Positions 1 to 64,000 of a stretch of DNA of 64,000 bases are shown in pieces. The notes beneath the pieces are model-generated. The model did not search any database. It saw only the letters and a program-made list of their open reading frames with translations, and was not told the DNA's origin. The stretch spans positions 1 through 64,000 of the forward strand of contig JAFWBQ010000121.1 of the NCBI GenBank assembly GCA_017507125.1. The letters are read 5' to 3'. Positions within the stretch are counted from its first letter, which is position 1. Each line of letters begins with the position of its first letter. Position numbers and translations under genes: made by a program. The stretch is from Lentisphaeria bacterium. Its GTDB lineage: Bacteria > Verrucomicrobiota > Lentisphaeria > Victivallales > Victivallaceae.

Positions 1-429
1 TACGCTTTGAGTTTCCACGGCACAAAGAATGTGCGGCTCCACCGGAACAGTATCATCAATTCTGCTCTTTTCAGTGTCATCTTCTGGGGCGGTGAAGGCA
101 ACTACACCATGACCGACAACATCTATTACCGTTCAAGTGTTCCCTCAAAGACCAATCCTGCCATGCTTTTTATCGGCGTGAAAAACAAGATCCACTCCGA
201 CGGAAATGTTTTCTGGTCTCCTCACAAACATCAGTATATCGGCGGCGAATTCAGCAACATGGCACGGAAACGCCTGAGTATTTCAAAGACTCTCAAAGAG
301 TGGCAGCAGCAGACCGGAATGGATAAAAACAGTCTCCATGCCGATCCGCAGTTTGTTGACATTGCCAAAGGGGACTTCCGTCTGAAACCCGGTTCCCCGG
401 CGGCAGGCAAAGGCGCATTGGTCAAATAA
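1..429 (+). CDS. C-terminal part of a right-handed beta-helix protein (5' end outside window)
   Basis: The reading frame is open from base 1 to a TAA at 427-429, so only the last 142 residues are visible and the true start lies upstream. Short alternating strands with Asn and Gly turns (NVRLHRNSI, MTDNIYYRSS) are typical of one rung after another of a parallel beta-helix. The end carries a motif of the form DPQFVD...GDFRLKPGSPA, which is common at the C-terminus of secreted beta-helix proteins of polysaccharide-lyase type. The large minus-strand protein at 4803-7682 has a related ending (GDYSLRKNAPG). Substrate and catalytic residues cannot be assigned from this fragment. A PHP-domain gene follows 42 bp downstream and may be in the same transcript. 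Confidence 0.6.
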   Translation, partial: YALSFHGTKNVRLHRNSIINSALFSVIFWGGEGNYTMTDNIYYRSSVPSKTNPAMLFIGVKNKIHSDGNVFWSPHKHQYIGGEFSNMARKRLSISKTLKEWQQQTGMDKNSLHADPQFVDIAKGDFRLKPGSPAAGKGALVK

Positions 430-471
430 TTGACAAATTGCGGGAGATGATCCCGATTCAGGAGTTTCTGT

Positions 472-1356
472 ATGACAACGATCCATTTTTACGGCAGGAA
501 ACTGCCGGTTTTCAAAAGTGCTCTGCACATCCACAGCAATGTTTCTGATGGAGACTTTTCTCCCGCTGAGGTCATCGGACTTTATGCCTCTCAGGGGTAT
601 GATGTGCTGGCTTTTACCGATCATCACAAAGCAAATCCTGTGTCCACCTATGACGGGCAGGGGATGACGCTCCTTTCCGGGATCGAACTGCACCCTAAGG
701 GTCCCCGTGATGCACAATGGCATCTGCTGGCGCTGGGAGTCCCTGAGGACTTCCCCGGGAGATATCCCTCTGGACAGGCGGCAGTAGACGCTGTGAAAGC
801 TGTCGGCGGAGTCATTTACTGCGCCCATCCGGCAGGCGTTTTTACTTCAAATGAGATCCTTGATCTCAAGGGGATAGACGGTATTGAAGTGAGCAACTCC
901 AATAACCGTTTCACCGGGTGGGAAAGCGCTGAAGTGTGTTGGAACGAACTCATCGCCCAGGGATTTGTCTGTCCTGCAGTGGCTGTGGATGATACCCATA
1001 CCCATTGCGATCTTTACCGCAATTGGACCATGATCGCTGCTCCGGACAAAACCGCCGCCTCTTTGCTTGATGCCTTGAAAAAGGGGAACTTTTACGCGAC
1101 TCAGGGGCCTGAGTTCAAAAGCATTTCATGGGAAAACGGCTGCTTTGAAGCTGAATTTACCGAAGTCGTTGAAGCCTTTCTTTACGGATATCCCGGAATG
1201 GAGATCGTTGGAACACCCGGATTCCCCACTCCGGAAACGGCTCCGAAGCTGACTCATCTGAAATTTTCTCCCGGCCCCGGATTCAGAGGAAAGATCCGTT
1301 GCCGCATCAGAGATAAATTCAACAGGTGTGCCTGGAGTATGCCTATAACCTTTTGA
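472..1356 (+). CDS. PHP-domain metal-dependent phosphoesterase-like protein
   Basis: 294 residues with the PHP-family metal-binding pattern: an HxH near the N-terminus (LHIHSNVSDG), FTDHH about 30 residues later, GIELH, CAHP and a late DDTH. The PHP fold binds two or three metal ions and hydrolyses phosphate esters; relatives include histidinol phosphatase and the CehA/McbA-type proteins. The second half (about residues 200-294) looks like a small beta domain rather than catalytic core. The ATG at 472 is preceded by GGAG at 461-464 with a 7-nt gap. No signal peptide is seen, so it should be cytoplasmic. The substrate is unknown; the neighbouring beta-helix gene hints at carbohydrate metabolism, but that is only context. 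Confidence 0.75.
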   Translation: MTTIHFYGRKLPVFKSALHIHSNVSDGDFSPAEVIGLYASQGYDVLAFTDHHKANPVSTYDGQGMTLLSGIELHPKGPRDAQWHLLALGVPEDFPGRYPSGQAAVDAVKAVGGVIYCAHPAGVFTSNEILDLKGIDGIEVSNSNNRFTGWESAEVCWNELIAQGFVCPAVAVDDTHTHCDLYRNWTMIAAPDKTAASLLDALKKGNFYATQGPEFKSISWENGCFEAEFTEVVEAFLYGYPGMEIVGTPGFPTPETAPKLTHLKFSPGPGFRGKIRCRIRDKFNRCAWSMPITF

Positions 1357-1399
1357 AATGTGGATTTTTCATTGATTTTTGACGCTTGAAACTTGAAAT

Positions 1400-1428
1400 T
1401 TGACTCGTGTGGAGTTATTTTTTATAGT
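1400..1428 (+). promoter_or_regulatory. Predicted promoter of the pssA operon
   Basis: TTGACT at 1400-1405 and TATAGT at 1423-1428 with a 17-nt spacer, about 165 nt upstream of the pssA start. The rest of the 236-bp gap between 1356 and 1593 shows no gene. Confidence 0.5.
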
Positions 1429-1592
1429 GACATTACAGGTGCGTTGTGTTCGTTTCAGGGAAAAACCCGTTTCAACTCGCTGTCTGGAAGAAAAAAAGAG
1501 TTCCGGCAGAAGTTTTTGTGTGAAACACTGTTTCCCCCAAACGGTATCTTTCGCAAGAGGAGACTTTTTTGTTATTTACGGAGCTTGAAAAT

Positions 1593-2423
1593 ATGAAAGC
1601 CAGAATAAAATTTTCTGAAGTCGGCAGAAGACTTCTTAAATGGATCCCCAACTCTTTGACTCTTTGCAACAGTTTGTGCGGTTTTGCCGCCATTCTTTAT
1701 ACGCTGCATGCTCATGAGTATCGTTTGGACTCCATTATCAACAGCGGCGGAGCCATGAACGTTTTCAACACCGTCGCCATTTTGATCTTTTCTGCCATGA
1801 TCTTTGATGCCATGGATGGTGTGGCGGCACGACTCCTCAATGCTGCCAGTATGCACGGTATTCAGATGGACTCTCTCTCTGATATGGTGACTTTCGGAGT
1901 GGCTCCTGCTGTGCTGGTGGTGGTTCTTACCGATTTTCTCTATTCCTGGGGCATTTCGACCGGTACCATGGTTCTGCTTTACAGCTGCGGCGCCATTTAT
2001 CTGGGCGGTGCGGCACTCCGTCTTGCCACATACAATGTGGCGGCGATGGAAGAAAACAGCCGCAAAAACCCCAACTGGTTTTCCGGTATGCCCTCTCCCG
2101 GTGCTGCTGCTGCGCTGTGTGTTATTGTATTTCTGATGCCGCAATTCGGCAGTTTTTTCAAAGAGTACCCTTTGATACTGCCTTTGTATGCGGCACTGCT
2201 GGGGGCTCTGATGGTTTCCAAAGTGCCCTATCTCCATGCCGGCAGATTCCTTATGACGATCCGTCACAACCGCAAACGGTTGATCGCCACTTTGCTTCTG
2301 TTGCTTGCAGTGATAATTTTCCGTCTTCCCGGATTGGCGGTGATCGTAACGCTTTACGTCCTTTCCGGACCGGTGATCGGCATTTATAACCTTGTGATTA
2401 AAAAAGGACCACAGAATCCATGA
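1593..2423 (+). CDS. pssA: CDP-diacylglycerol--serine O-phosphatidyltransferase
   Basis: 276-residue integral membrane enzyme expected to make phosphatidylserine from CDP-diacylglycerol and L-serine. The CDP-alcohol phosphotransferase signature DGx2ARx8Gx3Dx3D is complete, with D75, G76, R80, G89, D93 and D97. The following DMVTFGVAPA is characteristic of the PssA rather than the PgsA branch. Several hydrophobic helices follow, including two near the C-terminus. The ATG at 1593 is chosen because GGAG sits at 1580-1583; an in-frame TTG at 1569 has no good ribosome-binding site. The stop overlaps the next start as ATGA, so pssA, the epimerase and dgt form one translationally coupled operon. Confidence 0.85.
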   Translation: MKARIKFSEVGRRLLKWIPNSLTLCNSLCGFAAILYTLHAHEYRLDSIINSGGAMNVFNTVAILIFSAMIFDAMDGVAARLLNAASMHGIQMDSLSDMVTFGVAPAVLVVVLTDFLYSWGISTGTMVLLYSCGAIYLGGAALRLATYNVAAMEENSRKNPNWFSGMPSPGAAAALCVIVFLMPQFGSFFKEYPLILPLYAALLGALMVSKVPYLHAGRFLMTIRHNRKRLIATLLLLLAVIIFRLPGLAVIVTLYVLSGPVIGIYNLVIKKGPQNP

Positions 2424-3382
2424 AAATACTTGTTACCGGCGGTGCCGGATTTATCGGCAGTCACCTGACTGAAGCTCTGCTCAAAAGAGGTGATGAAGTC
2501 ACTGTGGCTGACAACTTCTCAACCGGAAGTATTGAGAATCTTGACAGTGTCCGTGACCATCAGGCATTGAAGATCATTGAGCTTGATGTGGCTCAGGATC
2601 AGCAGAAAGTCGCTCAGTTGGTAAGGGAATGTGACTGTGTTATCCATCTCGCCGCTGCTGTGGGCGTTGAACTTGTGGTCAATGATCCTGCCCGGACCAT
2701 CTCTACCAATGTCAGGGGCACCGAAAATGTGCTGTTGCCCGCAACGGAGTTCGACAAAAGGATCATTGCCGCCTCAACCAGTGAAGTGTACGGTAAATCC
2801 TCAAAGGAAAAGTTTTCTGAAAGCGATGACTTGCTTATCGGTTCTCCGGAGCACTCCCGCTGGAGCTACGCCTGCAGCAAACTTCTTGATGAGTTCTATC
2901 TGACAGCCTTGGTGCAGACCGCAGGTCTGCGGGGGACTGTTACCCGCTTTTTCAATACTGTGGGGCCCCGCCAAACCGGGCGCTACGGTATGGTGCTGCC
3001 CCGCTTTGTCAGGGCGGCGCTGAACAATGAAGATATTCCTGTCTACGGCGACGGCGGTCAGTCCCGCTGTTTCTGTCACGTGCATGATGTGATCCGGGCG
3101 TTGGTGTCCCTCATTGACGATGAACGCACATACGGCGAAGTCTACAACATCGGTTCCCAGCGTCTCGTTACGATCAGAGAGTTGGCGGAACTGGTCATTG
3201 AGCGGACACAAAGCGCTTCCCAAATAGCAGTCATCCCTTACGAAAAGGCTTACTCCAAGGGCTTTGAAGATATGCGCCGCAGAATGCCGGATACAGCAAA
3301 GATACATGCCCTCAACGGATGGCAGGTGGAAAAATCTCTGGAAGAGATCATTGATGATGTGACGGAGTCTTTGAAGAAATGA
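2420..3382 (+). CDS. NAD-dependent sugar-nucleotide epimerase/dehydratase
   Basis: 320 residues, the usual length for an extended short-chain dehydrogenase acting on a nucleotide sugar. The N-terminus has the Rossmann motif GGAGFIGSH, and the catalytic Tyr/Lys pair is in WSYACSK. The stretch RFFNTVGPRQ and the later VYGDGGQSRCFCHVHD resemble UDP-glucose 4-epimerase, UDP-glucuronate decarboxylase and dTDP-glucose dehydratase relatives. The substrate cannot be fixed from sequence alone. It overlaps pssA and dgt by 4 bp on each side (ATGA), so expression is coupled. A role in cell-envelope sugar supply is inferred from the family and the lipid-synthesis neighbour. Confidence 0.8.
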   Translation: MKILVTGGAGFIGSHLTEALLKRGDEVTVADNFSTGSIENLDSVRDHQALKIIELDVAQDQQKVAQLVRECDCVIHLAAAVGVELVVNDPARTISTNVRGTENVLLPATEFDKRIIAASTSEVYGKSSKEKFSESDDLLIGSPEHSRWSYACSKLLDEFYLTALVQTAGLRGTVTRFFNTVGPRQTGRYGMVLPRFVRAALNNEDIPVYGDGGQSRCFCHVHDVIRALVSLIDDERTYGEVYNIGSQRLVTIRELAELVIERTQSASQIAVIPYEKAYSKGFEDMRRRMPDTAKIHALNGWQVEKSLEEIIDDVTESLKK

Positions 3383-4737
3383 GTCAAATGCAATGGAAAA
3401 AGCTCCTTTCTGCAAAACGTCTTGGGAGTGACTCCCCGGGAACCATTTCTGCCGAGCGTTCCCCTTTTCAGCGTGACTTTGACCGGGTGATCTTTTCAGG
3501 AGCCTTCCGCAGACTGCAGAATAAAACTCAGGTTTTTCCTCTGGTTCAGGAGGATTATGTCCGTACACGCCTGACCCACAGCCTTGAAACCAGTTCCATC
3601 GGCAGATCTCTCGGAACTGCCGCCGGAGCTTTCCTTAAAGAAAATTACGATCTTGGAGAGGCTCAGGTGTCAGATGTTGGTGCCATCGTAGCCACTGCCG
3701 CCCTTTGTCATGATATCGGCAACCCGCCTTTGGGGCATGCCGGGGAGGAGGCGATCCGGTACTGGTTCACCCATTCCGACGTGGCAAAAGAGCTCAGGGA
3801 TGAGCTGAAAAGCGATGAGGCACGGGATTTTGAACTTTATGAAGGCAATGCCCAGGGGTTCAGAGTTCTGAGTGTACTTGAAATGTCTGATCAGTGCGGC
3901 GGTATGCAGCTGACCAACGCTGCTTTGGGGAGTTTCGCAAAATACCCGGCACTTTCAAGTGCGTTGATAAAGCCGCCGGGTGTTGCAGGAAAAAAATTCA
4001 ACTTTTTTCACTCTGAAAAAGATCTTTTTGCCGAAGTTGCCGCCAATTGCGGTTTGATCGAATATGCTCCTTACTCCTATGCGCGCCATCCCCTTGCATA
4101 TCTGGTGGAAGCGGCTGATGATATTGCTTATCTGGCTGTTGATTTTGAGGATGGTGCCAGACTTGGCATGATCTCTCAGGATGAGATAGAGAGCCGTTAT
4201 CTTGGTCTTTTGCCTGATTCGGCGGCGGCATCCCATCTCAAAGATATTACCAACCCGGTGCGGCGCACGGAGTATCTCAGGGCTCTTGTCATCGGTGCTC
4301 TGGTGCGTGAGGCGTCGCAAGTTTTCTGCAGGCACTGTGATGAGTTTCTGGCGGGCGGCGTCGGGAAGCCTTTAACAGAGATGCTTTCATGCACGCCTCA
4401 GCTTAAAGAACTGCGGACACGGAGCGTCGAACTGATCTATAACCACAGAAAGGTGGCTGAGATCATCGGCGCCGGATTTGAGATGGTTTCAGGCATGCTG
4501 GACATCTTTGTCCCCAGCGTCAATGAGCTTGCCCTTGAGAAACTTGGCAAGGGCAAGGCTTCCTATCGTTCCCGCCGCATGGGGGCTATGGTGCTTGGCA
4601 TCAGTGATCGTCTCAACGATTCTGAGTGGTGTGCTGATCCCTATGCCAGACTCCTTTCGGTGATGGACTTTATTTCAGGCATGACGGACTCCTATGCTGT
4701 TTCCATTTACCGGAAACTCAAAGGCATCACTCTTTGA
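3379..4737 (+). CDS. dgt: Deoxyguanosinetriphosphate triphosphohydrolase-like HD protein
   Basis: 452-residue HD-domain protein of the dGTPase family, which cleaves dGTP (or other dNTPs) to the nucleoside plus triphosphate. The N-terminal part carries RSPFQRDFDR and AFRRLQNKTQVFP, both typical of the family. The metal-site residues are visible as H67 in TRLTHSLE and the HDIGNPPLGH motif at 111-120. The later stretch YLVEAADDIAYL supplies the conserved ADD. The length matches the long bacterial subfamily. The ATG overlaps the epimerase stop, so it is the third gene of the pssA operon. A strong hairpin terminator follows at 4757-4786. Actual nucleotide preference is not predictable here. Confidence 0.85.
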   Translation: MSQMQWKKLLSAKRLGSDSPGTISAERSPFQRDFDRVIFSGAFRRLQNKTQVFPLVQEDYVRTRLTHSLETSSIGRSLGTAAGAFLKENYDLGEAQVSDVGAIVATAALCHDIGNPPLGHAGEEAIRYWFTHSDVAKELRDELKSDEARDFELYEGNAQGFRVLSVLEMSDQCGGMQLTNAALGSFAKYPALSSALIKPPGVAGKKFNFFHSEKDLFAEVAANCGLIEYAPYSYARHPLAYLVEAADDIAYLAVDFEDGARLGMISQDEIESRYLGLLPDSAAASHLKDITNPVRRTEYLRALVIGALVREASQVFCRHCDEFLAGGVGKPLTEMLSCTPQLKELRTRSVELIYNHRKVAEIIGAGFEMVSGMLDIFVPSVNELALEKLGKGKASYRSRRMGAMVLGISDRLNDSEWCADPYARLLSVMDFISGMTDSYAVSIYRKLKGITL

Positions 4738-4756
4738 AATTCTTCTTTCAAAAGAA

Positions 4757-4786
4757 AAAAGCCGGTCTTTTGCGGGACCGGCTTTT
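4757..4786. terminator. Bidirectional rho-independent terminator between dgt and the beta-helix gene
   Basis: AAAAGCCGGTC at 4757-4767 pairs perfectly with GACCGGCTTTT at 4776-4786 around an 8-nt loop. A-rich and T-rich flanks let it end both the convergent dgt operon and the minus-strand gene. Confidence 0.9.
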
Positions 4787-4802
4787 GTATTATCTGAGAG
4801 GA

Positions 4803-7682
4803 TCACTTGACGCCTTTGACGGCATATTCCCGGTTGCGCAGAAGCACCCAGGGTTCCCTGGTCAGAACGACCTCTCTGATGGTGACGCCATTGAGGGATT
4901 CAAACTCAAATTTCTTTTTTCCGGCGGGGAGTTCAAAAGGCACAAGACGGCGGAATTTGAAACTTTTGAGCAGCATCCACTCCGCAGAGGCTTTGGGCAG
5001 TTCCCTTTTGAAGCTTTGACCGTCACAGGTCAGATTGACTTTGCCGCTGGAAAGATTGGGGGCATATTGACCGCGAACCATCATGAAATATGTTCCGGGA
5101 GCCGGAACGGAAACTTCAAAAACATATTTGGGCATCTTGGCTGAGATTTTCCGGGCGCGGATGAAGCGGAGGGGATCTGAAATGGCTTTCTCAAGGGGAA
5201 TGCGGCCGTCGGCAAAGAGTGTGACCGGCAGGGCAAGTCCCGCTTCGTTGCGGAAAAGGATGGCTCCGCTGTAACGGCGGGGCGTTTTCATCTTCTCAGG
5301 GAGCAGTTTGACCGTGTAAATGTACTCTTTGTTTTTCCCTGAGGCTTTGCAGCTTTTCTGAGTGACTGCAAAAAAGCTGTCTGAAGCGATCGCCTTGAAT
5401 TTCATGGCCCCGGGAGCTGTTACTTTTATGGTACGGAGCGAGAAATCCCCTTTGAGCCAGTGGAGCTCCGTTTTGTCAGCATACATGTGAAGCGGACGTT
5501 TGGGGAACCACTCATGAGCATATCCCTCATAAGCACCACAGTGTTTGAAGTTTGGAAAATTATTCTGGATCATGGCTTTGCCGTATCCGGGAGCATTTTT
5601 TCTGAGACTGTAATCCCCCGTCAGAGGGGCGTTGTAGGTTGCTTTTGCGTAGATGCCCTGCTTTTCGTGACCTGACTTTTTGATAGCCTCCATGTCTTTT
5701 GCGATGAGTTCAGGATCAACTCCGGGGATCCGTTCAAGAAGATTTCCGTTGCAGTCGGTGTTGAAGGTATGCCACAGGCGGTGGTAGAACCTGCCGCTGC
5801 ATCTGAGAATGTTGTTCCGCAAATAGGCTTTGCAGCTGGGGAAATACTCTTTGTGAGGTTCGCTGAAGTTGCCCATACCGTATTTGCTTACCCAGCTGTC
5901 CCCCACAGTATTGTTGAGCGCATAGTATTTGCCCCGGGTATGGTTGACGCCTTTGGTGCCGCCGCCGTTTTTGTAAGGCTGGCTGAAAGTGCCGTCATCA
6001 TCGCCGGGATTTGTGAAAAGATTGCCGATAAGATAGGAGGGGCCCAGACTGATGGGACCTGTTGACATGCCGCTCAAGGTGCCTTCAATACGGTTGCCGT
6101 AGCAGCGGATATTCATGGCTCCGCCCTCAAGTTCAGCGGCATCATCGTTTGAAAAGGCGAAAAAGTTGCCGTAGATATCGGCATCTCTGGCGAATCCGCC
6201 CCGCAGAGAGCCGTTGGGAGGTCCGATGATGTGGTCTATGAAGCGGCGGTCATCTCTGCCCACGAAGTCGTTCCAGCGGACAACGGTGTTGCGGCAATCC
6301 ATCACCTTGATACAGCCGGGACCGGAGGGATGGGCGTAAAGCCAGGTCTGGGAGGGATAGGCCGGATCATGAACAAAACAGCGTTCGATCAGCACGTTCC
6401 GGGTCTGGAAAAGACGGAACGCAAGATCATCATAAAGGAGTTTTCCCGTCGCATCGTGCATTCCGCCGTTGTAGTACATGGAGGCGCCGTAGCGGGGACC
6501 GGCACTTTTACGTCCGAAATTATAGACTTCGCAGTTGCGGATGATGATATTGCTGCAGTTATCCAGTTTGAAACCGTTTTGGGCGCCCTGGGCGTCTATG
6601 ACCATGTCGTCAAAGATGATGTACTTCAAATCTTTCAAAAGAAAGACAGCTTCGCTCCCATTGACGGCGGTGATCACTTTGCCCTTTGAAGTGTACCGTT
6701 TGTATTTGTCAGGTGTGCCTGAAGTGATCTTGACCGTGCATTTGCCGGGCTGAAGAACGACGGTTTCAAAAGGTACTTTACTGTTGAGGGTGCGGAAATT
6801 GCCTTTGACCTCTTTTTTATATCCCTGAGCTGTGATGAGGGCCTTGAAGTCGTAGGCTGTATTTTCCTCAAGATTGAAAAGAGATCCGCGCCAGGCGTGT
6901 TCCTGAACGACTTCAGCAGGGGGCAATGTGGGAAGATAAGTGCCTTTTCCGGCTTTGCGGTAGAAGAATTCAACTTTGAGTTTTTTATTCCGCTCCTCCG
7001 GCAGCAGATTGAGATAGACGCTGCAATTTTCAAAGGTGGGATGGAGTTCAAGGCGTCCGGAGCTGATGACAAGAGGCTTGTTTTTGTCAAATGTGGGATC
7101 AAAGACCACATTGCTGTCGGGGGGGAGTGCAAGTTTTTTTCTGAGATCGCTCTGAGCAGGGGCAGATTTTTCGTTGCGGAAAAATCCTTTAAGAGTCACA
7201 GGGGTATCGGCAGTGACCTTGAGACCTTTCAAATTGAGGCGGGAGGTATATGTGACTCTGGCGCAGTATTTCCCTTCTTTGACAAGTTTGGGATCAGAAA
7301 CGACGTTTTTGCTGCTGCTGCGCCAGACTGCAAAGGTTTTTGCAGGGGTGAGAGTTTCAAAGTTGCCGTTTTTGAGATTGGCGCCGATGGCGGAAAATCC
7401 ATCAACAAGGACCGGATCTTCATTGGTTCCTCTGAGAGTAATATAGATGACTCCGCTTTTGAGTGGTGTAAAGGTCAACTGAAATTCTTTCCAGTCATTT
7501 GCAGAGGGGAGTATACTGGTTTTTTGCAGCAGTTTTCCCTGGGGTTTTGCGCTCTGTGATGTGCCGGGAACGGAACTTTTGATCCGGATCTGTTCATCAA
7601 GTCCGGTGATGTCAATGCGCAGACTGCCGCCGCAGCAGCACAAGGCGCACAAAGAAGTGAGAAATAAAAAAGTTTTTTTCAT
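4803..7682 (-). CDS. Large secreted right-handed beta-helix protein (possible polysaccharide lyase)
   Basis: 959 residues from the ATG at 7682; the in-frame start 16 codons further upstream would put extra residues in front of a clear signal peptide, so it is not used. The N-terminus MKKTFLFLTSLCALCCCGG is an export signal with an unusual run of cysteines; a lipoprotein anchor is possible but the lipobox is not canonical. An N-terminal beta-sandwich-like region of about 320 residues is followed by parallel beta-helix rungs (YIIFDDMVIDAQG, NIIIRNCEVYNFG, NVLIERCFVHD, NTVVRWNDFVG), then C-terminal beta domains. This architecture is common in polysaccharide lyases and other uronan- or mucin-active proteins, but no catalytic triad is identifiable. 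It is monocistronic, with its own promoter at 7731-7758. Confidence 0.7.
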   Translation of the reverse strand: MKKTFLFLTSLCALCCCGGSLRIDITGLDEQIRIKSSVPGTSQSAKPQGKLLQKTSILPSANDWKEFQLTFTPLKSGVIYITLRGTNEDPVLVDGFSAIGANLKNGNFETLTPAKTFAVWRSSSKNVVSDPKLVKEGKYCARVTYTSRLNLKGLKVTADTPVTLKGFFRNEKSAPAQSDLRKKLALPPDSNVVFDPTFDKNKPLVISSGRLELHPTFENCSVYLNLLPEERNKKLKVEFFYRKAGKGTYLPTLPPAEVVQEHAWRGSLFNLEENTAYDFKALITAQGYKKEVKGNFRTLNSKVPFETVVLQPGKCTVKITSGTPDKYKRYTSKGKVITAVNGSEAVFLLKDLKYIIFDDMVIDAQGAQNGFKLDNCSNIIIRNCEVYNFGRKSAGPRYGASMYYNGGMHDATGKLLYDDLAFRLFQTRNVLIERCFVHDPAYPSQTWLYAHPSGPGCIKVMDCRNTVVRWNDFVGRDDRRFIDHIIGPPNGSLRGGFARDADIYGNFFAFSNDDAAELEGGAMNIRCYGNRIEGTLSGMSTGPISLGPSYLIGNLFTNPGDDDGTFSQPYKNGGGTKGVNHTRGKYYALNNTVGDSWVSKYGMGNFSEPHKEYFPSCKAYLRNNILRCSGRFYHRLWHTFNTDCNGNLLERIPGVDPELIAKDMEAIKKSGHEKQGIYAKATYNAPLTGDYSLRKNAPGYGKAMIQNNFPNFKHCGAYEGYAHEWFPKRPLHMYADKTELHWLKGDFSLRTIKVTAPGAMKFKAIASDSFFAVTQKSCKASGKNKEYIYTVKLLPEKMKTPRRYSGAILFRNEAGLALPVTLFADGRIPLEKAISDPLRFIRARKISAKMPKYVFEVSVPAPGTYFMMVRGQYAPNLSSGKVNLTCDGQSFKRELPKASAEWMLLKSFKFRRLVPFELPAGKKKFEFESLNGVTIREVVLTREPWVLLRNREYAVKGVK

Positions 7683-7730
7683 AAAATCTGTCGCCCTCAA
7701 TATCATAAAAATCGTAACTGAACCATTCAA

Positions 7731-7758
7731 AATATAACATGGGAAATTTTTTTTGCAA
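7731..7758 (-). promoter_or_regulatory. Predicted promoter of the large beta-helix gene
   Basis: Read on the minus strand, TTGCAA (7758-7753) and TATATT (7736-7731) lie 16 nt apart, about 50 nt upstream of the ATG at 7682. Confidence 0.55.
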
Positions 7759-7808
7759 GCAAATCTCTGTTGTTTATGAAAAAATTTTAATTATTTATGG
7801 AACCGCTA

Positions 7809-7837
7809 TTGAAATAAAGCCATAGTGGTGGTATTGT
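7809..7837 (+). promoter_or_regulatory. Predicted promoter of the orphan pseudopilin
   Basis: TTGAAA at 7809-7814 and TATTGT at 7832-7837 with a 17-nt spacer, about 55 nt upstream of the ATG at 7894. Confidence 0.5.
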
Positions 7838-7893
7838 ATTAAAGATTGAATTTTTTTAACATGAACTTACCAGTGATACCGGAAGAAGGAGTT

Positions 7894-8697
7894 ATGAAGA
7901 ACGAACGATGCAGATTGTTCTTATTGAAAGAATCGTTGTTTAAAAGATCGCAGTTCTGCTGTGCCTCTGCCCATGGGCAGGGTAAAGCAAGCTTTACCCT
8001 TATTGAACTTCTTGTCGTTATAGCTATAATTGCCATATTGGCTGCCATGCTGCTGCCCGCTTTGCAGAAAGCGAAAGCCCGCTCTCACCAGGCTGCCTGC
8101 ATGAACAACTTCAAAAGTTATGGAGTGGCAATTGGGCAGTACTGCGCGGACAATAAAAATGTCGTTATGCCTTTCTGGAACAATACAAAAAGCGGCGACA
8201 GTACAGGAGGATGGTACTACGAATATCCTTTCAAAGGGCACATTGTCGGAGGAAAATTCGGTTTTCTTGCATCCTATCTCGGAACCAATCGGCAGGGGAT
8301 CCTTGGAGGGATCTATTATCCCACAAATCCCAGGTATTATTACCGCAGCAAGTTTGTGTGCCCTGCAAGAGACAGAATGGAATTTCCCACTGCTTCAGGA
8401 GAGATGATCTGCTTTATCGGGATCAACGGATACAATGCAGGACAAAAACGCGCCAGTCTCAACCGCTGCAAGCGTCCCAGCCGTTTGATGGTCATTGGGG
8501 AAACAAAACATGCTTCTATGCTCCATTATACAACTCAATATCCTGACCGGGATTTCAGAATCAAACTTGCCATGCCCCACTCCGGGAAGAGTATGTTCGT
8601 ATTTCAGGGCGGCAATGTGGAAATGGTTCCTTTCGGCAGGATCCCTACTGTGGCAAATTCATCATTCTGGCTTTACAGCAGCAAGGTTGACTGGTGA
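7894..8697 (+). CDS. Pseudopilin with prepilin-type N-terminal domain (orphan, Lentisphaerota style)
   Basis: 267 residues. A long, basic leader of 33 residues precedes F34 of [20 protein letters not shown], a class III prepilin signal with the conserved Glu at mature position 5. The start at 7894 is supported by GGAAG and AAGGAG just upstream. The leader ends [12 protein letters not shown], so position -1 is Ser and not the usual Gly. The mature part ([18 protein letters not shown]...) resembles the globular domain of the many DUF1559-like pseudopilins seen in Lentisphaerota and Planctomycetes, whose function is poorly known. It stands alone between unrelated genes with its own promoter and terminator. 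The DNA for the leader end contains two adjoining palindromes (see 7967-8000). Confidence 0.8.
7967..8000. repeat. Two overlapping perfect palindromes inside the pseudopilin leader
   Basis: CTGCCCATGGGCAG (7967-7980) is a perfect 14-bp palindrome. It overlaps a second one with 10-bp arms and a 2-nt centre, AGGGTAAAGC-AA-GCTTTACCCT (7979-8000). Both lie in coding DNA just before the FTLIEL codons. Confidence 0.85.
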
Positions 8698-8731
8698 TTG
8701 CTCCGGAGCGTTTTCACTGATAAATTATGAT

Positions 8732-8768
8732 CCTGAGTCCGTTGAAAAGCGGCGCTCAGGTTTTTTTT
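8732..8768 (+). terminator. Rho-independent terminator after the orphan pseudopilin
   Basis: CCTGAG (8732-8737) pairs with CTCAGG (8755-8760), with an inner CCG/CGG stem, followed by eight T's at 8761-8768. Confidence 0.85.
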
Positions 8769-8802
8769 GTCATTTTAATCAAAAAAATGCTCTTTTTCAG
8801 CA

Positions 8803-8831
8803 TTGCAAACAGGGGCGCTTGGGCGTATATT
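8803..8831 (+). promoter_or_regulatory. Predicted promoter of the GH89-like/GH20 operon
   Basis: TTGCAA at 8803-8808 and TATATT at 8826-8831, 17 nt apart, about 43 nt upstream of the ATG at 8874. Confidence 0.55.
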
Positions 8832-8873
8832 ATTCTTGAGGGAAAGATTTTTTAATTAACATGAGGTATTTAT

Positions 8874-11186
8874 ATGACAGCGATCCTGGTTCCCCGCAAC
8901 GAAGGTATTTTTTCAATTGCCGCCGCTGAGCTTGTTTCATTTCTCAAGCGTATTACGGGCAAAGAAATTCCGCTCCTGACTGAAGATGACGGAAAAAGTG
9001 ATCTTCTGGTTCTGGGCTCTGATGCGGTCAATGCTTTTTCCCACAGGATGATCATTGAAAAGGTGATCCCCGGTTTCAAACTCCGCACCGGGAGCGATGA
9101 TTACCATCTTCTCAGCGCTCAATGGGGCAGACGCAAACTGCTTTTTATTGCCGGAGCCCGTCCCCGGGCGCTGCTTTACGGCGTCTATTACTACCTTGAA
9201 ACTTACGGAGAATGCCACTATTTCTGGGATGGCGACAGAGTTCCCCGGAAAAAGTCTCTTGAGATGAGCGGCATTGATATCTCTGAATCCCCCCGCTTTG
9301 AGTACCGGGGAGTGCGCTACTTTGCCCACCGCAGCCTCAACCGCTTTCAGGCGGAGCATTGGGACTTTGAAGAGTGGAAGAAAGAGATCGACTGGATCCT
9401 TAAAAAAAGACTCAATACCTTTATGCTCCGCATCGGACTTGACGACCTTTTTCAGCAGACTTTCCCTGAATTTGTGAAATATCCCTCATGGCAGGTTCCT
9501 GAGTCAAAGCCCCGTTCTTACGATGACCGTGATCTTTTCTGGTCCCTTGAGTACCGGGGCGAACTGCGGCGCAAGATATTGAGCTATGCCCGCGAAAGAG
9601 ACCTGATCCATCCTGAGGATGTGGGGACCATGACCCACTGGTACAGCAGAACTCCTTATGATTTTCTCAACCATGTGAAACCTGAATTTATTCCTCAGGC
9701 CACCACAGCCTATAATCAGGAAACGGGGCTTGTGTGGGATATCCGCAAGGATGAAAACCTTGAAAATTACTTCAAACTCACAAGAAAGAGCATTGAGCTC
9801 CACGGGAAACCTGCCCTGTTCCATACCATCGGACTTGCTGAGCGGCGCTGTTACAATGACCGGCAGAGCAACCATGAGATGAAACTTTATACCTACCGCC
9901 GCATTATCAGCAAACTCCGTGAAGAGTATCCCGAAACCCCTTTGATGATCGGCACATGGGATTTCTGCATGTATTGGAATTGCAATGAGGTGCAGGCACT
10001 TGTCAGAGAACTTGATCCGCGGAACACGATCATTTTTGACTACACCTCAGATACCAGTGATGAGGTCAATAACTTTACGAACTGGGGCGTTGTGAATAAA
10101 TTCCCCTGGATGTTCGGTATCTTCCATGCCTATGAATCCGCCAACGGGATCCGGGGCAATTACGACATCATCGCCCGCAGACTTCCCGTCGCTGCGGAGG
10201 ACCCCATGTGCAAAGGATTTTTCTTCTGGCCCGAAAACAGCCATGCCGACACCTTGATGCTTGAGTTTTTTGCCGCCAAGGCGTGGGATCCTTCTGAATG
10301 CACTCTTGAAGCCTTTCTGCCTGAGTTCTGTGCCAAACGCTATGGTGAAAAGAGCGGAGAAATGCTGGAAGTCTGGCGCCTTGCCTCAGATGCCGTCAAA
10401 AATATCGGCTGGTGCGGTCCCGGGGACCCGGTGAAACGCCCCGGATCGTCCCATAATGTGCTGTCAACTTTGATTTACGGTACCGGCTATATCACCTCGG
10501 ATCCCGTCACGTTGGGGATCCATTCAAGTCAGGTCAAACACATGGAAGAGGCGGTAAGCAAACTTCCGCAGCTGTGCCGTGCCCTTGCCGCGCAGACTTC
10601 CGGGGCAGGGGAGTTCATCTGCCGGGATATTGTGGATCTTGCCCTTATGGCAATTGGCAGGATCGAGAGTTACGGATTTTCAAAACTCTTCCTTGCCATG
10701 GAGTCGTGGCGCAACGGTCAGAGTACCGGAAAAGAGGTTATCTCACTTCTCAAACAGATGCGGAGCGCGGCAGAACTTGAACATAAGATCGTCTCCTCCC
10801 ATGAAGATTACTCCATGTTTCACTCTCTCAAACTTCTTCAGCAGAAACATGAGACCAATCCGGATTTTGAAAAAACGTTGAAGGCCAATGGTGAGAACTC
10901 CTACTGCCGTGCCGTGATCGCAGAGTTTTTCCCCGCTCTTTATCTGCCTCAGCTTGAATTTTACGAAGGCTGGGTCACTGATAAGATCCGCTCCGGCGAC
11001 CGCTCCCCCTGGGAGTACCCATCCTGTTTTACCGATGCCATCAAAGAGTTTCAGGAGTATTTTTACAATGAAGACCTTGAAACTTTTGCCCCCGACATTC
11101 CCGGGGCGCGCAAAGGATTGAAACGCAATCTGATGCGTTTGGCAGATACAATAGAAAAAATCATCACCAACGGAACCGGAAAGTGA
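8874..11186 (+). CDS. Putative glycoside hydrolase, alpha-N-acetylglucosaminidase (GH89)-like
   Basis: 770 residues, no signal peptide, so probably cytoplasmic. The first ~140 residues form an alpha/beta domain of the kind found before GH20, GH67 and GH89 barrels (LLYGVYYYLETYGECHYFWD). The next part begins RFEYRGVRYFAHRSLN and EEWKKEIDWILKKRLNTFML, matching in layout the GH89 segment where a Trp/Asp-rich helix precedes the barrel. FHTIGLAERRCYND sits where the GH89 acid/base region is expected, and LEAFLPEFCAKRYG resembles the GH89 C-terminal helical domain. Family assignment is by motif layout, not alignment. Catalytic acids are not proven. It is followed 9 bp later by a GH20 gene, which supports amino-sugar glycan degradation inside the cell. 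Confidence 0.55.
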   Translation: MTAILVPRNEGIFSIAAAELVSFLKRITGKEIPLLTEDDGKSDLLVLGSDAVNAFSHRMIIEKVIPGFKLRTGSDDYHLLSAQWGRRKLLFIAGARPRALLYGVYYYLETYGECHYFWDGDRVPRKKSLEMSGIDISESPRFEYRGVRYFAHRSLNRFQAEHWDFEEWKKEIDWILKKRLNTFMLRIGLDDLFQQTFPEFVKYPSWQVPESKPRSYDDRDLFWSLEYRGELRRKILSYARERDLIHPEDVGTMTHWYSRTPYDFLNHVKPEFIPQATTAYNQETGLVWDIRKDENLENYFKLTRKSIELHGKPALFHTIGLAERRCYNDRQSNHEMKLYTYRRIISKLREEYPETPLMIGTWDFCMYWNCNEVQALVRELDPRNTIIFDYTSDTSDEVNNFTNWGVVNKFPWMFGIFHAYESANGIRGNYDIIARRLPVAAEDPMCKGFFFWPENSHADTLMLEFFAAKAWDPSECTLEAFLPEFCAKRYGEKSGEMLEVWRLASDAVKNIGWCGPGDPVKRPGSSHNVLSTLIYGTGYITSDPVTLGIHSSQVKHMEEAVSKLPQLCRALAAQTSGAGEFICRDIVDLALMAIGRIESYGFSKLFLAMESWRNGQSTGKEVISLLKQMRSAAELEHKIVSSHEDYSMFHSLKLLQQKHETNPDFEKTLKANGENSYCRAVIAEFFPALYLPQLEFYEGWVTDKIRSGDRSPWEYPSCFTDAIKEFQEYFYNEDLETFAPDIPGARKGLKRNLMRLADTIEKIITNGTGK

Positions 11187-11195
11187 GGTGTCCCT

Positions 11196-12689
11196 ATGAA
11201 TGAGCGTGAAGTGAAAATCCTGACCGACCGTCTTATTCCAGTGCCGCAACAGCTGGAATTCAAAGACGGAGCCGAATATATCCTCAAAGAAAAGTGCCGG
11301 GTAACGGTTACGATTTGTGATTATTCAGGTGTCGAAAAAACAGTGAAAGAGTTGTTCAAACTCTTCTGGGGGATAACGCCGGATTTGAGTGTCAAAGGAC
11401 GTCTTTTGAAGAAAAGTGACGCATTGGAGTCCTATACACTCGAAGTTTCTGAAGATGAGATCCTCATAGATGCTTCAAGTAATACAGGGGTGATGAATGC
11501 CCTCAAAACTCTGCGGCAGCTTGCCGAAGCAGAGCGGGGCGTGGCGAAGACTGAAAGTTATTTTCTTGTCCAGTGCGCGATCAATGATTTCCCTGCCATG
11601 GCTTTCAGGGGCATCCATCTTTGCGTTTTCCCTGAAACGCCTCTGTGGGATATTGAAAGGCAGATACGTATTGCTGCTTATCATAAATTCAATTACGCCG
11701 TCATTGAGACATGGGGGATCTTCCCTTTTGAATCCCATCCCGAAATGTGCTGGGCGGATAAGAAAATCGAAAAAAGTGAACTCAAGCGTCTCATTCGTCT
11801 GGGGCAGGATCTGGGGATCACTCTGATCCCTCAGTTCAATCTGCTGGGACACGCCACAGCCAGCCGTTCCATCACCGGTAAACATGCTGTATTGAGTTAT
11901 GATCCTTCATTGCAGAGCCTTTTTGAACCTGAAGGGTGGACATGGTGTCTGACCAATCCTGAGACCCGCAGGGTGCTGACCGATCTTGTGCTGGAACTTT
12001 ATGAGTTTTACGATTATCCCCCCTTCTTCCACATCGGCTGTGATGAAGCTGACAACATCGGAACATGCCGGGATTGCCGCCGCAAAGAGTTGAAAGATCT
12101 TGTCCGGGATCACATCTGCTATTTCCACGATCTTTTTGCCAAACAGGGAACGCGGATCATCATGTGGCACGATATGCTGCTCCAAACCGGGGATGAAAGG
12201 TGGAAAGGCTACATCGTTTGCGGTCTGCCTGAACACAAATTGAGCGAGCTTTACAAAGAACTCCCCCGGGATATCATCATTGCTGACTGGCAGTACGGAT
12301 ACCCCAAAGAAAAAAGCGAAGATCCGGAACCCCATTGGCCCACGGCAAAGTTTTTCAAGTCAGAGGAGTTCCCGGTTCTGGTCTGCCCCTGGCTCAATCA
12401 GGACGGTATGAAAAGTCTGGGACGTTTTGCCGCTGAAGAGAAACTTTTCGGAATGCTTGAAACCACCTGGCACATTTCCCATGACAGGAGTTTTGCCCAC
12501 ATCTTCTGCACCGCTGCCTATGCGTCATGGAATCCTTCTGTGAATCCGGGAGTGACTCTGTCGACCCGCCTCTCTCTGGCACATCACCTCCGCCAGCTGG
12601 GATGGGATACGGGAATTGATGAATACATCAAAACCGGCTGGAGCCAGTATCAGGTCGATCCCGGACATCATCCCCACACGGTCATTTAA
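11196..12689 (+). CDS. Beta-N-acetylhexosaminidase (GH20 family), intracellular
   Basis: 497 residues. An N-terminal alpha/beta domain of about 130 residues (GH20b type) is followed by a TIM barrel that starts at AFRGIHLCVFP. The family's catalytic signature is present as HIGCDEAD at 279-286, with D283 orienting the acetamido group and E284 as acid/base in substrate-assisted catalysis. A typical GH20 has Gly or Ala where this protein has C282. WHDMLLQ and the late LETTWH (W) fit the barrel end that lines the -1 pocket. No signal peptide is seen. It is the second gene of an operon with the GH89-like protein and probably acts on oligosaccharides already imported. The GAGG at 11184-11187 serves as the ribosome-binding site. 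Confidence 0.8.
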   Translation: MNEREVKILTDRLIPVPQQLEFKDGAEYILKEKCRVTVTICDYSGVEKTVKELFKLFWGITPDLSVKGRLLKKSDALESYTLEVSEDEILIDASSNTGVMNALKTLRQLAEAERGVAKTESYFLVQCAINDFPAMAFRGIHLCVFPETPLWDIERQIRIAAYHKFNYAVIETWGIFPFESHPEMCWADKKIEKSELKRLIRLGQDLGITLIPQFNLLGHATASRSITGKHAVLSYDPSLQSLFEPEGWTWCLTNPETRRVLTDLVLELYEFYDYPPFFHIGCDEADNIGTCRDCRRKELKDLVRDHICYFHDLFAKQGTRIIMWHDMLLQTGDERWKGYIVCGLPEHKLSELYKELPRDIIIADWQYGYPKEKSEDPEPHWPTAKFFKSEEFPVLVCPWLNQDGMKSLGRFAAEEKLFGMLETTWHISHDRSFAHIFCTAAYASWNPSVNPGVTLSTRLSLAHHLRQLGWDTGIDEYIKTGWSQYQVDPGHHPHTVI

Positions 12690-12698
12690 AAGCAGAAA

Positions 12699-12740
12699 GG
12701 GGAAAAGGAGAGAAAACTTCTTTTTCCCGCTTTTTTTTTT
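12699..12740 (+). terminator. Probable rho-independent terminator of the glycosidase operon
   Basis: GGGGAAAAGGAG (about 12699-12710) pairs imperfectly with CTTCTTTTTCCC (12718-12728) and is followed by a run of ten T's at 12731-12740. Confidence 0.6.
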
Positions 12741-12753
12741 GTCTTCTGCTGAC

Positions 12754-14061
12754 TTATTCAGAGTAGTCGCAGCTTTCACTTGATGAGAAAAGATCTTTGT
12801 ACTTGAAGTAGCTTTCCTTATCCATGGCGCAAGGCAATGCGGCAATTTCCTTACCTTTTGCACCATTGTTGGAAAGAAGCGAAACGGCATCCATCGCCAG
12901 CAGTTTTGCGCCGTCGATGTAGGCTTTTTCCGGATCGGTGACGACAAAATCCTTTGCGTGGGGGGAACCGGAGAAACCCGCACAGTAAGCGTGCAGCGCA
13001 GGCATCAGCTGGCTTACATCGCCCATGTCTGTGGAAGATCCCCGGTGTCCGAAGTTGGTCAGGATTCCGCCGTTGAGTTCTTTCAGGTTCTCTGCATGGA
13101 CTGCGTTGAGTTCGGGGCAGCTTTTGTAGGGCATGTCGCCGCCGAGGTTATGGATGGTGACTTTTCCGCCGTATGCCATGGCGGCGCCTTTAACGCAGCG
13201 GTCCACCACATCGCAGGCGCGTTTTACTGCCTCAGGAGTTTTGGCGCGGACTTGAAGTTCCAGTTCCGCCCGGGCGGGAACCACATTGACGGCACTGCCG
13301 CCGTCAGAGATGATGCCGTGGATCCGGACACTTTCTTTATCATCAAAGGTATCTCTCTGGGAGTCGATCATGTTCAGCGCCTGCCGCGCCATGGAGGCGG
13401 CGTTGATGCCATCCCACGGACGCAGTCCGCTGTGGGCGGCTTTCCCTTCAAAAATGATCTGTTTCATGCAGAAACCGTTGAAACTTTCAGGGGTGAAAGT
13501 GTCATGTCCGGCATGGATCAGTAAAACGGCGTCAATGTCATCAAGAATGCCCAGTTTGATAAATTCAGGCTTGCCGCAGCAGTAGGTGAGCTTGCCTGAG
13601 GAAATAAGCAAGCGGCAGTACTCCAGACTCTGGAACTCTTCTGCCGGGACGGCAATAAAGGCGACTGCTCCCCACAGCTCTTTGATGACTTTGCTCAGAG
13701 CCCGTGCCGCTCCCAGCATCATGGTCATTTGTGCATGGTGTCCGCAAGCATGGGCGGCTCCTGTTTCAGGATCGGCAAAGGCGTGGCTCGGCACCGGGAG
13801 TGCATCCAGTTCTCCCATGATGGCAATACGGGGCCCCGGACGGCCGCTTTCCATATCGGCACGGACTCCGGTCAGAGCAATGCCGGTTTTGACTTCAAGT
13901 CCCAGTTTTCGCAGTTCATCAGCAGCAAGAGCCGCTGTTTTTTCCTCCCGGAACCCCAGTTCCGGATTATGGAGTATCTTATCTGCAAGAGCAAATATTT
14001 CAGAACGCTGCTCATCAACGGCAGCGATAATTTCTTTTTTGAGTTCGCTTGCACTTTTCAT
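12754..14061 (-). CDS. M20-family amidohydrolase/peptidase (aminoacylase-like)
   Basis: 435 residues of the M20D (AbgB/IAA-amino-acid hydrolase-like) family, which remove N-acyl groups or cleave small amides using a dinuclear metal site. Visible motifs are ILHNPELGFREEKTA near the N-terminus, MGELDALPVP, the metal-binding AHACGHHAQMTMMLG, and PAEEF with the general-base Glu. The dimerisation domain follows from about residue 190. Length and layout match the family. It is separated from the upstream nrnA gene by a terminator at 14082-14111 and so is probably expressed on its own. AAGGA lies about 8 nt before the ATG. The natural substrate is not predictable; an N-acyl amino acid or p-aminobenzoyl-glutamate-like compound is possible. 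Confidence 0.8.
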   Translation of the reverse strand: MKSASELKKEIIAAVDEQRSEIFALADKILHNPELGFREEKTAALAADELRKLGLEVKTGIALTGVRADMESGRPGPRIAIMGELDALPVPSHAFADPETGAAHACGHHAQMTMMLGAARALSKVIKELWGAVAFIAVPAEEFQSLEYCRLLISSGKLTYCCGKPEFIKLGILDDIDAVLLIHAGHDTFTPESFNGFCMKQIIFEGKAAHSGLRPWDGINAASMARQALNMIDSQRDTFDDKESVRIHGIISDGGSAVNVVPARAELELQVRAKTPEAVKRACDVVDRCVKGAAMAYGGKVTIHNLGGDMPYKSCPELNAVHAENLKELNGGILTNFGHRGSSTDMGDVSQLMPALHAYCAGFSGSPHAKDFVVTDPEKAYIDGAKLLAMDAVSLLSNNGAKGKEIAALPCAMDKESYFKYKDLFSSSESCDYSE

Positions 14062-14081
14062 GTGAAAAATCCTTTCAGTAT

Positions 14082-14111
14082 AAAAAAAGGCTCTGAATTT
14101 TAATCAGAACC
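14082..14111 (-). terminator. Terminator of the nusA-infB-rbfA-nrnA operon
   Basis: On the minus strand GGTTCTGA pairs with TCAGAGCC (one mismatch) around a 7-nt loop and is followed by seven T's (14088-14082). Confidence 0.85.
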
Positions 14112-14130
14112 TCGTATAAGACAGAGTGTT

Positions 14131-15120
14131 TTACGCAAAGAGCTGCGTGAGTTTTTCCACCAACGCTTTTTCTGCATCACCGATGGAGCCTTCATAAGTG
14201 GCACCGGCTGCAAGTTCGTGGCCGCCGCCGTTGAAAGCTCTTGCCACAGGCCCTACAGGGTAGCGGCTCTCTTTGCTCCGCATGGAAATCTTGATGCCGC
14301 CGGGACCTTCATAAAGAAGCATTGCAATGATGACACCGTCAATTTCACGCAAAAGATCAATCAGCCCCTCATCTTCTTTGATGTTGAAATCATACTTTTT
14401 TGCCAGTTCCGGAGGAATACAGGCATAGGCGATCCTGTTGTCTAAGGCGAACTTCAGGTGTTCCCGCATGAGTTCATTTTCGAACCGCATCTGATTCAGG
14501 GGTTTGCTGAAAAAGACCGCATTGACGATTTTTTCCAGTTCAGCTCCCCGTTCCAGAAGTATGGCGGCGTTCCGCATGGTGTCGGCAGAGGTGTTGGAAA
14601 AACGGAAGCAACCTGTATCGGTCATCATTCCCGTCAGAAGAGGTGAGGCACATTTTTCAGGAATCGTGATCTCTGAGGCACACATGATCTTTACCAGCAG
14701 TTCACTGCAGCTGGCAGTGTTCCCGGACACCAGATTGAAAAAGGCGGATCCCATGGAGTTCCCCCCATGGTGATCAATATTGATGAAACGCTTTGTCCTC
14801 AGTTCTTCAATGGTGAGAAACTCAGGTGCCCCCAGACGGGCGGGATTGGCACAGTCCACAGAGACAAAGGTATCAAAGGCATTGAATTTGTCTTCTGGAA
14901 GATCACTGAGATATCCGGAAAAAAGTTTTGTGTGACGGTGGGGGATCGTCCCCGGAATGAAGACTTCAGCTTTTTTGCCCGAAGACTCAAGAAAATACTT
15001 CAAGCCGAAAGAGGATCCCAGTGCATCACCGTCAGGACGCTGATGGGTGAAGATCAGAACATTTTCTGACTCCAGAAGCAGTTTTGCCGCCTCCCGGAGC
15101 TGCGATTGAGTCGCGCTCAT
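14131..15120 (-). CDS. nrnA: DHH-family phosphoesterase (NrnA-like oligoribonuclease / pAp phosphatase)
   Basis: 329 residues with the DHH-DHHA1 layout. Motif I is THQRPDGDALG, motif II VSVDCANPARLG, motif III the name-giving NIDHHGGN, and the DHHA1 domain ends with FNGGGHELAAGA that binds the substrate phosphate. NrnA degrades short RNA oligomers and dephosphorylates 3'-phosphoadenosine 5'-phosphate. In many bacteria nrnA sits downstream of infB-rbfA, as here. Its start codon overlaps the rbfA stop by 4 bp, so it is translationally coupled. A terminator follows at 14111-14082. Confidence 0.85.
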   Translation of the reverse strand: MSATQSQLREAAKLLLESENVLIFTHQRPDGDALGSSFGLKYFLESSGKKAEVFIPGTIPHRHTKLFSGYLSDLPEDKFNAFDTFVSVDCANPARLGAPEFLTIEELRTKRFINIDHHGGNSMGSAFFNLVSGNTASCSELLVKIMCASEITIPEKCASPLLTGMMTDTGCFRFSNTSADTMRNAAILLERGAELEKIVNAVFFSKPLNQMRFENELMREHLKFALDNRIAYACIPPELAKKYDFNIKEDEGLIDLLREIDGVIIAMLLYEGPGGIKISMRSKESRYPVGPVARAFNGGGHELAAGATYEGSIGDAEKALVEKLTQLFA

Positions 15121-15494
15121 TCTTCATCCTTTTCTGCGCCGGATTGCTCCGCTTTGTTGAGCAGAGCGAAAACCCGGTCGCCGCGTTCAATGGAGTTGTC
15201 TGCCTTGAATGTCAGCACCGGAGTGCGTTTGAATCCCAGTTCTGATGCCAGATCATCCTGCCATTTGACCTTGTTCTGGTCAAGTTCTGCCATGATTTTC
15301 TGCTTGTCAGCATTGGTGCCGCCGAAAATACTGATACCGACAGTTGCGTTGCGCAGATCGGTACCGGTATTGACGGTGGTGACGGAAACCAGAATGTTGT
15401 TTGCCCACACCCGGTCGGATTCAATCAGCCCTGCCAACTCTCTTTTGATAAGTTCGTTGACACGGGTCATGCGGTCTACGTTTCTCGGACTCAT
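15117..15494 (-). CDS. rbfA: Ribosome-binding factor A
   Basis: 125 residues, normal for RbfA, a KH-fold protein that binds the 30S subunit late in 16S rRNA maturation and in cold adaptation. The N-terminus RVNELIKRELAGLIESD is the family's first helix, and the core has ILVSVTTVNTGTDLRNATV followed by the strand LGFKRTPVLTFKADNS. The final ~15 residues are acidic (AEKDEE). The ATG overlaps the infB stop as TGATG, and the stop overlaps nrnA's start. The infB-rbfA order is widely conserved. Confidence 0.9.
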   Translation of the reverse strand: MSPRNVDRMTRVNELIKRELAGLIESDRVWANNILVSVTTVNTGTDLRNATVGISIFGGTNADKQKIMAELDQNKVKWQDDLASELGFKRTPVLTFKADNSIERGDRVFALLNKAEQSGAEKDEE

Positions 15495-17581
15495 CAGAGT
15501 GATGCCTTTTTGAGTTCAATGTTGTAGAATTCGATCTCGTCTCCTTCAACGAAGTCGGCAAAGTTGTCAAGACGGATACCGCATTCCAGACCCGCTTTGA
15601 CCTCTTTCACATCCTCTTTAAAGTGACGCAGACTTGTGACTTCACCGTTATAGATCAGCTCTTTACTGCGGCGCACCCTTGCTTTAGCACCCACTTTAAC
15701 GATACCGGATTCCACTTTGCAGCCGCAGATCTTGGGCCCTTTGGAAAGTTCAAAGATCTGCAAGATCCGCGCTTTGCCGGTGACGGTTTCCCGTTTTTCA
15801 GGTTCAAGTTTACCTGCCAGAGCGTCGGTGATATCTTCCAGCAGCTCGTAAATAATGGTGTAGAGACGGATCTCAACATGGCGCTTGGCGGCAAGATCAT
15901 TGACACCGGGAGAAACCTGAACGTGGAATCCCACGACCAGGGCGTTGGTGGCAGCGGCAAGTTCAATGTCATTGTCGCAGATGGAACCCACACTGTTGGC
16001 GATGACTTCGACTTTGATCTTGTCAGAGGGAAGCTCCTGAAGGGACTGGGCAATGGCTTCACCGGAGCCTTTGACGTCGGATTTGATGATGACGTTCAGA
16101 GAACGGCGGCCTTCGTTGTTGAGCTTGTTGAAAAGATCGTCGGCAGTGGAGATGTTGGAGGTCGCCAGCTGTTCGGTGCGTTTTTCTTCGCTGCGGCGTT
16201 CAGCTTCCTGACGTGCCTCTTTCTCTGACCCCATGACCAGCAGTTGGTCACCGGCTTCAGGCACTCCTGAAAGTCCCACGACTTTCACCGGGAATCCGGG
16301 TTTCACCTCTTTGATCCGTTTACCCTTGTCATCAATCAGCATACGGGCCTTGCCCCAGCATGAACCGCAGAGAATGGGGGCACCGACTTTAAGTGTTCCA
16401 TTTTGAATGAGAACGTGAGAGGTGGGCCCCAGTCCCTGTTCAAGCTGTGCTTCAAGGACAACGCCTTCGGCGGGACCGGTGGGGTCGGCTTTGAGTTCAA
16501 GCATGTCAGCTTCAACCAGAATACGTTCCAGAAGGTCGGGCAGACCCTCTTTCGTTTTGGCTGAAACTTTGACAACACCCACTTTACCGCCCCAGTCTTC
16601 ACTGGTCAGATTGTTCTGCTGCATGTGAAGCAGAACCTGATCGTAATCGGCGCCGGGAAGATCCATTTTGTTGGCGGCAACGATGATCGGCACATCAGCG
16701 GCAAGAGCATGGTTCATGGCTTCAACGGTCTGGGGTTTGAAACCTTCAACGGCTGAAACTGCCAGCACCACGATATCGGTGATATTGGCACCGCGGGCGC
16801 GCATGCTGGTGAAGGCCGCGTGTCCTGGAGTGTCGATAAAGGTGATGTGTTTGCCTTCGAATTCAACTGTTGAGGCGCCGATGTGCTGCGTAATGGCACC
16901 GGCTTCTCCTGCGGTCACATTGGTGTGACGGATGGCATCCTGCAGAGAGGTTTTGCCGTGGTCAACGTGTCCCATAAAGGTGACGACAGGGGGACGGGGA
17001 ACCAGTTTTGATTCATCCACTTCACGCTCACGCAAGGTGACGGGTTCGGGGGCGGCTGCTTTGGGAGCCGCGCCGATGACCAGTTCAAAACCTGCGGCTT
17101 CGCAGATTTTTTTGGCATTGGCGTCGGAAACAGTCTTGTTGATTCCGGAAAGTTCCCCGAGTTTGATCAGATCGGTCAAAACTTCATTGGGTTTGCGTCC
17201 GATAGCATCAGCAAGAGTTTTGACCACAATGGGGGAGCTCAAGGTGATGGTATTACCGGAGTCCCCAACTGATTTTTCCTGTTCGCCCTTGGAGTCAGAG
17301 TTTTTCCGATGGCTGTCTTTAGGGACCATTTCTTCGCGGCGGGAGTTGCCTTTTTTGGGGGCACCGGAGCGTTTGCCGCCTTTAGGAAGCAGGGCTTCTT
17401 CATCCTGCTGTCCATAAAGATCGTCAAAGAATGACTCAATCAAATCGGTCATGTCATCCGGGATTTTAGTCTTTTCAGCCTTGTCAACCTTTACTCCCTG
17501 GCGGACCAGTTCAGCGGCGATCAAGTTGGCGGAAACACCGTACTTGGCGGCAAGATCTTTTACTGTCAATGACTTACTCAC
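15494..17581 (-). CDS. infB: Translation initiation factor IF-2
   Basis: 695 residues. An IF2-N-type helix-turn domain at 1-55 ([20 protein letters not shown]) is followed by a short, charged, low-complexity linker (about 60-110) and a second IF2-N-like domain (about 115-170). The GTPase domain starts near 195: G1 is GHVDHGKT at 204-211, then [24 protein letters not shown] and SAKTKEGL. Domains II-IV, which contact initiator tRNA, complete the protein. The linker is much shorter than in enterobacteria or Myxococcus but normal for many phyla. It is coupled to rbfA (TGATG) and starts 12 bp after nusA. Confidence 0.95.
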
Positions 17582-17593
17582 TTGCGGGACTCC

Positions 17594-18841
17594 TTATGCG
17601 TTATCTCCGGCGTTGGCGACGGCCTGATTGACTTCTGCCTGATCTATACCTTCAATGGCAAGCAGAGTTTCAGGATCAGCCGCGCGGACACCATCAAGGG
17701 TTATAAAACCGTTATCCACGAATTTTCTGGCGGTACCTGTGGAAATTTTCAACTGTTCCGCCAGAAGTTCGGCGGCCTGCTGCAGTTTTGACTCCATATC
17801 TGTTTTGGCAACCGGCTTATTCTCTTCCTGGCAGAGTGTGACGGTCCAACCCAGAAGTTTTCCGGCGAGGCGCACATTCTGAGCTTTGCGTCCCAAAGCG
17901 ACCCGGGACTGGTCACTGCTGACAGTTACCATAAGTGCATGTTTTTCCTCATCAACGGAGACGCTTTTGACTTTAGCCGGGAGCAGGGCGTTGGCAGCAT
18001 ATTTGCGGATATCTTCATCGTAAGGGATAATATCAATACGTTCAGCGCCCAGTTCTTCTGTAATGCGCTTGACGCGGATACCTCTCATGCCGATACAGGA
18101 ACCGACTGGATCTATCCGGCGGTCATCACTGCCTACAGCGATTTTTGTACGCTTGCCGGGTTCGCGGGCGATACCCATGATCTTTACGGTACCGTCGTGG
18201 ATCTCGCTGACTTCACGTTCAAAAAGTTTGACCACAAAATCGGGGGTGCTGCGAGTGACAATGAGACTGGGACCGGGGGCATTCACATCAACTTTGACCA
18301 ACAGAGCGTTGATGTGGTCACCGGGAGCGTACTGGTCTTCATAAATACGGTCCTTTGAGGACATGATACCTTCAGCTTTCTGAAAGTCGATGATGACACT
18401 GCCGTTCTCAAATTTTCTGACCACACCGTTGATGATCTGACCGACCCGATCCTTGAATTCCTCAAGGACATTTTCTTTTTCTGCTTTTCTCAGCTGCTGT
18501 GCGATGGCATTTCTGGCTGTCTGGGCGGCAATACGGCCGAAGTTCCGCGGAGTTACCTCCCACTTGACCACATCGCCTAACTTGACATCGGGGAACTGTT
18601 CTCTGGCGCGGTCAATGACGATCTGGTCAGGGGTGGGAATTGAATCCACCACTTCAAGATCCGCCCATGCTCTGATTTTTCCGGAAACGGGATCTATCTT
18701 GACGCTGAGATTGGCGGCAGGATGGATGCTTTTTCTTGAAGCGGTCAGGATCGCCGCTTCAAGAGCGCGGATCAAACTTTCTCTGGTTATCCCTCTTTGC
18801 TGTTCAACATATTCAAGCAGGGTCAACAATTCATTGCTCAT
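17594..18841 (-). CDS. nusA: Transcription termination/antitermination protein NusA
   Basis: 415 residues. The N-terminal RNA-polymerase-binding domain (to ~130) begins LLTLLEYVEQQRGITRESLI. An S1 RNA-binding domain (~135-200) follows, then two KH domains with GSCIGMRGIRVKRITEELG and ALGRKAQNVRLAGKLLGW. The C-terminal part (from ~345) is a helix-hairpin region similar to acidic repeat or SAM-like domains (LLAIEGIDQAEVNQAV). In most bacteria rimP precedes nusA; here nusA is first in the operon, with a 217-nt leader holding a terminator-like hairpin, so autoregulation by attenuation is plausible. infB follows after 12 bp. Confidence 0.95.
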   Translation of the reverse strand: MSNELLTLLEYVEQQRGITRESLIRALEAAILTASRKSIHPAANLSVKIDPVSGKIRAWADLEVVDSIPTPDQIVIDRAREQFPDVKLGDVVKWEVTPRNFGRIAAQTARNAIAQQLRKAEKENVLEEFKDRVGQIINGVVRKFENGSVIIDFQKAEGIMSSKDRIYEDQYAPGDHINALLVKVDVNAPGPSLIVTRSTPDFVVKLFEREVSEIHDGTVKIMGIAREPGKRTKIAVGSDDRRIDPVGSCIGMRGIRVKRITEELGAERIDIIPYDEDIRKYAANALLPAKVKSVSVDEEKHALMVTVSSDQSRVALGRKAQNVRLAGKLLGWTVTLCQEENKPVAKTDMESKLQQAAELLAEQLKISTGTARKFVDNGFITLDGVRAADPETLLAIEGIDQAEVNQAVANAGDNA

Positions 18842-18956
18842 ACTACATTATCCTCTGTTACTTTCCTGTTACTCAACTTCTTTTTCCGGCACGGAACCGT
18901 CATTCCGGCTCCCCTGTTATGATATTGTTACGGCACCCGTTTCTGAGGTGCCAATA

Positions 18957-18989
18957 AATAAAAAAGCGGGTTGTTGCCGTCCCACTTTC
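18957..18989 (-). terminator. Terminator-like hairpin in the nusA leader (attenuator candidate)
   Basis: On the minus strand AAAGTGGG pairs with CCCGCTTT (one G-U) around ACGGCAACAA and runs into TTTTTTATTTATT. It lies between the predicted promoter and the nusA start and ends no upstream gene. A second hairpin, GGCACC/GGTGCC, lies further downstream in the leader. Confidence 0.6.
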
Positions 18990-19064
18990 AAAATGCGTCA
19001 TAACGCGTTGATTTTTTGAAACCGGACCGGCACGTTTCCGGTGATTCACACCAGTCCTTAATAT

Positions 19065-19092
19065 AATATAAAGCTCTTTTCAGGATTATCAA
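19065..19092 (-). promoter_or_regulatory. Predicted promoter of the nusA operon
   Basis: On the minus strand TTGATA (19092-19087) and TATATT (19070-19065) are 16 nt apart. The start would be near 19058, giving a leader of about 217 nt. The 378-bp gap 18842-19219 otherwise holds only the nifJ terminator and leader hairpins. Confidence 0.55.
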
Positions 19093-19160
19093 GTCCAGAT
19101 AACTCTTTTTCAGGAAAATTTTTAACTTTTTTTACTTTGGACTCTTCTTGTTTATCGGCA

Positions 19161-19193
19161 AAAAAAACGCCCCGGGTTTCCCCGGAGCGTTTT
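19161..19193 (-). terminator. Rho-independent terminator of nifJ
   Basis: On the minus strand AAACGCTCCGGGG pairs with CCCGGGGCGTTT (small bulges) and is followed by T's at 19167-19161. Confidence 0.85.
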
Positions 19194-19219
19194 CGAGTTG
19201 CTTGTGTGTCAGCTGAAGA

Positions 19220-22200
19220 TTACTGCATCACATCGCCCAGAGTCTTGTAGAACTCCATACGGCGTTTGGCATCTTCTTCTGCCTTGGCAAGCAGAGCATC
19301 GGCATTGGCAGGATCAGCCTTGAGAAGCTGCTTGTAGCGGTTCTCACTGCGGATGAACTCCTGATAACCGATGGTGGGTTCTTTGGATTCCCAGATGAAG
19401 GGCTTTTCAGCGTTCGCGGGGTTGTAGCGGTAGAGCGGCCAGTAACCGGCTTCCACGGCGCGCTTGCCTTCTTCCTGGCTCTTGGTCATGTTGATACCAT
19501 GGAGCATACAGGGAGCGTAAGCGAGGATGATGGAGGGACCGTTGTGGGCTTCAGCTTCACGGATGGCGTTCAGGGTCTGCTGACGGTTGGCACCCATGGA
19601 GATGGAGGCGACGTAAACGTTGCCGTAGCTCATGCACATGAAACCGAGGTTCTTTTTGGTCATACGCATACCGGAGGCAGCGAAGAGGGCCACAGCACCG
19701 ATGGGGGTGGACTTGGAAGCCTGTCCGCCGGTGTTGGAGTAGATCTCAGTGTCAAGGACCAGAATGTTGACGTTGCGATCCTGAGCGACAACGTGGTCGA
19801 GACCGCCGTAACCGATATCATAGGCCCAGCCGTCACCGCCGATGATCCACACGGACTTGTCAACGAAGTAGTCCTTGAGTTCGGCGATCTTGGTGATGAC
19901 TTCCTTGATTTCGCCTTCGCACTTGCACTCGCCGACTTTGGCAAGCATTTCGCCCAGTTTCTTCTGGTTGGCGATAGCGGCATCATCTTTGGCATCCCAG
20001 TTGGCAAGAGCGTACTCGAAGCCGGCCTTCATATCAGGGCAGGCGACGCCCAGTTCCAGAGCGCGGTTGACGAGGTTCTTCAGCTGTTCGCGGTTGGTGT
20101 CAACAGCGACGCGCATACCGAAACCGTACTCGGCGTTATCCTCAAAGAGGGAGTTGGCCCATGCGGGACCGCGGCCTTCTTTGTCCTTGCAGTAGGGCAG
20201 ACTGGGGAAGGAGCCGGAGTAGATGGAGGAACAGCCGGTGGCGTTGGCAACGATCATGCGGTTACCGAAGAGCTGGCTGATCAGACGGACATAGGGAGCC
20301 TCACCGCAGCCGGCGCAAGCACCGCTGAACTCAAAGTAGGGCTGCTTGAATCCCACACCCTTGACGGTGGATTCGTTGGTGCCGCCCATTTCGTTGTCGG
20401 GCAGATCCATGAAGAAGTCGGCATTGACCTGCTGACCGGCTTTGCGTTCGCCGGCGGCGGAAACCATGGAAAGAGCCTTTTCTTTGGCAATACAGCTCTC
20501 AACGCAGACGCCGCAGCCGAGACAGTCATCAACGAAGACCTGGAGACGGTACTTGAGGCCGAGTTCCTTCTTGACCGGGGGCTTGGCGTCCACGGTGGCG
20601 AAGCTGGCAGGAGCGGTTTCCAGAGCAGCGGGAGCGATCAGTTTGGCGCGGATGGCAGCGTGGGGGCAAGCCATGACGCACTGGTTGCACTGGATACACT
20701 TGGAGGAATCCCAGGTGGGGACTTTGGGAGCAACACCGCGCTTTTCAAAGCGGGCGGTTCCGATGGGCATGGAGCCGTCGTAGCTCATGGCGGAAACGGG
20801 GACGGAGTCACCTTTCTGCTCAAGGACGGGCTTCATCAGTTTGACAGCGAATTCACCCATTTCAGGAGTGAACTTGGGAGCGGGCACATAGCACTCGCCG
20901 GCAGCGGCGGGCACAGCGACCTGAGTCAGACCGTCAAGAGCTTTGTCAACGCAAAGTTTGTTCTGGTCGACGACTTCCTGACCCTTCTTGGCGAACTTCT
21001 TCTCAATACCCTTCTTGATGTAGCCGATGGCTTCAGCTTCGGGAATGATGTCAGCCAGTTTGAAGAAGCAGGTCTGCATGATGGTGGAAATGTATTTGGC
21101 ACTTCCAACTTCAAGAGCGACTTTGAGAGCATCCACGACATAGAACTTCACGTTCTTGGCGATGATGGTTTCCTGCATCTCTTTGGTCAGAGTTGCAAAA
21201 GCCTTGTCGGCAGGAGCGTTGGTGTTCAGCAGGAAGGTACCTCCTTCTTTGATGGAGGAGATCATGTCGTACATGCCGATGTAAGCCTGGTTGTGGCAGG
21301 CAACGAAGTCGGGGCTGGTGATCAGATATTCACTGGTGATGGGCTTGTCGCCGAAACGCAGATGGCTGATGGTGATACCGCCGGACTTCTTGGAGTCGTA
21401 GGAGAAGTAGGCCTGAACATATTTGTCGGTGTTGTCACCGATGATGGCAACGGAGTTCTTGTTGGAACCCACGGTACCGTCGGAACCCAGACCCCAGAAC
21501 ATGCAGCTGGTGGTGCCGGCAGGTTCGGTGACGATGGTCTCGTCGATGGGGAGAGAAAGGTTGGTGACGTCGTCTTCAATACCGACGGTGAAGTTGTGGG
21601 TGCATTTGCCGTCGAGATGCTTGTAGATGGCGAGGACCATGGAAGGAGTGAACTCCTTGCTGGCCAGACCGTAGCGTCCGCCGATGACGGTGATGTCGCG
21701 GTCGGCAAGAGCAGCCTTGACGTCGAGGTAGAGAGGTTCGCCGTAGCAGCCGGGTTCCTTGCAGCGGTCAAGAACAGCGATCTTCTTGACGGTGGCAGGA
21801 ATAGCAGCGGAAAGGGCGGAAATGTCAAAGGGACGATAGAGACGGACCTTGACCAGACCCAGCTTGGCGCCCTTGGCATTGAGGTAGGTGATGGCTTCTT
21901 CAATGGTTTCGCAGCCGGAACCCATGGCGACGATCACCTTGTCGGCATCAGCGGCACCGACGTAGTCGAAGAGGTGCAGGGGGCGGCCGGTGAGAGCGGC
22001 GACTTTGTCCATGTACTTCTGGACGACACCGGGGAGATCTTCGTAGATCTTGTTGGTGGTTTCGCGACCCTGGAAGTAGACGTCGGGGTTCTGGGCGGCC
22101 ATCTTGGCGTAGGGAGCCTCAGGACGCAGAGCGCGGTTGCGGAAGCGCTCAATGTATTTCATGTCAACCAGAGACTTCATGTCAGCATAGTCAAGAAGTT

Positions 22201-22750
22201 CAACTTTCTGGTATTCATGAGAGGTACGGAATCCGTCGAAGAAAGCGAGGAAGGGAACTTCGCTTTCCAGAGTGGCCAGGTGGGCCACCAGTGCCAGGTC
22301 GTGAGTTTCCTGGATGGAGGCGGCGGAGGTCATGGCGTAACCGGTGGCACGGCAGGCCATAACGTCGGAGTGGTCACCGAAGATGGAGAGTGACTGAGCG
22401 GCAAGAGCACGGGCAGACACATGGAAGACGGTCGGCAGCATTTCACCGGCGATCTTGTACATATTCGGGATCATCAGCAGCAGACCCTGGCTGGCGGTAT
22501 AGGTGACGGTGAGAGCACCGGCACTCAGAGAACCGTGAGCAGCACCGGCAGCACCGGCTTCGGACTGCATTTCAACAATGCGCAGGGGTTCTCCGAACAT
22601 GTTTTTCATTCCCTTGCTGGCCCAGGCATCAGCGTACTCACCCATGGGTGAGGACGGGGTGATGGGGTAGAGGGCGGCGACTTCGCTAAATGCATAAGCG
22701 ACGTAACTGGCGGCATGATTGCCGTCGATGGTCTCCATTCTTTTGCCCAT
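19220..22750 (-). CDS. nifJ: Pyruvate:ferredoxin (flavodoxin) oxidoreductase
   Basis: 1176 residues, the normal length of the homodimeric single-chain enzyme that converts pyruvate and CoA to acetyl-CoA and CO2 while reducing ferredoxin. Domain I begins AYAFSEVAALYPITPSSPMG, the pyruvate-binding loop. Two [4Fe-4S] ferredoxin motifs are present in the middle third (CIQCNQCVMACP and CLGCGVCVESC). The C-terminal third binds thiamine diphosphate and the proximal cluster, with SGACAGCGEAPYVRL, GGDGWAYDIG and DTEIYSNTGGQASKSTP. Codon use is strongly biased, as expected for a highly expressed gene, and leaves a long spurious open frame on the other strand. It has its own promoter and terminator. It marks an anaerobic metabolism. 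Confidence 0.97.
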   Translation of the reverse strand: MGKRMETIDGNHAASYVAYAFSEVAALYPITPSSPMGEYADAWASKGMKNMFGEPLRIVEMQSEAGAAGAAHGSLSAGALTVTYTASQGLLLMIPNMYKIAGEMLPTVFHVSARALAAQSLSIFGDHSDVMACRATGYAMTSAASIQETHDLALVAHLATLESEVPFLAFFDGFRTSHEYQKVELLDYADMKSLVDMKYIERFRNRALRPEAPYAKMAAQNPDVYFQGRETTNKIYEDLPGVVQKYMDKVAALTGRPLHLFDYVGAADADKVIVAMGSGCETIEEAITYLNAKGAKLGLVKVRLYRPFDISALSAAIPATVKKIAVLDRCKEPGCYGEPLYLDVKAALADRDITVIGGRYGLASKEFTPSMVLAIYKHLDGKCTHNFTVGIEDDVTNLSLPIDETIVTEPAGTTSCMFWGLGSDGTVGSNKNSVAIIGDNTDKYVQAYFSYDSKKSGGITISHLRFGDKPITSEYLITSPDFVACHNQAYIGMYDMISSIKEGGTFLLNTNAPADKAFATLTKEMQETIIAKNVKFYVVDALKVALEVGSAKYISTIMQTCFFKLADIIPEAEAIGYIKKGIEKKFAKKGQEVVDQNKLCVDKALDGLTQVAVPAAAGECYVPAPKFTPEMGEFAVKLMKPVLEQKGDSVPVSAMSYDGSMPIGTARFEKRGVAPKVPTWDSSKCIQCNQCVMACPHAAIRAKLIAPAALETAPASFATVDAKPPVKKELGLKYRLQVFVDDCLGCGVCVESCIAKEKALSMVSAAGERKAGQQVNADFFMDLPDNEMGGTNESTVKGVGFKQPYFEFSGACAGCGEAPYVRLISQLFGNRMIVANATGCSSIYSGSFPSLPYCKDKEGRGPAWANSLFEDNAEYGFGMRVAVDTNREQLKNLVNRALELGVACPDMKAGFEYALANWDAKDDAAIANQKKLGEMLAKVGECKCEGEIKEVITKIAELKDYFVDKSVWIIGGDGWAYDIGYGGLDHVVAQDRNVNILVLDTEIYSNTGGQASKSTPIGAVALFAASGMRMTKKNLGFMCMSYGNVYVASISMGANRQQTLNAIREAEAHNGPSIILAYAPCMLHGINMTKSQEEGKRAVEAGYWPLYRYNPANAEKPFIWESKEPTIGYQEFIRSENRYKQLLKADPANADALLAKAEEDAKRRMEFYKTLGDVMQ

Positions 22751-22822
22751 TTGTTTCTCCTTTTGAGGGTTAAAAAATGTTTACTTAAAGAAAAGTAAAA
22801 CCTGTAAAATTTTCATTCATAT

Positions 22823-22851
22823 AATATACACCAGAGAAAACGACTTTTCAA
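22823..22851 (-). promoter_or_regulatory. Predicted promoter of nifJ
   Basis: On the minus strand TTGAAA (22851-22846) and TATATT (22828-22823) with a 17-nt spacer, about 72 nt upstream of the nifJ ATG. Confidence 0.65.
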
Positions 22852-22874
22852 GTCAGCTTCCTGCTATATTGTTT

Positions 22875-23963
22875 TTACTCTTTTTTTGCCAGAGCAAATT
22901 GCAGGATCGTTATCACGGTCAGCTGCAGGAACGCCTGAAAAACAAGTATGGCAGCCGTTCTGAAATCTCCCCAGAAAATGGGCAGCGCGGTGATGCCGAT
23001 GGAAAGTGAAAGCAAGTGAACCAGCAGTACCGCCACCGGACGGCTCAGCCCCATTCTGACAAAACGGTGTGAAATGTGGTTGTGATCCCCGATCCAGAAG
23101 GGTTTTTTGTTCAGAGTTCGGATCATGACCACCATGGCTGTGTCAAAAAGAGGCAGGGCCAGGACGATGAGAGGGATCAATACCGGGAAGCGTGAGTGAG
23201 AATAACTGATGTCAAAGAAACTGACCTCTGCTGCTGTGACTGCTGCCAGAAAGCCGAGAAAATGGCTGCCGGAGTCACCCATGAAGATCTTGGCGGGAGC
23301 CATGTTGTAAAACCAGAATCCGCAGCATACACCACAGCTCAGCGCTGAAATGGCGGTAATGAAAAATTGTCCGTTCAAACCGGCGATAACAGCAAAGATC
23401 CCCAGGGCAATAGCGATGACGCCTGCTGCCAGACCGTCCATATTGTCAAAGAAGTTGATGGAGTTCATCATCAGCATGATCCAGAAAACAGTCGCTCCGG
23501 CGACAGCAAACTGGTTGTCAAGGAAAATATTGATCCTGACATTGCCGTAGAGAGTGACCAGCAGGGCAATAACAAACTGTCCGCCGAATTTTGCGGCGGC
23601 TGACATGGCAAATTTATCATCCCACAGCCCCAGCAGAACTGCCAGCGCGGCACATCCGGCGATCACTGCCAGATCGGGCAGGGCGTTGTTCATACCCGGC
23701 ATGATTCCCTGAAGCGGAAGCATCTCAGATAATCCGCCCCATTTGACTGCGGCAATGCCGATGCCCAGAGCAATGATCCATGAAGTGAACATGGCGGCCC
23801 CCCCCAGCAAAGGAGTGGCATTGTTGTGTTTTTTGTGGTTTGATGCGGGCACGTCAAGGAAACCGGTATTCCGGGCGATTGCACCGAAAACCGGAGTCAG
23901 AAAGAGCGCAAGAGAGGCTCCACCGCAAAAGACGGCAATATAGATCCAAATCCAAGTGTTCAT
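22875..23963 (-). CDS. Polyprenyl-phosphate sugar-1-phosphate transferase (WecA/MraY family)
   Basis: 362 residues with about ten or eleven hydrophobic helices. The family transfers a sugar-1-phosphate, usually GlcNAc-1-P, from a UDP-sugar to undecaprenyl phosphate on the cytoplasmic face, starting O-antigen, teichoic acid or other envelope glycans. Conserved cytoplasmic loops are visible: GFLDVPASNHKKH with the early Pro/His, NSINFFDNMDGLAAG with the Asp-rich catalytic NxxNxxDxxDGL, and the loop IFMGDSGSHFLGF. The late loop WIGDHNHISHRFVRMGLS matches the WecA-type HxHxxxR region more than MraY. The ATG at 23963 gives a sensible first helix. No peptidoglycan genes adjoin it, so WecA/TagO-like function is favoured. 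Confidence 0.85.
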   Translation of the reverse strand: MNTWIWIYIAVFCGGASLALFLTPVFGAIARNTGFLDVPASNHKKHNNATPLLGGAAMFTSWIIALGIGIAAVKWGGLSEMLPLQGIMPGMNNALPDLAVIAGCAALAVLLGLWDDKFAMSAAAKFGGQFVIALLVTLYGNVRINIFLDNQFAVAGATVFWIMLMMNSINFFDNMDGLAAGVIAIALGIFAVIAGLNGQFFITAISALSCGVCCGFWFYNMAPAKIFMGDSGSHFLGFLAAVTAAEVSFFDISYSHSRFPVLIPLIVLALPLFDTAMVVMIRTLNKKPFWIGDHNHISHRFVRMGLSRPVAVLLVHLLSLSIGITALPIFWGDFRTAAILVFQAFLQLTVITILQFALAKKE

Positions 23964-24016
23964 GTTCTTAATTTACCACAAAAATGATCAAAATGCAAAT
24001 TTTTTCCTTTGATCTA

Positions 24017-24046
24017 TTGGAAATCCTTCCTTTACAGTATTATATT
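24017..24046 (+). promoter_or_regulatory. Predicted promoter of the antiporter gene
   Basis: TTGGAA at 24017-24022 and TATATT at 24041-24046, 18-nt spacer, about 78 nt upstream of the start at 24125. Confidence 0.4.
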
Positions 24047-24124
24047 ATCTTGCTGCATTGCCTGTGACAAGGGGTATGTGCGGCGCTGATGAGTGTGGAT
24101 TTTTAGCTGAGGTGTTGGGGAAAT

Positions 24125-25669
24125 ATGGGTTTTTCATTCTCTGTTTTTATTGCTTTTGCCGGAGTGCTGCTGCTTGCCGGAGTGTTGGCGAATAAGCTTT
24201 CCAGCAGATTCAATATGCCTATTCTGCTGCTCTTTCTTGCTGTGGGAATGGCTGTCGGCGGGCACGGATTGGGAATATTGGAACTTGATCCTGTAAAGCA
24301 TGCCGGACCAATCAACTCTCTGGGCACCATTGCCATGTGTTTCATCCTTTTTTCAGGAGGTTTGGGAACCTGTTTCCGCACGATCCGGCCTGTGCTTGTC
24401 AGTGGTGTTGTCCTTGCCACATGCGGCGTTTTACTGACGGCGCTTTTTCTCGGTATTTGCGGTTTTCTCATTTTTCTCGGATTCAGAAACGATGTCAACT
24501 GGACCTGGTGGATGCTCATGGCATCTTTGATCTCTTCAACAGATGCTGCAGCTATGTTTGCCATCCTCAGGGGAAACGGGGTCAACCTGTCAGGAAATCT
24601 TCAGCCGCTTCTTGAACTTGAATCCGGGAGCAACGATCCTATGGCGGCATTGCTGACTCTGGTCATGCTTCAGATCGTCACAACCGCAAGCGGATTTTCT
24701 TTCTGGCAGATTCCCCTTCTTTTCTATAAGATCATCGGCGGCGCTGCGGCAGGACTGCTCATGGGGGTTGTCGGTAAATGGTTCTTCGGAAGACGTTTTG
24801 AATACGAGGGACTCTACTATGTTCTGGGAGTCGCTATGGTACTGATATGTTTCGGCGTTGCAGAAGTTCTGCAGACAAACGGGTTCCTTGCCGTCTATGT
24901 CTGCGGAGTTGCAATGGGAAATATGAAATACAACTTCCGTTCCGGGCTGGAAAAGTTCAACGAAGGTATCGCCTGGCTGATGCAGGTGATCCTCTTTACC
25001 TCTCTCGGTGTGCTGGTCAATCCTGCGGAGCTTCTGGAACTGCGCGTTCTGGTACCGGGTATATTGCTCTCTTTGTGCATGATGTTTATTGCCCGTCCGG
25101 GAGCGGTCTTTATTTCACTTTGCCGCAGTCACTTTTCTTTCCGGGAAAAACTTCTTGTTTCATGGGCCGGACTGCGCGGCGCGGCTCCTATCGTGCTTGC
25201 GACCTTCCCGCTGGTGGCTGGCGTGGAACACTCCAGATTGATGTTTAATATGATCTTTTTTATGGTCATCGGCTCTGTTCTGGTGCAGGGGGTTACTTTG
25301 ATGCCTTTTGCCCGTAAACTCGATCTTGCCAGAGCTTTTGCCCCTAAAAAACGCGCCCCCGTGGAAATGGAAACTGTGGATGGTGCCAATTATGATCTTC
25401 ATGAGTTTGAAGTCGGCTCTTCTTCCATTCTGATCGGCAAGACGCTTGCCGAGGCTAAACTGCCTCCCGGAGCTCTGGTGACAATGATCCGCCGCGGCAA
25501 AGGTTTTGTTCCTGCCTGCGGAAGCACCATGATCGAAGCCGGCGATGATCTTGTGGTCATGGGGGCACCTGATAAACTGCGTGCCGTTTCGCAGCAATAT
25601 TTCCCTGAGTGTGCCTACGAGGAAAAACAGGAACTTCCGGACTTTTTTGACAAGTCCATCTTCAAATAA
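24125..25669 (+). CDS. Potassium (or sodium)/proton antiporter of the CPA1/NhaP2 type with TrkA-C domain
   Basis: 514 residues. About twelve transmembrane segments cover residues 1-400. The segment SLISSTDAAAMFAIL holds the Thr-Asp transport motif of CPA1 antiporters, and LELESGSNDPMAALL carries the second conserved Asp region. The C-terminal 110 residues (YDLHEFEVGSSSILIGKTLAEAKLPPG onward) form a soluble TrkA-C/RCK-C domain, ending in a GDDLVVMG-type strand; this layout matches E. coli NhaP2 (CvrA), a K+/H+ antiporter. Function is probably cation homeostasis at the cytoplasmic membrane. Ion choice cannot be read from the sequence. panB starts 33 bp downstream and may be co-transcribed. Confidence 0.82.
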   Translation: MGFSFSVFIAFAGVLLLAGVLANKLSSRFNMPILLLFLAVGMAVGGHGLGILELDPVKHAGPINSLGTIAMCFILFSGGLGTCFRTIRPVLVSGVVLATCGVLLTALFLGICGFLIFLGFRNDVNWTWWMLMASLISSTDAAAMFAILRGNGVNLSGNLQPLLELESGSNDPMAALLTLVMLQIVTTASGFSFWQIPLLFYKIIGGAAAGLLMGVVGKWFFGRRFEYEGLYYVLGVAMVLICFGVAEVLQTNGFLAVYVCGVAMGNMKYNFRSGLEKFNEGIAWLMQVILFTSLGVLVNPAELLELRVLVPGILLSLCMMFIARPGAVFISLCRSHFSFREKLLVSWAGLRGAAPIVLATFPLVAGVEHSRLMFNMIFFMVIGSVLVQGVTLMPFARKLDLARAFAPKKRAPVEMETVDGANYDLHEFEVGSSSILIGKTLAEAKLPPGALVTMIRRGKGFVPACGSTMIEAGDDLVVMGAPDKLRAVSQQYFPECAYEEKQELPDFFDKSIFK

Positions 25670-25702
25670 AAACAGGTCAGTTTTGAGGAGTTTTTTTGAA
25701 TT

Positions 25703-26503
25703 ATGTTGAAGCGAACAACTGTTGCCGCTTTTGCGAAACGCAAAAGAGAAAATGAAAAAATCGTTATGGTCACAGCATACGATGCCCCTTCCGCCGCTGC
25801 TGCTTTTGATGCCGGTATAGATGTGCTGCTGGTGGGGGATTCTCTTGCACCTACTGTTCTTGGGTACAGGAATACTCTGCCTGTCACCATGGAACAGATG
25901 CTCCATCACGCTGCGGCCGTGCGTCGGGGGGCTCCCAATTCTTTCGTTGTTTTTGATCTGCCCTTTATGAGTTATCAGGAAAGTATTGAAAAAGCACTTC
26001 ATAACGCCGGAAGAGCCTTGAAAGAAGCCGACTGCGATGCCGTGAAACTGGAGGGCGGAGCTGAAGCGGCTCCTCTTATCGAGGCGCTGGTCGGTGCCGG
26101 GATCCCGGTCATGGCACATGTGGGGCTCCTGCCCCAGAGGGTGCAGACCGCAGGCGGTTACCGTATTCAGGGCCGGACCCCTGAAGCTGCTCAGCGGATC
26201 ATTGCTGATGCCCGTTCCGTAGAGACTGCCGGTGCTTTTGCTGTGGTTCTCGAATGTATTCCGGCGGATCTTGGGAAGGCTGTTACTGAAGCGTTGAACG
26301 TGCCCACCATCGGTATTGGCTCCGGTATGGATTGTTCAGGACAGGTGCAGGTCATGAACGACGTGATCGGACTTTTTGAATCGGCCCCCAAACACGCCAA
26401 ACGCTATGCTGAGGTGGGGGCTGTTATCCGCAAAGCTCTGAAGGATTACGCTTCAGAGGTTCGGGGTGGAGTCTTCCCTGATGACGAGCACAGCTTTCAG
26501 TAA
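25703..26503 (+). CDS. panB: 3-methyl-2-oxobutanoate hydroxymethyltransferase (ketopantoate hydroxymethyltransferase)
   Basis: 266 residues, the standard length for PanB, which adds a hydroxymethyl group from 5,10-methylene-tetrahydrofolate to alpha-ketoisovalerate in pantothenate/CoA synthesis. The TIM-barrel motifs are all present: VMVTAYDAPSAAAAFDAG, LLVGDSLAPTVLGY, VFDLPFMSYQES, AVKLEGG, and PVMAHVGLLPQ, which leads to GGYRIQGRT. The Mg-binding Asp residues are in the VGDS and FDLPF loops. The 3' end overlaps the start of a lipoprotein gene by 23 bp. panC and panD are not in this window. Confidence 0.93.
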   Translation: MLKRTTVAAFAKRKRENEKIVMVTAYDAPSAAAAFDAGIDVLLVGDSLAPTVLGYRNTLPVTMEQMLHHAAAVRRGAPNSFVVFDLPFMSYQESIEKALHNAGRALKEADCDAVKLEGGAEAAPLIEALVGAGIPVMAHVGLLPQRVQTAGGYRIQGRTPEAAQRIIADARSVETAGAFAVVLECIPADLGKAVTEALNVPTIGIGSGMDCSGQVQVMNDVIGLFESAPKHAKRYAEVGAVIRKALKDYASEVRGGVFPDDEHSFQ

Positions 26504-27242
26504 GGGGCTGCTGCTGTTTATTTTCTGCCTTCTGGCAGGGGGCGGGTGTTTGAATTTCACTCCGGAAGAGCAGACCCTTGAAACGCTTCAGAGTGCTGTG
26601 CGTCAGCGGATGTTGAAGATCCAGACGACGGAACTTCTGACCAAAACGGCACAGGAGCGTTACAATCCTCAAATGGCTGGGCATATCCTTGCCCTTGAGA
26701 CCGGTTACTCCTCTGCCACAGGCGGAATAGAGTCTGATCTCGCCCTGGATGCATTGGAAAATGCTGTTATCTACGCCCTGGTGGTCCTTTCTGAAAATCC
26801 TGAAAAAACCGCAGAAAAATTGACTGCTGAACTGCTGGATCACGGAACGGCGGTGCGTTTTGTGAAACTTAAGAACGCCAAAGAGAAGTTGGCTGCAGAA
26901 GATATCGTTACAGAACTTTCTTTTATGAGCAATTGGAGTGCTGAAAAGGTCAGGAAAATTGCCGCACTCCCTCTGAATGGAGGCGGCATTGAGCCGTATC
27001 CTCTCTATCCTGAGGCGGAACAACTGCTTAATGAAAGGGGCAGCGCTTCTGCGTTCCATGTGGCAGCTGAACTTTACCGGAATCCCTCTTCTGCCGGGAT
27101 CATGAAAGCGGAACGGCTGCGCCGTGCCATTCTCAATCGTATTCTCATGCAGACAAAAAGCCCCGGCTCAGAATTGACGCCGGAGCTTTATGTCGCCTTC
27201 AGGCGGAGCAGGCTCTTTGCTGCTTTTGTGCCTGATTTGTAA
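26481..27242 (+). CDS. Putative lipoprotein of unknown function
   Basis: 253 residues from the ATG at 26481, chosen because GGAG (26468-26471) is 9 nt upstream; an in-frame GTG at 26466 is an alternative. The N-terminus (SKGLLLFIFCLLAGGGCLNF) is a hydrophobic signal ending in a Cys preceded by AGGG, a probable but not textbook lipobox. The rest is helical, with many Leu/Ala/Glu heptad-like segments, and no family is recognised. A PE-P-rich region with ALPLNGGGIEPYPLYPEAEQLL sits near residue 165. It starts inside the 3' end of panB, so translation is probably coupled. It converges on the SIS-protein gene with a 5-bp gap. Confidence 0.6.
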   Translation: MTSTAFSKGLLLFIFCLLAGGGCLNFTPEEQTLETLQSAVRQRMLKIQTTELLTKTAQERYNPQMAGHILALETGYSSATGGIESDLALDALENAVIYALVVLSENPEKTAEKLTAELLDHGTAVRFVKLKNAKEKLAAEDIVTELSFMSNWSAEKVRKIAALPLNGGGIEPYPLYPEAEQLLNERGSASAFHVAAELYRNPSSAGIMKAERLRRAILNRILMQTKSPGSELTPELYVAFRRSRLFAAFVPDL

Positions 27243-27247
27243 ATGTT

Positions 27248-28924
27248 TTATTTCAAACGTTCCAATACATACTGAACCGCTGATTGTTTTTCTGCGCCGG
27301 GAGGAGTCGTTGCGGCGATGATCTCCATAGCTTCAAAGAGCTTTTCGCAACTTTCCTCATAACTCAACTTGCCGATTTCAGCCACCAGCCGGGCGCCTCT
27401 GTCCATAAGTTTTTTATTGGTGCAGTCCACCCAGCTCATCCAGTTGCCGGTGACTCTGCCCATGACCACCATGGTTCCGGTGGAAATGTTGTTGAGAACC
27501 AGTTTGACCGCCATGTGACGGATAAGACGCAAAGGCGTGTCGGGAATGGTGCATTTGATGGTGAAATCCCCTTGACCGCATCCGATGAATACTCTTTTGC
27601 CGGCAGAAAATTTTCCGGCGTAGAGTTCAAAGGCTCTCTCCAGTTCCTCTCTGTTGCAGGCGACTCCCGTTTCAACGAGCACTGCGGCATCGTTTCCGGT
27701 TGCGTAGCGCTCCGGAGAGTCCTCATTGCCGACAGCGATCTTGAGAAGATTGGCACTGCTGATTTTGGGAGGATTGTTTTGGATCTTTTCTGCGGCCCCC
27801 AATCTTATGTAATCCTCTTTTGTCCACTCAAGGCAGCGCAGGGGACGGCGCATGTTCCGTTCCCATACTGTCCGGGTATCGAAAAGGGGATTTTTTACAA
27901 ACGCCCAGGGAATGGGGGAGGTCGTATCATCTGCAGGACGGAAGGGGGGCAGCATGAAGGTGGGGGAGCGTTCCGTTGTATCGGTGAAGATATCCAGCAG
28001 ACAGTCATCGGCACAATAAGTGATGCGACCGTGTTTTTTGTAGACCGATGCTTCAAAGTCGATGTATTCAGCCATTGCTTTGCGGGAGTCCGGTGATTCA
28101 AGTTCATCAAGAAGTCTTGCAAAGTCAGCGGCAATGTCAGGCATGGAAGTTCCCATAAGTTCGGAAGCCATATATTCCAGGGCGGCTCCTGCAATCAGCT
28201 GTTCGGAACTTGTCGCCTGCATACGGGTGGAACCGGCAAGTCCCATGGGACCGCAGTGAAGATCAAGGACCGTCACCCGGGGATCATTGATGGCGCGGGC
28301 GGAGCGTTCAATGTGTGCCGCCAGCAGATCAGCCGGATTGTTGAAAAGCAGAAATCCTTTTGCCCCCCGGTTGACTGCCTCTTCGAGGGTTCCGAGGACG
28401 GAGGAGGTTTCCCCCCCTTCTGTAATGGCAACGAGCATATCATCCCTGCCGATATTGAGCATACGCAGTTGTTCGCGTCCGAATTCCAGATAGTCCTCAA
28501 AAAATTCGACAGAACGGACAAGGGCAAAGTCTCCGCCTGTCATAATGCTGAAAACCTGATCTGCATATTGGTTGAGAGCTGTATATTTTTCGGCCGTTTC
28601 CCGCCACATGCCTTCCAGTAGAATACTCAATCTGCCTGTTGCCCCGCAGCCTGAAAAGACGATTTTTTTGCCTTTTTTCAAAGTTTCCACTCCCTCTGTG
28701 CAAAGTTTTGCAAACTCAGGAGAGGGGAGGATCTTTCGGGCCATTTCAAGCACGTTGCGGTCAACCAGCTGAAGATTGGCGATGCCGTCTACTGTGGAAC
28801 GGGCAAACTCTTTGTCCAGATTCCGGGTGAGGGGACTGGATTGCTCTGTGGGAAGAAAACCCAGATGAAATTGGGTCTCGTTGGCGATAAAGTCCCGCGC
28901 CCTGGCAAGGGATGAATCACTCAT
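27248..28924 (-). CDS. Double SIS-domain protein, MurQ / glucokinase-regulator (GKRP)-like
   Basis: 558 residues, nearly twice the ~300 of a MurNAc-6-phosphate etherase. The first SIS domain has the sugar-phosphate loop SGCGATGRLS at 91-100 followed by a Glu in LLEGMWRE, and then AITEGGETSSVLG. The C-terminal third has MAVKLVLNNISTGTMVVMG and NWMSWVDCTNKKLMDRGARL, strongly reminiscent of the MurQ C-terminal end. The stretch between (about 250-430) is extra and probably contributes a second SIS-like lobe, as in GKRP. Either MurNAc-6-P etherase activity or sugar-phosphate sensing is possible. AAAGGAG lies 9 nt before the ATG. Its leader contains the mobile-element copy 28962-29159. Confidence 0.75.
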   Translation of the reverse strand: MSDSSLARARDFIANETQFHLGFLPTEQSSPLTRNLDKEFARSTVDGIANLQLVDRNVLEMARKILPSPEFAKLCTEGVETLKKGKKIVFSGCGATGRLSILLEGMWRETAEKYTALNQYADQVFSIMTGGDFALVRSVEFFEDYLEFGREQLRMLNIGRDDMLVAITEGGETSSVLGTLEEAVNRGAKGFLLFNNPADLLAAHIERSARAINDPRVTVLDLHCGPMGLAGSTRMQATSSEQLIAGAALEYMASELMGTSMPDIAADFARLLDELESPDSRKAMAEYIDFEASVYKKHGRITYCADDCLLDIFTDTTERSPTFMLPPFRPADDTTSPIPWAFVKNPLFDTRTVWERNMRRPLRCLEWTKEDYIRLGAAEKIQNNPPKISSANLLKIAVGNEDSPERYATGNDAAVLVETGVACNREELERAFELYAGKFSAGKRVFIGCGQGDFTIKCTIPDTPLRLIRHMAVKLVLNNISTGTMVVMGRVTGNWMSWVDCTNKKLMDRGARLVAEIGKLSYEESCEKLFEAMEIIAATTPPGAEKQSAVQYVLERLK

Positions 28925-28961
28925 GATGATATGCTCCTTTGAAATTAGTCTTTATTCTGAG

Positions 28962-29159
28962 GAGGCAATTTCAAAACTCCTCAAAATTGTCAAAGCGCCC
29001 TCGCTTCGATCTGATAAAGGGAGCGTTTTTCCGCCTTCGCATAAAGCTACGGCGGGACAAGCGCCTGTTACCTTGCAGGCAGCAGCCTTCAAACTACCCT
29101 TTACAGCTCTTTGCGAATGACATCTTTGCCATTTTTTGAATGACTTTTGAAATTACCTC
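28962..29159. mobile_element. MITE-like element, copy 1
   Basis: A 198-bp non-coding sequence with terminal inverted repeats: the left end GAGGCAATTTCAAAA matches the inverse of the right end TTTTGAAATTACCTC at 14 of 15 positions, and weaker inverse similarity extends to about 36 bp. It is flanked by direct repeats TCTGAG (28956-28961 and 29158-29163). The first TC on the right also belongs to the inverted repeat, so the true duplication may be shorter (TGAG). Compared with copy 2 (60195-60391) it differs by two substitutions and one single-base indel. No transposase is encoded. It fills most of the 392-bp gap between two divergent genes. Confidence 0.85.
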
Positions 29160-29166
29160 TGAGGTT

Positions 29167-29195
29167 AATATAATACCTGAATATCTGCTTGTCAA
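29167..29195 (-). promoter_or_regulatory. Predicted promoter of the SIS gene, abutting mobile element copy 1
   Basis: On the minus strand TTGACA (29195-29190) and TATATT (29172-29167) are 17 nt apart. The start site, about 7 nt downstream, would fall near 29160, at the element's border, so the whole element would be transcribed as a leader. Confidence 0.7.
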
Positions 29196-29239
29196 GAGAT
29201 ATTCAAGGTGACAGATAAGGGAAAAAGTGCAAAAGTCTG

Positions 29240-29268
29240 TTGAAAAAGATTATTTGTGATGCTATATT
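29240..29268 (+). promoter_or_regulatory. Predicted promoter of the inositol phosphatase gene
   Basis: TTGAAA at 29240-29245 and TATATT at 29263-29268 with a 17-nt spacer, about 48 nt before the ATG at 29317. Confidence 0.65.
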
Positions 29269-29282
29269 TCACACTGTGAAAT
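29266..29282. promoter_or_regulatory. Palindromic operator candidate
   Basis: ATTTCAC-ACT-GTGAAAT, perfect 7-bp arms, overlaps the -10 hexamer end and the expected start site of the gene at 29317. It is well placed for repressor binding. Confidence 0.5.
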
Positions 29283-29316
29283 CATCAGGCAAAATTGAGA
29301 AAGGCTCCTGTACAGT

Positions 29317-30090
29317 ATGAAAGAAATAATACCCTTGATTTGTGAAACGGCAAAAGCTGCCGGTAAGATCGCTCTTGAACGGCGGAAAAACTTTGAAAAT
29401 GTCCGGATTTTTTCCAAAGAGACCCCTGCGGATCTCGTAACTGATGTGGATCGTGAAGTGGAGCGTTTCATTATTGACCGTCTGAAGCAGGCAACTCCTG
29501 AATTCGGTTTTATCGGTGAAGAGTCCGGGGTGACGGATGGAACTTCGGAATGGGCCTACTGCATAGATCCCATTGACGGGACGACCAGTTATGTGCATGG
29601 TTCACCCGTGTTCAGCGTTTCCATTGGTGTGCTGCGGGGGAGTGAGTTTTATGCAGGGGCTGTTTTTGCGCCTCAGCTGAATGAGCTTTATTATGCAGAA
29701 AAAGGGAAGGGCGCCTTTTTGAACGGAGTTCCCATCCACGCATCAACGTGTCAGACATTGGGCGAAGCACTTTGCTCAACGGGTTTTGCCTGTATCCGTG
29801 CCCGAAAAGAAAAGAATAATCTTGAATATTTCGCAAAAATCGTCCCGCAGCTTCAGGAGATCCGGCGGACAGGCTCAGCCGCATTCGATATCTGTCAGGT
29901 GGCAGCCGGACGCTTTGACGGCTATTGGGAGTTTTATCTGCATCAGTATGATATCGCAGCCGGTGCCGTTATCGCCATGGAAGCCGGGGCGCTTTTTACG
30001 GATATCGACGGAGGAAAAGAGTATCTCGAAAAGGGGCTCGTCTGTGCCGCTCCCGGAGTACATCCGCTGCTCTGTCATGAACTTCATTGA
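29317..30090 (+). CDS. suhB: Inositol-monophosphatase family phosphatase
   Basis: 257 residues, the normal length of the lithium-sensitive IMPase/SuhB family that dephosphorylates inositol-1-phosphate or related sugar phosphates with two or three Mg ions. Motifs seen are DLVTDVDREVERF, FIGEESG, the core metal site YCIDPIDGTTSYVHG, and the late loop QYDIAAGAVIAMEAGA, which replaces the family's usual W-D with Y-D. No signal peptide. Inositol phosphatase, 3'-phosphoadenosine phosphatase and fructose-bisphosphatase activities occur in this superfamily, so the symbol is tentative. It has its own promoter with a palindrome at the start site. Confidence 0.85.
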   Translation: MKEIIPLICETAKAAGKIALERRKNFENVRIFSKETPADLVTDVDREVERFIIDRLKQATPEFGFIGEESGVTDGTSEWAYCIDPIDGTTSYVHGSPVFSVSIGVLRGSEFYAGAVFAPQLNELYYAEKGKGAFLNGVPIHASTCQTLGEALCSTGFACIRARKEKNNLEYFAKIVPQLQEIRRTGSAAFDICQVAAGRFDGYWEFYLHQYDIAAGAVIAMEAGALFTDIDGGKEYLEKGLVCAAPGVHPLLCHELH

Positions 30091-30097
30091 TTTTTTC

Positions 30098-30126
30098 TTG
30101 AAAATAAATGAAAGCGGTGCTATATT
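30098..30126 (+). promoter_or_regulatory. Predicted promoter of accD
   Basis: TTGAAA at 30098-30103 and TATATT at 30121-30126 with a 17-nt spacer, about 89 nt before the accD start. Confidence 0.65.
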
Positions 30127-30214
30127 ATACGTGACGTAAAAAGAACTCGTAAAAGCAACTTGCAGCGGGCAATTGGAGCTCCTGCACTTTTTTAATCTAC
30201 TAAAAGAGGTACTT

Positions 30215-31069
30215 ATGGCTCTCTTCAGCAGCGGAAAATATTCGACTTTGCGCGTTGTTGCTCCTCAGGCACGCAAGATGGTTATCCCCGATGGTTCCTG
30301 GGTGAAGTGCCGCAACTGCGGACAGACGCTCTTTACCGAGCAGCTGGAGGACAACCTCAATGTCTGCTGGAATTGCAGCTGCCATTTGAGTGTGACTGCA
30401 CCTGACCGTATCGCTCAGCTTGCGGATGAGGGGAGCTTTGAAGAGTTCGATGTCAATATGAAATCAGTTGATCTGCTTGAATTTGTGGACTCCAAGCCTT
30501 ACTCCAAGCGTCTGGCGGACAGTGTGGAAAAAACAGGGCTCTCAGAAGCTGTTATCTGCGGCAGATGCACTATTGACGGCAGAGCCTGTGCCATCGGCGT
30601 GATGGATTTCCGTTTTATGGGGGCCTCCATGGGATCTGTGGTGGGTGAAAAGATCGTCCGGATGGTCGAGTATGCCATAAAAGAAAAACTCCCCGTGATC
30701 ATGGTCACAGCTTCCGGCGGTGCCCGGATGCAGGAAGGTGTTGTCAGTCTCATGCAGATGGCAAAGACCTGCGGTGCTTTTGAGAAACTTGCTGAGGCAG
30801 GACTTGCATATATTGCTGTTTTGACCAATCCCACTTACGGCGGTGTCAGCGCCAGTTTTGCCACCATCGCAGATGTGATCATGGCAGAACCGGAGGCTAT
30901 GATCGGCTTCGCCGGTCAGCGTGTTATCGCAGAAACCACAAACGCAAAACTTCCCGATAATTTCCAGAAAGCAGAGTTCCTTTGGGAGAAAGGATTGATC
31001 GATCGGGTGGTGGAACGGAAAAATTTACGAAAAGAATTGGGTTTACTGCTTGAATTTTTCAAGAACTGA
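30215..31069 (+). CDS. accD: Acetyl-CoA carboxylase, carboxyltransferase subunit beta
   Basis: 284 residues from the ATG at 30215, which has AGAGG 5 nt upstream; an in-frame upstream start at 30173 lacks such a site. The N-terminal zinc ribbon is complete, with C32, C35, C51 and C54 (KCRNCG and VCWNCSC). The crotonase-fold core follows with ASGGARMQEG and the oxyanion-hole region NPTYGGVSASFA, then IGFAGQRVI. With AccA (not in this window) it transfers carboxyl from biotin to acetyl-CoA in the first step of fatty acid synthesis. The SRP RNA gene begins 30 bp downstream on the same strand with its own promoter. Confidence 0.95.
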   Translation: MALFSSGKYSTLRVVAPQARKMVIPDGSWVKCRNCGQTLFTEQLEDNLNVCWNCSCHLSVTAPDRIAQLADEGSFEEFDVNMKSVDLLEFVDSKPYSKRLADSVEKTGLSEAVICGRCTIDGRACAIGVMDFRFMGASMGSVVGEKIVRMVEYAIKEKLPVIMVTASGGARMQEGVVSLMQMAKTCGAFEKLAEAGLAYIAVLTNPTYGGVSASFATIADVIMAEPEAMIGFAGQRVIAETTNAKLPDNFQKAEFLWEKGLIDRVVERKNLRKELGLLLEFFKN

Positions 31070-31078
31070 GTATATATT
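31050..31078 (+). promoter_or_regulatory. Predicted promoter of the SRP RNA
   Basis: TTGAAT at 31050-31055 and TATATT at 31073-31078, 17 nt apart, inside and just after the 3' end of accD. An alternative -10 is TATTAT at 31080-31085. Confidence 0.5.
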
Positions 31079-31099
31079 GTATTATTGTCACTTTTTGAT

Positions 31100-31202
31100 G
31101 CCGGGACGGACCCCGTGTGTTGTCAAAAGCGCCAACCGGGTCAGGTGGGGAACCAAGCAGCCCTACGCGATTTTTGACAGGCCTCGGGTAATCTGTTCCG
31201 GC
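31100..31202 (+). ncRNA. ffs: Signal recognition particle RNA (4.5S, bacterial small type)
   Basis: About 103 nt. The conserved domain IV is present as GTCAGGTGGGGAACCAAGC followed by AGCCCTA: the GGAA tetraloop closed by TGG/CCA, then the symmetric and asymmetric internal loops that bind Ffh. The ends GCCGGGAC (31100-31107) and GTTCCGGC (31195-31202) pair to close the long hairpin, and T's at 31204-31208 follow as terminator. There is no Alu domain. The bounds are set from this pairing and may be off by a few nucleotides. Confidence 0.93.
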
Positions 31203-31249
31203 TCTTTTTATGGATATGCCGGAACATTTTCTTTTTGAGGGAGATCACC

Positions 31250-31972
31250 ATGGAACGATTTGACGGACGCAGACCCGATGAACTGCGTAAATGGAGTTTG
31301 GTACCCAATTTTCTTTCACATCCGGTCGGTTCGACCCTCATCAGCTGCGGCGGTACACGAGTCGTTTGTGCCGTCAGTTCCGAAGGCCGAGTTCCCCCGT
31401 GGATGAAAAGTCAGGGGAAGAGCGGCGGCTGGATCACCTGTGAATACGGAATGCTTCCGGCTTCCACTGGTGATCGCATGAAACGTGAGGCTGCCTCCGG
31501 CAAACAGGGAGGACGGACTGTAGAGATCCAACGCCTTATCGGACGTTCATTGCGGATGTGTGCCGATTTGGAAAAACTGGGCGAAAATACCCTCTATATC
31601 GACTGTGATGTTATCGACGCTGACGGAGGCACCCGCTGCGGCGGAATTTCCGGTGCAGCAGCAGCCCTTGCCATTGCCTGTAAAAAACTTTATCCAGAGG
31701 TCGATCCCTTTAAACAGCTTGTCGCCGCTGTAAGTGTGGGGATCGTGGATGGAGTTCCGGTTCTTGACCTCTGCTATGAAGAGGACTCCCGTGCTGAGGT
31801 GGATATGAATGTGGTCATGGCTGAGTCAGGGGAATTTATTGAGATCCAGGGCACCGCTGAACACGGTACTTTTTCCAGAAGCCGTATGAATGAACTGCTT
31901 GATCTGGCTGAGCACGGTTTGAAACAGATCTTTGCCCTGCAGAGAGAGTGCATCGAGGCGGGGTTGAAGTGA
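31250..31972 (+). CDS. rph: Ribonuclease PH
   Basis: 240 residues, matching the ~238 of known RNase PH, a phosphorolytic 3'-5' exonuclease that trims tRNA precursors as a hexamer. The N-terminus RFDGRRPDELRKW is diagnostic, followed by GSTLISCGGTRVVCA, EYGMLPASTGDR with the conserved RNA-binding region, RLIGRSLRMC, and IDCDVIDADGGTR with the phosphate-site residues. The ATG at 31250 has GGGAG 7 nt upstream. Its stop overlaps the dnaX GTG as GTGA. Confidence 0.95.
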   Translation: MERFDGRRPDELRKWSLVPNFLSHPVGSTLISCGGTRVVCAVSSEGRVPPWMKSQGKSGGWITCEYGMLPASTGDRMKREAASGKQGGRTVEIQRLIGRSLRMCADLEKLGENTLYIDCDVIDADGGTRCGGISGAAAALAIACKKLYPEVDPFKQLVAAVSVGIVDGVPVLDLCYEEDSRAEVDMNVVMAESGEFIEIQGTAEHGTFSRSRMNELLDLAEHGLKQIFALQRECIEAGLK

Positions 31973-33693
31973 GCGAATATCAGGTAATTGCCAGAAAATG
32001 GCGTCCCCAGCGTTTTACCGATGTCGTCGGTCAGCAGCATGTGGTGCGTACACTGCGTAATGCCATTACGCAGAACCGTACCGGACACGCTTACCTCTTT
32101 GTCGGTCCCAGAGGTATCGGCAAAACGACCCTTGCCCGTATTTTTGCCAAGGCGCTCAACTGCCTTGCTCCTGTGGATGGAGATCCCTGCTGCCAGTGCG
32201 AAAACTGCCGTGCCATGGCTGAGGAGCGTTCACTTGATGTGATCGAAATCGACGCCGCCAGCCGCAACAATGCTGAATCCATGCGCGAACTTGCCGATGA
32301 TGTGCTCCCCAGTCCTGTGGGGGGCAAGTACAAAGTGTACATCATCGACGAGGTACACATGCTCTCAAAGGTGGCATGGAACGTTTTGCTCAAAACAGTT
32401 GAAGAACCTCCGACCCATGTGAAGTTTATCTTTGCCACTACCGAAGTCCATCAGGTGCTGCCCACGATCATTTCCCGCTGTCAGCGCTTTGATCTGCAGC
32501 CTATTCCCACAAAACTCATTGCAGAAAGACTTTCACTCATCGCCAGAACTGAGAATGTGGCGGTTGAACCCGAAGCTGTTGCTGCCATCGCCCGCGCCGC
32601 AGAAGGCGGTATGCGTGACGCTCAATCGCTCCTGGATCAGATGATCGCCTTCTTTTTGCGGGGAGATGGCGGCGCCATTACCGGGGCTCAGGTTCTTTCT
32701 CTTTTCGGTCTGACTGACCGGGGGGATCTGGACTCTCTGATCGGCTCCATGCTCCGCAATGATGCGGCAGGGGTTATAACTATTGTCGCCAAACTTGCCA
32801 AAAGAGGCAAGAACCTTGAGACGTTGTTTGAAGAGATGCTGGGAGCGCTCCGTGCCGTGGAACTTTGTGCATTGCTGCCTCAGCCTGAGACCGTTCTTGA
32901 TGAGACTCCGGAATCCATAGCTGCCTACCGGCAGTTGGGAACTCTGGCTCCCAACAGCGATGTGGTGCGGATCCTCCTGGAGCAACTGGCTCCGGCGGGG
33001 CGTACTCTCAGAGATGCTCTTGACCGGCAGATCGTTCTGGAAACCCTTGTCCTCAAGGCCATGCGTGAAGCCCATGCAGTGAGAATAGATGATATCCTGC
33101 GCCGCCTCAACCAGCTCAGAAGTGCCGGGGAGCTCAAGTTCCTTGAGCAGCTGCCTGTTGTGGAGCGTCCTCTGCCCATTCCGGGGCAGGCTGCCGTTGC
33201 AGTTTCTGAGCCTGTTTCAGAACCTGCTCCCGCTCCCGCTCCTGAAGTTGCGCCCCAGCCTCAACCTGAGCCTGTTCCTGAAACTGCTCCAATTGCAGAG
33301 CCCGCTCCCGCTCCTGAAGTTGCGCCCCAGCCTCAACCTGAGCCTGTTCCTGAAACTGCTCCAATTGCAGAGCCCGCTCCTGCAGCAGAAGCAGTTCCCG
33401 CGTCCATGCCTCAGCCGGGATCCGTTCCGGTTTCCAGCGCAGAACCTGAAGTTCACAGCGAAGCGCCGGCTGATGCCGCTGCAGAAAAAAGTTTTTCCGG
33501 AGAAGGGACGGATCTGGCATCTGATATCGCCAATCAGGGCGAGGATCTGCAGCAGGCACCCGACCGCAAGGTCCGTCACAGCGTGATGGCCCACGACCCG
33601 GATGCTTTACGGCGGATCGTTCATGAAGATCCCAAAGTGGCAGAAGCAGTCAGACTTTTTGATGGAAAAGTCATTGATATGCATGTTATGTGA
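31969..33693 (+). CDS. dnaX: DNA polymerase III subunit gamma/tau
   Basis: 574 residues from a GTG that overlaps the rph stop. The clamp-loader AAA+ domain begins YQVIARKWRPQRF; Walker A is GPRGIGKT at 46-53, a four-Cys zinc module lies at about 65-80, and Walker B is DEVHML near 127. Sensor 1 and the helical domain III complete the first ~370 residues. A Pro/Glu/Ala-rich linker (about 415-500) holds an exact 24-residue duplication encoded by a perfect 72-bp tandem repeat. The C-terminal ~60 residues end in AEAVRLFDGKVIDMHVM. No in-frame A-AAA-AAG slippage site is found, so a separate gamma product is not predicted. Confidence 0.93.
   Translation: MSEYQVIARKWRPQRFTDVVGQQHVVRTLRNAITQNRTGHAYLFVGPRGIGKTTLARIFAKALNCLAPVDGDPCCQCENCRAMAEERSLDVIEIDAASRNNAESMRELADDVLPSPVGGKYKVYIIDEVHMLSKVAWNVLLKTVEEPPTHVKFIFATTEVHQVLPTIISRCQRFDLQPIPTKLIAERLSLIARTENVAVEPEAVAAIARAAEGGMRDAQSLLDQMIAFFLRGDGGAITGAQVLSLFGLTDRGDLDSLIGSMLRNDAAGVITIVAKLAKRGKNLETLFEEMLGALRAVELCALLPQPETVLDETPESIAAYRQLGTLAPNSDVVRILLEQLAPAGRTLRDALDRQIVLETLVLKAMREAHAVRIDDILRRLNQLRSAGELKFLEQLPVVERPLPIPGQAAVAVSEPVSEPAPAPAPEVAPQPQPEPVPETAPIAEPAPAPEVAPQPQPEPVPETAPIAEPAPAAEAVPASMPQPGSVPVSSAEPEVHSEAPADAAAEKSFSGEGTDLASDIANQGEDLQQAPDRKVRHSVMAHDPDALRRIVHEDPKVAEAVRLFDGKVIDMHVM
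33229..33380 (+). repeat. Perfect 72-bp tandem duplication inside dnaX
   Basis: Copies at 33229-33300 and 33301-33372 are identical, and the match runs 8 bp further. Each encodes 24 residues of a Pro/Glu/Ala-rich linker. Confidence 0.95.
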
Positions 33694-33735
33694 TAAATAA
33701 AAATTTTTCAGAGATAATTTAACAGGAGAATAATC

Positions 33736-34131
33736 ATGAAAATAGCCGTTACTTGCGAAAATCATCAAGTATTTCAGCATTTCGGACACACGCCGGGATT
33801 TGCCATTTTTGAGGCGGAAACCGGTAAGATCGTCAGTGAAAAACTTGTCTCATCCGGCGACTCCGGACATGGTGCCCTTGCCGCTTTGCTGGCTGAGGAA
33901 AAGGTTGACGTTCTTATTTGCGGCGGCATCGGCGGCGGTGCCATCAATGCTCTTAAACAGGCATTCATTCTGGTGGTGGGCGGTGCCGAAGGCGATGTGC
34001 GCGAAGTTGCCGAAGCCTTTCTCAACAATACCTTGAAATTGCGGGAAAATTTCCGCTGCAGCCACCATCATCATGAAGAGGGCCATACTTGCGGCGACCA
34101 TGGCTGCGGCAGTGGCGGATGTCACCACTGA
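33736..34131 (+). CDS. Dinitrogenase iron-molybdenum cofactor (NifX/NafY)-like protein with His/Cys tail
   Basis: 131 residues. Residues 1-105 match the small ribonuclease-H-like fold of the NifX/NafY/MTH1175 family, with the typical start IAVTCENHQVFQHFGHTPGF and the central VDVLICGGIGGGAINAL. The tail from C108 to H131 contains eight His and four Cys, so it very likely binds metal. There are no nif structural genes here, so a role in nitrogen fixation is not supported. Family members without nif are often thought to handle iron-sulfur or other metal cargo. ACAGGAG lies about 8 nt before the ATG, and a terminator follows at 34146-34173. Confidence 0.8.
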   Translation: MKIAVTCENHQVFQHFGHTPGFAIFEAETGKIVSEKLVSSGDSGHGALAALLAEEKVDVLICGGIGGGAINALKQAFILVVGGAEGDVREVAEAFLNNTLKLRENFRCSHHHHEEGHTCGDHGCGSGGCHH

Positions 34132-34145
34132 TAATACATCTTTAC

Positions 34146-34173
34146 AAGGCGGAAAATGACTCCGCCTTTTTCT
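34146..34173 (+). terminator. Rho-independent terminator after the NifX-like gene
   Basis: AAGGCGGA (34146-34153) pairs with TCCGCCTT (34161-34168) around a 7-nt loop, followed by T-rich sequence. Confidence 0.85.
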
Positions 34174-34197
34174 TTTCTGCAAAAATAGGTTTTTACG

Positions 34198-34860
34198 ATG
34201 ATCAGGCATGCGGCTTTTGATTTTGACGGGACTCTGGCTGACAGTGTTGAATTCTGTCTGGGTGTTTTTGACCGGGTTTTTAAGAAATACATGGGGGATA
34301 AAGCTCCTGACCGGGAGGCGATTTACAGCAATTTCGGTATGAATGAACCGGGGGTGCTGCGCTTTTTTATGGGAAAAGAAAGTAAAGAGGCAGAAGAGGA
34401 TTTCTACACCTTTCACCGGGAACTTCACTCTGAAAAGTGTCCTGAACCCTTCCCCGGAGTTATGGGTTTGCTTGACTTTCTCAAAGAGCAGAATGTTCCC
34501 ATGACCATTCTGACCGGCAGATCCCGGACAACCTGTAATATTTCTCTTGATTATCTTGGTATGCAAGACTATTTTCAGGGTGCCAAATACGGTTCTCCTG
34601 AAAAAAATGATAAAGCCGCCCAGCTGCGGGAACTTATGAATGAATATGCCCTTGCTCCTGAAGAGATCATTTATGTGGGGGATGCCGTCTCAGATGTGAC
34701 TGCCTGCCGTGACGCCGGTGTAATTTGTCTGACCGCCGGGTGGGCCTCTTCCGCCCGCCTTGAAGAGCTGAACAGGATCAATCCCGGACTGGTCTTTCTT
34801 TCAGTCGGAGAAATGCAGAAATACATCGCAGAGCATCTGTGTGATGCCCCGCAGCAGTAA
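34198..34860 (+). CDS. HAD-superfamily phosphatase, Gph-like
   Basis: 220 residues of the phosphoglycolate-phosphatase-like HAD group. Motif I is FDFDGTLADS with nucleophile D8 and acid D10, motif II is TGRSRT, the motif III lysine is in GSPEKNDKA, and motif IV is VGDAVSDVTACRDAG. The small helical cap (C1 type) occupies about residues 15-85. The usual motif II Thr/Ser is present in ILTGRS. The substrate may be phosphoglycolate, a sugar phosphate or a nucleotide, and cannot be chosen here. It follows the NifX-like gene's terminator by 25 bp; no convincing promoter was seen. Confidence 0.85.
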   Translation: MIRHAAFDFDGTLADSVEFCLGVFDRVFKKYMGDKAPDREAIYSNFGMNEPGVLRFFMGKESKEAEEDFYTFHRELHSEKCPEPFPGVMGLLDFLKEQNVPMTILTGRSRTTCNISLDYLGMQDYFQGAKYGSPEKNDKAAQLRELMNEYALAPEEIIYVGDAVSDVTACRDAGVICLTAGWASSARLEELNRINPGLVFLSVGEMQKYIAEHLCDAPQQ

Positions 34861-34997
34861 CAGGACTCCGGAAAATTTTCATTACAGCTTTATGTTGTGA
34901 AATAAGTTTTTTTCCGTAAAAACTCTTGTATTTTCCCTCTAATGCACTATCTTATATGAGAAGTTTCAAAAAATCAGAAAATATTTAAGGAAGTATT

Positions 34998-35876
34998 ATG
35001 CGTACACATGCCATGGGTGAGATGACGGTCAAAGAGATCCGTGAGTATCTGGAACACAACAAAACCATCATTGTGCCTTACGGCGTGGTGGAGCAGCACG
35101 GCTACCATCTGCCTTTGAGCATGGATATCCACAATGCTGAAGTTCCGGCTTACAAACTTGCAGAAAAACTTGACTGCATCGTGGCTCCTCCCCTCAATTA
35201 CTGTTTTTCCGGCGGTCAGCTCCCCGGCACCATCAATGTGCGCCCCACCACCTTTTGCGCCATGATGTGTGACATTGTTGAATCTCTTGCATCTCAGGGG
35301 TTTGAAAATATTCTGATCTATCCCGGACACGGCGGTTCAGAAAGTCTTGCCCAGCTGAAAGAGGCGTTGCGGATCCTGAAATGGCTGAATAAATCCCTCG
35401 AAGCGACTCTGATCATGATCCTGCGGCGCGGAGACCATTGGCGCCGTGAGCGTGATCCCCGGAGAAGCGGCGGAGATTTCCACGCCGGGGATTCCGAAAC
35501 TTCTCTGATGCTCGCTTACCGGCCTCAGCTTGTGCAGATGGATCAGCTTGAACTGGATGAGCCGGAACTTGCCGAAAGAATGCGTCACGATCAGGATGCC
35601 TACCAGCTCTGCACCACTTTGAGCGGGGCAAAACAGGAGATCCCCACCACCCGGCAGCGCCCTGAGATCAAAGTTGGCGTCATGGGTTATCCCGAACATG
35701 CCACCGCTGAGCGGGGTGTTGAAAATGTTGAAAAAGCCATTGCTCCCATGGCTGAAATGGTGAAAAAAGCCATTGCTGCGGCAGATGAGAACCGCCGTTC
35801 CGGCAACCGGATCGAGGTGAAGTCCCCAGTGCTTGTGGTTGAAGCCGGCTCCAAAGAGATCGCCGTTAAGGCGTGA
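34998..35876 (+). CDS. Creatininase-family amidohydrolase
   Basis: 292 residues. The metal-binding pattern of the creatininase/ArfB/MftE family is visible: VVEQHGYHLPLSMDI provides E32, H34 and D43, and IYPGHGGSES provides the later His. Family members hydrolyse cyclic or formyl amides with two divalent metals, in the cytoplasm. The region 150-220 (RRGDHWRRERDPRRSGG and GDFHAGDSETSLML) carries the conserved His/Glu of the active site. The substrate is unknown. AAGGAAG lies upstream of the ATG. The gene ends before a hairpin at 35881-35915 that separates it from the next gene. Confidence 0.8.
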   Translation: MRTHAMGEMTVKEIREYLEHNKTIIVPYGVVEQHGYHLPLSMDIHNAEVPAYKLAEKLDCIVAPPLNYCFSGGQLPGTINVRPTTFCAMMCDIVESLASQGFENILIYPGHGGSESLAQLKEALRILKWLNKSLEATLIMILRRGDHWRRERDPRRSGGDFHAGDSETSLMLAYRPQLVQMDQLELDEPELAERMRHDQDAYQLCTTLSGAKQEIPTTRQRPEIKVGVMGYPEHATAERGVENVEKAIAPMAEMVKKAIAAADENRRSGNRIEVKSPVLVVEAGSKEIAVKA

Positions 35877-35880
35877 AAGG

Positions 35881-35915
35881 GGCCCCGGAAAAAAGGAATA
35901 TTTTTCCCCGGGGGC
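35881..35915 (+). terminator. Terminator-like hairpin after the creatininase gene
   Basis: GCCCC/GGGGGC and AAAA/TTTT arms form a long imperfect stem. There is no clean T-run after it, so termination efficiency is uncertain. Confidence 0.5.
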
Positions 35916-35919
35916 GCTC

Positions 35920-35948
35920 TTGACAAAAGTTTTGCGCCGTGTTATATT
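35920..35948 (+). promoter_or_regulatory. Predicted promoter of the glycosidase-like gene
   Basis: TTGACA at 35920-35925 and TATATT at 35943-35948 with a 17-nt spacer, about 42 nt upstream of the ATG at 35990. Confidence 0.75.
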
Positions 35949-35989
35949 AATCTTCAACTGCATTATTAACAATATTTCAGGTGATAAAG

Positions 35990-37906
35990 ATGGAATATTT
36001 TACTTCTGAATCGTCTCCCTGCTGCAAAGTTTGCGGCAACGGAGAAGTCGTGTTTGAAAACGAGTTCATCAAGTGGACTCATGATGAGAACTCCGGACAG
36101 CTTACCGGAGCTGTGGTAAAAAACGGTTCCGGCGCCAATATGCTTGCTTCTCCTTTGTATTTTTCCATAAACAGTGACAACGGCGATGGCGTCAAATGCT
36201 ACAAGGCGGGTTTTACCGCTGCCAAAGTTGAATTTTGCGAAAAGGGTGTTGTTGCTGAGTCAGAGTTCGTTGCCGATGACGGTTCTGTGCTGCCGGGACT
36301 CTTGTTGCGTCATACCATTGAATACGGCGAGTGGGGCGAGGGCGTCCACACTCTTGAAGTGCTTCCTGAACAGCCTGTTACGGGGATCCGTTCCATGATG
36401 CCTGTGCGTTTCGGAGTCACCAAAAGCATTGATCGTGTGGGCATCCGCCGCCGTCTTGCTTCCGGCGTCGGGGCATGGAGTCAGAATCCCATGCACTGGC
36501 AGGAGCTTCATGGTGGAAAAAGAGCTTCGGACACACTTCCTTTTCTGGAGTGCCAGCTGCCTCTTTCCATGATCTTCCTTGATGCCGGAACTGAAGCTCT
36601 GCAGCTGGAAATGAGCGATGATGTCGCCGCCTGGGAAATTGTGCCCGGCTATCAGGAAAATGCTATGCTGTGGAACAAAGCAGAACAGGCATACGATGTG
36701 CGCTGGTCCACCTTGTGCGACCGCAGAGGGGATGTTCTTGACAAGCCCCTCAAGTTGAAGTTCCGTTTAACTCTGCCCTTTGTCAGAAAGAATATCGTTC
36801 CTCTGCGCCGGGTCTCTTCAGTGATCTACTTCAACCGTCCCTTTGAAGAGCGCTGGCCCACGGAAGAGGATCTTGCCAACATGAAAAAGGCCGGGATCGA
36901 TCTTCTGCGGCTCCACTGCGACGGCGACAGTTTCAAGAACGGTATCTACTGGCGCGCCACCATCTATCCGCCTTTCCCGGCAGAAGAGATGAAGAAGATG
37001 GACGCCTTTATTGAAGCTGCCCACCGTTACGGGATCCATGTGGTTCCCTACTTCTCTGTGAAGGAGTTCCATTTTGACTCCCCTGACTACAAAGAGAACT
37101 TTGAGAAGTGGGGCAGACGTGGATGGCAGACAGCCCCCATCCGCACCAACGGAACTTTCGGATCGGTGATGTGCCTTGCGTCGGATTGGAAAAACAAGCG
37201 CCGCAGCTCCATTCTTGAAGTGATGAGCAAACACGCCTTTGACGGTATCTACTACGACTGGTGCGCCGGACTTGAGTGCGACAACCGGGAGCACGGAACA
37301 GCTGCCCACTGGGACAACGATCAGCTGCTTGAACATCTCCGCTGGACTGCGGAGCAGTTCAAGGAGCGTCCTGAGCGTTATCTGCACACCACCTTTGTCG
37401 CCTCTCTTGCCGTTGAAAACGCCGCTACCATGGTCATCACCGAGGAACAGGGATTCCCGGAACCCGGTCCTCAGATGTTTACGCCCCATGTGCATTTTCT
37501 CAATGTGGCGCCCCGCCAGATCTGCAGCATGATCCGGAACGCAACGCCTGTTCAGGATCGTCAGGTGGCCATGGCGGCGCTGCTGCACCACGCCACGGTA
37601 TCTTCTTCAGCTCCGCAGTTCCTTGAGTTCTACGCAGGGCTTGACTGGATCGACGAAGTGACAAAGTATACCGCCCACACCGCTCCCGGCGAGGGATTGG
37701 CTGTGAGCAGCAATGAAGAGGTGGGCGTCAGCGTCTACTGGAACGATGATGAAGCTCTCATTGTGTGCGCCAACTTCAGTGAAGAAAGCACCTCAAGCGA
37801 GATCACGGTTGATCTGCCCGAGAAGCCGGGAATTGAAGAAACTGTTGAACTTGCCGGACTTGAGGTCAAAGTGATCCGCTGCAAACTGCTTGTGGATGAG
37901 TGCTGA
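35990..37906 (+). CDS. Glycoside-hydrolase-like protein of uncertain family
   Basis: 638 residues from the ATG at 35990 (an in-frame GTG lies 9 bp upstream). Residues 1-270 look like a beta-sandwich of the kind preceding GH36/GH31-like barrels. From about 280 a TIM barrel is suggested: MKKAGIDLLRLHCDG, FIEAAHRYGIHVVPYFS, HAFDGIYYDWCAGLE with an Asp at a strand end, and TTFVASLAVENAATMVITEE with acidic residues near the end. A C-terminal beta domain follows (about 545-638). No signal peptide is seen; the N-terminus has an odd cysteine cluster (PCCKVC). I cannot name the CAZy family; DUF6259- or GH36-like relatives are likely. It has a strong promoter and its own terminator. Confidence 0.55.
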   Translation: MEYFTSESSPCCKVCGNGEVVFENEFIKWTHDENSGQLTGAVVKNGSGANMLASPLYFSINSDNGDGVKCYKAGFTAAKVEFCEKGVVAESEFVADDGSVLPGLLLRHTIEYGEWGEGVHTLEVLPEQPVTGIRSMMPVRFGVTKSIDRVGIRRRLASGVGAWSQNPMHWQELHGGKRASDTLPFLECQLPLSMIFLDAGTEALQLEMSDDVAAWEIVPGYQENAMLWNKAEQAYDVRWSTLCDRRGDVLDKPLKLKFRLTLPFVRKNIVPLRRVSSVIYFNRPFEERWPTEEDLANMKKAGIDLLRLHCDGDSFKNGIYWRATIYPPFPAEEMKKMDAFIEAAHRYGIHVVPYFSVKEFHFDSPDYKENFEKWGRRGWQTAPIRTNGTFGSVMCLASDWKNKRRSSILEVMSKHAFDGIYYDWCAGLECDNREHGTAAHWDNDQLLEHLRWTAEQFKERPERYLHTTFVASLAVENAATMVITEEQGFPEPGPQMFTPHVHFLNVAPRQICSMIRNATPVQDRQVAMAALLHHATVSSSAPQFLEFYAGLDWIDEVTKYTAHTAPGEGLAVSSNEEVGVSVYWNDDEALIVCANFSEESTSSEITVDLPEKPGIEETVELAGLEVKVIRCKLLVDEC

Positions 37907-37917
37907 CAAAAGCTGTT

Positions 37918-37959
37918 TTTCGCCGCTGTTCCGGGAGGATCCGGCGCGGCGGCGGAAAA
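37918..37959 (+). terminator. Probable terminator after the glycosidase-like gene
   Basis: TTTTTCGCCGC pairs with GCGGCGGCGGAAAAA (bulged) around a GC-rich loop, before the tRNA promoter. Confidence 0.5.
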
Positions 37960-37995
37960 AAAGGAGTGATGTCTGAAAAAAATTAAAAATTTTTC

Positions 37996-38024
37996 TTGAC
38001 ATTATTCAAAAGAGGTATTATATT
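37996..38024 (+). promoter_or_regulatory. Predicted promoter of tRNA-Gly
   Basis: TTGACA at 37996-38001 and TATATT at 38019-38024, 17 nt apart, start about 15 nt before the mature tRNA. Confidence 0.75.
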
Positions 38025-38045
38025 ATTGATATCATCAAAAAGGTT

Positions 38046-38119
38046 GCGGGTGTAGCAAAACGGTCATGCCCCAGCTTCCCAAGCTGGTCACGCCGGTTCG
38101 ACTCCGGTCACCCGCTCCA
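38046..38119 (+). tRNA. tRNA-Gly (anticodon CCC), CCA encoded
   Basis: The acceptor stem GCGGGTG pairs with CACCCGC. The anticodon arm is CCAGC-TTCCCAA-GCTGG, so the anticodon is CCC. The T arm contains GGTTCGACTCC. T116 is the discriminator and CCA at 38117-38119 is encoded. Length 74 nt including CCA. A T-rich run follows, so transcription may end there or read into the lipoprotein gene. Confidence 0.95.
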
Positions 38120-38168
38120 TTTTTTTTGCCTTTTTTCGTAAAAAAGAGTGTGAAAGGAGCTTTTTAGA

Positions 38169-38549
38169 ATGAAGTACGGAGTTCTTTTGCTGGCTGTTTT
38201 GAGTTTGATGTTTTCCGGATGTGCAACAAAATTGATGCCTTCTGAAGATATTGAGGCTCCCCGCCTTTACGCTTCTTTGATCAGCGTTCTGAAAGATCCT
38301 CAGCTGCCTGCCAACAGCAAGGAAAAGTACGATGCGATCCGCGCTTTGCTGAAGAAAGTGGACTTCACTTTTACGCGTGAGACCAAGACCATCAATGACT
38401 TTCTTTCACCGACTGACGCCATCATCGACCTTCCTGAAGCCGTTGATCGCCGGATCTCCTTCAACTATCAGTACCGCAACCATTATGTGCGGCTGACCTT
38501 CTTTACCTACCGCAACTTTGTGGTCAGGGTGGATATCACTGAAAAATGA
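38169..38549 (+). CDS. Small putative lipoprotein of unknown function
   Basis: 126 residues. The signal MKYGVLLLAVLSLMFSGC ends in a lipobox-like FSGC, so the mature protein would start at Cys18 and be anchored in a membrane. The mature part has a short helical region (LYASLISVLKDPQLPANSKE) and a beta-rich end (ISFNYQYRNHYVRLTFFTYR). No family is recognised. The stop overlaps the tadA start as ATGA, so translation is coupled; no functional link is obvious. It lies 50 bp after tRNA-Gly. Confidence 0.65.
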   Translation: MKYGVLLLAVLSLMFSGCATKLMPSEDIEAPRLYASLISVLKDPQLPANSKEKYDAIRALLKKVDFTFTRETKTINDFLSPTDAIIDLPEAVDRRISFNYQYRNHYVRLTFFTYRNFVVRVDITEK

Positions 38550-39013
38550 GCGATGCTGAATTCATGGCGGCTGCCATGGAAGAAGCCGCCGCCGCCGCCG
38601 CCGCTGGCGAAGTCCCTGTAGGCGCCGTGGCGGTCCGTGACGGTGTGATCGTTGCCCGGGGGCGCAACTGTGTTGAATCCCGTGGTGCCGTAGACGGACA
38701 CGCCGAATTTGAGCTCATGCGTAATTTGTGCGGTGAAACGGGGGACTGGCGGCTGGAAAATTACGACATTTATGTGACCAAGGAGCCCTGTTTCATGTGC
38801 AGCGGCATGTTGATCAATGCCCGTGCGCGCCGGATCGTCTACGGATTTTCTGATCCGTCAGGGGGAGGTTGCGGCGGCAGTCTTGATCTCTGTGCCCACG
38901 AGGGAAATTTGTGGCATCCTGAAGTGGTTTCCGGGGTATGTGCGGAAGAAGCATTGGCACAATTTCGTCTTTTTTTCAAAGAAGTTCGCAAAAAAAACAA
39001 AAAGGGCTCTTGA
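38546..39013 (+). CDS. tadA: tRNA-specific adenosine deaminase (TadA-type nucleoside deaminase)
   Basis: 155 residues, typical for the cytidine-deaminase-fold TadA that converts A34 to inosine in tRNA-Arg(ACG). The N-terminal helix with GEVPVGAVAV is diagnostic. The zinc site is complete: H52-A-E54 (proton shuttle Glu) and P81-C82-x-x-C85, followed by SGMLINARARRIVYG, the TadA-specific helix. The HAE motif is in VDGHAEFELMR instead of the usual PTAHAE, and an Ala-rich run lies at about 13-20. Guanine or other nucleoside deaminase activity is a less likely alternative. It overlaps the preceding lipoprotein gene by 4 bp. Confidence 0.85.
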   Translation: MSDAEFMAAAMEEAAAAAAAGEVPVGAVAVRDGVIVARGRNCVESRGAVDGHAEFELMRNLCGETGDWRLENYDIYVTKEPCFMCSGMLINARARRIVYGFSDPSGGGCGGSLDLCAHEGNLWHPEVVSGVCAEEALAQFRLFFKEVRKKNKKGS

Positions 39014-39038
39014 AAAATTGTTTTTCCGGGTTTATAGT
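39010..39038 (+). promoter_or_regulatory. Predicted promoter of the pseudopilin cassette
   Basis: TTGAAA at 39010-39015 and TATAGT at 39033-39038 with a 17-nt spacer, starting at the stop of tadA and about 80 nt before the cassette. Confidence 0.55.
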
Positions 39039-39119
39039 ATGCATTGTAAAACTGTGATGATCTGAGGGTAAAAAGCAATAAGGAACGCCTGAAGAAAATC
39101 CGAACCCAAAGGAGCCCGA

Positions 39120-39869
39120 ATGAACATGAGACACAACAAATTTACACTGGTTGAATTGCTGGTGGTAATTTGCATCGCCTCGCTTCTGATGGGGTTGGTG
39201 CTTCCTGCCTTCAGCCGCATGGTCACAGGCAGCGCCGTTGACCGTCTCGCTTCTGACTTGAAACTGCGCCTTGAGCGCGCCCAATCCCACGCCGCCTCCG
39301 GGCGCCGACATGTTGCTCTTTTTCTCCCTCATGGAAATGTTTCCGGCACCTGGAGTTCTGATGTTCATGTTGTGAAAGCTGCCCTCGGGGGGTCCCGGAT
39401 GTGTTATGTTGACAATGTAAAAGTAGCTGAAGGGAGTCCTGAAGAGTATACCGCCGAATTTATGCGTTGGATCCCCGATGAAGATTGGACGACTCCGGAG
39501 CGGGGAGCATTTCTTGTTGCATTGAGTTCCTCTGATCCCGTGGATGCTGACGGAAAAATTTCCATCCCGAATCATATAGCTCACAATGCAGCGCTGACCG
39601 GGAGCGTTACCAATGGCGCAGACAAGAATAAGCCGCTTAAAAAGATTACCAAAGTCAAGTTTAAAAGCTCCGATAGTGAGAAAACTGTTTCTGACGCTGC
39701 TGTTATTTTCTCTCCCAAGGGGGGGATCCGCAGTACGGCGGATGTTTATCTGGTCATCGCTGAAGCTGTGAGTGATGGAAGTAAACTTCTTTATCCCGGT
39801 GGTGAAATCAATAACTTCCGCGTTCTCAAGATAAACCGTCTGACCGGAAAAGTGGAGTATCACAGATGA
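39120..39869 (+). CDS. Pseudopilin, GspH / Verru_Chthon cassette D-like
   Basis: 249 residues. The short leader MNMRHNK precedes FTLVELLVVICIASLLMGLV, a prepilin N-terminus with Glu at position 5 and Lys instead of Gly at -1. AHxSG-type GspH features follow: a helix with LASDLKLRLERAQSHAASGRRHVALF, typical of minor pseudopilins of the GspH/FimT kind. The C-terminal region is beta-rich with a long insertion. It is the first of four overlapping genes (39120-44757) with three pseudopilins and one large PilX/GspK-like protein. An alternative ATG two codons downstream exists. Confidence 0.75.
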   Translation: MNMRHNKFTLVELLVVICIASLLMGLVLPAFSRMVTGSAVDRLASDLKLRLERAQSHAASGRRHVALFLPHGNVSGTWSSDVHVVKAALGGSRMCYVDNVKVAEGSPEEYTAEFMRWIPDEDWTTPERGAFLVALSSSDPVDADGKISIPNHIAHNAALTGSVTNGADKNKPLKKITKVKFKSSDSEKTVSDAAVIFSPKGGIRSTADVYLVIAEAVSDGSKLLYPGGEINNFRVLKINRLTGKVEYHR

Positions 39870-40567
39870 TGAAAAAGTATTATTTCAATATGATTGAGAT
39901 CATCCTTGCGATTTCTGTTATAGCTATTGGTATCTCAAGTGTAATGGCATTGTTCGTTTCCGGTATCAGAACAGGGACTGAGACTGTTTCAAGCAGTAAT
40001 ATGCCCGATGTTTCAGAATCAATGCTCAACTTTATCAGAGCGAAAATCGAATCTTGCCGTACTTCTTCCGGATGGGATACCGGCAAATTAGACAAAATCG
40101 CACCGGAGGGAACTGTGGCGGGGGCAGGGGATTTTGCCTCTCTTCTCGGAGAAAGCAGTGACGGGGCGGTTGTCAAGGGGGATGATAAAGGTTGTTTTCT
40201 CTACAGACAGCTTGCTGTTACTGCCCTTGACGGTTCCGGGAAACCTTCCAAATATGTTCCGCACTTTGCCGCCGTTGCCTCAGTGAAGAGGAGAATGGAG
40301 GATAGCACGACATTCAGTGATATCCGTTTGTCAGATCCCTCGGATCCCAAAAAAGTTCCATTTGCCAAAATGTCGGAATTGAAGGATGCTGATGGGAACT
40401 CCGGGACGACGTTGATGGGCAAATTCAGACTTGTTGTACAAGTCACCATCTCCTATCCTGCAGATGCGCCGGCTGATTTACGGAATTCCAAAACCTATGT
40501 GATGGAGTTCTTTAACGATCAATATGACAGATTTACCGGGGAGAAACAAGATGCGTCAACACCGTAA
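39866..40567 (+). CDS. Pseudopilin-like protein, Verru_Chthon cassette B-like
   Basis: 233 residues. The N-terminus KKYYFNMIEIILAISVIAIG is a prepilin-like helix with Glu at position 5 from N/M, but the cleavage context (FN-MIE) is non-canonical. The mature part has the character of GspI/GspJ-type minor pseudopilins, with YPADAPADLRNSKTYVMEF close to the end. Start and stop overlap the neighbouring genes (ATGA at 39866; the next ATG is inside its last codons), so the four genes are coupled. No enzymatic motif is seen. Confidence 0.65.
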   Translation: MMKKYYFNMIEIILAISVIAIGISSVMALFVSGIRTGTETVSSSNMPDVSESMLNFIRAKIESCRTSSGWDTGKLDKIAPEGTVAGAGDFASLLGESSDGAVVKGDDKGCFLYRQLAVTALDGSGKPSKYVPHFAAVASVKRRMEDSTTFSDIRLSDPSDPKKVPFAKMSELKDADGNSGTTLMGKFRLVVQVTISYPADAPADLRNSKTYVMEFFNDQYDRFTGEKQDASTP

Positions 40568-41450
40568 ATTTACTTTGGTGGAACTCCTCGTTGCGTTGGG
40601 GGTTTTCAGTATTCTGCTGGTCGTGTTTATGCAAATTTTCAGCGGAATGCGTTTGGCTTGGACCAATACTGAAAAACGCAGTGATTCCCATTATACGGCG
40701 CGAATTGCTATGGATATGCTTTCTCTTCTTGTCGGCAGTATGTACTATACCAATGCCGAAACAGAAACGTTGGGCAAAACAGTTCAGTTCCCTTTCAAGT
40801 TAAAACGCTCCGATGCTGATTCAAGCAAACCTGCGGCACTTTATTTTGCCTCTAAAACCAATATAGATCTGCCGGGGACAAGTTCAGTCAGGTTTATCGG
40901 GGTTCAGTATGCAACTCCGGTGAGTAGTGATTTCAAGTTCGGTTTGAGCGATGAGAGAAAAGAGCTCCATGCTCTTTATCTGACTGTGATATCCAATGCA
41001 GAAAAAGATTATTCCGGAGAAAATTCCATAAGTTCGACGAATAAAGACATATACCACCGTTTCTGGCCGGCACCTGTTTTTCTTGACAAAAATGAGAATG
41101 CTTCAGACGCTGATGGTGCTCTTGAATATTTGGTGGAAGTCCTTGATGCCAAGCTCAAGCCTCAAAGCAGCGGCGTTTTGGAAGCTGTCAAACTTTTGGA
41201 TCGGGTAACTGAGTTCAGGGTACGGCTTTTTGATGCGGAGGGGAATGAAATCGATGGAAGTGCCAAAGAAACTTCACGAATGCCTCAATCTTTGGAAGTG
41301 TCTGTTTCGGTGTTAAGTGATGCAGACTTTGAAACATGGATCACTGGCGGTAAAAATGAAGAATTCAGATTGAAAAATCAGATGACTTTTACCCGTCATG
41401 TTCACATCGGGAACCGTTGGAAAATGGAGGATAAGTATGACAAATATTAA
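40551..41450 (+). CDS. Pseudopilin, GspJ / Verru_Chthon cassette C-like
   Basis: 299 residues from the ATG at 40551, which has GGGGAG about 5 nt upstream; an earlier in-frame ATG at 40524 would bury the prepilin signal. The leader MRQHRK precedes FTLVELLVALGVFSILLVVFMQ, again with Lys at -1. The globular part (MRLAWTNTEKRSDSHYTAR, then strands with FPFKLKRSDADSSKP) resembles GspJ. It overlaps the previous gene by 17 bp and the following gene by 14 bp. Confidence 0.75.
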   Translation: MRQHRKFTLVELLVALGVFSILLVVFMQIFSGMRLAWTNTEKRSDSHYTARIAMDMLSLLVGSMYYTNAETETLGKTVQFPFKLKRSDADSSKPAALYFASKTNIDLPGTSSVRFIGVQYATPVSSDFKFGLSDERKELHALYLTVISNAEKDYSGENSISSTNKDIYHRFWPAPVFLDKNENASDADGALEYLVEVLDAKLKPQSSGVLEAVKLLDRVTEFRVRLFDAEGNEIDGSAKETSRMPQSLEVSVSVLSDADFETWITGGKNEEFRLKNQMTFTRHVHIGNRWKMEDKYDKY

Positions 41451-44400
41451 TAATTCATCCGGCCAGCGCGGTGTTGCTCTGCTCTTTGCTTTGGGGATCC
41501 TCTCTTTGCTTCTGGTTATGGGGGTTGCCTTTCTCGGTAATGCTCTGATCAGTCAGAAAATCGCCGTCAACAGTCAGGAGTCGGCATCTGCAAAGATGTT
41601 GGCACGTTCGGCTGTGGATCGTGTCCTTGCCCATTTGACTGTGTTTCATCTTGCTCAGATCCGGAGCGCCGGAGATTTTTATGCTGCCGACGGTTCCAGT
41701 GTTTTCAGCAGAGTTTCAACGGCGGCGTTTGATGAAACTTCAAAGTTGTCTGTGGCAAGGGATAGGATCTATACCGGGAATGCTCCGATGCTTTCCATCA
41801 GCAGAGGAAAAGAAGGAAGTGTTCCCTGGTATGATGGTTCAACGAGTCTTGCTGAATGGATCTACGTTCATGAAGACGGCAAGTTTTCCAATGGTACTGC
41901 CGGTGGGGAAAAGATAGTCGGACGTTTTGCTTATCAGGTTCTGCCTCAGCCTTCAGCTTCACGGCTTTCGCTTTATGCTGTGACCGCCGGAGCTTCAAGA
42001 AGGGCAGGGGAAAATAGGGATTCCGCTGCTACTGCACGAGTTCCGCAAAAACATCGCCTGGGACTCGAAGTCGATGAATTGGTGATCCCCAATACCATGT
42101 TTTCAACATATTGGAAACACGACAGTACTGCCTTGTGTGATCCGCTCCATGAATTTGACAATTTTATCAATGTGCTTGCAGGAGGTAAGAGCGGGGCGGA
42201 TCATTTCAGGGGAAATGACGCCTTAACAGAAAGCCGTCGGCGTTGGCTTGAGCATATTTTTGCAGAGGGACGCGGACGTGTTGCCCGGGAAGCCTTCTGG
42301 GGCGGCGATGGCTGGTATCCCCGATTTAACCTCGGCAAATTCAATTACTATTGGGACAGCAGCACCGGCAAACGTGTTCCGGTTCGCAATTCCGGAGATA
42401 ATAATTGGTATCAGCGTTTTCTTGATCTTTCAACTCCTCCGGCTGATGCCGCAACTGAGACTGCCAAGATAGCTGATATCAGTAACGGGAAAGTCAGTGA
42501 TGGAGTCAGTGCTGTAGACCGGCTTTTAAAGGCTCATACTGTCAGCGGCAAGTACACTGATGCCTGTCTTTATGACGGTCAGTATGAAGTTCTCGGTCTG
42601 CCTTTTCTCCGGCGCATAGGTAACTTCGGTGAAAAAGGCGGGTTTGAAAAAGTTGAAGATTTACGCAGACAGATTGCCGCCAACTTGAATGACTATTGCG
42701 ATACTGACTCCATTCCCACAAGTGATGTTGCTGCTGATACATGGAAAGATAAGGTTGACAAAATAGATGATCTTCCAAAATTTACAGGTAATGAGCAGAC
42801 ACCTTATATCAATGAACTTGCCTTCGGCTTTAAGATGAGTGACGGCAAGATCACTGCGGAAACCGGAAAATGTGATTTTGAGGCAAAATTTACCCCTGAA
42901 ATCATTGCTGAGTTGATCCGGGTGTATAAGAGTACTCCGGGGATTACCGGCACTCAGCTTCATGGGTTCATCAAATCCCTGGGGGTGACATTGAAAGTTT
43001 CAGTCAGTGGAACTGCTACCGGATCTTACAAAAAAAGTGTTGATGGTGTGGAAACGACTGTTACTGTTCCCGAGTTTAATTTGAATGATTTGCTCATTGA
43101 AGGTAGCGATATTTCTTATTCAGAGTTTAAAAATAAGAAATTTGAGATCCCATTTGATACCGGTGTCGGTGGTCCGTATTGGGTCAAAAATTTTCAGTTC
43201 ACTGACGCGGCAGACGTTATCTCTGTTAAAGCCTCTCTTTATCAGAAGCTCCGCGAGCTTTCCGGAACGACAGATAATGAGGTGAGTTTTACCGTCAATC
43301 CAACGAAAATCAAGGTGGAAATTTCCAAAGTTTCTTTCAATTTGGGAAATCTCGTTCTGACTGCCACTGTTGATGGTAAGGAAAATGTCGGTATCGATTT
43401 TGTCAGATTTATCAATCCTCCGGGAGACAGTGAAACTTTTTCCGTTACCTCTGAGAAGGCGAAAGAATATACCTCAATGACGGATTTGAGCAAGGATGGG
43501 ATCTTTCATGTGGGTGTCATGCAGGCAATTGATCCCCGGCAGAATCTTAACGTTGTGTTTCAGCGCAATGGTACCAGTGTTTCTACAAGCCTTAAAAGCA
43601 GTGATTGGTTGCTTTCAAAGGACGCGTCTCTTCAGTTCACTGCTGATGAGTCCGCTTGGAAGTGGGATGATTTTGCGACCCGCGTTACCGGAGGAGGTGT
43701 CAATTCCAATCCTTCTGCTCCGAAATATGCTGATGAATCGTCAATGACAGCTCAAAATAATTGTGATACGGAGGAAACCCAAGATCCTGCCTGGTTGGGG
43801 GACGATCCAAAACAACACATTTCCACTGCAGTGATCCGCAATGCGCCTATGAGAAGTCCATGGGAATTAGGATTTATCCACCGTGGTATTCCTTTTCAAA
43901 CCATCAATTTACTCAAGGCTGGCGGTATTGAGAATAATGGCGATGGTACTACTCAGACCGTATTGGCAGAAGATGCTCATAAACCTGATAATTTTACCGA
44001 TTTGAACAATTCTCTGGGGACAAGTTATAAAAATGGAGACGCCGGAATTCTTGATCAGGTCAAAATGACGGATCTGACAAGAGCTTATGGTAAAGTTGAT
44101 TTCAGTGCTTTACAGAATCAGCCGGTCAACTGGATTACCGGCGGAGACTCTTTTGATACATTGAAAACAGAACTTTTCCAAAGCCTTTTCGCCAATCTGA
44201 AAACTCAACAGGCGTATGTTTTTGTTGATAAGGTTAAGGAACTTGACAAGGCTCCTGTTTTTGACGCAGGCACTGAGAGTCCTTTGACATTTGAGGTCAT
44301 CGTTAATGATTTTGCCCAGTCTCCCGTAACTGCCTTGAGGTCAAGAATATTGGCAGGTAATTCAAATCTCATCGGCAAATATGAACTAAGGACAACCAAT

Positions 44401-44757
44401 GCCGCTCAAGAGGAGATTATCGGTAAGACCATTAATCTGATTGAAGGACGCGGCGCTTCACTGCCCACCGTCTTCAAGGTCGTTATTGCTGCTCAGTCTA
44501 TAAGGGATCTTGACGGGGTCATGACCAAATTGGATAAAGACGGTTCACCTCTTTCGCCTTATACCGCCTCCATCGGGAAGTTCGATGCTAAGATCGTAGA
44601 CAAAGACAGCAAGGGATCTGACCTGGACAGCAGCGTATACTATGATGAGATCCTCGGCGAATGCCGAATGCTTGTGACAATAGAGAAGCTTCATTATTTT
44701 GATAATGATGTGCCCCGGGCGCGGCTGCGGGTGAAGCAGATCGAGTATCTGGATTAG
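41437..44757 (+). CDS. Large PilX/GspK-like protein, Verru_Chthon cassette A-like
   Basis: 1106 residues from the ATG at 41437 with TGGAGG 6 nt upstream. After a short leader comes RGVALLFALGILSLLLVMGVAFLG, a membrane segment of the PilX/GspK type with no prepilin Glu. Helical residues follow with SAKMLARSAVDRVLAHL, typical for this group. The rest is a long extracytoplasmic region with repeated small beta segments and Lys/Asp/Gly-rich loops but no recognised enzyme motif. The size and position after three pseudopilins match the A protein of the Verru_Chthon cassette. It may cap or organise the pseudopilus. No C-terminal anchor is seen. Confidence 0.65.
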   Translation: MTNINNSSGQRGVALLFALGILSLLLVMGVAFLGNALISQKIAVNSQESASAKMLARSAVDRVLAHLTVFHLAQIRSAGDFYAADGSSVFSRVSTAAFDETSKLSVARDRIYTGNAPMLSISRGKEGSVPWYDGSTSLAEWIYVHEDGKFSNGTAGGEKIVGRFAYQVLPQPSASRLSLYAVTAGASRRAGENRDSAATARVPQKHRLGLEVDELVIPNTMFSTYWKHDSTALCDPLHEFDNFINVLAGGKSGADHFRGNDALTESRRRWLEHIFAEGRGRVAREAFWGGDGWYPRFNLGKFNYYWDSSTGKRVPVRNSGDNNWYQRFLDLSTPPADAATETAKIADISNGKVSDGVSAVDRLLKAHTVSGKYTDACLYDGQYEVLGLPFLRRIGNFGEKGGFEKVEDLRRQIAANLNDYCDTDSIPTSDVAADTWKDKVDKIDDLPKFTGNEQTPYINELAFGFKMSDGKITAETGKCDFEAKFTPEIIAELIRVYKSTPGITGTQLHGFIKSLGVTLKVSVSGTATGSYKKSVDGVETTVTVPEFNLNDLLIEGSDISYSEFKNKKFEIPFDTGVGGPYWVKNFQFTDAADVISVKASLYQKLRELSGTTDNEVSFTVNPTKIKVEISKVSFNLGNLVLTATVDGKENVGIDFVRFINPPGDSETFSVTSEKAKEYTSMTDLSKDGIFHVGVMQAIDPRQNLNVVFQRNGTSVSTSLKSSDWLLSKDASLQFTADESAWKWDDFATRVTGGGVNSNPSAPKYADESSMTAQNNCDTEETQDPAWLGDDPKQHISTAVIRNAPMRSPWELGFIHRGIPFQTINLLKAGGIENNGDGTTQTVLAEDAHKPDNFTDLNNSLGTSYKNGDAGILDQVKMTDLTRAYGKVDFSALQNQPVNWITGGDSFDTLKTELFQSLFANLKTQQAYVFVDKVKELDKAPVFDAGTESPLTFEVIVNDFAQSPVTALRSRILAGNSNLIGKYELRTTNAAQEEIIGKTINLIEGRGASLPTVFKVVIAAQSIRDLDGVMTKLDKDGSPLSPYTASIGKFDAKIVDKDSKGSDLDSSVYYDEILGECRMLVTIEKLHYFDNDVPRARLRVKQIEYLD

Positions 44758-44791
44758 TTTTAAGGTCGTTTTTTTGGAGATTTTTTCAGCT

Positions 44792-44818
44792 CCGGGCATC
44801 GGCCCGGATGCTTTATTT
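44792..44818 (+). terminator. Possible weak terminator after the pseudopilin cassette
   Basis: CCGGG (44792-44796) pairs with CCCGG (44803-44807); T-rich sequence follows within a few nucleotides. Confidence 0.35.
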
Positions 44819-44847
44819 CTGGTAACTTACATGGAAGTGAGGTTGGA

Positions 44848-46146
44848 ATGAAAGTTACTCCCGAAACAGTTGTTCTGATCGATTGCAATTGCAATGAGAT
44901 TCAGAAGATCGCACGCGCTGTGCGAAGTGCCAAGGTTTATACCATGGTTATGCCGTGCTCTGTCCCCCTGGACAGACTTCAGGCAGAAAAACCTGTCGGT
45001 ATCATCTTTTGCGCCGACAAAAATGAACCCGAACTCGCCGCCAAGGCTGCCGGGATCGCCGCCCTCGACCTGCCCAAGATCGCCGTTGACGGCGCCGCTG
45101 AAATGTTCCCCGGCATGGAAAGCGTCAAGCTGGAATCCGCCACCGCTGTTGAACCCCTTGTCAAATTCTGCTTTGATAAGTGCGGATGCACCGGCAAGTG
45201 GACCATGGAAAACTTTATCGAAGAAGCCGTTGCCGATATCCGCGCTCAGGTGGGCGACCAGACCGTTGTGCTGGGACTTTCCGGAGGCGTTGACTCAAGC
45301 GTCGTCGCCGCTTTGATCCACAAGGCCATCGGCAAACAGCTGACTTGCGTCTTCGTCAACCACGGTCTGCTGCGTAAAGATGAACCCGAAAACGTCCAGA
45401 AGGTCTTCGCCGACACTTTTGATATGAATCTGGTCTATATCGACGCCACTGACCGTTTCCTTGACAAGCTGGCAGGCGTTGATGAACCCGAACGCAAACG
45501 CAAGATCATCGGCAAGGAGTTTATTGAAGTTTTTGCCGATGCCGCAAGAGAAGTCAATGCCCCCTTCCTCGGACAGGGAACCATCTATCCCGATATCCTT
45601 GAAAGTATCTCTTTTGACGGCAAACCCGCCATCAAGAGCCATCACAACGTTGGCGGACTCCCCCCCGACCTCAAATTCAAACTGGTGGAGCCCGTGGAAC
45701 GCCTTTTCAAAGATGAAGTCCGTCAGGTGGGAAGACTTCTTGGACTCCCCTCTGTCATGCTTGACCGTCATCCTTTCCCCGGTCCCTCTCTGGGGGTCCG
45801 CCATCTGGGAGCCATTTCAAGAGATACTCTGGCAGTTTTGCGCGAAGCTGATGCTATCGTCACCGAGGAGCTGATGAAATCCGGATGGTATGCCAAAACC
45901 TGGCAGACTTTCGCCATTTTCGTTCCCGTCAAGACCACCGGTATCCGTGACGGCGGCAGAAGCTATGACAATGTCATCGCCATCCGCTCCATCAACAGCG
46001 TGGACGCCGTGACCGCTGAAGTGGTGGAACTTCCCTGGGAGTTGCTCTTTACCATGTCCAAAAGGATCGTATCTGAAGTCAAGGGTGTCAATCGCGTGGT
46101 CTATGATATCACCCAGAAACCCCCGGCGACAATTGAGTGGGAGTGA
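44848..46146 (+). CDS. guaA: GMP synthase ATP-pyrophosphatase with degenerate glutaminase domain
   Basis: 432 residues against ~525 for E. coli GuaA. The ATP-PPase is intact: P-loop LSGGVDSS at 144-151, FVNHGLLRKDE, GTIYPDILES, KSHHNVGGLP and EPVERLFKDEVRQVGRLLGLP. The dimerisation domain has RHPFPGPSLGVRHLG and ends in the usual PPATIEWE. The class I glutamine amidotransferase domain is only about 110 residues long. It keeps the fold's start (VVLIDCNCNEIQKIARAVR) but has PKIAVDGAAE where the nucleophile Cys loop should be, and lacks the HxE pair. It should make GMP from XMP using ammonia, or with a separate glutaminase subunit elsewhere. RBS GAGG upstream. It sits alone between two pseudopilin clusters. 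Confidence 0.85.
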   Translation: MKVTPETVVLIDCNCNEIQKIARAVRSAKVYTMVMPCSVPLDRLQAEKPVGIIFCADKNEPELAAKAAGIAALDLPKIAVDGAAEMFPGMESVKLESATAVEPLVKFCFDKCGCTGKWTMENFIEEAVADIRAQVGDQTVVLGLSGGVDSSVVAALIHKAIGKQLTCVFVNHGLLRKDEPENVQKVFADTFDMNLVYIDATDRFLDKLAGVDEPERKRKIIGKEFIEVFADAAREVNAPFLGQGTIYPDILESISFDGKPAIKSHHNVGGLPPDLKFKLVEPVERLFKDEVRQVGRLLGLPSVMLDRHPFPGPSLGVRHLGAISRDTLAVLREADAIVTEELMKSGWYAKTWQTFAIFVPVKTTGIRDGGRSYDNVIAIRSINSVDAVTAEVVELPWELLFTMSKRIVSEVKGVNRVVYDITQKPPATIEWE

Positions 46147-46166
46147 TTTTTTTCAAAAAAAATCAC
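46143..46166 (+). terminator. A/T-rich inverted repeat after guaA
   Basis: GTGATTTTTTT and AAAAAAATCAC form perfect 11-bp arms. It overlaps the guaA stop. Stem stability is low because it is A/T rich, so it may be a weak terminator. Confidence 0.45.
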
Positions 46167-46207
46167 AATATCTCACAATAAATACTCCTCTCCCGGCGTT
46201 AAGAGAG

Positions 46208-46231
46208 TGTCAGTCTCAACAGGATCTGACA
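46208..46231 (+). promoter_or_regulatory. Inverted repeat upstream of the T2SS operon
   Basis: TGTCAG (46208-46213) and CTGACA (46226-46231) form a 6-bp palindrome about 38 nt before the first gene. No convincing -35/-10 pair was found in this gap, so this could be an operator or a leader hairpin. Confidence 0.3.
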
Positions 46232-46268
46232 TAACATTAACAAAACGGAGAGGAGAAGGGAGTAATTT

Positions 46269-47072
46269 ATGAAAAGGAGCCTTTTTACAGCATTCCTGAG
46301 TGGAGCACTTGTTGTTTGTTCGGTTTCAGTTTTCGCTGATACCACCGAAGGCGGAAACACCGGTAATAACGGCGGTCAGCGCTGGGGTGGTCCCAGAGGC
46401 GGAATGCGCGGCGGAATGCGCGGCGGAATGCGCGGCGGTCAGCGCTGGGGCGGTCCCGGAGGCGGAATGCGCGGCGGTCAGCGCTGGGGCGGTCCCGGAG
46501 GCGGAATGCGTGGCGGTATGGGCTTCGGAGGAATGATGCTGGGCAGGATCTCCAGAGAGTCCGAGATAGAGAAGAAATTCCCCAAAGAATACGCTGAAGT
46601 TGCAAAACAGCTTATTGATGCTGAAAATAAACTTCAGGAACTTGCAAAAAAAGCCAAGGTGGAACTGCCTTCTGACAACAACAATGTCTATCGCCAGCTG
46701 AAAATAAAAGCTCCTGCCGAATTTGCTGAAATTGAGAAAAAACTCAGTTCCAGAGAGACTATGCGCGACGGATTTACTCAACTCCGCGCTCTCGCTGAAA
46801 AGCATCAGCTTAAATTGACTTTCGGTTTTGGCATGGGACAGCGCCGCGGCGGCGAATTGCGTCAGCCGGAAAATCGTCCTCAGATGCGCCGCAATGACGC
46901 TGCCAAAGTTCGTGCCATCCGCGAAAAATTTCCGAAAGATTGGGAAAAGTACAGGGATTTGCGCCGTGAAGGGAAGAACCGCGAAGCTGAAGAGCTCGTC
47001 CGTGAACTTATGCGGCGTCTTAATACACCTCAGCCCTCCAAGCCTGCGGCAGAAGCTCAGTCTGGAAAATGA
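46269..47072 (+). CDS. Exported Gly/Met/Arg-rich repeat protein, first gene of the T2SS operon
   Basis: 267 residues. The signal peptide MKRSLFTAFLSGALVVCSVSVFA would be cut after FA (residue ~24). The next ~60 residues are repeats of the type GGMRGG and QRWGGPGGGMRGG, encoded by 12-bp and 39-bp DNA repeats. The remaining two thirds is helical and charged, with two similar segments, KKFPKEYAEVAKQLIDAENK and REKFPKDWEKYRDLRREG, suggesting an internal duplication. No known family is recognised; CpxP/Spy-like periplasmic helical proteins are a loose analogy. It starts 26 bp before gspL and ahead of the whole secretion operon, so a structural or substrate role in the system is plausible but unproven. 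The RBS (GGAGAGGAGAAGGGAG) is exceptionally strong. Confidence 0.7.
   Translation: MKRSLFTAFLSGALVVCSVSVFADTTEGGNTGNNGGQRWGGPRGGMRGGMRGGMRGGQRWGGPGGGMRGGQRWGGPGGGMRGGMGFGGMMLGRISRESEIEKKFPKEYAEVAKQLIDAENKLQELAKKAKVELPSDNNNVYRQLKIKAPAEFAEIEKKLSSRETMRDGFTQLRALAEKHQLKLTFGFGMGQRRGGELRQPENRPQMRRNDAAKVRAIREKFPKDWEKYRDLRREGKNREAEELVRELMRRLNTPQPSKPAAEAQSGK
46399..46526 (+). repeat. Tandem coding repeats (12 bp and 39 bp) in the Gly-rich gene
   Basis: A unit close to GGCGGAATGCGC repeats three times, followed by two copies of a 39-bp unit (offset 39 from 46441 to 46480) encoding QRWGGPGGGMRGG. Confidence 0.85.
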
Positions 47073-47098
47073 AGCTGAGCAAGGGGGAATAGAATTTA

Positions 47099-48400
47099 AT
47101 GGCACTTTTTGGAAAAAATAAATTTGCAGTTGTTTTTTGCTCTCCGGAAATATTCCGGGGAGCGGTTTTTGCCAAACGCAATTCAAAGTGGCATCTTATC
47201 CGCTTCGGAGAGGTGACTTCTGGTTCGGAATTTCCCGGAGACTGTTTCAAGGCTTTGCTCAAAGAAATCGGTTATTCAAGCGATGCGGAACTTTTTTTGA
47301 CGGGGGATTTGACTGACAGCTGCTGCTTTACATGGGAATCGGTTCCTTTGCCTCCGAGAGAACAGCAGAATGCCGTTGAAATGGAGCTCGGCAGCGCTTT
47401 GCCGGGTAATATGGACGATCCTGTCTTTCAGTTTACCGAGTCCCCTGCTGCAGAAGAGGACGCAGTTAATGTCAATGTGTATGCTTTTCCCGCAAATTCC
47501 ATGAATCAGGTCGCAGCTATGCTTAATCGTGCCAACTGCAAGGCAGACGAATTTGTTTCTCCCCTTATTTGTCTGGAACCTGATGATGCTCCTGCACACT
47601 TTGATTTGATCAATGGTGATTATTTCTTCCACAAGGGTGTCTGGAAAAAGTGCGTCGGCAGGGAAAAGCTCCTTGAAAATGCTGAAGCAGAGTGGCACAA
47701 GACCATGACGTCAGCTTTTGTGCTGCCCGAAAAATTTGATGTGAGCAAATATTTAAGCGTTCTGCTTGTTGCCAGATTGGAGTGTTCCGAGAAGTCCATA
47801 AAAGAACGCATCGCTCTAAAAGTCCTGCCCGATCAGTCCCGCCCCCTGCGTTACAGAACCCAGATCCAGCTGGCAGTCATCCTGCTCGTGCTTCTTATAG
47901 GTAATCTTCTGTGGGCAGGGTATATCAATTTCGGCGGTGAGTATCGCGAAGCCAGAGAAATTTCAGCCCAAATCGACGATTGCCGCAGAAAAATCACCTC
48001 TATCAACTCCCGTCTCAAACGCAATCAGAAGGCGTCACGGGATATGGCAAGGGTCGTTGAGATCTCCGCCGGAGAAAGTGATGTATTAGGAAAACTTGCG
48101 GCATTTTCCGGGCTTCTTCCTGAAAATGTTCTTGTGTCAAGTATGCGTTGGAGTGACTCCGGAGTCGATCTTCAGCTCCAGTCTGAAAATGCTAATATCA
48201 ACCTGCCCGAATTGCTTAAACCTTTGAATTTCTGGAAAATAGGCAATCTGCAGCAGCGTCAGATGTGGGGCAGTGATGTGACTTCGATCAATTTGCGTCT
48301 TGTTCCGAATACTGAGGATGACAAGGATAAAGATAAGAAAAAAGGCAGCACAGGTATGCGCCGCAGACAGTATAACTCCGGAAGGAGGAGCGGAAGATGA
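47099..48400 (+). CDS. gspL: Type II secretion assembly protein GspL-like (PilM/PilN-like)
   Basis: 433 residues. The first ~250 residues are a cytoplasmic actin-like (PilM/GspL) domain, seen in VPLPPREQQNAVEMELGSAL. One membrane segment lies at about 257-275 (LAVILLVLLIGNLLWAGYI). The periplasmic part is a PilN/GspL ferredoxin-like domain preceded by a coiled segment (SAQIDDCRRKITSINSRLKR). The tail is charged and Arg/Gly-rich (KDKDKKKGSTGMRRRQY then NSGRRSGR). GspL normally links the ATPase GspE to the inner-membrane platform with GspM. It overlaps gspM by 4 bp. The assignment rests on layout and position rather than strong motifs. Confidence 0.75.
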   Translation: MALFGKNKFAVVFCSPEIFRGAVFAKRNSKWHLIRFGEVTSGSEFPGDCFKALLKEIGYSSDAELFLTGDLTDSCCFTWESVPLPPREQQNAVEMELGSALPGNMDDPVFQFTESPAAEEDAVNVNVYAFPANSMNQVAAMLNRANCKADEFVSPLICLEPDDAPAHFDLINGDYFFHKGVWKKCVGREKLLENAEAEWHKTMTSAFVLPEKFDVSKYLSVLLVARLECSEKSIKERIALKVLPDQSRPLRYRTQIQLAVILLVLLIGNLLWAGYINFGGEYREAREISAQIDDCRRKITSINSRLKRNQKASRDMARVVEISAGESDVLGKLAAFSGLLPENVLVSSMRWSDSGVDLQLQSENANINLPELLKPLNFWKIGNLQQRQMWGSDVTSINLRLVPNTEDDKDKDKKKGSTGMRRRQYNSGRRSGR

Positions 48401-49095
48401 GTCTCGATGTCAAAAAATTTCTGTCCACTCCGAAAGGACAGCTTATCGGTGCAATTTCCGCATTGCTCCTTGTGTGGCTGATACTGCTCTTTTATTTCGG
48501 AGGCGAATTTGTCAGCAGTCTGCCCAGTGCAGACAGTTTGAGCGACTCCAAGCGGGAACTCAAGAAACAGCAGCGGCTTCTCGACAAGGCTAAAGCTGAC
48601 GAACATGAGTATCTCCAGCTGAGGGAAAAGTATAACGCCAAGATCCGCGGAGCATGGCGCGAGAGCGAACACGGTCTGGTTGAAACCAGATTACGCCGCA
48701 TCGTTTCTGATACTGCTACTAAATTGGAACTCAGACCCAACAGTCTGGGAACTGTCAGAACAAACCGCATCAATGAAGATTTCTACTTTGCAGAAATCGA
48801 CATAACCATGAATGCCAGCTATGAAGAAGTTGTGAAATTTATCGCTGCTATAGCTGAATGTCAGCCCAAACTCAGTTGGAGACGGTTGGATTTGCGTCCT
48901 GATTTCCGCCGCCGCAACATGCATGCAACCAATACCAATCTCGCCGCCGCCCGTGCTCAGGCTGTACAGGATCAGAATGTTGTCAATGTCATGTTCAACG
49001 GCGTGATCCGGGTGATCGGTTATGATGGTCCCGTCAGTGTCGCCGCTGTGAAGAAAACTCCCCAAGTTCCTCCGAAGAAAGGAGTTGGCAAATGA
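48397..49095 (+). CDS. gspM: GspM/PilO-like inner-membrane platform protein
   Basis: 232 residues. A short cytoplasmic N-terminus is followed by one membrane helix (LIGAISALLLVWLILLFYFG) at about 13-32. A coiled-coil region follows (SDSKRELKKQQRLLDKAKAD), then a small alpha/beta domain (FAEIDITMNASYEEVVKFIA) of PilO/GspM type. GspM pairs with GspL in the T2SS inner-membrane platform. Weak primary similarity is normal for this family, so position between L and C supports the call. Both ends overlap the neighbours as ATGA. Confidence 0.7.
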   Translation: MSLDVKKFLSTPKGQLIGAISALLLVWLILLFYFGGEFVSSLPSADSLSDSKRELKKQQRLLDKAKADEHEYLQLREKYNAKIRGAWRESEHGLVETRLRRIVSDTATKLELRPNSLGTVRTNRINEDFYFAEIDITMNASYEEVVKFIAAIAECQPKLSWRRLDLRPDFRRRNMHATNTNLAAARAQAVQDQNVVNVMFNGVIRVIGYDGPVSVAAVKKTPQVPPKKGVGK

Positions 49096-50000
49096 AAAGT
49101 CCTCTGATACTTCTCAACTGCCTGCTGGCAGGCGGTGTCTGTTTTGCTTTTGTCAGCAATATCAAAAGTATTTCTAAAGAAGAACAGGTCGTTCCCGTAA
49201 AAAGAAGCAAAAAAATTCTTCCCAAAACACGCGAGGGAGTCGAAACTGCAGCTCCCTCTTTGACCGCAGAGCAGAAGATCCGGAATATTCTTACTGCCAA
49301 CATCCTCAATCCTGACCGCAGCCCCAATACGGGCGTTCGGGGACGCAACCGGAGAGTCCAGCTTTCACTGGTCGGAACCTTTAAAATCGGAAAAAGTGAA
49401 GGTGCTATCATCCGTGTTCGCGGAGCCGTCAATCAGAACCGCTTTATGCAAATGGGGGGAGGCATGTTTGGTATGCCCGGTATGCCCGGTATGTCCGGCG
49501 GCGCACCCCAGAATGGTCAGAATGCAGGCGGCAATATGACAGGTCCCCGGATCAATTCAGGACGAACTGAGGGCAGGGGCGGCATGATGTCCGGACAGGA
49601 TAACCGTATGCGTTTTTCCTCCATGTTCCGTCAGATGGCCGGAGCAGAGGAGGATACTGATTCTGCAACCACCGGAACCAAACAGTATGTCAAGGTCGGT
49701 GAAACTCTTTCAAGCGGTCATACTCTCGTCGAGGTGCAGCGTTTCAAGGTGGTTCTCAGCCGCGGCGGTACCAAGACCGAGCTGCTTTTGGAAGATCCCT
49801 CCAAAAATCAGGTCAGACGCAGCACCTACCGCCGTATGAGTGCCGGTCAGCAATTTATGCAGAATTCTCTGAATGCTCAGCGGCAGATGATGCAGATGAT
49901 GCAGCGTATGTCCTGGGGCATGAATCGCGCTATGCAGAATCTCAACAGCAATATCAACCGCGGCGGCGGTAATGGCGGCCGTGGCGGCGGCAGACGGTAA
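49092..50000 (+). CDS. gspC: GspC-like protein with Met/Gly-rich insertion and RGG-like tail
   Basis: 302 residues. The N-terminal helix (LILLNCLLAGGVCFAFVSNI) anchors it in the inner membrane. After a Lys-rich linker, the stretch KIRNILTANILNPDRSP and VQLSLVGTFKIGKSEGAIIRV resembles the GspC homology-region domain that contacts the secretin. This domain is split by a Met/Gly-rich insertion (about residues 119-180) with 9-bp DNA repeats coding GMP, and then resumes with YVKVGETLSSGHTLVEVQRF. The tail (MMQMMQRMSWGMNRAMQNL then NINRGGGNGGRGGGRR) is low-complexity. No PDZ domain is seen. Position before gspD supports the call. Confidence 0.72.
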   Translation: MKSPLILLNCLLAGGVCFAFVSNIKSISKEEQVVPVKRSKKILPKTREGVETAAPSLTAEQKIRNILTANILNPDRSPNTGVRGRNRRVQLSLVGTFKIGKSEGAIIRVRGAVNQNRFMQMGGGMFGMPGMPGMSGGAPQNGQNAGGNMTGPRINSGRTEGRGGMMSGQDNRMRFSSMFRQMAGAEEDTDSATTGTKQYVKVGETLSSGHTLVEVQRFKVVLSRGGTKTELLLEDPSKNQVRRSTYRRMSAGQQFMQNSLNAQRQMMQMMQRMSWGMNRAMQNLNSNINRGGGNGGRGGGRR

Positions 50001-50038
50001 ATTGTTTTCAATATATTAATATACAGCAGGAAAAAGCA

Positions 50039-52405
50039 ATGAAGAAATTTGTGGAAAAAATCTTGTGGGGAAGTACAGCTCTGATGCTGGTTCTTTCATT
50101 CGGCTGTCAATCCGGAAACGATGAGTTTGATGAGGATTCAAAGGAGGAGGACCGCTTTCAGTTCCTGAGACGCGAAGAGGTCGAGCCTCATAAGGACAGA
50201 AAAGAGCAAATGCGTGATGAACAGGTGGAGGCAAAAGCACCTTATCCCCATCCTGTGAGCAAAGATAAAATCACTAAGCTGGAAAAAAGGCCCATTCCCA
50301 AGTCCCGGATCATCCCCGGGGGATCCACTGCCAATGCTCCCCGCTTTTATGATGACTTTATCTCCCTCAACGGGGATGAGGAAATTCCCGTTTCGCTGGT
50401 CTTCAACAGTGCACCTCTTCTTGACGTGCTTTCTGCTTTTGCAGATGTGCTGAACTTCAACTTTATTGCCGACAACGATCTGCGCGGCGTGGTTACATTG
50501 AATTTGAACTCAAATATGACCAGGCGTGAACTGTGGAATACTTTCGAGCGCATGGTTCATCTTTCCGGTGCCGGTATCAAGGTTGAGGATTCCATTCTGC
50601 GTATCGTCGGCTCCGGCAAATTTGCCAAAGAGGCCGACCACAAGATCGGAACTGCTCCTGAAAGTGAGATCCTTTACTATCCTTTGACGACTGCTACCGG
50701 CAGGGAAGCTGTCAATCAGCTCAGACCTTTCATGAGCCGGGACGCCTCCATCGTTGATCTGACCCGTCCCAATGCCGTTCTGGTCTGCGATCTGCGGCCC
50801 AGCATTGCCAAAGCCAAGCAGCTTCTTGATCTTATTGACCGCAATGGAAGACGTACATGGCCCCGGGTGGTTATCCCCTGCAATAACGTGCTGCCCAGCA
50901 AGGTGGTCATGGAAATGCAGGAGATTTTGCCGGTTCTCGGTTTCAACGTCTTCAAGACCAATGACCGCAACGAACTTCCCGGTTCCGTCAGAATGTCTGC
51001 CGTTGACCGTCTGGATGTGGTGGTTGCTTCAGCTGCGACCCAGGAGGCTATTGATTTGATCCGTGAGTGGGTCACCATGCTTGACAGTTCAGACAACAAC
51101 GATCAGGAGCGTATTTTTGTTTACAAAGTGCGTCACAACCGTGCTGAACAGCTGGCTCATGCATTGTCAGTCATCTTCAACACCACCGGAGTCAATCTTT
51201 CAATGGATACCAACACCGGCAACATCCGGACCCAGTCCATCAACTCCAACAGTGTCAACCGCAATACTGCCAACAATGCTCAGCGTAATCAGGTGATGTC
51301 AAGAGCCAACGTCATTGCCAACACTCTCAGTGATAAAAGTTCCAATATATTTGATCAGCAGGTTCGCGTCCATTCTGACGGCGTTCTGAACCGCCTGGTC
51401 TTCCGTACAGTTCCCAGAACTTATGCTGCCATCAAGGCTCTTCTTGACAAACTGGATGTGGTGCCGGCTCAGGTCCTGCTTCAGGTCATGGTGGTCGAAG
51501 TCACCCTGACTGAATCCACTCAGTTCGGACTTGAATTTTCCGGATTCCAGTCCGGCAATGATGTGATGACTCTTTTCGGTAATCACTATGCCGGTTCCGG
51601 TACCGGGCTCAATCCCTTTATCACTCAGGCTGTGACCAATGCCGCCGGAACCGCAACCACTGCCACCGGATTCAGAACCGGTAATGACCGTCAGACAGGC
51701 GGCACTTTTGTGATCGCGGATCCCGATAATCCTCAGAAGCGTTTCGGATACATTCGCGCCCTTGCCGGCAACGGCAAAGTCAAGGTCATTTCCAGCCCTC
51801 AGCTTCTGGTGACCAGTCACAACAAAGCCAATATGCAGGTGGGCAGTTCCATACCCATTCTGACCCAGGGTATTTCCAACAGTGAATCCAACACCAACGT
51901 GACCCAGAATTACCAGTACAAAGATGTGGGTGTGATCCTTGAAGTCACTCCCCAGATCACCAGTACTGATCTGATCGCACTCAACGTATCGCAGGAAATC
52001 TCAGCCAAAGTCGACCCTGCTTCAACTGACCCCATTCAATCCCCCTCCATTTCCACCCGTAAGGTGGAATCGACCATGACCATTGCCAATGGACAGACCA
52101 TGATCATCGGCGGATTGATCCAGGAAAGAACCAACGATACCCTTGACTCCCTGCCTATCATCAACAAGATCCCCATTCTCAACCGTCTTTTCGGTTCCAC
52201 CAATGCAAGTGTTGAGCGCAGCGAGATACTCGTGCTCATTACCGGATACATCGTCAACGAAAAGAGCCCCATTGAGGATATGATCAAACGCTACAACGAT
52301 GCCATCAAGGCTCTCAACAAATATGACAGTCAGCTTGGGGACCGTCCTGATGCAGAAAAGAGCAAGCCCGGCATCTTCACCAAATCGGAGTTTTGGCTGG
52401 AATGA
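50039..52405 (+). CDS. gspD: Type II secretion outer-membrane secretin GspD
   Basis: 788 residues. The signal MKKFVEKILWGSTALMLVLS ends with FGCQS, so Cys23 could be lipidated. An acidic, low-complexity linker (about 25-95) leads to the N0 domain (VSLVFNSAPLLDVLSAFADV), then N1-N3 repeats (VVIPCNNVLPSKVVMEMQEI; IFVYKVRHNRAEQLAHALSV). A Ser/Asn-rich loop follows. The secretin core starts at PAQVLLQVMVVEVTLTES and includes VQVGSSIPILTQG-type gate strands (MQVGSSIPILTQG), YKDVGVILEVTPQ, and the signature GQTMIIGGLIQERTNDTLD followed by IPILNRLFGS. It forms the outer-membrane pore. The 3' end overlaps gspE as ATGA. Confidence 0.92.
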   Translation: MKKFVEKILWGSTALMLVLSFGCQSGNDEFDEDSKEEDRFQFLRREEVEPHKDRKEQMRDEQVEAKAPYPHPVSKDKITKLEKRPIPKSRIIPGGSTANAPRFYDDFISLNGDEEIPVSLVFNSAPLLDVLSAFADVLNFNFIADNDLRGVVTLNLNSNMTRRELWNTFERMVHLSGAGIKVEDSILRIVGSGKFAKEADHKIGTAPESEILYYPLTTATGREAVNQLRPFMSRDASIVDLTRPNAVLVCDLRPSIAKAKQLLDLIDRNGRRTWPRVVIPCNNVLPSKVVMEMQEILPVLGFNVFKTNDRNELPGSVRMSAVDRLDVVVASAATQEAIDLIREWVTMLDSSDNNDQERIFVYKVRHNRAEQLAHALSVIFNTTGVNLSMDTNTGNIRTQSINSNSVNRNTANNAQRNQVMSRANVIANTLSDKSSNIFDQQVRVHSDGVLNRLVFRTVPRTYAAIKALLDKLDVVPAQVLLQVMVVEVTLTESTQFGLEFSGFQSGNDVMTLFGNHYAGSGTGLNPFITQAVTNAAGTATTATGFRTGNDRQTGGTFVIADPDNPQKRFGYIRALAGNGKVKVISSPQLLVTSHNKANMQVGSSIPILTQGISNSESNTNVTQNYQYKDVGVILEVTPQITSTDLIALNVSQEISAKVDPASTDPIQSPSISTRKVESTMTIANGQTMIIGGLIQERTNDTLDSLPIINKIPILNRLFGSTNASVERSEILVLITGYIVNEKSPIEDMIKRYNDAIKALNKYDSQLGDRPDAEKSKPGIFTKSEFWLE

Positions 52406-53985
52406 GCAGCAATACAATAGATTATGCCGCCGCTCTGGTGCGTCTTGATGAGGAAATGCTTCGCCGTTTCCCCGGGATCGACCGGAGCGGGCCTGCCGCA
52501 TCTGACCGGCAGCTGATCGAAGAGGGCAAACTGAGTGAAGGACAATTGCTCCAGATCTACTCCGACGTTTGCGGTGTGGAGCTGATAGATGAGGATGAGA
52601 TCGGAACTCCTGAAGTTTTTCCTGAAGCCTCTATGGCGTTTCTCAATGCAAAGTGCTGTCTGCCTTTGGATTGGGATGAAAATACAGTGAAACTCCTCGT
52701 TGTCGATCCTTACAGCGCAGAAGAATTGGATTTCAATTTGTCCCGGACATGGAAAAGAGAAATCGTTCCCGTTTTTTGCCGGCGACCCTTTTTGGAACGT
52801 CTGCTGAGCAAAGTTCAGTCCCACGGCGAAGAAGAAGGACCCGTAGAAGCTGAAGATGAAAATACTCTGCGTTCTATGGCCGGAGAAGCCCGGATCGTCC
52901 GGTTGGTCAACGACATTTTTACTCAGGCCATCGAGCTTGGTGCCAGCGATATCCATGTGGAGCCCGGCGAAGAAAATGTGGCTGTCAGATGTCGTGTGGA
53001 TGGTGTTCTGACGGAGATCCTGACTGCTCCTTTGAAGGAGTTCCCCGCCATTGCCTCACGTATCAAACTTCTCGGCGGATTGAATATCGCTGAAAGCCGT
53101 CTGCCTCAGGACGGCCGTACCAATGTGAAACTGGGACGGACAGAGCTGGATATGCGTATCAGTACCATTCCCATTCTGACCGGCGAAAGTATCGTACTGC
53201 GTCTTCTGGATCAGGGGGCACTGAGTTTTGATCTCAAAACTCTGGGCATGTCTTCAGAACATCTTGCCCAGTTTGAAAAACTGATCCAGATCCCCCACGG
53301 CATCATTCTTGTGGTGGGACCTACCGGAAGCGGTAAGACCACAACTCTTTACAGCGTTATCAATCAGCTCAACGACAGCAAAAAGAAGATCATCACCATT
53401 GAGGATCCTGTGGAGTACAAGACCCCCGGTCTCTGCCAGGTGCAGGTCAACCACAAGATCGGCGTCACCTTTGCCGCCGGACTCCGCAGTATCGTGCGTC
53501 AGGACCCTGATGTGATCCTGGTGGGTGAGATCCGTGACCGTGAAACAGCAGACATCGCTATCAATGCCGCTTTAACAGGACACCTTGTGCTCAGTACGCT
53601 TCATACCAATGATGCAGTGGGAGCAGTGACCCGTCTTCTGGATATGGGGGTTGAAAACTTCCTTGTTTCTTCAGCTCTCTTCGGAGTTCTTTCACAGCGT
53701 CTTGTCCGCAAGATCTGTCCTGAGTGTCACTCCAAAGGCACAGTCAACGGTGCCAAATGCCGCCGTTGCAACGGTACCGGATTCAAAGGACGCTGCGGCA
53801 TTTTTGAATTGCTGATCCTTAATGATGAGATCCGTACCGCCGTGACCAGAGATGCTTCAAGTGCCGAACTTGAACAGATCGCCGTAAAGCATGGTATGAT
53901 CACTTTGAAACAGGATGGTGAAGCCAAGGTCAGAGCCGGAATCACGACTGCTGAAGAATTGGGCAGATCCACTGCTGAGGTTTGA
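52402..53985 (+). CDS. gspE: Type II secretion ATPase GspE
   Basis: 527 residues from the ATG overlapping the gspD stop. The N1E/N2E region (1-130) interacts with GspL in known systems. The ATPase core has Walker A GPTGSGKTTTLYS, Asp box ITIEDPVEY, Walker B DVILVGEIRDRETADIA and the His box HLVLSTLHTNDA. The zinc-binding tetracysteine (CPECHSKG ... CRRCNGTG) is present near 440-460. The bundle ends with a degenerate helix. It is the cytoplasmic motor that drives pseudopilus growth. Confidence 0.95.
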   Translation: MSSNTIDYAAALVRLDEEMLRRFPGIDRSGPAASDRQLIEEGKLSEGQLLQIYSDVCGVELIDEDEIGTPEVFPEASMAFLNAKCCLPLDWDENTVKLLVVDPYSAEELDFNLSRTWKREIVPVFCRRPFLERLLSKVQSHGEEEGPVEAEDENTLRSMAGEARIVRLVNDIFTQAIELGASDIHVEPGEENVAVRCRVDGVLTEILTAPLKEFPAIASRIKLLGGLNIAESRLPQDGRTNVKLGRTELDMRISTIPILTGESIVLRLLDQGALSFDLKTLGMSSEHLAQFEKLIQIPHGIILVVGPTGSGKTTTLYSVINQLNDSKKKIITIEDPVEYKTPGLCQVQVNHKIGVTFAAGLRSIVRQDPDVILVGEIRDRETADIAINAALTGHLVLSTLHTNDAVGAVTRLLDMGVENFLVSSALFGVLSQRLVRKICPECHSKGTVNGAKCRRCNGTGFKGRCGIFELLILNDEIRTAVTRDASSAELEQIAVKHGMITLKQDGEAKVRAGITTAEELGRSTAEV

Positions 53986-53990
53986 GATCA

Positions 53991-55205
53991 ATGGCACTTT
54001 ACAAGTACACAGGCGCAGCCCGCGGCGAGAAACCCCGTGAGATCCTCATCGAAGCTGACAGCGAAAAAGAAGCAAGAGAGAAGCTCCGGATCCGGGGCAT
54101 AGTCCCTATCAAGCTGCTGGGGGAGGGGAACGCTGAAAAAGCACGCTTTTCTCTTAAACGCAGCAAGGTCAACACCTTTGAGTTTACCCGGGAGCTCGCC
54201 CCGCTGTTGGACTCCTATATCCCTCTGGAGCGCGCGTTGAGCATTATTGCCGAGAGCGCTCATGAGAAGGAACAGCGGGATTTTGTGAATTCCATGCGGC
54301 AGGCGCTTCACGAAGGTAAGAAGTTTTCAGAGATCGTTCGTTCCCATGGCGCATTGTTCCCCCCCTATTATGCCAATCTGATCGAAAGCGGAGAGGAGAC
54401 CGGTTGTCTCCCGGAAGTGGTCAGAGAATTGCATAAATTCATGGGGGAAAGCAAGGAACTTAAGGATTTTATCATTTCCAGTTCTGTTTATCCCTCTGCC
54501 ATTATGGCGATCACGCTGCTGGTGACGGTGCTGCTGTTTACAGTATTCGTCCCCCGTTTTGCCAATATTTTTACGGATATGGGGCGGGAACAGCCCCCTT
54601 CCATGCAGTTTCTGCTGGGAGTCAGTGAGTTTGCCAAGTACGCCTGGTGGATGATACCTCTGGGGTGTATCGGGTTCTGGTACGCCCTGAAAAAGATCAT
54701 CGGTGAAGAGGAACTCAAATTCAAAATCGCCGGTCAGGTGATCAAGCTGCCTCTTTTCGGACGTATTATTATTGATTTGGAAATGTGTAAATATGTCCGT
54801 ACACTTTCCATCCTTATCGGCAATCATGTGGAAATAATCCGGACAGTTCGTATTTCAGGCAGGATCATATCCAATCCTGTGATCGCTAAAGCCTTTTCCT
54901 CCATAGACCGCAAACTCAAAGGGGGGGACAAACTCTCTGCCGCTCTTGCGGGGAATCCCTACGTTCCTTCCGGCATGACGCCCATGCTCCGTGTGGGTGA
55001 GGAATCCGGAAATGTTGGTCCTATGCTGGAAAAAATCGCCGGCAACCTGGAAAGTGATACAAAGTTGAAGATCAAACGGCTTCTGAGCCTTTTTGAACCG
55101 GCTGTTATCGTTTTTCTTGCCGTAGTTGTATTAGTTGTTGTTGTTTCAATTTTCGTAGCTATGATGGAAATTAACTCTATAAGTCAAGGAGGACCCTCAT
55201 TATGA
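53991..55205 (+). CDS. gspF: Type II secretion inner-membrane protein GspF
   Basis: 404 residues. The duplicated T2SSF domain is visible: cytoplasmic helices ending FPPYYANLIESGEETGCLPEV in the first half and GMTPMLRVGEESGNVGPMLEK in the second. Three membrane segments lie at about 170-190, 220-240 and 372-392 (VIVFLAVVVLVVVVSIFVAM). It is the polytopic platform core that couples GspE to pseudopilin assembly. The ATG at 53991 is preferred over an in-frame TTG/ATG three codons upstream. It overlaps gspG by 4 bp. Confidence 0.93.
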   Translation: MALYKYTGAARGEKPREILIEADSEKEAREKLRIRGIVPIKLLGEGNAEKARFSLKRSKVNTFEFTRELAPLLDSYIPLERALSIIAESAHEKEQRDFVNSMRQALHEGKKFSEIVRSHGALFPPYYANLIESGEETGCLPEVVRELHKFMGESKELKDFIISSSVYPSAIMAITLLVTVLLFTVFVPRFANIFTDMGREQPPSMQFLLGVSEFAKYAWWMIPLGCIGFWYALKKIIGEEELKFKIAGQVIKLPLFGRIIIDLEMCKYVRTLSILIGNHVEIIRTVRISGRIISNPVIAKAFSSIDRKLKGGDKLSAALAGNPYVPSGMTPMLRVGEESGNVGPMLEKIAGNLESDTKLKIKRLLSLFEPAVIVFLAVVVLVVVVSIFVAMMEINSISQGGPSL

Positions 55206-55633
55206 AAAAGAGTCAAAAATTTCGCAGAAAAAATTTCACCCTCATTGAAGTTGTGGTCGTGATCATTATTCTGGTCACGTTGGCGTCTATTGCCACACCT
55301 CTTTATATGAACTATGTCAAACGTGCCAATATCGGCGCTGCCAAAACTCAGATTAAACTGCTTGAAGATGCCTTGACCGGTTATCGGCTCGATATGGGCG
55401 GTTATCCCGATTCCAATGCCGGACTCAACGCTCTTATTGAAAATCCCGACGGCGATGAAAAATGGAACGGACCTTATCTCAAACCTGCCAAGATTCCGAA
55501 GGATCCCTGGGGCAGAGAGTATGTCTATGCCTCCCCCGGTGAAGAAAACCGCGAATATGAGATCACCAGCTACGGTGCTGACGGACAGCCCGGCGGATCC
55601 GGTGACAATGCCGATGTGACCAGTTATGATTGA
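55202..55633 (+). CDS. gspG: Type II secretion major pseudopilin GspG
   Basis: 143 residues, the expected length. Leader MKKSQKFRRKN precedes FTLIEVVVVIIILVTLASIA, with Glu5 and Asn instead of Gly at -1. The GspG-specific C-terminal region is complete: DMGGYPDSNAGLNALIENP, the PYLKPAKIPKDPWGREYVY motif with its conserved Asp/Trp, and SYGADGQPGGSGDNADVTSY, which forms the calcium-binding loop of major pseudopilins. It forms the body of the pseudopilus. It overlaps gspH by 8 bp. Confidence 0.95.
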   Translation: MKKSQKFRRKNFTLIEVVVVIIILVTLASIATPLYMNYVKRANIGAAKTQIKLLEDALTGYRLDMGGYPDSNAGLNALIENPDGDEKWNGPYLKPAKIPKDPWGREYVYASPGEENREYEITSYGADGQPGGSGDNADVTSYD

Positions 55634-56213
55634 TTCTGCTTTCTCCGGCAGTGTGTTCCGGAGAAGAAAATTTACCCTTGTTGAATTAGTCGTTGCAATT
55701 GCCATTGTCACCTTGACACTGGCAATTGCAGTGACCACTTTGCGTGGAGAATCTCCGGCGCAGAAAATGGAGCGGACTGTTCATGAGATCGCGGCTTTCT
55801 GTGCACGGATCAGGTTCCGCGCTGCTGAAGAGGGAAGAGATTGGGTGCTGAAGTTCAATCCCGAAGCAGGGCGTTTCTATGCCACTGCTGTCTCTGATGA
55901 TGAGGAAGAGGAGAATATTGTTCCCGGAGATGAATCAGGTAAACACATCTCCTCAAAAAGAGAGGCGGACTCCGATGTGCCGCCTCTGCCGCAGCTTGAT
56001 TTGAAACTTGATAAAAGTTTCACTTTTGAAACTGCTGACGGTGCAGAAGGTCAGCTCCACAATGGTGAAGAACTGGAAATTTTCAGATTTTTTCCCGATG
56101 GCGGTGCCTCAGGAAGCCAGAAGCTGGTACTTAAACTGGGGGGGATGCAGAAGGTGTTCCACATTTCAAAATTGACAGGCAGAGTGTTGATCGACGGGGA
56201 GTTATCCAATTGA
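55626..56213 (+). CDS. gspH: Type II secretion minor pseudopilin GspH
   Basis: 195 residues. Leader MIDSAFSGSVFRRRK precedes FTLVELVVAIAIVTLTLAIA, with Lys at -1. The following RTVHEIAAFCARIRFRAAEE is the typical GspH helix, and FNPEAGRFYATAV the first strand pair. The globular part has an acidic insertion (DDEEEENIVPGDE). The C-terminal strands end FHISKLTGRVLIDG, close to the common end of GspH proteins. It overlaps gspG and the TTG of gspI. Confidence 0.8.
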   Translation: MIDSAFSGSVFRRRKFTLVELVVAIAIVTLTLAIAVTTLRGESPAQKMERTVHEIAAFCARIRFRAAEEGRDWVLKFNPEAGRFYATAVSDDEEEENIVPGDESGKHISSKREADSDVPPLPQLDLKLDKSFTFETADGAEGQLHNGEELEIFRFFPDGGASGSQKLVLKLGGMQKVFHISKLTGRVLIDGELSN

Positions 56214-56602
56214 AAAAATTTTTTACATTGGTCGAAGTCGTTGTCGCTCTCGCTATTTTGGGACTCAGTCTCTCCGGATTACTCAGTTTGGCCATGAATG
56301 CTCAGGTCAAAGTTGCACGGGCCGTAGAGAAATGGGAAAATACCCATAAAATGATCCAGGCCGTCGAATACGTCATGCTCTTTGATGATGAAAATTTAAG
56401 CGTGCCCAATGACTTCTTCCCTTATGACGGATACATGGTTCAATGTTCAGTGGATGATGCAGAGGGACTCCCGGAAGAGTTTACCGAAATTGATGATGCC
56501 GCGCCTTTGAAATGCATTACCGTGGAGTTGATCCGTACCAGGGATAACAAGGTGGTTGACCGTGTGAAGATAGACCGCATCAACTTTGAGTCTGAGGAGT
56601 GA
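56210..56602 (+). CDS. gspI: Type II secretion minor pseudopilin GspI
   Basis: 130 residues starting with a TTG at 56210 that overlaps the gspH stop (TTGA) and has GGGGAG 8 nt upstream; no ATG precedes the prepilin helix. The leader is only MKKF-like (KKF), followed by FTLVEVVVALAILGLSLSGL with Phe at -1. The short mature domain is typical of GspI, which forms the pseudopilus tip with J and K. It is followed 7 bp later by gspJ. Confidence 0.8.
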   Translation: MKKFFTLVEVVVALAILGLSLSGLLSLAMNAQVKVARAVEKWENTHKMIQAVEYVMLFDDENLSVPNDFFPYDGYMVQCSVDDAEGLPEEFTEIDDAAPLKCITVELIRTRDNKVVDRVKIDRINFESEE

Positions 56603-56609
56603 ACGTTCC

Positions 56610-57317
56610 ATGATCCGTAAAAACTGCTTTACTCTGGTTGAACTTGTTTGTGCCATGCTGGTGATGATGGTGGTCGCACTGGTTATCGGGACTGCCGGTT
56701 CTTCATTTTACAATGGCTACCGCCGTTCAAACGAAGCCGTTGCCAAACTGAAAGAGAGGATGGCTATCGACCGTGTATGGGACTCCGCACTGGTCAATAT
56801 GGTTCCTTTCAAATGGCGGGATGACAACAATGAAAGCCGTTATGTTTTTGAAGGCAAGAGCGATGAACTGCTTCTTACAACTATGAGGCGGGTCTATAAC
56901 AACGATCCCAGTGCCTTGACTTTTATAAGATTCAAGGTGGAAGATGAGAAACTCGTTGCCGTTTACTCAAATTATCCCATACTCCCCTGGGAAGAGGATG
57001 AACCCAGTGCCGTGACCCAGACCGAGGTCATCGCTGAGAATGTTTCTCATATTACGTTTCAGTATGCCGATCAGGATGATGCCAATGAAATCGAATGGCT
57101 GGAAGAGTGGGATGAGGAGGAACACAATAATCTCCCTCTTGCGATCCGTATGACCGTTGAATGGAAAAACGGAACCAAAGAATATTGGCTCAGACGGACT
57201 TGCGGCGTAAACTACAACAGCAACTTCGGTAATCGTTCCGCAGCTTCTTCAAGCCGCGCTACCCGGAGTTCAAACCGCAGCGCCGGAAATAACCGGGGCG
57301 GAAGGGGAGCAAGATGA
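56610..57317 (+). CDS. gspJ: Type II secretion minor pseudopilin GspJ with Arg/Gly/Ser tail
   Basis: 235 residues from the ATG at 56610 (GAGGAG at 56594-56599). Leader MIRKNC precedes FTLVELVCAMLVMMVVALVI, with Cys at -1. The globular part includes PILPWEEDEPSAVTQTEVIA and VSHITFQYADQDD, the usual GspJ strands. The last ~30 residues are Ser/Arg/Asn/Gly-rich (SSSRATRSSNRSAGNNRGG), which is not part of the normal GspJ fold. It overlaps gspK by 4 bp. Confidence 0.8.
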   Translation: MIRKNCFTLVELVCAMLVMMVVALVIGTAGSSFYNGYRRSNEAVAKLKERMAIDRVWDSALVNMVPFKWRDDNNESRYVFEGKSDELLLTTMRRVYNNDPSALTFIRFKVEDEKLVAVYSNYPILPWEEDEPSAVTQTEVIAENVSHITFQYADQDDANEIEWLEEWDEEEHNNLPLAIRMTVEWKNGTKEYWLRRTCGVNYNSNFGNRSAASSSRATRSSNRSAGNNRGGRGAR

Positions 57318-58318
57318 AAAGAGGTTTCTCCTCAAGAGAAGAAGGCTCTGCACTTCTTGCTGTGCTGGTGCTGGTTTTTACCGGCGGTCTCATTACGGCG
57401 TTGATGATGGCAGTCGGCAGTTCCGGTTCTTTTGAAGTTGCTTCACACGTGGAACAGCAGCGTTCCATGTTTGTTGCTGAAGGTGTCGCTCAGCGTATCC
57501 AATGGCTTATTTCTGCCGATCGTTACCTTCACGGCAGCGAGACATTGGGCGAAACTGACTACGAAGAGTATGAGTATGAGCGTTTTATTGCCGACAGTAC
57601 CCCCCATGTTATAGACTACTACGGCAGACAGGTCAAAGTGGTCATTGAAGATGCAAGACAGGGCAGACGGATGGATGGAACACAGTACCGCAGATCCCTT
57701 GATGCCCTCAAGGTCGGTATGGGGGATGATGAGGATTTTGCCGAGCTGGTGGATAATCTGAAGGATAAGATCACCGACTATATCGACTCTAACGATGATG
57801 TTTCAAATGAAGGACTGGAAGAAAGTGATTATGAGGCGCTGGATATGAAACCGCTGCCCCGGAACGGAACTATCCAGTTCCGGGAGGAACTCCTTTATAT
57901 TCCCGGATTCAGGGAACTTATGCCTGTGGATAAAGATGGGATCCTTTCCTCTGTCAGACTGATCCCACCCGAAAATACGGTAACTATTTCCGGCAATCCC
58001 AATCTGCTTACCGCCACAAAGCAGGAGATCATGAATTATTGTAATATAGACGATGATGATGAACTTGATGCCATTATGGAGGCTGTCAAAGAGTGGAAAA
58101 CTGAAAAGATCCCCCTGAGTGACGGCTCTCTTGATCCGCTGTTGTTGGGACGCCTCAACAATATGCCCCGGACTGAAAGCGGCATTTATACGGTCAGGAT
58201 CACGGCTGATGAAAGTGATCCAAAACCCTTTAAACGGCTGATTTTTTCGTTTCAGGCGTCGCCTGTTGCCGGGCCCTCAGACAAAATAATTCAGTATCTG
58301 CAGTGGATGTTTTATTGA
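57314..58318 (+). CDS. gspK: Type II secretion minor pseudopilin GspK
   Basis: 334 residues. EEGSALLAVLVLVFTGGLITALMM is the membrane segment, without the prepilin Glu, as in GspK. The helical region follows with EQQRSMFVAEGVAQRIQWLI, and the large alpha domain has KDKITDYIDSNDDVSNEG, typical of GspK's saposin-like insertion with conserved Asp residues. It should cap the GspI-J-K tip. It is the last recognised T2SS subunit in the operon. Confidence 0.83.
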   Translation: MKRGFSSREEGSALLAVLVLVFTGGLITALMMAVGSSGSFEVASHVEQQRSMFVAEGVAQRIQWLISADRYLHGSETLGETDYEEYEYERFIADSTPHVIDYYGRQVKVVIEDARQGRRMDGTQYRRSLDALKVGMGDDEDFAELVDNLKDKITDYIDSNDDVSNEGLEESDYEALDMKPLPRNGTIQFREELLYIPGFRELMPVDKDGILSSVRLIPPENTVTISGNPNLLTATKQEIMNYCNIDDDDELDAIMEAVKEWKTEKIPLSDGSLDPLLLGRLNNMPRTESGIYTVRITADESDPKPFKRLIFSFQASPVAGPSDKIIQYLQWMFY

Positions 58319-58329
58319 TGGAGTGTTTG

Positions 58330-58707
58330 ATGAAGTACCGCCGTAAAATACTTGTTTTTTTTCTTCTTGCAGCAGCTTTTTTCACGCCGGTGGGGAGTTC
58401 AAAACTTCAAGCCATGGATCCGGTGACCATAGCCATTCTTGCGCCCGTTGCCATCAAGGCGGCAGAGGTGATGATGCCCTATGTTATCCAGGGACTTAAA
58501 AATGCCGGTGTTCATCTGATGAAGATGGGGTTGGATCTGGCGGGTATACTGAAGCTCCCCATGGGAGTCATCCAATCGACCCTGGGCGCTCCGGTCGGGA
58601 TGTTCAGTGACGGCGTCAGGAACATGGTGGATGGGCTGTTGGCGCCTTTTCAGTTGGTATGGCACACATTGACACTTCCCCTTGCCATATTCGGCTATGC
58701 TGCTTAA
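58330..58707 (+). CDS. Small exported hydrophobic protein of unknown function, end of T2SS operon
   Basis: 125 residues from the ATG at 58330, which has TGGAG 7 nt upstream; two earlier in-frame ATGs are possible. A signal peptide (KILVFFLLAAAFFTPVGSSK, then LQA) is followed by ~95 residues rich in Leu, Ile, Met, Gly and Ala, with amphipathic segments such as AILAPVAIKAAEVMMPYVI and LLAPFQLVWHTLTLPLAIFG. No family is recognised. It is probably co-transcribed with gspK (11-bp gap). It may be a small membrane-associated component or cargo of the secretion system. Its stop overlaps the convergent parvulin gene by 4 bp. Confidence 0.6.
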   Translation: MKYRRKILVFFLLAAAFFTPVGSSKLQAMDPVTIAILAPVAIKAAEVMMPYVIQGLKNAGVHLMKMGLDLAGILKLPMGVIQSTLGAPVGMFSDGVRNMVDGLLAPFQLVWHTLTLPLAIFGYAA

Positions 58708-59570
58708 AAAAAGTATCGGACCGGAGTTTTTACAAGTATTTCACGCATGTATTGCTCAAGGGTGTTTTTCAGGCGGGCATTTGAAAGTGTTTCGGTGATG
58801 TAGAACTCTGTTTCTTCAAAACTCCTGTAACTCCTGGGAGAACGGGAAAGAACCTTTACGATAAAGATCCCTGCAGGGGTTTCGACCTTATCCCAACTGC
58901 CCACCGGGAGCTCTCTGACTTTTTTGAAATAAGGACGCAGTTCCGGTTCCGGGGGCTTTTTTTCGCCCCTGCCTTCAGGGTCGTATTGTTTAGCAAGAGT
59001 ATAAAAATCCTCTCCCTGCCGCAGACGGGCAAGTATCAGGTCGGTTTGTTTTTTTCCCTCCGGGGTATTGTCTCCTCCACGGAAAAGGGCCAACTCGCTG
59101 TTTACAGGGATTTGAAACTGTTCTTTGTTCAAAAAAAAGTGACTGCGTACATCTTCGGGAGTCGGTTCAACGAGTGCAGGATCGACAGCGTAGAAGGTGA
59201 AATACAAGGCGCATTTGAGTTGAAACTCCGGACGGATGACATTCTTCTCAAGAGTTGCAACGAGAGCTTTGCCGGCAGAGGAATTGAATTTCTTTTTACG
59301 CATTTCAATGTATTTCTTTGCTGTACCGGCATCGGGAGCAATTCCGCTGCGTTCAAGAAGCTGACGGACAATGATCAAATAAACTTCTGTATCTATCAGT
59401 TTTTTCAATGCCGCTTTGCGTTCCGTCGGAGAGGATGGCAGCGCGAAAAGCTGGAAACGTTCTTTTTTCAGCTCAATGTTCCCGAAACGGGCCAAAATCT
59501 CCGGTAATTGAGACGCCCGGATCCGGAGCGGAATAAGAAACAACAGAAGAATAAGAAGCAGTTGTTTCAC
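58704..59570 (-). CDS. Exported parvulin-type peptidyl-prolyl isomerase (PpiC/SurA-like)
   Basis: 288 residues. The signal peptide is MKQLLLILLLFLIPLRIRAS. A helical SurA-N-like region follows (about 25-150: LPEILARFGNIELKKERF and LIDTEVYLIIVRQLLERSG). The PPIase-C (rotamase) domain is at about 150-260, with ARLRQGEDFYTLAKQYDPEG and PYFKKVRELPVGSWDKVETPAG-like strands, ending IFIVKVLSRS. Parvulins of this type help secreted or outer-membrane proteins fold in the periplasm. It overlaps the upstream lipoprotein by 4 bp and the convergent T2SS-operon end by 4 bp. Confidence 0.8.
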   Translation of the reverse strand: MKQLLLILLLFLIPLRIRASQLPEILARFGNIELKKERFQLFALPSSPTERKAALKKLIDTEVYLIIVRQLLERSGIAPDAGTAKKYIEMRKKKFNSSAGKALVATLEKNVIRPEFQLKCALYFTFYAVDPALVEPTPEDVRSHFFLNKEQFQIPVNSELALFRGGDNTPEGKKQTDLILARLRQGEDFYTLAKQYDPEGRGEKKPPEPELRPYFKKVRELPVGSWDKVETPAGIFIVKVLSRSPRSYRSFEETEFYITETLSNARLKNTLEQYMREILVKTPVRYFF

Positions 59571-60151
59571 TTGTCGTCAAAACTCCTGATGGGAACTTGG
59601 ACGGAAGAGGTTCTGTTTTGAACATTGTGTTTGTTCCAGCGTTCGATGCTGCGCTTGTAGTTCGTGAAAAAGAGAGTGAGTTTCGGGGACTCAAGTCCTT
59701 CAAGCCCCGCTTGGGCTGCTGCAAGGGCAGAATTCATGGCAACGGGATTGGGGGCGCTGCGCATGGCGATGAAGTGGCGTTCTGCATGGCGGAGTTTGCG
59801 GAGCTTATCCAGCTGGGTGTGCAGCTGATTGTTGTTTGGAAAACGTTGTAATCCGGATTCAAGTTCCTTTATGGAACGCTTCAGATCACCGGCATTAAGA
59901 GCTCTTTGAGCCTGACGGATATAGTTGTTTGCCTGCTGGACAGCCACAAGTCTCTGGACAAAGTAGTTCCGTTTGTCCATGGCATAGATTTTCTGCCCCT
60001 GAAGTGCGGCTGATTCACTTGAGTTGTTTCTGAGACTGCGGAAAAAACGCACGACTAAATCGTTCCGCTCCACAGGCGGGGGCGGAACTTCCGGCGAACA
60101 TCCGGTGCAGACAACCAGCAGCACAGGAAGAATATAAAGTAAATATTTCAT
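59567..60151 (-). CDS. Putative periplasmic lipoprotein, helical (TPR-like)
   Basis: 194 residues. The signal MKYLLYILPVLLVVCTGC ends in a likely lipobox, followed by a Pro-rich linker (SPEVPPPPVERND). The rest is helical, with segments such as QQANNYIRQAQRALNAGDLKR and KELESGLQRFPNNNQLHTQ that look like one or two TPR-type repeats. No specific family is recognised. It is translated together with the parvulin (ATGA overlap), so a role in envelope protein folding or secretion is reasonable. Its leader contains the mobile-element copy 60195-60391. Confidence 0.65.
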   Translation of the reverse strand: MKYLLYILPVLLVVCTGCSPEVPPPPVERNDLVVRFFRSLRNNSSESAALQGQKIYAMDKRNYFVQRLVAVQQANNYIRQAQRALNAGDLKRSIKELESGLQRFPNNNQLHTQLDKLRKLRHAERHFIAMRSAPNPVAMNSALAAAQAGLEGLESPKLTLFFTNYKRSIERWNKHNVQNRTSSVQVPIRSFDDK

Positions 60152-60194
60152 CTCTCAAATCTCATCACAATAACAGGAATAATGTTTTCTGTAT

Positions 60195-60391
60195 GAGGCA
60201 ATTTCAAAACTCCTCAAAATTGTCAAAGCGCCCTCGCTTCGATCTGATAAAGGGAGCGTTTTTCCGCCTTCGCATAAAGCTACGGCGGGACAAGCGGCTG
60301 TTACCTTGCAGGTAGCAGCCTCAAACTACCCTTTACAGCTCTTTGCGAATGACATCTTTGCCATTTTTTGAATGACTTTTGAAATTACCTC
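60195..60391. mobile_element. MITE-like element, copy 2
   Basis: A 197-bp copy of the element at 28962-29159, with two substitutions and a one-base deletion, in the same orientation. The ends are GAGGCAATTTCAAAA and TTTTGAAATTACCTC. It is flanked by TCTGTAT at 60188-60194 and 60390-60396, a 7-bp direct repeat of which the first TC on the right also belongs to the inverted repeat. No transposase. With flanks it fills most of the 394-bp gap between the divergent lipoprotein and dxs genes. Confidence 0.88.
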
Positions 60392-60396
60392 TGTAT

Positions 60397-60425
60397 AAAA
60401 TATACCCGGCTGAGCTTTTTTTCAA
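60397..60425 (-). promoter_or_regulatory. Predicted promoter of the lipoprotein-parvulin genes, abutting mobile element copy 2
   Basis: On the minus strand TTGAAA (60425-60420) and TATTTT (60402-60397) are 17 nt apart. The start would be near 60390, at the element's border. Confidence 0.55.
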
Positions 60426-60473
60426 ATCCATATTGGGGAAAATTCAAATTTCCTTTTCTTTCTGCGAAAACAC

Positions 60474-60502
60474 TTGACAAAGAATGTGTGACGTGCTATC
60501 TT
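60474..60502 (+). promoter_or_regulatory. Predicted promoter of dxs
   Basis: TTGACA at 60474-60479 and TATCTT at 60497-60502, 17 nt apart, about 44 nt upstream of the dxs ATG. Confidence 0.65.
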
Positions 60503-60545
60503 TTGCACGAAGTAAATTTTTTTCTTAATGTGAGTTTTGCCGATT

Positions 60546-62396
60546 ATGGATTTGAAAGATTTTACCGGGCACAGCCAACTTTGTGCCATGGATATGAAAG
60601 AACTTGAAGAGTTGGCTGAATTGTGCCGGGAAAATATTATCCGGAAGGTCAGCAGTAACGGAGGTCATCTTGCTTCCAATCTGGGATGTGTCGAACTGAC
60701 TATAGCTCTTCACAAGGTATTTGACCCCGCCGCAACTCCTGTGATTTTCGACGTGGGACACCAGTGCTACACCCATAAGCTGCTGACGGGGAGGTATGAA
60801 AGTTTTGAGCATCTGAGGGAAAAAGAGGGCTGTTCAGGTTTTCCGAATCCCGCAGAATCCGCTCTGGATCCGGCAGTGGGGGGGCATGCCGGGAATGCTC
60901 TTTCCATCGCGTTGGGGATCGGTGCGGCACGGGAACTGGAAAATAACTCCGGCAAAGTGATCGCAATCGTCGGTGACGGAGCCCTTGGCAACGGGATCTC
61001 CTTTGAAGCACTCAATACCGCCGGATACGGGGGAAAGAACCTTATTCTGATCCTCAATGATAATAAAATGTCCATTTCACCGGCAGTTGGAGCCGTCAGC
61101 GGCCAGCTGAGCAAAATCATTTCCGGCCGCTTTTACAACCGTACCCGGCGTTTTTTACGGCGTACCATTCTTCGTTCTCCACGGCTCTTCCGTCTGATGC
61201 GCCGGCTGGATGACTGGTTCAAGGCCGTACTGCTGCCGCCCAGTGTGATTTTTCAGTCTTTCGGATTCCGTTTTTTCGGTCCCGTGGATGGTCACTCCCT
61301 GCCGGAGTTGATCGCTATGCTTGAACGCATAAAGGAACTTGACGGTCCTTTGATCCTTCATGTGGTAACAAAGAAAGGGAAGGGGGCTCCTTATGCCGAA
61401 GAGGCCCCTGTAATATATCACGGTGTCGGAAAATTTGAACCGCAAAGCGGCCAACTTGTCGCATCTGCCGGCGGTTTTTCCGAAACTCTGGGCAGATGGA
61501 TGTGCCGCAAAGGAGAACATGATGAGAGGATCATCGGCGTCTCTGCCGCTATGATCCCCGGTGTCGGCATGACTGCTTTTGCCGCAAAGTACCCCCGCAG
61601 ATGTTTTGACGTGGGAATCGCTGAAGAACATGCTGTTGTCTTTTCCGCCGGCATGGCAGCCGGAGGGAAAAGGCCCATTTGTGCCCTTTACGCCACTTTC
61701 GCCCAGAGAGCGTTGGATTGCATCTATCATGATACTGTCCTGGGAAAAGTTCCTGTAATCTTTGTATTCGACAGGGCCGGGGCTGTCCCCGACGGTCCCA
61801 CCCATCATGGTATCTACGATCTGGGATTTTTGCGGGCACTGCCGGGACTGACGGTCATGATGCCCCGGAACTGCAGCGAATTGGAGTTGATGCTGGATTT
61901 TGCCCTGGAACTTGATGCACCCTGTGTCATACGTTATCCCCGGGGAAACAGTTGTGAAAAAACACTCCCTCCGCCGGGAGTCTTGCAGATGGGAAAAGCA
62001 GAGATATTGAGAGAATGCTCCGAAGGCCCCGTCCTGTGGGCACTGGGCGCAGAATGCGGTATCGCTGAACAGACAGCGGAACTTCTCAGACAGAGAGGGA
62101 TCAAAACGACTTTGATCAATGCCCGTTTTGCAGCTCCCTTTGACCGGGAAACTGCTTTGAGGTTTTCCAACAGACTTCAGGTGGTCATCGAAGATCACGC
62201 CGGCGGCGGTCTCGGAGGTGCCCTCAGTGAGTGTTGCGCCGCTGTTCCCGGTGGCGGGGTACTGCTCTTCAACTGGGGCAGCAGCAGTGTAGGGCACGGC
62301 AATGTTGCAGAGTTGCGCCGGGAAAGAGGACTTGACCCGGAAAGTATTGCAGGCAGGATTGCTGAACAGTACAACGCCTTTTGCAGTAAATCATAA
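60546..62396 (+). CDS. dxs: 1-deoxy-D-xylulose-5-phosphate synthase
   Basis: 616 residues, the normal length. It joins pyruvate and glyceraldehyde-3-phosphate in the first step of the non-mevalonate isoprenoid pathway. N-terminal motifs are GGHLASNLGCVELTIALHK, DVGHQCYTHKLLTGR, and the thiamine-diphosphate/Mg motif GDGALGNGISFEALN ending in NDNKMSISP. The central Glu of the cofactor aminopyrimidine is in VGIAEEHAVVFSAGMA. The transketolase-C domain has GGGLGGALSEC. The ATG at 60546 is chosen; an in-frame TTG lies 9 bp upstream. No strong ribosome-binding site is seen before either. It reads away from mobile element copy 2. Confidence 0.93.
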   Translation: MDLKDFTGHSQLCAMDMKELEELAELCRENIIRKVSSNGGHLASNLGCVELTIALHKVFDPAATPVIFDVGHQCYTHKLLTGRYESFEHLREKEGCSGFPNPAESALDPAVGGHAGNALSIALGIGAARELENNSGKVIAIVGDGALGNGISFEALNTAGYGGKNLILILNDNKMSISPAVGAVSGQLSKIISGRFYNRTRRFLRRTILRSPRLFRLMRRLDDWFKAVLLPPSVIFQSFGFRFFGPVDGHSLPELIAMLERIKELDGPLILHVVTKKGKGAPYAEEAPVIYHGVGKFEPQSGQLVASAGGFSETLGRWMCRKGEHDERIIGVSAAMIPGVGMTAFAAKYPRRCFDVGIAEEHAVVFSAGMAAGGKRPICALYATFAQRALDCIYHDTVLGKVPVIFVFDRAGAVPDGPTHHGIYDLGFLRALPGLTVMMPRNCSELELMLDFALELDAPCVIRYPRGNSCEKTLPPPGVLQMGKAEILRECSEGPVLWALGAECGIAEQTAELLRQRGIKTTLINARFAAPFDRETALRFSNRLQVVIEDHAGGGLGGALSECCAAVPGGGVLLFNWGSSSVGHGNVAELRRERGLDPESIAGRIAEQYNAFCSKS

Positions 62397-62427
62397 AAAC
62401 ACTTCTGTAAAAAGTTCTGTTTCCGCC

Positions 62428-62455
62428 TTGAAAAACTGCGGGGAAGTGGTATATT
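62428..62455 (+). promoter_or_regulatory. Predicted promoter of the DUF3857/transglutaminase gene
   Basis: TTGAAA at 62428-62433 and TATATT at 62450-62455, 16 nt apart, about 44 nt upstream of the ATG. Confidence 0.55.
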
Positions 62456-62498
62456 TGAAAAAGAACTTTTTTTTGCAGAATTGGGAGAAATTTCAGAG

Positions 62499-64000
62499 AT
62501 GAAAAGAGTGCTGTTGCTGTTATTGCTTCTGCTGTTTGTGATGCCGGTCTCTCAGGGAACGGAACCTGCAGTAAAGCTGGATAGTTTATTATTGCAAAAG
62601 GCGGGAAAAATCACCCGGAAGAGCTTCCCGGACGCCGACAGTGTTTTGCTGCGGGAAAATGAGCATTACACCTATGAAAAATCCGGGATCTACAAGGTCT
62701 CAGATGAAATTTATATTAAAATCCTGACCGAAAAGGGCAGACAGGAACTGCGTAATTTGAAGTTCTACTTCAATACACATTACAACCGCGTGAAAGTTCA
62801 TAAGCTGACGGTCATCAAACCTGACGGCAGCCGAGTGGAGGTCGATATTGCCGGAAACAGCCGTAATGTGATCGATTCTTCACAGATGGCAAGCAATATC
62901 TACGATCCCGCCAGTCGCAATTTGGTTGTCAGTGTGCCCCGGTTGGAAATCGGAGATCTCCTTTATCTTAAAAGCAGCGATGAACATTTTAAACCCAGAA
63001 TACCCGGATTCTGGAGCAACTACAGCCTTCTTCAGTCCAATTCCCCCATCCTCGAGAACAATATTGAGGTAAACGGTCCTGAGGAGCTGCCGCTGCGTTC
63101 CATCGCCATTAAAGATGAAGTCAAAGGAACGGTTGCTTTTTCCCGGAAAAAGATTGGCGGCCGCATCATTTACAAATGGAGTGCCCGTAATGTGCCGCAG
63201 GTCATCCCTGAACCCGGTATGCCGGAGCTTCATACCTGTGTCCAGCGTCTTCTTGTCAGTACTGCCGGATCGTGGGAAGAGGTGTCGCGCTGGTACTGGA
63301 AGCTCTGCCGTCCCCGCCTTGATGCTGTGACTCCCGCTATGAAAAAACATGTGGAAACACTGGTCAGAGGAAAAAAGAGCGAGATGGAAAAGGTGAAGGC
63401 GCTCTTTCAGTTTGTTTCCCAGAATGTGCGTTATATGGGGATCACTCCTGAGAAGGAAGCTCCCGGATACGAGCCCCATGATGTGAAACTGACCTTTGAA
63501 CAGCGTTACGGTGTCTGCCGGGACAAGGCGGCTCTGCTGGTGTCAATGCTGGAACTTGCCGGATTCAAAGCCTACCCGGTTCTCTTTATGGCTGGTGATC
63601 CTAAAGATGATGAGATCCCCAATGGTTATTTCAATCATGCTGTTACAGCTGTTGAACTGGGGAAGGGTAATTATGTGCTTATGGATCCCACTTATGAATC
63701 GACCACAGAATTGTTTCCTGCATTTCAGGCGGATATGAGTTATCTTGTCGCTCATCCGCGTGGAGAAAAATTGCGTCGTTCTCCAGTGGTTCCCGCCCGT
63801 GAAAATTGTGTCCGGATCAGAACCAAAGCACAAGTCGGTTCCGATTTGAAGCTGCGGGGCGAAAGCAGTGTCAGACTTCTCGGAGTGAACGATCTTTACT
63901 ATCGGGGAGCTCTTTCACGATGGACTGCAGAGGAAAAAAAACGTTTTTTTACGGGACGTCTTCAAAAGATCCTGCCCGGAGCAGTGCTTGAAGATTTGAA
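62499..64000 (+). CDS. DUF3857 / transglutaminase-like exported protein (3' end outside window)
   Basis: 500 residues visible; the frame stays open to the window edge. A signal peptide, MKRVLLLLLLLLFVMPVSQG, is followed by a DUF3857-type beta domain (about 40-230, with YEKSGIYKVSDEIYIKILTE and VHKLTVIKPDGSRVE). A transglutaminase-like domain follows, and its cysteine-protease triad is complete: C340 in YGVCRDKAALL, H380 in YFNHAV and D396 in LMDPTYE. Such proteins are common in Bacteroidetes and PVC bacteria, usually exported, and their substrate is unknown. The last visible part is a beta-rich domain after the catalytic core. Confidence 0.85.
   Translation, partial: MKRVLLLLLLLLFVMPVSQGTEPAVKLDSLLLQKAGKITRKSFPDADSVLLRENEHYTYEKSGIYKVSDEIYIKILTEKGRQELRNLKFYFNTHYNRVKVHKLTVIKPDGSRVEVDIAGNSRNVIDSSQMASNIYDPASRNLVVSVPRLEIGDLLYLKSSDEHFKPRIPGFWSNYSLLQSNSPILENNIEVNGPEELPLRSIAIKDEVKGTVAFSRKKIGGRIIYKWSARNVPQVIPEPGMPELHTCVQRLLVSTAGSWEEVSRWYWKLCRPRLDAVTPAMKKHVETLVRGKKSEMEKVKALFQFVSQNVRYMGITPEKEAPGYEPHDVKLTFEQRYGVCRDKAALLVSMLELAGFKAYPVLFMAGDPKDDEIPNGYFNHAVTAVELGKGNYVLMDPTYESTTELFPAFQADMSYLVAHPRGEKLRRSPVVPARENCVRIRTKAQVGSDLKLRGESSVRLLGVNDLYYRGALSRWTAEEKKRFFTGRLQKILPGAVLEDL

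Follow-up and report, generated by a model that had tools for sequence, protein, structure and literature searches.

Small non-autonomous transposable elements (MITEs) linked to the IS1182 family are a known basic kind, judging by the table available for Methanosarcina acetivorans, which, with ISMac2 as partner, gives IS1182-linked MITEs of 160 bp (14 copies, IR 26, DR 4) and 169 bp (7 copies; PMC3852290). The element of a Lentisphaeria gut bacterium described here resembles both in its probable IS1182-family partner and its terminal inverted repeats, their sizes lie near that of its 165-bp backbone, and 4-bp repeats as in the Lentisphaeria element are given for one of the two; however, they come from another domain of life, and nested palindromes or compensatory folding are not part of that table (PMC3852290). 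The Correia/NEMIS elements of Neisseria are likewise small non-coding palindromic MITEs. An internal segment of 50 bp sets their size and distinguishes a form of ~107 bp from one of ~155 bp, and they yield stable stem-loop transcripts. Unlike the Lentisphaeria MITE with its ladder of four sizes, they have TA termini and two sizes, and their internal segment is not described as a palindrome common to other phyla (PMC2229807). Short palindromes inside larger ones, as formed by the 31–32-bp modules of our element, are also represented by REPs inserted in palindromes of A. variabilis (GTAG-15), T. roseum (GTAG-23) and H. neapolitanus (CGTC-1); these carry GTAG or CGTC tags and the GTAG ones are linked to RAYTs (PMC3733652), whereas our searches showed no such tag on the module and no RAYT linked to it. 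Finally, IS1272 of staphylococci, a member of the IS1182 family to which palindromic DNA matters, replaces target stem-loops without duplication (PMC5678879), whereas the Lentisphaeria elements assigned to this family duplicate 4–5 bp at ordinary sites.

Less usual features of the Lentisphaeria element are a covarying hairpin backbone of constant length (165 bp), a ladder of nested modules, a 32-mer present across phyla and versions of 22–47 bp. Now that a previously unrecognised repeat has been placed in a family and given a likely mobiliser, its mobility becomes testable. The unusually clear natural series, in which a backbone with a covarying fold holds from none to three nested palindromes and minimal versions also exist, can serve to study the smallest DNA that a DDE transposase will accept, possible selection on the MITE hairpin itself and the travel of very short palindromes between phyla.

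Two inserted copies and their family

The window, by which we mean the whole stretch of 64,000 nt that was analysed, comprises C77:1-64000 of a 3.3-Mb draft genome (G000; 137 contigs, 87% complete). A preliminary description had placed sequences of 198 and 197 bp with three differences at 28962–29159 and 60195–60391, given their inverted-repeat ends as agreeing at 14 of 15 positions, and interpreted them as a small non-autonomous transposable element. Pairwise comparison reproduced all of these values, the three differing positions being two substitutions and one 1-bp gap, and GAGGCAATTTCAAAA and GAGGTAATTTCAAAA being the two ends. The element bounds were set as GAGG...CCTC, following the cognate insertion sequence, and this shortens the direct repeats previously given as TCTGAG and TCTGTAT: the repeats are real but consist of TGAG and TGTAT, while the leading TC represents the element's own last two bases. 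The features are as follows.

28962..29159, + strand: MITE copy 1, the 198-bp form with a single internal module; from family matches in the genome, comparison with copy 2 and the empty site in G027
28962..28976, + strand: left terminal inverted repeat of copy 1, GAGGCAATTTCAAAA; same ends on IS1182-family elements
29145..29159, - strand: right terminal inverted repeat of copy 1, GAGGTAATTTCAAAA (on the - strand); related ISs have exactly this sequence as their left end
28958..28961, no strand: target site duplication TGAG of copy 1, left; from flank comparison
29160..29163, no strand: target site duplication TGAG of copy 1, right; from flank comparison
29030..29061, + strand: nested 32-bp palindromic module of copy 1, TCCGCCTTCGCATAAAGCTACGGCGGGACAAG, at site A; missing from 165-bp copies, same 32-mer in other phyla
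29062..29088, + strand: apical hairpin of the conserved fold in copy 1; from compensatory pairs in the alignment
27248..28924, - strand: neighbour gene, sugar-phosphate SIS-type protein (by eye, ORF only); copy 1 begins 37 bp upstream
29317..30090, + strand: neighbour gene, inositol monophosphatase family (Pfam PF00459)
60195..60391, + strand: MITE copy 2, 197 bp long with a single internal module; from family matches, comparison with copy 1 and the empty site in G027
60195..60209, + strand: left terminal inverted repeat of copy 2; from the end-pattern search
60377..60391, - strand: right terminal inverted repeat of copy 2; from the end-pattern search
60190..60194, no strand: target site duplication TGTAT of copy 2, left; from flank comparison
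60392..60396, no strand: target site duplication TGTAT of copy 2, right; from flank comparison
60263..60294, + strand: nested 32-bp palindromic module of copy 2; from the module pattern search
59567..60151, - strand: left neighbour gene of copy 2, putative lipoprotein (by eye, ORF only)
60546..62396, + strand: neighbour gene, 1-deoxy-D-xylulose-5-phosphate (DXP) synthase (Pfam PF13292)

Exact element ends occur at four places in the window, all of them termini of the two copies, and allowing up to two mismatches yielded five matches versus a shuffle mean of 0.61. The element contains only short mechanical ORFs, the longest of which (79 aa) enters from outside. The preliminary description had also called the window free of transposases, and this holds for the few families searched, as IS1380, DDE_Tnp_1, Y1 and IS1182-type searches were all empty there. 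The two sequences are copies of a mobile MITE that does not encode an enzyme. To the earlier account we add its copy number, insertion sequence family, conserved fold, internal palindromic modules and the 4–5 bp length of its target repeats.

Searching G000 with the 198-bp sequence and reading the copies through individual loci gave at least 41 matches, a lower bound with further candidates unscored, and about 14 of these are full-length with 95–100% identity and lie at different loci. The term "two-copy" used before is therefore true only inside the window. The exact 15-bp end occurs 83 times in G000 versus 0 times for a control pattern, and 19 of 34 genomes of the genus carry exact ends, ranging from 1 to 353 (highest in G013). 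Copy number is thus highly variable among species, and sister species contain more family copies; the relatives are Lentisphaeria MAGs from the ruminant gut. After removing the element in silico, 23 of 27 delimited full-size copies lie outside any predicted ORF of at least 120 aa. In viral contigs, the exact ends gave single chance-like hits only, none of them paired. Some copies are closely spaced: three occur within ~660 bp at G000:C53:12634-13292, two of them only 4 bp apart, and G020 (L114) contains tandem copies with CTTT between them.

We delimited 63 copies in several genomes, and duplications of at least 4 bp directly flank 39 of them (27 with 4 bp, 12 with 5 bp), compared to ~1.9 expected from shuffled flanks (binomial 8e-43), and their sequences are 85% A+T. 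About a third of the copies show no clear duplication, as expected for old or recombined ones. Empty sites, which the preliminary description had proposed to look for in relatives, were found by using joined flanks as queries against G027, a genome of the same genus. It contains uninterrupted alleles for both window copies, with flanks 77% alike over ~700 bp, and for the copies at L005 and L006 (96% and 94%). The alignments for the window copies diverged near the junction, and the pre-insertion letters are clearer at L005 and L006. A further copy interrupts a transposase gene in G021. At another locus, G013:C27 (L170) compared with C14 of G000 (L008), the left flank of the insertion is 99% identical, whereas the other loci compared show ~67–86%, suggesting a recent transfer or recombination between the two species.

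Insertion sequences with the same ends

Following up isolated ends in sister species, we came to locus L409 of G029, where GAGGTAATTTCAAAAG is followed by the broken N-terminus of a transposase. Using this fragment as a query against the genus and the order, we found further decayed remnants in G008, G001 and G020, the one in G008 beginning like that of G029 with GAGGT[A/G]ATTTCAAAAG beside the transposase start, and apparently intact elements of 1364–1398 bp in other genera (G348, G070, G148, G099). These four elements start with GAGGTAATTTCAAAAG and carry TTTTGAAATTGGCTC at the far end, and in G348, G148 and G099 (1364–1397 bp) the ends read GAGGTAATTTCAAAAG...CTTTTGAAATTGGCTC or nearly so. 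A full insertion sequence with the ends of the MITE, as sought since the preliminary description, is therefore present in related genera: the ends GAGG[C/T]AATTTCAAAA are common to the MITE and to all four elements, while the sequence match between the MITE and the insertion sequences ends after ~16 bp. The duplication lengths also agree, with 4–5 bp for the MITE and 4 bp for three related insertion sequences (ACTA in G348, ATCC in G099 and AGAC at a more diverged one); the other related insertion sequences examined showed no clear duplication.

The transposase of the probable partner shares 42–44% identity, across 98% of its length, with plasmid proteins that carry an IS1182 annotation, and it contains the Pfam domains DUF772 and DDE_Tnp_1. 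Its best NCBIfam model is IS1182, at 98 bits and thus below the curated cut-off of 270. IS1182 elements from Aeromonas and Comamonas, which are more distant, likewise begin with GAG and contain a CTTGCAAAA- or CTTGCAGAA-like stretch. We infer from the shared ends that an IS1182 transposase is the acting enzyme, which makes such insertion sequences the probable mobilisers of the MITE. No IS1182-type transposase was detected in G000 (draft, 87% complete) or G013, whose assemblies break at repeats, and no intact one in the genus members searched, among them G013 despite its 353 exact ends; these absences are weak evidence, as the genus assemblies are 54–98% complete and broken at repeats. Because repeats break the assemblies of G000 and G013, the assembly may simply lack the gene, or it may have been lost or be located elsewhere.

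Other candidate partners were rejected. For IS1380 (PF13701), the only hit in the genus was weak and fell on another insertion sequence, and a DDE_Tnp_1 transposase on the same contig outside the window (C77:96748-97467) has no GAGG end nearby. The latter gene, which also matches DUF4372 in part, is the last on its contig side and has unrelated ends. The DDE_Tnp_1 insertion sequence of L406 (G017) and L137 (G021) has its own ends, CACTGCTGTCCGGTAAAA; it is decayed in both genomes, adjoins an element end in G017 and is interrupted by the MITE in G021. In G320, from a different family within the order, locus L449 has a similar MITE next to the start of an IS1182 element and a second copy inserted in the transposase; a flanking stretch is also repeated, which suggests recombination.

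A conserved hairpin with nested modules

We aligned seventeen diverged copies of 163–166 bp from eleven genomes over 169 columns, and the consensus fold is one long hairpin. Changes on both sides were observed in 11 of 41 pairs, and the 55 double-change cells exceed those of all 500 shuffles. The stem cells are paired in 97.6%, compared to 36–59% when the structure was slid along the alignment. As the consensus structure was derived from the same alignment, the covariation test is partly circular and the slid control is biased towards the structure. The 165-bp form has a folding z of -8.3 as RNA and the 198-bp form one of -5.6 as RNA and -4.0 as DNA. The compensatory changes across species suggest that the fold is selected as a single strand, either as RNA or DNA.

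MITE lengths cluster at 163–166, 196–199, 228–231 and 260–261 bp, with few others, resulting in a ladder of 165, 198, 229 and 260 bp because 31–32-bp palindromic modules occupy up to three sites. Comparing the interiors placed the insertions at site A (after CGTTTT), at site B on the opposite arm beside TCAAAC, where the module has the opposite orientation, and at site C in the apical loop, with no target duplication visible at any of them and an uncertainty of one or two bases in the exact junctions of sites A and C. All three sites are unpaired junction or loop columns of the 165-bp consensus fold. Site B is used in subfamilies of G000, G013 and G021, the module of G021 being different. The 261-bp form may refold with its modules pairing to one another, according to the predicted structure.

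The module pattern matches 19 times in G000 and 124 times in G013, and 13 of the 289 phylum genomes carry close variants, compared to 0 for the control. The exact 32-mer is also present with unrelated flanks in a Proteobacteria MAG (QIEJ01000276.1) and a Planctomycete MAG of the Sedimentisphaerales (JAFGSR010000142.1); contamination of these MAGs is possible, but the flanks are not those of the MITE. In QIEJ01000276.1 (L202), the exact module at 1379–1410 lies within another palindromic-looking repeat (by eye), GACGAAGCGATCTC...CTCGCAGTGACA. The module variants of G008 and G029 lie in repeated flanks other than the MITE; a variant TCCGCCGTCGCATAAAGCTATGGCGGGACAAG occurs inside another repeat, gttttgcgacgagtacggtgcagga...gtgtactatgtactcgactgctcc, in G008 (L073, L393, L397, L401) and G001 (L392), and G008 contains at least 13 exact module copies. 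The pattern was absent from viral contigs, and no mention of the module's letters was found in the literature. Like REPs, the module is an imperfect palindrome of 20–40 bp (here 31–32 bp) in many copies, but its ends are TCCG and ACAAG and lack a terminal GTAG or CGTC tag, and 30 Y1 loci contained no clear module apart from one weak match. Y1/RAYT proteins were therefore rejected as module mobilisers.

Mechanism and alternatives

The 198-bp sequence is very probably an IS1182-family MITE moved in trans, with a folded 165-bp backbone that hosts palindromic modules. The DDE transposase of an IS1182-type insertion sequence would recognise about 15–16 bp at each end, GAGG[C/T]AATTTCAAAA[G], and shift the MITE to A+T-rich, mostly intergenic sites, leaving a 4–5 bp target duplication behind; it would act in trans from a gene outside the G000 assembly. 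The backbone between the ends can fold end to end as a single long imperfect hairpin, with selection presumably acting on the folded strand, be it RNA or DNA; it hosts modules of 31–32 bp at up to three sites round the apical hairpin, thus giving 165, 198, 229 and 260 bp. Within this explanation, we infer the reasons for keeping the fold and the route by which the modules arrived, whereas the copies, duplications, empty sites, shared ends, modules and covariation are observed.

The strongly conserved fold with its compensatory changes, as well as the position of both window copies between divergently transcribed genes (n=2), would also fit a non-mobile sequence, either the gene of a regulatory RNA fixed in place or a non-coding gene with a structured product, that was duplicated in the genome. 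We regard this as very improbable, as the copies lie at different loci with 4–5 bp duplications, G027 has empty alleles, one copy has entered a transposase gene in G021, copy numbers vary strongly between species and an Rfam search gave no match at E<=1. The preliminary description had tied such an RNA to a lack of further copies and of empty sites together with conservation at the same loci across genera, and our results do not show this combination. That the entire element is a long palindrome, that its modules lack target duplications and that decayed Y1 genes are present in G008 and G013 might point to a REP/REPIN-like palindrome moved by a Y1 (HUH, RAYT) transposase instead of a DDE enzyme. 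HUH elements are not known to leave a target duplication, whereas the MITE duplicates 4–5 bp and has ends matching IS1182; moreover, the search of G000 found no Y1 gene and, apart from the one weak match, a fuzzy scan found no module adjoining the 30 Y1 loci, which makes this origin hardly credible.

Template-switch correction is established for quasi-palindromes and would yield paired changes during replication without any selection for a folded strand. However, opposed internal-loop columns are only 34% pairable, which is about the value of random letters, versus the 97.6% of the stem cells. The loops were thus left unpaired, which argues against a simple palindrome correction, as this should erase loops too, and we consider this origin of the compensatory changes rather unlikely. 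As for the modules, they may have spread only via recombination between MITE copies after single captures, without being mobile themselves. At the locus with the 99% identical left flank, the copy in G000 has 199 bp and contains a module while that in G013 has 165 bp and none, and neighbouring interior bases also differ, which suggests gene conversion; in addition, the listed module copies of G000 all lie within MITEs. On the other hand, differing modules occupy the same site B in the G013 and G021 subfamilies, and modules are also found by themselves or within different repeats outside the genus, family and even phylum, so that we give spread by recombination alone slightly less than an even chance. 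Only tentatively, and with clear doubt, do we propose that the module is an independent mobile unit that would insert into single-stranded palindrome loops without target duplication, cross phyla and use the MITE as a carrier, which would amount to two nested hairpin elements with two enzymes and sites set by the fold.

Minimal forms

The family also includes very short versions of 22–47 bp with little beyond the two ends, namely forms of 47, 36 and 25 bp and a 22-bp palindrome, which are flanked by the duplications TAAT, GATT, ACTTT, TTAC and ATCTT. For both the 47-bp and the 36-bp form, the duplication was seen at one of two loci, and several other versions of this size range have no clear duplication. 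The minimal forms may have transposed as such or may be deletion products of larger copies. In G012, the perfect 22-bp palindrome GAGGCAATTTTGAAATTGCCTC at L419:3029-3050 and L420:3003-3024 consists of two ends back to back, and these two copies are flanked by TTAC and ATCTT duplications.
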